Shown: positions 1-6,502 of the stretch, piece by piece | How positions within the stretch are numbered: position 1 is the stretch's first letter | Layout of the letters: every line of letters begins with the position of its first letter | Assembly: GCA_021826835.1 (NCBI GenBank) | Contig: JAKAYH010000134.1 | Coordinates: forward strand, 1 to 6,502 | Reading direction: 5' to 3' | DNA: 6,502 nt | From: Thermoplasmata archaeon | Lineage (GTDB): Archaea > Thermoplasmatota > Thermoplasmata > Thermoplasmatales > Thermoplasmataceae | Notes under the pieces: model-generated | What the model was told of the DNA's origin: nothing | What the model saw: the letters and a program-made list of their open reading frames with translations, nothing else | Databases searched by the model: none | Program-made: the position numbers and the translations under genes

Positions 1-648
1 AGATCTGAAATGCGAGGTAAGCGAATCCACAATAAGCAGTTTAATCGGAAACTCCTTTCCAAGCTCAATTGCCCTCTCAGCCAGAAGTATCTGGTGATGG
101 GAATTGTACGCCCTTGCCACATGTATTCTCTTCAGAACAGTGTCAGGATCAGCCCCTCTTGCTTTTGACATCTGAATTATCCTTTCCGGCCTGAATGTGT
201 TTTCTGTATCAATGATCAGTACATCAGAATCAAAACCACCCTGTTCCACTGGCATTGTTGCATTAACAGCAGCCTGGTGCATTATCTGTGTCTTTCCTGA
301 ACCGAACTCGCCAAAGAACTCCGTAATAGACTGAGTTTCAAAGCCACCACCCAGCAGATTGTCAAGATTCTTGCTTCCTGTACTGAGCTTCAGGACGTCT
401 TTTCTTCTTTCAAGTATCTGTTCTCCTGTTTCGAAGTTACCAATATCGGCAGACTTTCTGGCAGCAGCAATTATCTTGATTGCGGTTCCTTCAGCAATAC
501 CTGCCAGTTCCGAAAGGTCCTTAGGAGAAGCAACTGCAATGGTCATTATATCATCCAGTCCATTCTCTCTAAGTTTCTCTGCTGTTGCCTCTCCCACTCC
601 AGGGAGATCTTCGATTGTCATTTTTTTCTCTTCTTTGCTTCCTGCCAT
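1..648 (-). CDS. radA: DNA repair and recombination protein RadA (N-terminal 216 residues, 3' end outside window)
   Basis: RadA is the archaeal RecA/Rad51 recombinase, which forms ATP-dependent filaments on single-stranded DNA and catalyses strand exchange in the cytoplasm. Visible are an N-terminal helix-hairpin-helix region at about residues 12-62 ([15 protein letters not shown], then [14 protein letters not shown]), the linker carrying the subunit-interaction phenylalanine (NFETGEQ, F72, with Gly where many RadA proteins have FxxA), Walker A GEFGSGKT at 113-120, the conserved [11 protein letters not shown] and ARAYNSHHQ segments, and Walker B LLIVDS at 204-209. The window edge cuts the ATPase core just after SHFRS, so DNA-binding loops L1 and L2 and the C-terminus are missing. 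No intein interrupts the part seen. The start at 648 is chosen because AGGGTG lies 5 nt upstream and an in-frame TAA stands 17 codons upstream with no other start between; an internal ATG at 621 is less likely. Family assignment is firm. Confidence 0.97.
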
Positions 649-660
649 TTGTACACCCTG
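649..660 (-). promoter_or_regulatory. Shine-Dalgarno site of radA
   Basis: Read on the minus strand, AGGGTG (659 to 654) sits 5 nt before the ATG at 648. It supports the longer RadA start over the internal ATG at 621, which is preceded only by an A/G-rich coding stretch. It also implies that radA mRNA has a leader, unlike the near-leaderless large gene and small ORF next to it. Confidence 0.65.
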
Positions 661-734
661 ATTTCTTTCTTCTTTGGCTGCTTCTGTTTGGAATTTTTAG
701 GTTGTGACAAAAAACACCTGTAGAAGCCGTGTCG

Positions 735-746
735 ATTTAATTAAAT
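735..746 (-). promoter_or_regulatory. Candidate radA TATA box
   Basis: ATTTAATTAAAT is a perfect 12-bp AT palindrome about 90 bp before the RadA start. Used as a TATA box, it would put transcription start near position 715 and leave a leader of about 65 nt. An alternative box is CTAAAAATTC on the minus strand at 700-691, which would give a leader of about 20 nt containing the Shine-Dalgarno site. The sequence alone does not decide between them. Being a palindrome, the box has no intrinsic direction. Confidence 0.4.
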
Positions 747-772
747 GTTCCCGGTTTCTGTGATGTTTTCCG

Positions 773-799
773 TTTACCATTTACCAATTGAATTGGTGA
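773..799. repeat. Three-half-site array: tandem TTTACCA plus inverted copy
   Basis: TTTACCA occurs twice in perfect tandem (773-779 and 780-786). The second copy flows into an inverted repeat ACCAATT-G-AATTGGT (783-797, 7-bp arms with a 1-bp centre), so the third half-site TTGGTGAA points back. It lies about 35 bp upstream of the candidate radA TATA box and 10 bp past the stop of the small minus-strand ORF. The shape is that of an operator for a dimeric DNA-binding protein. A terminator is less likely, because no T-run follows the inverted repeat on either strand. The binding protein is unknown. Confidence 0.45.
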
Positions 800-809
800 A
801 TATAATACT

Positions 810-941
810 TTAATGAGCAAATGATCCAGTGAGAGCCCCATACGATCGCTCCCTATATTCTCCAAAGTATTCTTCTCCTAGAGATTCCAAACTACCTATC
901 AGATTAATTTCGCTTTGTACTAAATCTTTTGTTGTTGCCAT
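810..941 (-). CDS. Small hypothetical protein, 43 aa, divergent from the large surface regulator gene
   Basis: The ORF runs from ATG at 941 to TAA at 812-810 and encodes a 43-residue, acidic, soluble protein starting MATTKDLVQSEINLIGSLES and ending GALTGSFAH. I do not recognise a family. Support for a real gene comes from three things: a good promoter directly upstream (GGAAAG followed by GTATATAC, minus strand) with the expected start of transcription about 10 nt before the ATG; an ordinary soluble amino-acid composition with a likely amphipathic helix at about residues 5-32; and its fit to the otherwise empty space between two divergent genes. The opposite-strand reading over the same DNA has unlikely protein composition. 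There is no Shine-Dalgarno sequence, consistent with near-leaderless translation. It has no signal peptide, membrane segment or cysteine. It could be a small regulator, an antitoxin-like protein or a chance ORF. Confidence 0.55.
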   Translation of the reverse strand: MATTKDLVQSEINLIGSLESLGEEYFGEYRERSYGALTGSFAH

Positions 942-973
942 GAAAAATGAGAAAATGAGTTTTTTCGATCATC

Positions 974-986
974 GTATATACTTTCC
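974..986 (-). promoter_or_regulatory. BRE/TATA promoter of the 43-aa ORF
   Basis: On the minus strand, GGAAAG is followed immediately by GTATATAC, a good match to an archaeal purine-rich BRE plus TATA box. A start of transcription about 25 bp downstream falls near 952, leaving roughly 10 nt before the ATG at 941. The direct repeat GGAAATTGGAAAG overlaps the BRE. A small inverted repeat, CGAT-C-ATCG (966-974), lies between the TATA box and the predicted transcription start, where a bound repressor would block initiation. Confidence 0.6.
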
Positions 987-1007
987 AATTTCCGCTTTTT
1001 TCAGCAA

Positions 1008-1021
1008 TTTTTTTAAAAAAG
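1008..1021 (+). promoter_or_regulatory. Promoter of the large surface-regulator gene
   Basis: A run of seven T followed by six A (1008-1020) gives a TTTTAAAA-type TATA element. Transcription would begin about 26 bp after its centre, near 1041, so the mRNA would carry only about 7 nt before the ATG at 1048. AAGGT at 1029-1033 lies too far upstream of the ATG, and upstream of the predicted transcript start, to act as a normal Shine-Dalgarno site. Near-leaderless translation is therefore the simplest reading. Confidence 0.5.
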
Positions 1022-1047
1022 TATACATTAAGGTAATTCATTAATTT

Positions 1048-4000
1048 ATGAAAAAAATAGTTATTTTTGGTATATTGGTCATTCTGTTGGTCAATCTTGT
1101 TCCAGTAAGCACTGGGAATACCTATTCAGCTGGGACAGTTGATATGAGTGACTATAATCTTAATTTCAATTCATATAGTATAGGGTCATATCCAACCAAT
1201 CTCAGCTGGATCAATTTCCACAATGTAAGTCAACAGCAAAGCACCAAGATTTCTGTTGAAAATTCAAGCTTTGGAAAAGGCCTCCTGATATCTACAACCG
1301 CTTTCCGTAATGGGTCGGATTCATTCCTTGATATGGGAATGAACCTTTTCCAGAATTTTACAGTTAAAATAACATTCAGTTGGTCTGAAAACAACAGTCT
1401 TTCACAAACCGGGAATAACATATTTCTGGAAAATGATGCCAATAAAGTACTTCAGTACCAGTTTGGTAGCTATTACAAATTCAATCTCCTTTTGTCCACC
1501 AATAAAACATACCAGTTAGGAAAAGAACCATCGCCCTCAGAATTATATACGCTGCAGATTTCAGGAACTCATCAGGGAAGGAATCTGTTTGCAGGAATAG
1601 TCCCTGGTTTTAATAGCACAACGCACACTCCAATTCTTTTCATGAACAGGTCCCAGGCCCTTAACAACAATTACAGTTTCTTATTCGGAGGAGGGTTCTC
1701 TAGACTTACAATCTACAACATATATATCGAAAATGATATCAGTGGTTTTAGCACATTTGAGTCTGGACATTTAAAGACCTTTAATGAAACAAATATTTCA
1801 TCTGTTTATTTCTCAGGAATCAACGCTTCCCTATTTTCAGAACCATTAGTTGACTGGAAAGATAATTCCATTATATATGCGAGTGAACAGACTGGTCCTT
1901 ATCTATACAGCTATAATTTCTATAATAACACACAAAAAGACCTTCTTGGCCTGAATTCTTCTGAGCAGTTTATATCGACAGAAAGCACTTTTTATGACGG
2001 TTATTTCCTTATTGGTACTCCTTCAGGTTCAATTATTGAAGTTTACAATTATACCACCGGAGTTTTCAATCATTATAACATGGACTTCAACCCGGGAACT
2101 TATGCCAAGTTGTACATTTTGAAAGATACAGTATTTGTGCAATCAGAAAACGGGTCACTATGGATCTACAATACTACCTCAGGAAATACAGTCTCGAGCA
2201 TCTCCTTTCCCTCGGATGTTTTTCCTGTGCACTCATATTTGGGAAATAATTCGTTTATTACTGAGTTTTACAACAATACAACTGAAAACCTGTCTGTAAT
2301 AAAAATTTACCAAAACGGGAATGAAACTGTTCTTGCAACATATTATTTAGGGGAGGTTGATTTTAATCCGTCCTTCGAACGGAACGCTTCGCCTTCACTG
2401 ATGTCTGTAGCATCATATAACTATGGGGTCACCCCCTTATTCTATCTGCTGATGGGAGATGAGAACCTGCCATTTGTTTCGACTTCCAACTTTTCAGTGG
2501 CAGATAATCTTGGTTCAAGTCTATATGTCAGGAACAACACTGGAATTTACTTCATTGATCACAATTGCATTGCGTATACCAATGTAAATGCCAATTCACA
2601 GTTTGTGGCATTCGATAGAAACGGTTCCAGAGGACTCTCTATTGACAATAGAACCATAACTCTGTATTCAAATACTGGAAATCCTTTTTCACCCGATAAT
2701 ATCACCATAAAAAGCTCTGTTCCGGGCATTATAAGAGGAGACACCAGTATCAATTACACTGTCAACTCAAACCTAAACTATACCGTATCTGCAAAATTAG
2801 GGAATGTAGAGCTTTATCCTGAAAATGGGACCGTTAACATTTCTTCATCTTCCTTTGAAAACGGAACTCTAGAATTTTCCATCACCGCAACCAATATTGC
2901 TGGCTACACCTCAATGGTCAGAAAATCTGTGACTATAGACAATTACGAACCAACAGTCAAATTTAATTCCCAAAATGGTAGCCTTCTGTTTGAAGGTTCC
3001 AAAATAGAGTTTACAATAAGCAATATTCCGGGAAGCGTACACACTCATGTTAAGGAAGGGTCGGACATGCTTTTCAATTTTACAGGTTATGAGTTTAACC
3101 TGACTGTCCCTGAAAATACAGGCTCTCTCAGTGTTTCCCTGGAAATAATGGATCAGTTCGGACTATTGCACAATTTCACATACTTTTTCAATATAGAGAA
3201 TTTCAACAATTCTGGTTATAGGACCGATATTCTGCCTGGGGCATACCTTCCCCACGGAAAAATAAATCTCACATGGACCGGCACCTCAATAGCATCTTCT
3301 TACAACGTTACGTTGATTTCAATGAATAAGAGGATTGACTTCGAAACCAATGAAAATTATACGCACCTGAATCTTTTATCAGGCAATTATTTTCTTGAAA
3401 TTAACGCCACTACTACCTCTGATGCGACATTAACAATGCTGGAGGAATCATTTACAGTCCAGTCTTATAATCCTAATCTTACTGTGAATAGAACTTCGGG
3501 AAGATACTTCTCATTTTACGGAAATTCACCGAACGGAACACTTGTGATTAAGGCAAAAACCAACGTATCAAGCAGATTATGGCTCAATTACAGTTACAGG
3601 AATAAAAGTGTTGCATTTTACAGAGAAAATGGCACGTATCTGAATTACATCATAGACAGATCTTCAGGTCTATTCAAGGAAAATGGTCTCTACAATATAT
3701 CCATTAACGCCCAGGAAAATAGTGGCAGAAGTACTTCTATTCACTTCATCATTTCTGTAAATAATTCAATCCCCACTCTCATACCCGAAAACGACACACT
3801 TTACTTCAATACATCAACAGAACGTCTGCCCTTTCTGTTCCAGGACAACACCACTTACTGGTACAATACGAATGGGAATACCCATAACATTACAACTCTA
3901 AATGAGCCATATATAATTACCAATAGTTTCAGTACCGATATTTTACTTCACGCACTAAACAGGTGGCATGATTACAATCAGACATCTATTCATTTAATTT

Positions 4001-4794
4001 ACTCAAAGGAAAAACCAGAAATTTCCCTAAAAGCCTCTCCTACTGAATTGATCTGGTCCAGAAACCTCACTGTTTCATACAATATAACTGACCCGGTGGA
4101 ACTATCCAGTGTTGTTTTACTGATCAACAATCAGACAGGAATTTTAAGTAATGATACAACCGGCATATTCCATTATGAAGTGAGCGGAGATGGAAATTTC
4201 AGCCTTTCCATGACAGTCACAGATCGAAGTGGCAATGTGAACTCAACCGGTTATGTCATTGTAAAAAGCTTCTATTTCCCCGAGATAAAATCGATTCATC
4301 CAGAAGTGAAAAATTTTCTAGGTATAACCTATCTGAGAGCTGGAATAAAGGGAAAAGATCTGCAATCTGTTAATGTTACATGGAGCATGGGAGGAACGCG
4401 GATCGGCTCAGGCAACTCTCTCTGGACATTTTTAATGCCCGGTAACCATGTGCTCGTACTGACAGTGCATTATCATTCCAAAAATATCAGAGTACAGAGA
4501 AGAGTGTTTTCACTGGGATTTGTTCCGGAAGTCATTGGGATCTTTTCCATCACATCATTCCTTTTTTACCGAAAATATTGGGGAAAGGCAGATACAGTGA
4601 TGTCGAAGGAATTGATCAGCAATAATCTGGGAAAAACCAGGAAGGAAATTTATCGCATTGGAAGGAAATCAGGTTTGAGGAAGAGTACTGTTTCTGATAC
4701 AATAAACAGTATGCAGAAATCACGCGAAATTGTTCTGTTAAATGACCCTGATGGTGTAATTTATCTTATGGATCCTGGGTCTGCAAGTGAATAA
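1048..4794 (+). CDS. Giant sequon-rich surface protein with a C-terminal transmembrane helix and cytoplasmic winged-helix domain (putative membrane-tethered transcription regulator)
   Basis: This 1248-aa protein reads as an extracellular sensor fused to an intracellular DNA-binding domain. A signal peptide covers about residues 1-23 (MKK, then a hydrophobic core). Residues 38-230 resemble a LamG/concanavalin-like jelly roll (LNFNSYSIGSYPTNLSW). Residues 260-545 hold about six strand-rich, roughly 45-residue segments like beta-propeller blades (for example ENGSLWIYNTTSG). Residues 550-1145 hold about seven Ig-like modules with the pattern G-x-hydrophobic...D/N-x-x-G. A single membrane helix lies at 1154-1174 (GFVPEVIGIFSITSFLFY), followed by the basic RKYWGK and a short linker. 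Residues 1184-1243 look like a winged helix: MSKELISNNLG, TRKEIYRIGRKSG, STVSDTINSMQKS, then a wing REIVLLNDPDGVIYLM. I counted 64 N-x-S/T sequons, the last at 1109, and one cysteine (C507). The start is the first Met, close to the predicted transcription start. Ligand and target genes are unknown; the domain names are read by eye. Confidence 0.8.
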   Translation: MKKIVIFGILVILLVNLVPVSTGNTYSAGTVDMSDYNLNFNSYSIGSYPTNLSWINFHNVSQQQSTKISVENSSFGKGLLISTTAFRNGSDSFLDMGMNLFQNFTVKITFSWSENNSLSQTGNNIFLENDANKVLQYQFGSYYKFNLLLSTNKTYQLGKEPSPSELYTLQISGTHQGRNLFAGIVPGFNSTTHTPILFMNRSQALNNNYSFLFGGGFSRLTIYNIYIENDISGFSTFESGHLKTFNETNISSVYFSGINASLFSEPLVDWKDNSIIYASEQTGPYLYSYNFYNNTQKDLLGLNSSEQFISTESTFYDGYFLIGTPSGSIIEVYNYTTGVFNHYNMDFNPGTYAKLYILKDTVFVQSENGSLWIYNTTSGNTVSSISFPSDVFPVHSYLGNNSFITEFYNNTTENLSVIKIYQNGNETVLATYYLGEVDFNPSFERNASPSLMSVASYNYGVTPLFYLLMGDENLPFVSTSNFSVADNLGSSLYVRNNTGIYFIDHNCIAYTNVNANSQFVAFDRNGSRGLSIDNRTITLYSNTGNPFSPDNITIKSSVPGIIRGDTSINYTVNSNLNYTVSAKLGNVELYPENGTVNISSSSFENGTLEFSITATNIAGYTSMVRKSVTIDNYEPTVKFNSQNGSLLFEGSKIEFTISNIPGSVHTHVKEGSDMLFNFTGYEFNLTVPENTGSLSVSLEIMDQFGLLHNFTYFFNIENFNNSGYRTDILPGAYLPHGKINLTWTGTSIASSYNVTLISMNKRIDFETNENYTHLNLLSGNYFLEINATTTSDATLTMLEESFTVQSYNPNLTVNRTSGRYFSFYGNSPNGTLVIKAKTNVSSRLWLNYSYRNKSVAFYRENGTYLNYIIDRSSGLFKENGLYNISINAQENSGRSTSIHFIISVNNSIPTLIPENDTLYFNTSTERLPFLFQDNTTYWYNTNGNTHNITTLNEPYIITNSFSTDILLHALNRWHDYNQTSIHLIYSKEKPEISLKASPTELIWSRNLTVSYNITDPVELSSVVLLINNQTGILSNDTTGIFHYEVSGDGNFSLSMTVTDRSGNVNSTGYVIVKSFYFPEIKSIHPEVKNFLGITYLRAGIKGKDLQSVNVTWSMGGTRIGSGNSLWTFLMPGNHVLVLTVHYHSKNIRVQRRVFSLGFVPEVIGIFSITSFLFYRKYWGKADTVMSKELISNNLGKTRKEIYRIGRKSGLRKSTVSDTINSMQKSREIVLLNDPDGVIYLMDPGSASE

Positions 4795-4854
4795 TACAAC
4801 CGGGATTGATCTGCAGATGAGAACATTGGACAATTAAAGTTTTGAAATATGTCG

Positions 4855-4869
4855 GGAAAGTATTTTAAG
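4855..4869 (+). promoter_or_regulatory. BRE/TATA promoter of the 191-aa surface protein gene
   Basis: GGAAAG followed by TATTTTAAG gives a BRE plus TATA element whose predicted transcription start is near 4891, about 10 nt before the ATG at 4901. The first nine bases, GGAAAGTAT, are identical to the promoter core of the 43-aa ORF on the other strand. CAGGT at 4892-4896 could act as a weak ribosome-binding site. The promoter suggests the gene is transcribed on its own and not only by read-through from the large gene. Confidence 0.5.
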
Positions 4870-4900
4870 AATATTTTGTATTCGGCAATGCCAGGTATTC

Positions 4901-5476
4901 ATGAAGAAGATACAGGTCCTCGCTGCAGTAGCGTTCTTTTCAGTATTCCTTATTGCATTAGCTCCAGCTTCATCTGCGGCTCAAACACCAACGCTTACAC
5001 CACCGCCAGCTACTCTCCCATCGATAACCTACTACATCAATGGAACATCAACATACGACAGTATTTCCAACACTCAGTGGCAAGTGTTATTCCAGGAAGT
5101 CTTCAACAACCACAACTTTGTAAAGTATAACTGGAGCCAGAACCTCACTGAGGATCTCATTGTGTTCGATCTTTCATATACAGGCCTTAACCCTTACGGT
5201 AATGCATTGATAGTTTCACTTTCAAACATTGGTTCACCTACTGTGCAGAATCTCTCTAAGGCCTTTAACGCAACAAAAAATGATCTTTCACTGGTTAAAA
5301 GCGGCGGAAATGCCATAACCAACATACAGGCACTGAATGGAGGAGCCTATCCGGGATTCAGCTGGTCCAAGATTACAGTTAAGTCTCTATCCGCAGAATA
5401 CAGAGATGTCGGCATCATAGTTGCTCTCATAGCGGTAACTTTTGTGCTTTACTTCTACTTCAACCGCAAGAAATGA
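4901..5476 (+). CDS. Small type I surface membrane protein of unknown function, 191 aa
   Basis: I do not recognise a family. Residues 1-27 form a clear signal peptide (MKKIQ, a hydrophobic core, APASSAA as a likely cleavage region). A short Pro/Thr-rich stretch (QTPTLTPPPATLP, 28-40) follows, like a cell-surface linker. The ectodomain, about residues 41-168, has five N-glycosylation sequons (N47, N77, N81, N117, N123) and no cysteine. One transmembrane helix covers about 169-187 and ends in the positively charged NRKK tail, so the protein is anchored by its C-terminus with the bulk outside. It has the same overall topology as the large protein upstream but no cytoplasmic domain. It lies 106 bp downstream with its own promoter. 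It might be a partner, ligand-binding accessory or regulated target of the large protein, but only proximity supports that. The start follows the predicted transcription start closely and begins a classical signal peptide. Confidence 0.85.
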   Translation: MKKIQVLAAVAFFSVFLIALAPASSAAQTPTLTPPPATLPSITYYINGTSTYDSISNTQWQVLFQEVFNNHNFVKYNWSQNLTEDLIVFDLSYTGLNPYGNALIVSLSNIGSPTVQNLSKAFNATKNDLSLVKSGGNAITNIQALNGGAYPGFSWSKITVKSLSAEYRDVGIIVALIAVTFVLYFYFNRKK

Positions 5477-5489
5477 TTTGCAGTTAACC

Positions 5490-5522
5490 TTAAATAATTT
5501 AATATCCTGAAATTATTAATTC
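5490..5522 (+). promoter_or_regulatory. AT-rich promoter region of the RNase-Pelota operon
   Basis: Two candidate TATA elements lie here: CTTAAATAATTTAATATCC (5490-5508) and GAAATTATTAATTC (5509-5522). They would place transcription starts near 5521 and 5542, leaving leaders of about 43 or 22 nt before the ATG at 5564. Ribosome-binding complementarity before that ATG is weak (GATGAG at 5552-5557). The choice between boxes cannot be made from sequence. Confidence 0.4.
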
Positions 5523-5563
5523 TTCCATATCCACAATACTGTGGGTTACCAGATGAGATAATA

Positions 5564-6031
5564 ATGAAAGCTGAGAAATTCTATGCTGACAGTATGCTGG
5601 GAAAACTTACAAGATGGCTTCGCCTTATGGGTTTCAGTGTGGAATATGCCACATCAGACCTTTCCGATGATGAAATTATCAGTCACTGCACGAAGAACCA
5701 TCTATTTCTATTGACCAGAGACAGGGAATTGTCTCTCAGATACAGAGAATCCTTTTACATGGAATCTGACATTTACCTGGAACAACTGAAGGATTTTACA
5801 GCTGTTTTCAGGCCTGATCCGGAACTTTATTTTACACGATGCCCCATCTGCAATGGTTCCTTGATACAGACTAAAATCGAGGATTACACTGGAAATTTAC
5901 CTACTGGAGTCAGATTATTGCAGAAAAGGGTTTTCGTATGCAAAGACTGTGGAAAAGTATACTGGGAAGGAAGTCATTTTGATGCAATTTTAAAGAAGAT
6001 AAATGAAATCACCAAAGGGAGCCTATCATGA
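5564..6031 (+). CDS. Mut7-C family RNase (PIN-like fold) with C-terminal zinc ribbon
   Basis: The 155-aa protein matches the Mut7-C (formerly DUF82) family, a stand-alone PIN-like nuclease domain found in many archaea and at the C-terminus of animal Mut-7 exonucleases. The N-terminal part has the family hallmark FYADSMLGKLTRWLRLMGFSVEY (6-28), with D9 a probable metal ligand, a second acidic cluster at DDE (35-37), and LTRDREL (50-56), with D53 the next likely active-site acid. The C-terminal part is a zinc ribbon, C93-x2-C96 and C126-x2-C129, followed by the typical YWEGSHF ending with H138. Length is normal for the archaeal single-domain form. Function is expected to be cytoplasmic RNA cleavage, with the substrate unknown. 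The stop codon overlaps the start of Pelota by ATGA, so the two are translationally coupled. The family call is strong; the catalytic residue assignment is inferred. Confidence 0.92.
   Translation: MKAEKFYADSMLGKLTRWLRLMGFSVEYATSDLSDDEIISHCTKNHLFLLTRDRELSLRYRESFYMESDIYLEQLKDFTAVFRPDPELYFTRCPICNGSLIQTKIEDYTGNLPTGVRLLQKRVFVCKDCGKVYWEGSHFDAILKKINEITKGSLS
6015..6027 (+). promoter_or_regulatory. Ribosome-binding site of pelA inside the RNase gene
   Basis: AAGGGAG (6015-6021) lies 6 nt before the ATG at 6028, within the last codons of the upstream nuclease gene. It fixes the Pelota start and, with the ATGA overlap, supports re-initiation or direct internal loading on a shared transcript. Confidence 0.65.
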
Positions 6032-6502
6032 AGGTACTTGAAGGAGACAGGGAACCTGAATTTATAAGTCTGCATGTCGAGGCAGACGATGACCTCTGGT
6101 ACCTTCATAATATTATTTCTCCAGGTGACCGCCTGAAAATGACTGTGATGAGAAGGCTAGAGAAGCAGCAGGACATGACCAGGTCAAAGGAGGTCCCCAG
6201 AAAGCCCGTAACTCTGACAATAAGTGTGGAAAGCGTAGAATTTCAGGAGTTCTCCGGCACATTACGGGTTTTAGGCACTGTAATCGCAGGTTCTGAGGAT
6301 GCGATTGGTCAGCATCAGTCCTTCGCAATTTCTCCCGGGGACACGTTCATGCTTTCAAAAGATGTATGGAGTGCCCAACAGAAGAAACTGTTCGACGAAG
6401 CTGTAGAGAATAAGTTTTCCGACAGATATTATTTCGTAATCATCGACGATGAGACTGCGTTTATTGAAAGCCTCAAGAGTTATGGGATACAGTCGCTTGG
6501 AA
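6028..6502 (+). CDS. pelA: Pelota / Dom34 homologue, mRNA surveillance and ribosome-rescue factor (N-terminal 158 residues, partial)
   Basis: Archaeal Pelota is an eRF1-like protein that enters the A site of stalled ribosomes with aEF1A and promotes subunit splitting with ABCE1. Seen here are the N-terminal Sm-like domain at about residues 1-128, beginning MKVLEGD and containing the family patterns DDLWYLHNIISPGD (21-34), RKPVTLTISVESVEF (58-72), LRVLGTV (79-85) and ISPGDTFMLSKDVW (101-114). The beginning of the central eRF1-like domain follows (YYFVIIDDETAFIESLKSYG, 134-153). The window ends after codon 158, so the rest of the central domain and the C-terminal domain are missing. The Mut7-C nuclease gene immediately upstream overlaps it by four bases. 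The segment between about residues 42 and 58 is the usual variable basic loop. Assignment is confident from several family-specific motifs. Confidence 0.93.
   Translation, partial: MKVLEGDREPEFISLHVEADDDLWYLHNIISPGDRLKMTVMRRLEKQQDMTRSKEVPRKPVTLTISVESVEFQEFSGTLRVLGTVIAGSEDAIGQHQSFAISPGDTFMLSKDVWSAQQKKLFDEAVENKFSDRYYFVIIDDETAFIESLKSYGIQSLG

What the first reader, a model, noticed from the sequence alone, without database searches (positions are those of the whole stretch)
1048..4794. One-polypeptide outside-in switch: giant glycosylated ectodomain joined to a cytoplasmic winged helix
The sequence shows a signal peptide, over 1100 exported residues, one membrane helix near 1154-1174 and then a basic, helix-rich 60-residue tail with a helix-turn-helix and wing pattern. 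Membrane-tethered winged-helix proteins are known in archaea, but a LamG-like plus propeller plus multi-Ig sensor of this size on one is unusual. The linker between membrane and DNA-binding domain is only about 10 residues, so DNA would have to be bound at the membrane, or the domain released by intramembrane cleavage. This may be a surface-sensing transcription system not yet described.
Basis: partly seen in the sequence, partly recalled or inferred. Interest (0 to 1): 0.72.

Follow-up and report, generated by a model that had tools for sequence, protein, structure and literature searches.

The report
Giant surface protein with winged-helix tail
An archaeon of the Thermoplasma group makes a huge, probably sugar-decorated surface protein whose short tail inside the cell is predicted to fold like a DNA-binding domain, and the same one-copy gene is found in most genomes of its order, so one protein might carry an outside signal to the genes, although DNA binding is not shown.

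Summary
ORF 1048-4794 (1248 aa) has a signal peptide, an all-beta exported part rich in N-glycosylation sequons, one membrane helix (residues 1159-1176) and a C-terminal winged helix (1183-1246), predicted with good confidence from 49 sequences. The exported part holds a beta-propeller (241-546) and Ig-like sandwiches, a layout like integrin alpha chains. A small exported membrane protein lies next door in 47 of the 70. All 49 tails are net positive, and most share basic residues on helix 2. The best reading is a one-component, membrane-tethered regulator of type I topology, an undescribed variant of a known kind (transmembrane transcription regulators). DNA binding, signal and targets are not shown; the recognition helix is poorly conserved between distant relatives. 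A tandem DNA motif in its promoter looked like its operator, but a variant stands before the same target gene in genomes where the protein was not found, so that link is not supported.

The parts
1048..4794 (+). giant membrane-tethered winged-helix protein, 1248 aa
   Evidence: ORF; orthologues; one strong tail match in each of 70 of 117 order genomes
1048..1116 (+). signal peptide (residues 1-23)
   Evidence: hydrophobic N-terminus also seen in relatives; reading of the sequence, no predictor run
1150..1752 (+). N-terminal beta-sandwich (about residues 35-235); LamG-like not tested
   Evidence: AF2 model
1768..2685 (+). beta-propeller (residues 241-546)
2686..4497 (+). stack of Ig-like beta-sandwiches (residues 547-1150)
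   Evidence: AF2; Big_13 26.4 bits vs cut-off 27
4522..4575 (+). single membrane helix (residues 1159-1176)
   Evidence: AF2; hydropathy in 49 sequences
4594..4785 (+). cytoplasmic winged helix (residues 1183-1246)
942..965 (+). conserved promoter block with direct repeat AAATGAG-A-AAATGAG (945-959)
   Evidence: conserved in L003 and L004; motif enriched in the order; probably another regulator's site
1011..1047 (+). conserved stretch just before the start codon, likely core promoter
1..648 (-). radA, divergent, partial
   Evidence: synteny
4901..5476 (+). small exported protein with C-terminal membrane helix (P191), frequent neighbour

Best explanation
It works as a one-component, single-pass regulator of type I topology. 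The N-terminus is exported; a probably glycosylated beta-sandwich, a propeller and a stack of Ig-like domains reach out from the cell; one helix crosses the membrane; a 60-residue basic winged helix sits directly at the inner face. A ligand or contact on the propeller head would change the orientation or pairing of the tails through the stack, and the paired winged helices would bind DNA at the membrane. Supported by computation: the gene family, domain order, fold of the tail, sidedness by sequon distribution, one strong copy per genome in 70 of 117 order genomes. Inferred: DNA binding, dimerisation, signal, target genes.
Against: No Pfam or NCBIfam profile matches the window's tail at its cut-off. 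Over 49 tails the best Pfam E-value is 0.0014 among the 25 of 32 families shown, and NCBIfam gives nothing at 0.01. Foldseek alone gave no PDB match at E<=0.001 (best 0.017). The winged helix is no better conserved than the Ig stack (0.243 vs 0.241 in 927 distant pairs), and helix 3 is its least conserved part there (0.167; 0.172 in 41 pairs of 28-45%); in 63 close pairs helix 3 is as conserved as the rest (0.654 vs 0.648). K/R counts are higher on the inner flank of the membrane helix in only 30 of 49 (9 equal, 10 lower; lower in L001, the window's 99% copy: 4 outside, 3 inside). Winged helices also serve as protein- or RNA-binding modules (recalled).
Confidence: 0.58

Rival explanations
1. 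A structural or adhesive surface glycoprotein whose basic winged helix is only an inner anchor: it binds a cytoplasmic protein, the acidic lipid face, or DNA without sequence preference (for instance tethering the chromosome).
For: Integrin-like layout; recognition helix variable between distant relatives while basic residues of helix 2 are kept; structural neighbours include winged helices in protein complexes, such as Rpa2 with primase or PolD and CUL1 WHB with DCN4; one copy in each of 70 of 117 genomes.
Against: The wing turn and the hydrophobic core positions are kept over the whole domain in 49 sequences; a mere anchor would not need a whole winged helix (inference).
Confidence: 0.28
2. 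The tail is a latent transcription factor released by intramembrane or juxtamembrane cleavage, then acting in the cytoplasm.
For: Six-residue linker leaves little room at the membrane; partly conserved G-F-x-P-E at the outer edge of the helix (G 38 of 49, F 19 of 49, P 35 of 44, E 19 of 44).
Against: No intramembrane protease was recognised among the neighbours in the window; none was sought elsewhere in the genome. Known tethered regulators are thought to act from the membrane (PMC10269533, sections 3 and 10).
Confidence: 0.1
3. The giant protein itself reads the tandem motif AAATGAGnAAATGAG found in its own promoter, so the genes with that motif are its regulon.
For: Motif in the giant's promoter in four genomes of the window's clade, G001, G080, G081 and G084, 88 nt before the start; in G093 a copy with two bases between lies 102 nt before the giant; 64 matches vs 3 for the reversed control in 117 genomes.
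Against: Outside that clade no exact match lies at the giant. The G093 copy also lies 50 nt before the divergent GAPDH-like gene, which is the usual place of the motif. A variant lies at a fixed place before the same target gene in genomes G026-G040, where no giant was found (11 of 14 with at least 11 of 14 bases; reversed control at that level 0 of all 19 genomes without a giant; these genomes are related, so not independent). Helix 3 differs between genomes that share the motif.
Confidence: 0.06

Closest known systems
Transmembrane transcription regulators (TTRs; Demey et al. 2023, PMC10269533)
   Same: One polypeptide with a membrane helix and a predicted DNA-binding-type domain; [quoted passage not shown]
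   Different: Here the domain is C-terminal, after a signal peptide and over 1100 exported residues, and it falls below profile cut-offs, so a Pfam-based census may miss it
ArnR/ArnR1 of Sulfolobus
   Same: Archaeal membrane-bound helix-turn-helix regulators
   Different: Helix-turn-helix in the N-terminal region (PMC13286277, passage); no giant ectodomain (recalled)
ToxR/CadC/TcpP with ToxS/TcpH-type partners
   Same: Winged helix tethered by one membrane helix (recalled); several have an associated protein (Table 1 of PMC10269533), and P191 is a possible counterpart here
   Different: Opposite topology, N-terminal DNA-binding domain and small periplasmic domain (recalled). P191 also occurs in 42 genomes without a strong giant match
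Bacteroides hybrid two-component sensors (propellers, Y_Y_Y Ig domain, kinase, HTH; recalled)
   Same: Propeller and Ig-like sensor joined through the membrane to a DNA-binding output; one relative, L014, has a sub-threshold Y_Y_Y match (20.9 bits vs 26.6)
   Different: No kinase or receiver match here
Integrin alpha chains
   Different: 7-9% identity, large rmsd over the whole, winged-helix tail; likely convergence

Membership tests
Transmembrane transcription regulator (TTR) | predicted transmembrane region | tested here: met
Transmembrane transcription regulator (TTR) | predicted DNA-binding domain, by fold | tested here: met
   winged helix; a shared fold shows no function
Transmembrane transcription regulator (TTR) | predicted DNA-binding domain, by profile (the method of the 2023 census) | tested here: not met
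   MarR_2 15.2 bits vs cut-off 27; no NCBIfam match. So it works like a TTR by anatomy but is not a member by the census's own criterion
Transmembrane transcription regulator (TTR) | binds DNA and changes transcription | not testable with these tools
   needs experiment
ArnR | helix-turn-helix in the N-terminal region | tested here: not met
   domain is at the C-terminus; ArnR feature from PMC13286277 passage
ToxR/CadC | N-terminal cytoplasmic winged helix (recalled) | tested here: not met
   N-terminal signal peptide and exported N-terminal part
Hybrid two-component sensor | kinase and receiver domains | tested here: not met
   no such Pfam match up to E 1
Integrin alpha | propeller plus Ig-like legs | tested here: inconclusive

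The most novel reading that the evidence does not exclude
A previously undescribed, single-copy receptor kept in most genomes of the Thermoplasma order: an integrin-like propeller/Ig ectodomain fused directly to a winged helix, which converts surface contact or polymer binding into transcription at the membrane, without kinase or second messenger.
Probability: 0.35. Interest if true: 0.75.

Novelty: new variant of a known kind. Interest (0 to 1): 0.55.

Why it matters
Thermoplasma and its kin live in hot acid, mostly without a cell wall (recalled), and how they read their surroundings is little known. No system of this layout turned up in the papers searched. A single-copy gene kept in 70 of 117 genomes of the order, with an integrin-like outside and a DNA-binding-like inside, is a compact test case for how a tethered regulator can signal through one helix with a six-residue linker. 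Profile-based censuses of such regulators may overlook it, so the true number in archaea could be larger.

Tried and rejected
Motif as operator of the giant: looked strong, rejected as a specific link after the wider tests. Single-sequence PDB search of the tail gave only weak matches (best E 0.53, a PKR-like kinase domain entry), and of the full protein none at E<=1. The profile search of PDB hit a designed protein at E 0.0005, ignored as uninformative; next was an MCM chain at 0.038. Weak tail hits were looked at as paralogue candidates: the G045 one lies in a helicase-like protein and the G110 one in a soluble Lrp-like protein (both named by reading the sequence); those in G046 and G047 (the latter in an open frame of the same length as in G045) and the weak sole hits in G005, G006 and G026 were not resolved and are left out of the count of 70. 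Tail-only protein search found only the 99% copy. Shared 7- to 9-mers in 30 upstream regions barely exceed Markov shuffles. P191 as an obligate partner: rejected, as it occurs in 110 of 117 genomes, 42 of them without a strong giant match, and is not next door in 21 of the 68 that have both. Integrin membership was not claimed because fold similarity at 7-9% identity can be convergent.

Full report
What is there. The window comes from a Thermoplasmata archaeon: locus L001 (MAG LSA5.bin55) carries the same gene at 99% identity. The ORF 1048-4794 encodes 1248 aa. It is flanked by a divergent gene that reads as radA and followed by a small exported protein, a Mut7-C RNase-domain protein and pelota (radA named from its sequence, no profile run).

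A conserved family. Of ten database proteins found, eight (1248-1250 aa) are 45-99% identical over nearly the whole length, one is shorter (1077 aa, 48%) and one is distant (26% over 58% of the query). In the order of G001, 61 of 117 genomes match the whole-protein query at E<=0.001. A profile of 49 tails (membrane helix plus winged helix) matches 73 of 117 at E<=0.001; 70 of these are strong (E<=3.3e-14), with one strong match each, and three (G005, G006, G026) are weak and left out. In 389 sampled genomes of the phylum 32 match at E<=1e-4, all of them handles already seen in the order; at most 11 candidates per genome were scored there, so distant relatives could be missed. In G098 the gene is 1140 aa and lies next to a GAPDH-like gene and radA (named from sequence). 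radA is Ta1104 (PMC5177888, one passage), so the giant would be Ta1102 by counting; no paper of the library holds both 'Ta1102' and 'Thermoplasma'.

Neighbourhood. Of 29 loci returned with flanks of up to 1.5 kb (L003-L031, the closest relatives), radA is found upstream on the opposite strand in 26 and P191 downstream on the same strand in 25; of the loci without radA, L005 and L027 start at contig edges and L015 has a short upstream flank. A GAPDH-like N-terminus lies divergently upstream in 14 of 29 by a simple pattern that undercounts. P191 itself occurs in 110 of 117 genomes. Over the 70 giant-bearing genomes it lies within 1.5 kb of the tail in 47 (43 same strand, 4 opposite), 1.5-10 kb away in 5, further off on the same contig in 3, on another contig in 13, and was not found in 2.

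Sidedness. Sequons are 5.24 per 100 aa before the membrane helix and 0.41 after it, over 49 sequences. A signal peptide plus one membrane helix places the tail inside. The positive-inside count is only weakly in favour (30 higher inside, 9 equal, 10 lower, of 49) and is against it in L001, the window's 99% copy (4 outside, 3 inside). A simple hydropathy scan also flagged other windows in some relatives' ectodomains (for example L008, L031, L036), which I take for buried strands, not membrane helices.

How fast each part changes. The alignment without the window row and without P0011 gives 49 sequences and 1176 pairs, of which 1031 fall in the three bins. In 927 pairs of 18-28% overall identity, mean identity is 0.226 for the N-terminal sandwich, 0.149 for the propeller, 0.241 for the Ig stack, 0.243 for the winged helix, 0.167 for helix 3 and 0.326 for the wing. 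In 63 pairs of 45-95% helix 3 is as conserved as the whole winged helix (0.654 vs 0.648). So neither the sensor head nor the recognition helix is held fixed at long range, which speaks against one fixed operator across the order but not against specific binding within a clade.

The promoter motif. Block 942-965, conserved between genomes whose giants are about 48% identical to the window's, contains AAATGAG-A-AAATGAG. In six genomes the pattern with 0-3 bases between gives 31 matches against 1 reversed control; with one base between, 64 matches in 30 of 117 genomes against 3 controls. Of 50 loci fetched around matches (49 distinct sites), 28 have an ORF of at least 50 aa starting 45-51 nt beyond the motif in the orientation CTCATTTnCTCATTT, against 1 in the other orientation. 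These include a 116-157 aa family, a 55 aa AbrB-like protein, and 58-67 aa proteins (names from sequence). In the four window-clade genomes the giant lies 88 nt beyond the motif in the other orientation. The 116-157 aa family occurs in 76 of 117 genomes. Its upstream region was tested in 70 of those 76: 30 of 51 giant-bearing genomes have at least 12 of 14 bases (control 1); of 19 without a detected giant, 7 do (control 0). Within the block G026-G040, 11 of 14 have at least 11 bases, with the best match at 57-58 nt in 13 of 14. The motif is therefore real, but most likely read by another, older regulator.

Literature. Seen: PMC10269533 (abstract, passages, sections 3, 10 and 11), PMC13286277 (passages), PMC5177888 (one passage). 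Other hits were seen only in the search listing; one search found nothing. None of these listings names this family; subscription journals are mostly not covered.

Verdict. A real, conserved, apparently undescribed family that works like a known kind, with unusual topology and size. The regulator reading is the most likely; an anchor role is the main rival.

Noticed in passing
window 945-959; G001 and 29 other order genomes: Tandem motif CTCATTTnCTCATTT, at 28 of 49 distinct sites 45-51 nt before the start of an ORF, mostly of small proteins; 64 matches vs 3 reversed controls in 117 genomes. Looks like an order-wide regulon of an unknown regulator.
   Followed up: partly
L137:1566-2030 and relatives (76 of 117 genomes): A 116-157 aa family without any Pfam match at E 0.01 (6 members scanned) carries that motif or a variant in many genomes.
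   Followed up: partly
window 4901-5476: P191: exported protein with a C-terminal membrane helix, in 110 of 117 order genomes and in most loci more similar to the window's copy than the giant is; function unknown.
   Followed up: partly
L006-L012, L014, L015, L019, L022, L024, L026, L028, L240: A GAPDH-like gene lies between radA and the giant in these relatives but is missing there in the window's clade.
   Followed up: partly
L051:769-2940: A 724 aa variant that lacks the middle of the Ig stack; other open frames of 711-766 aa were seen in G042, G044, G061, G062, G066 and G070 and may be real short forms or frameshifts.
   Followed up: no
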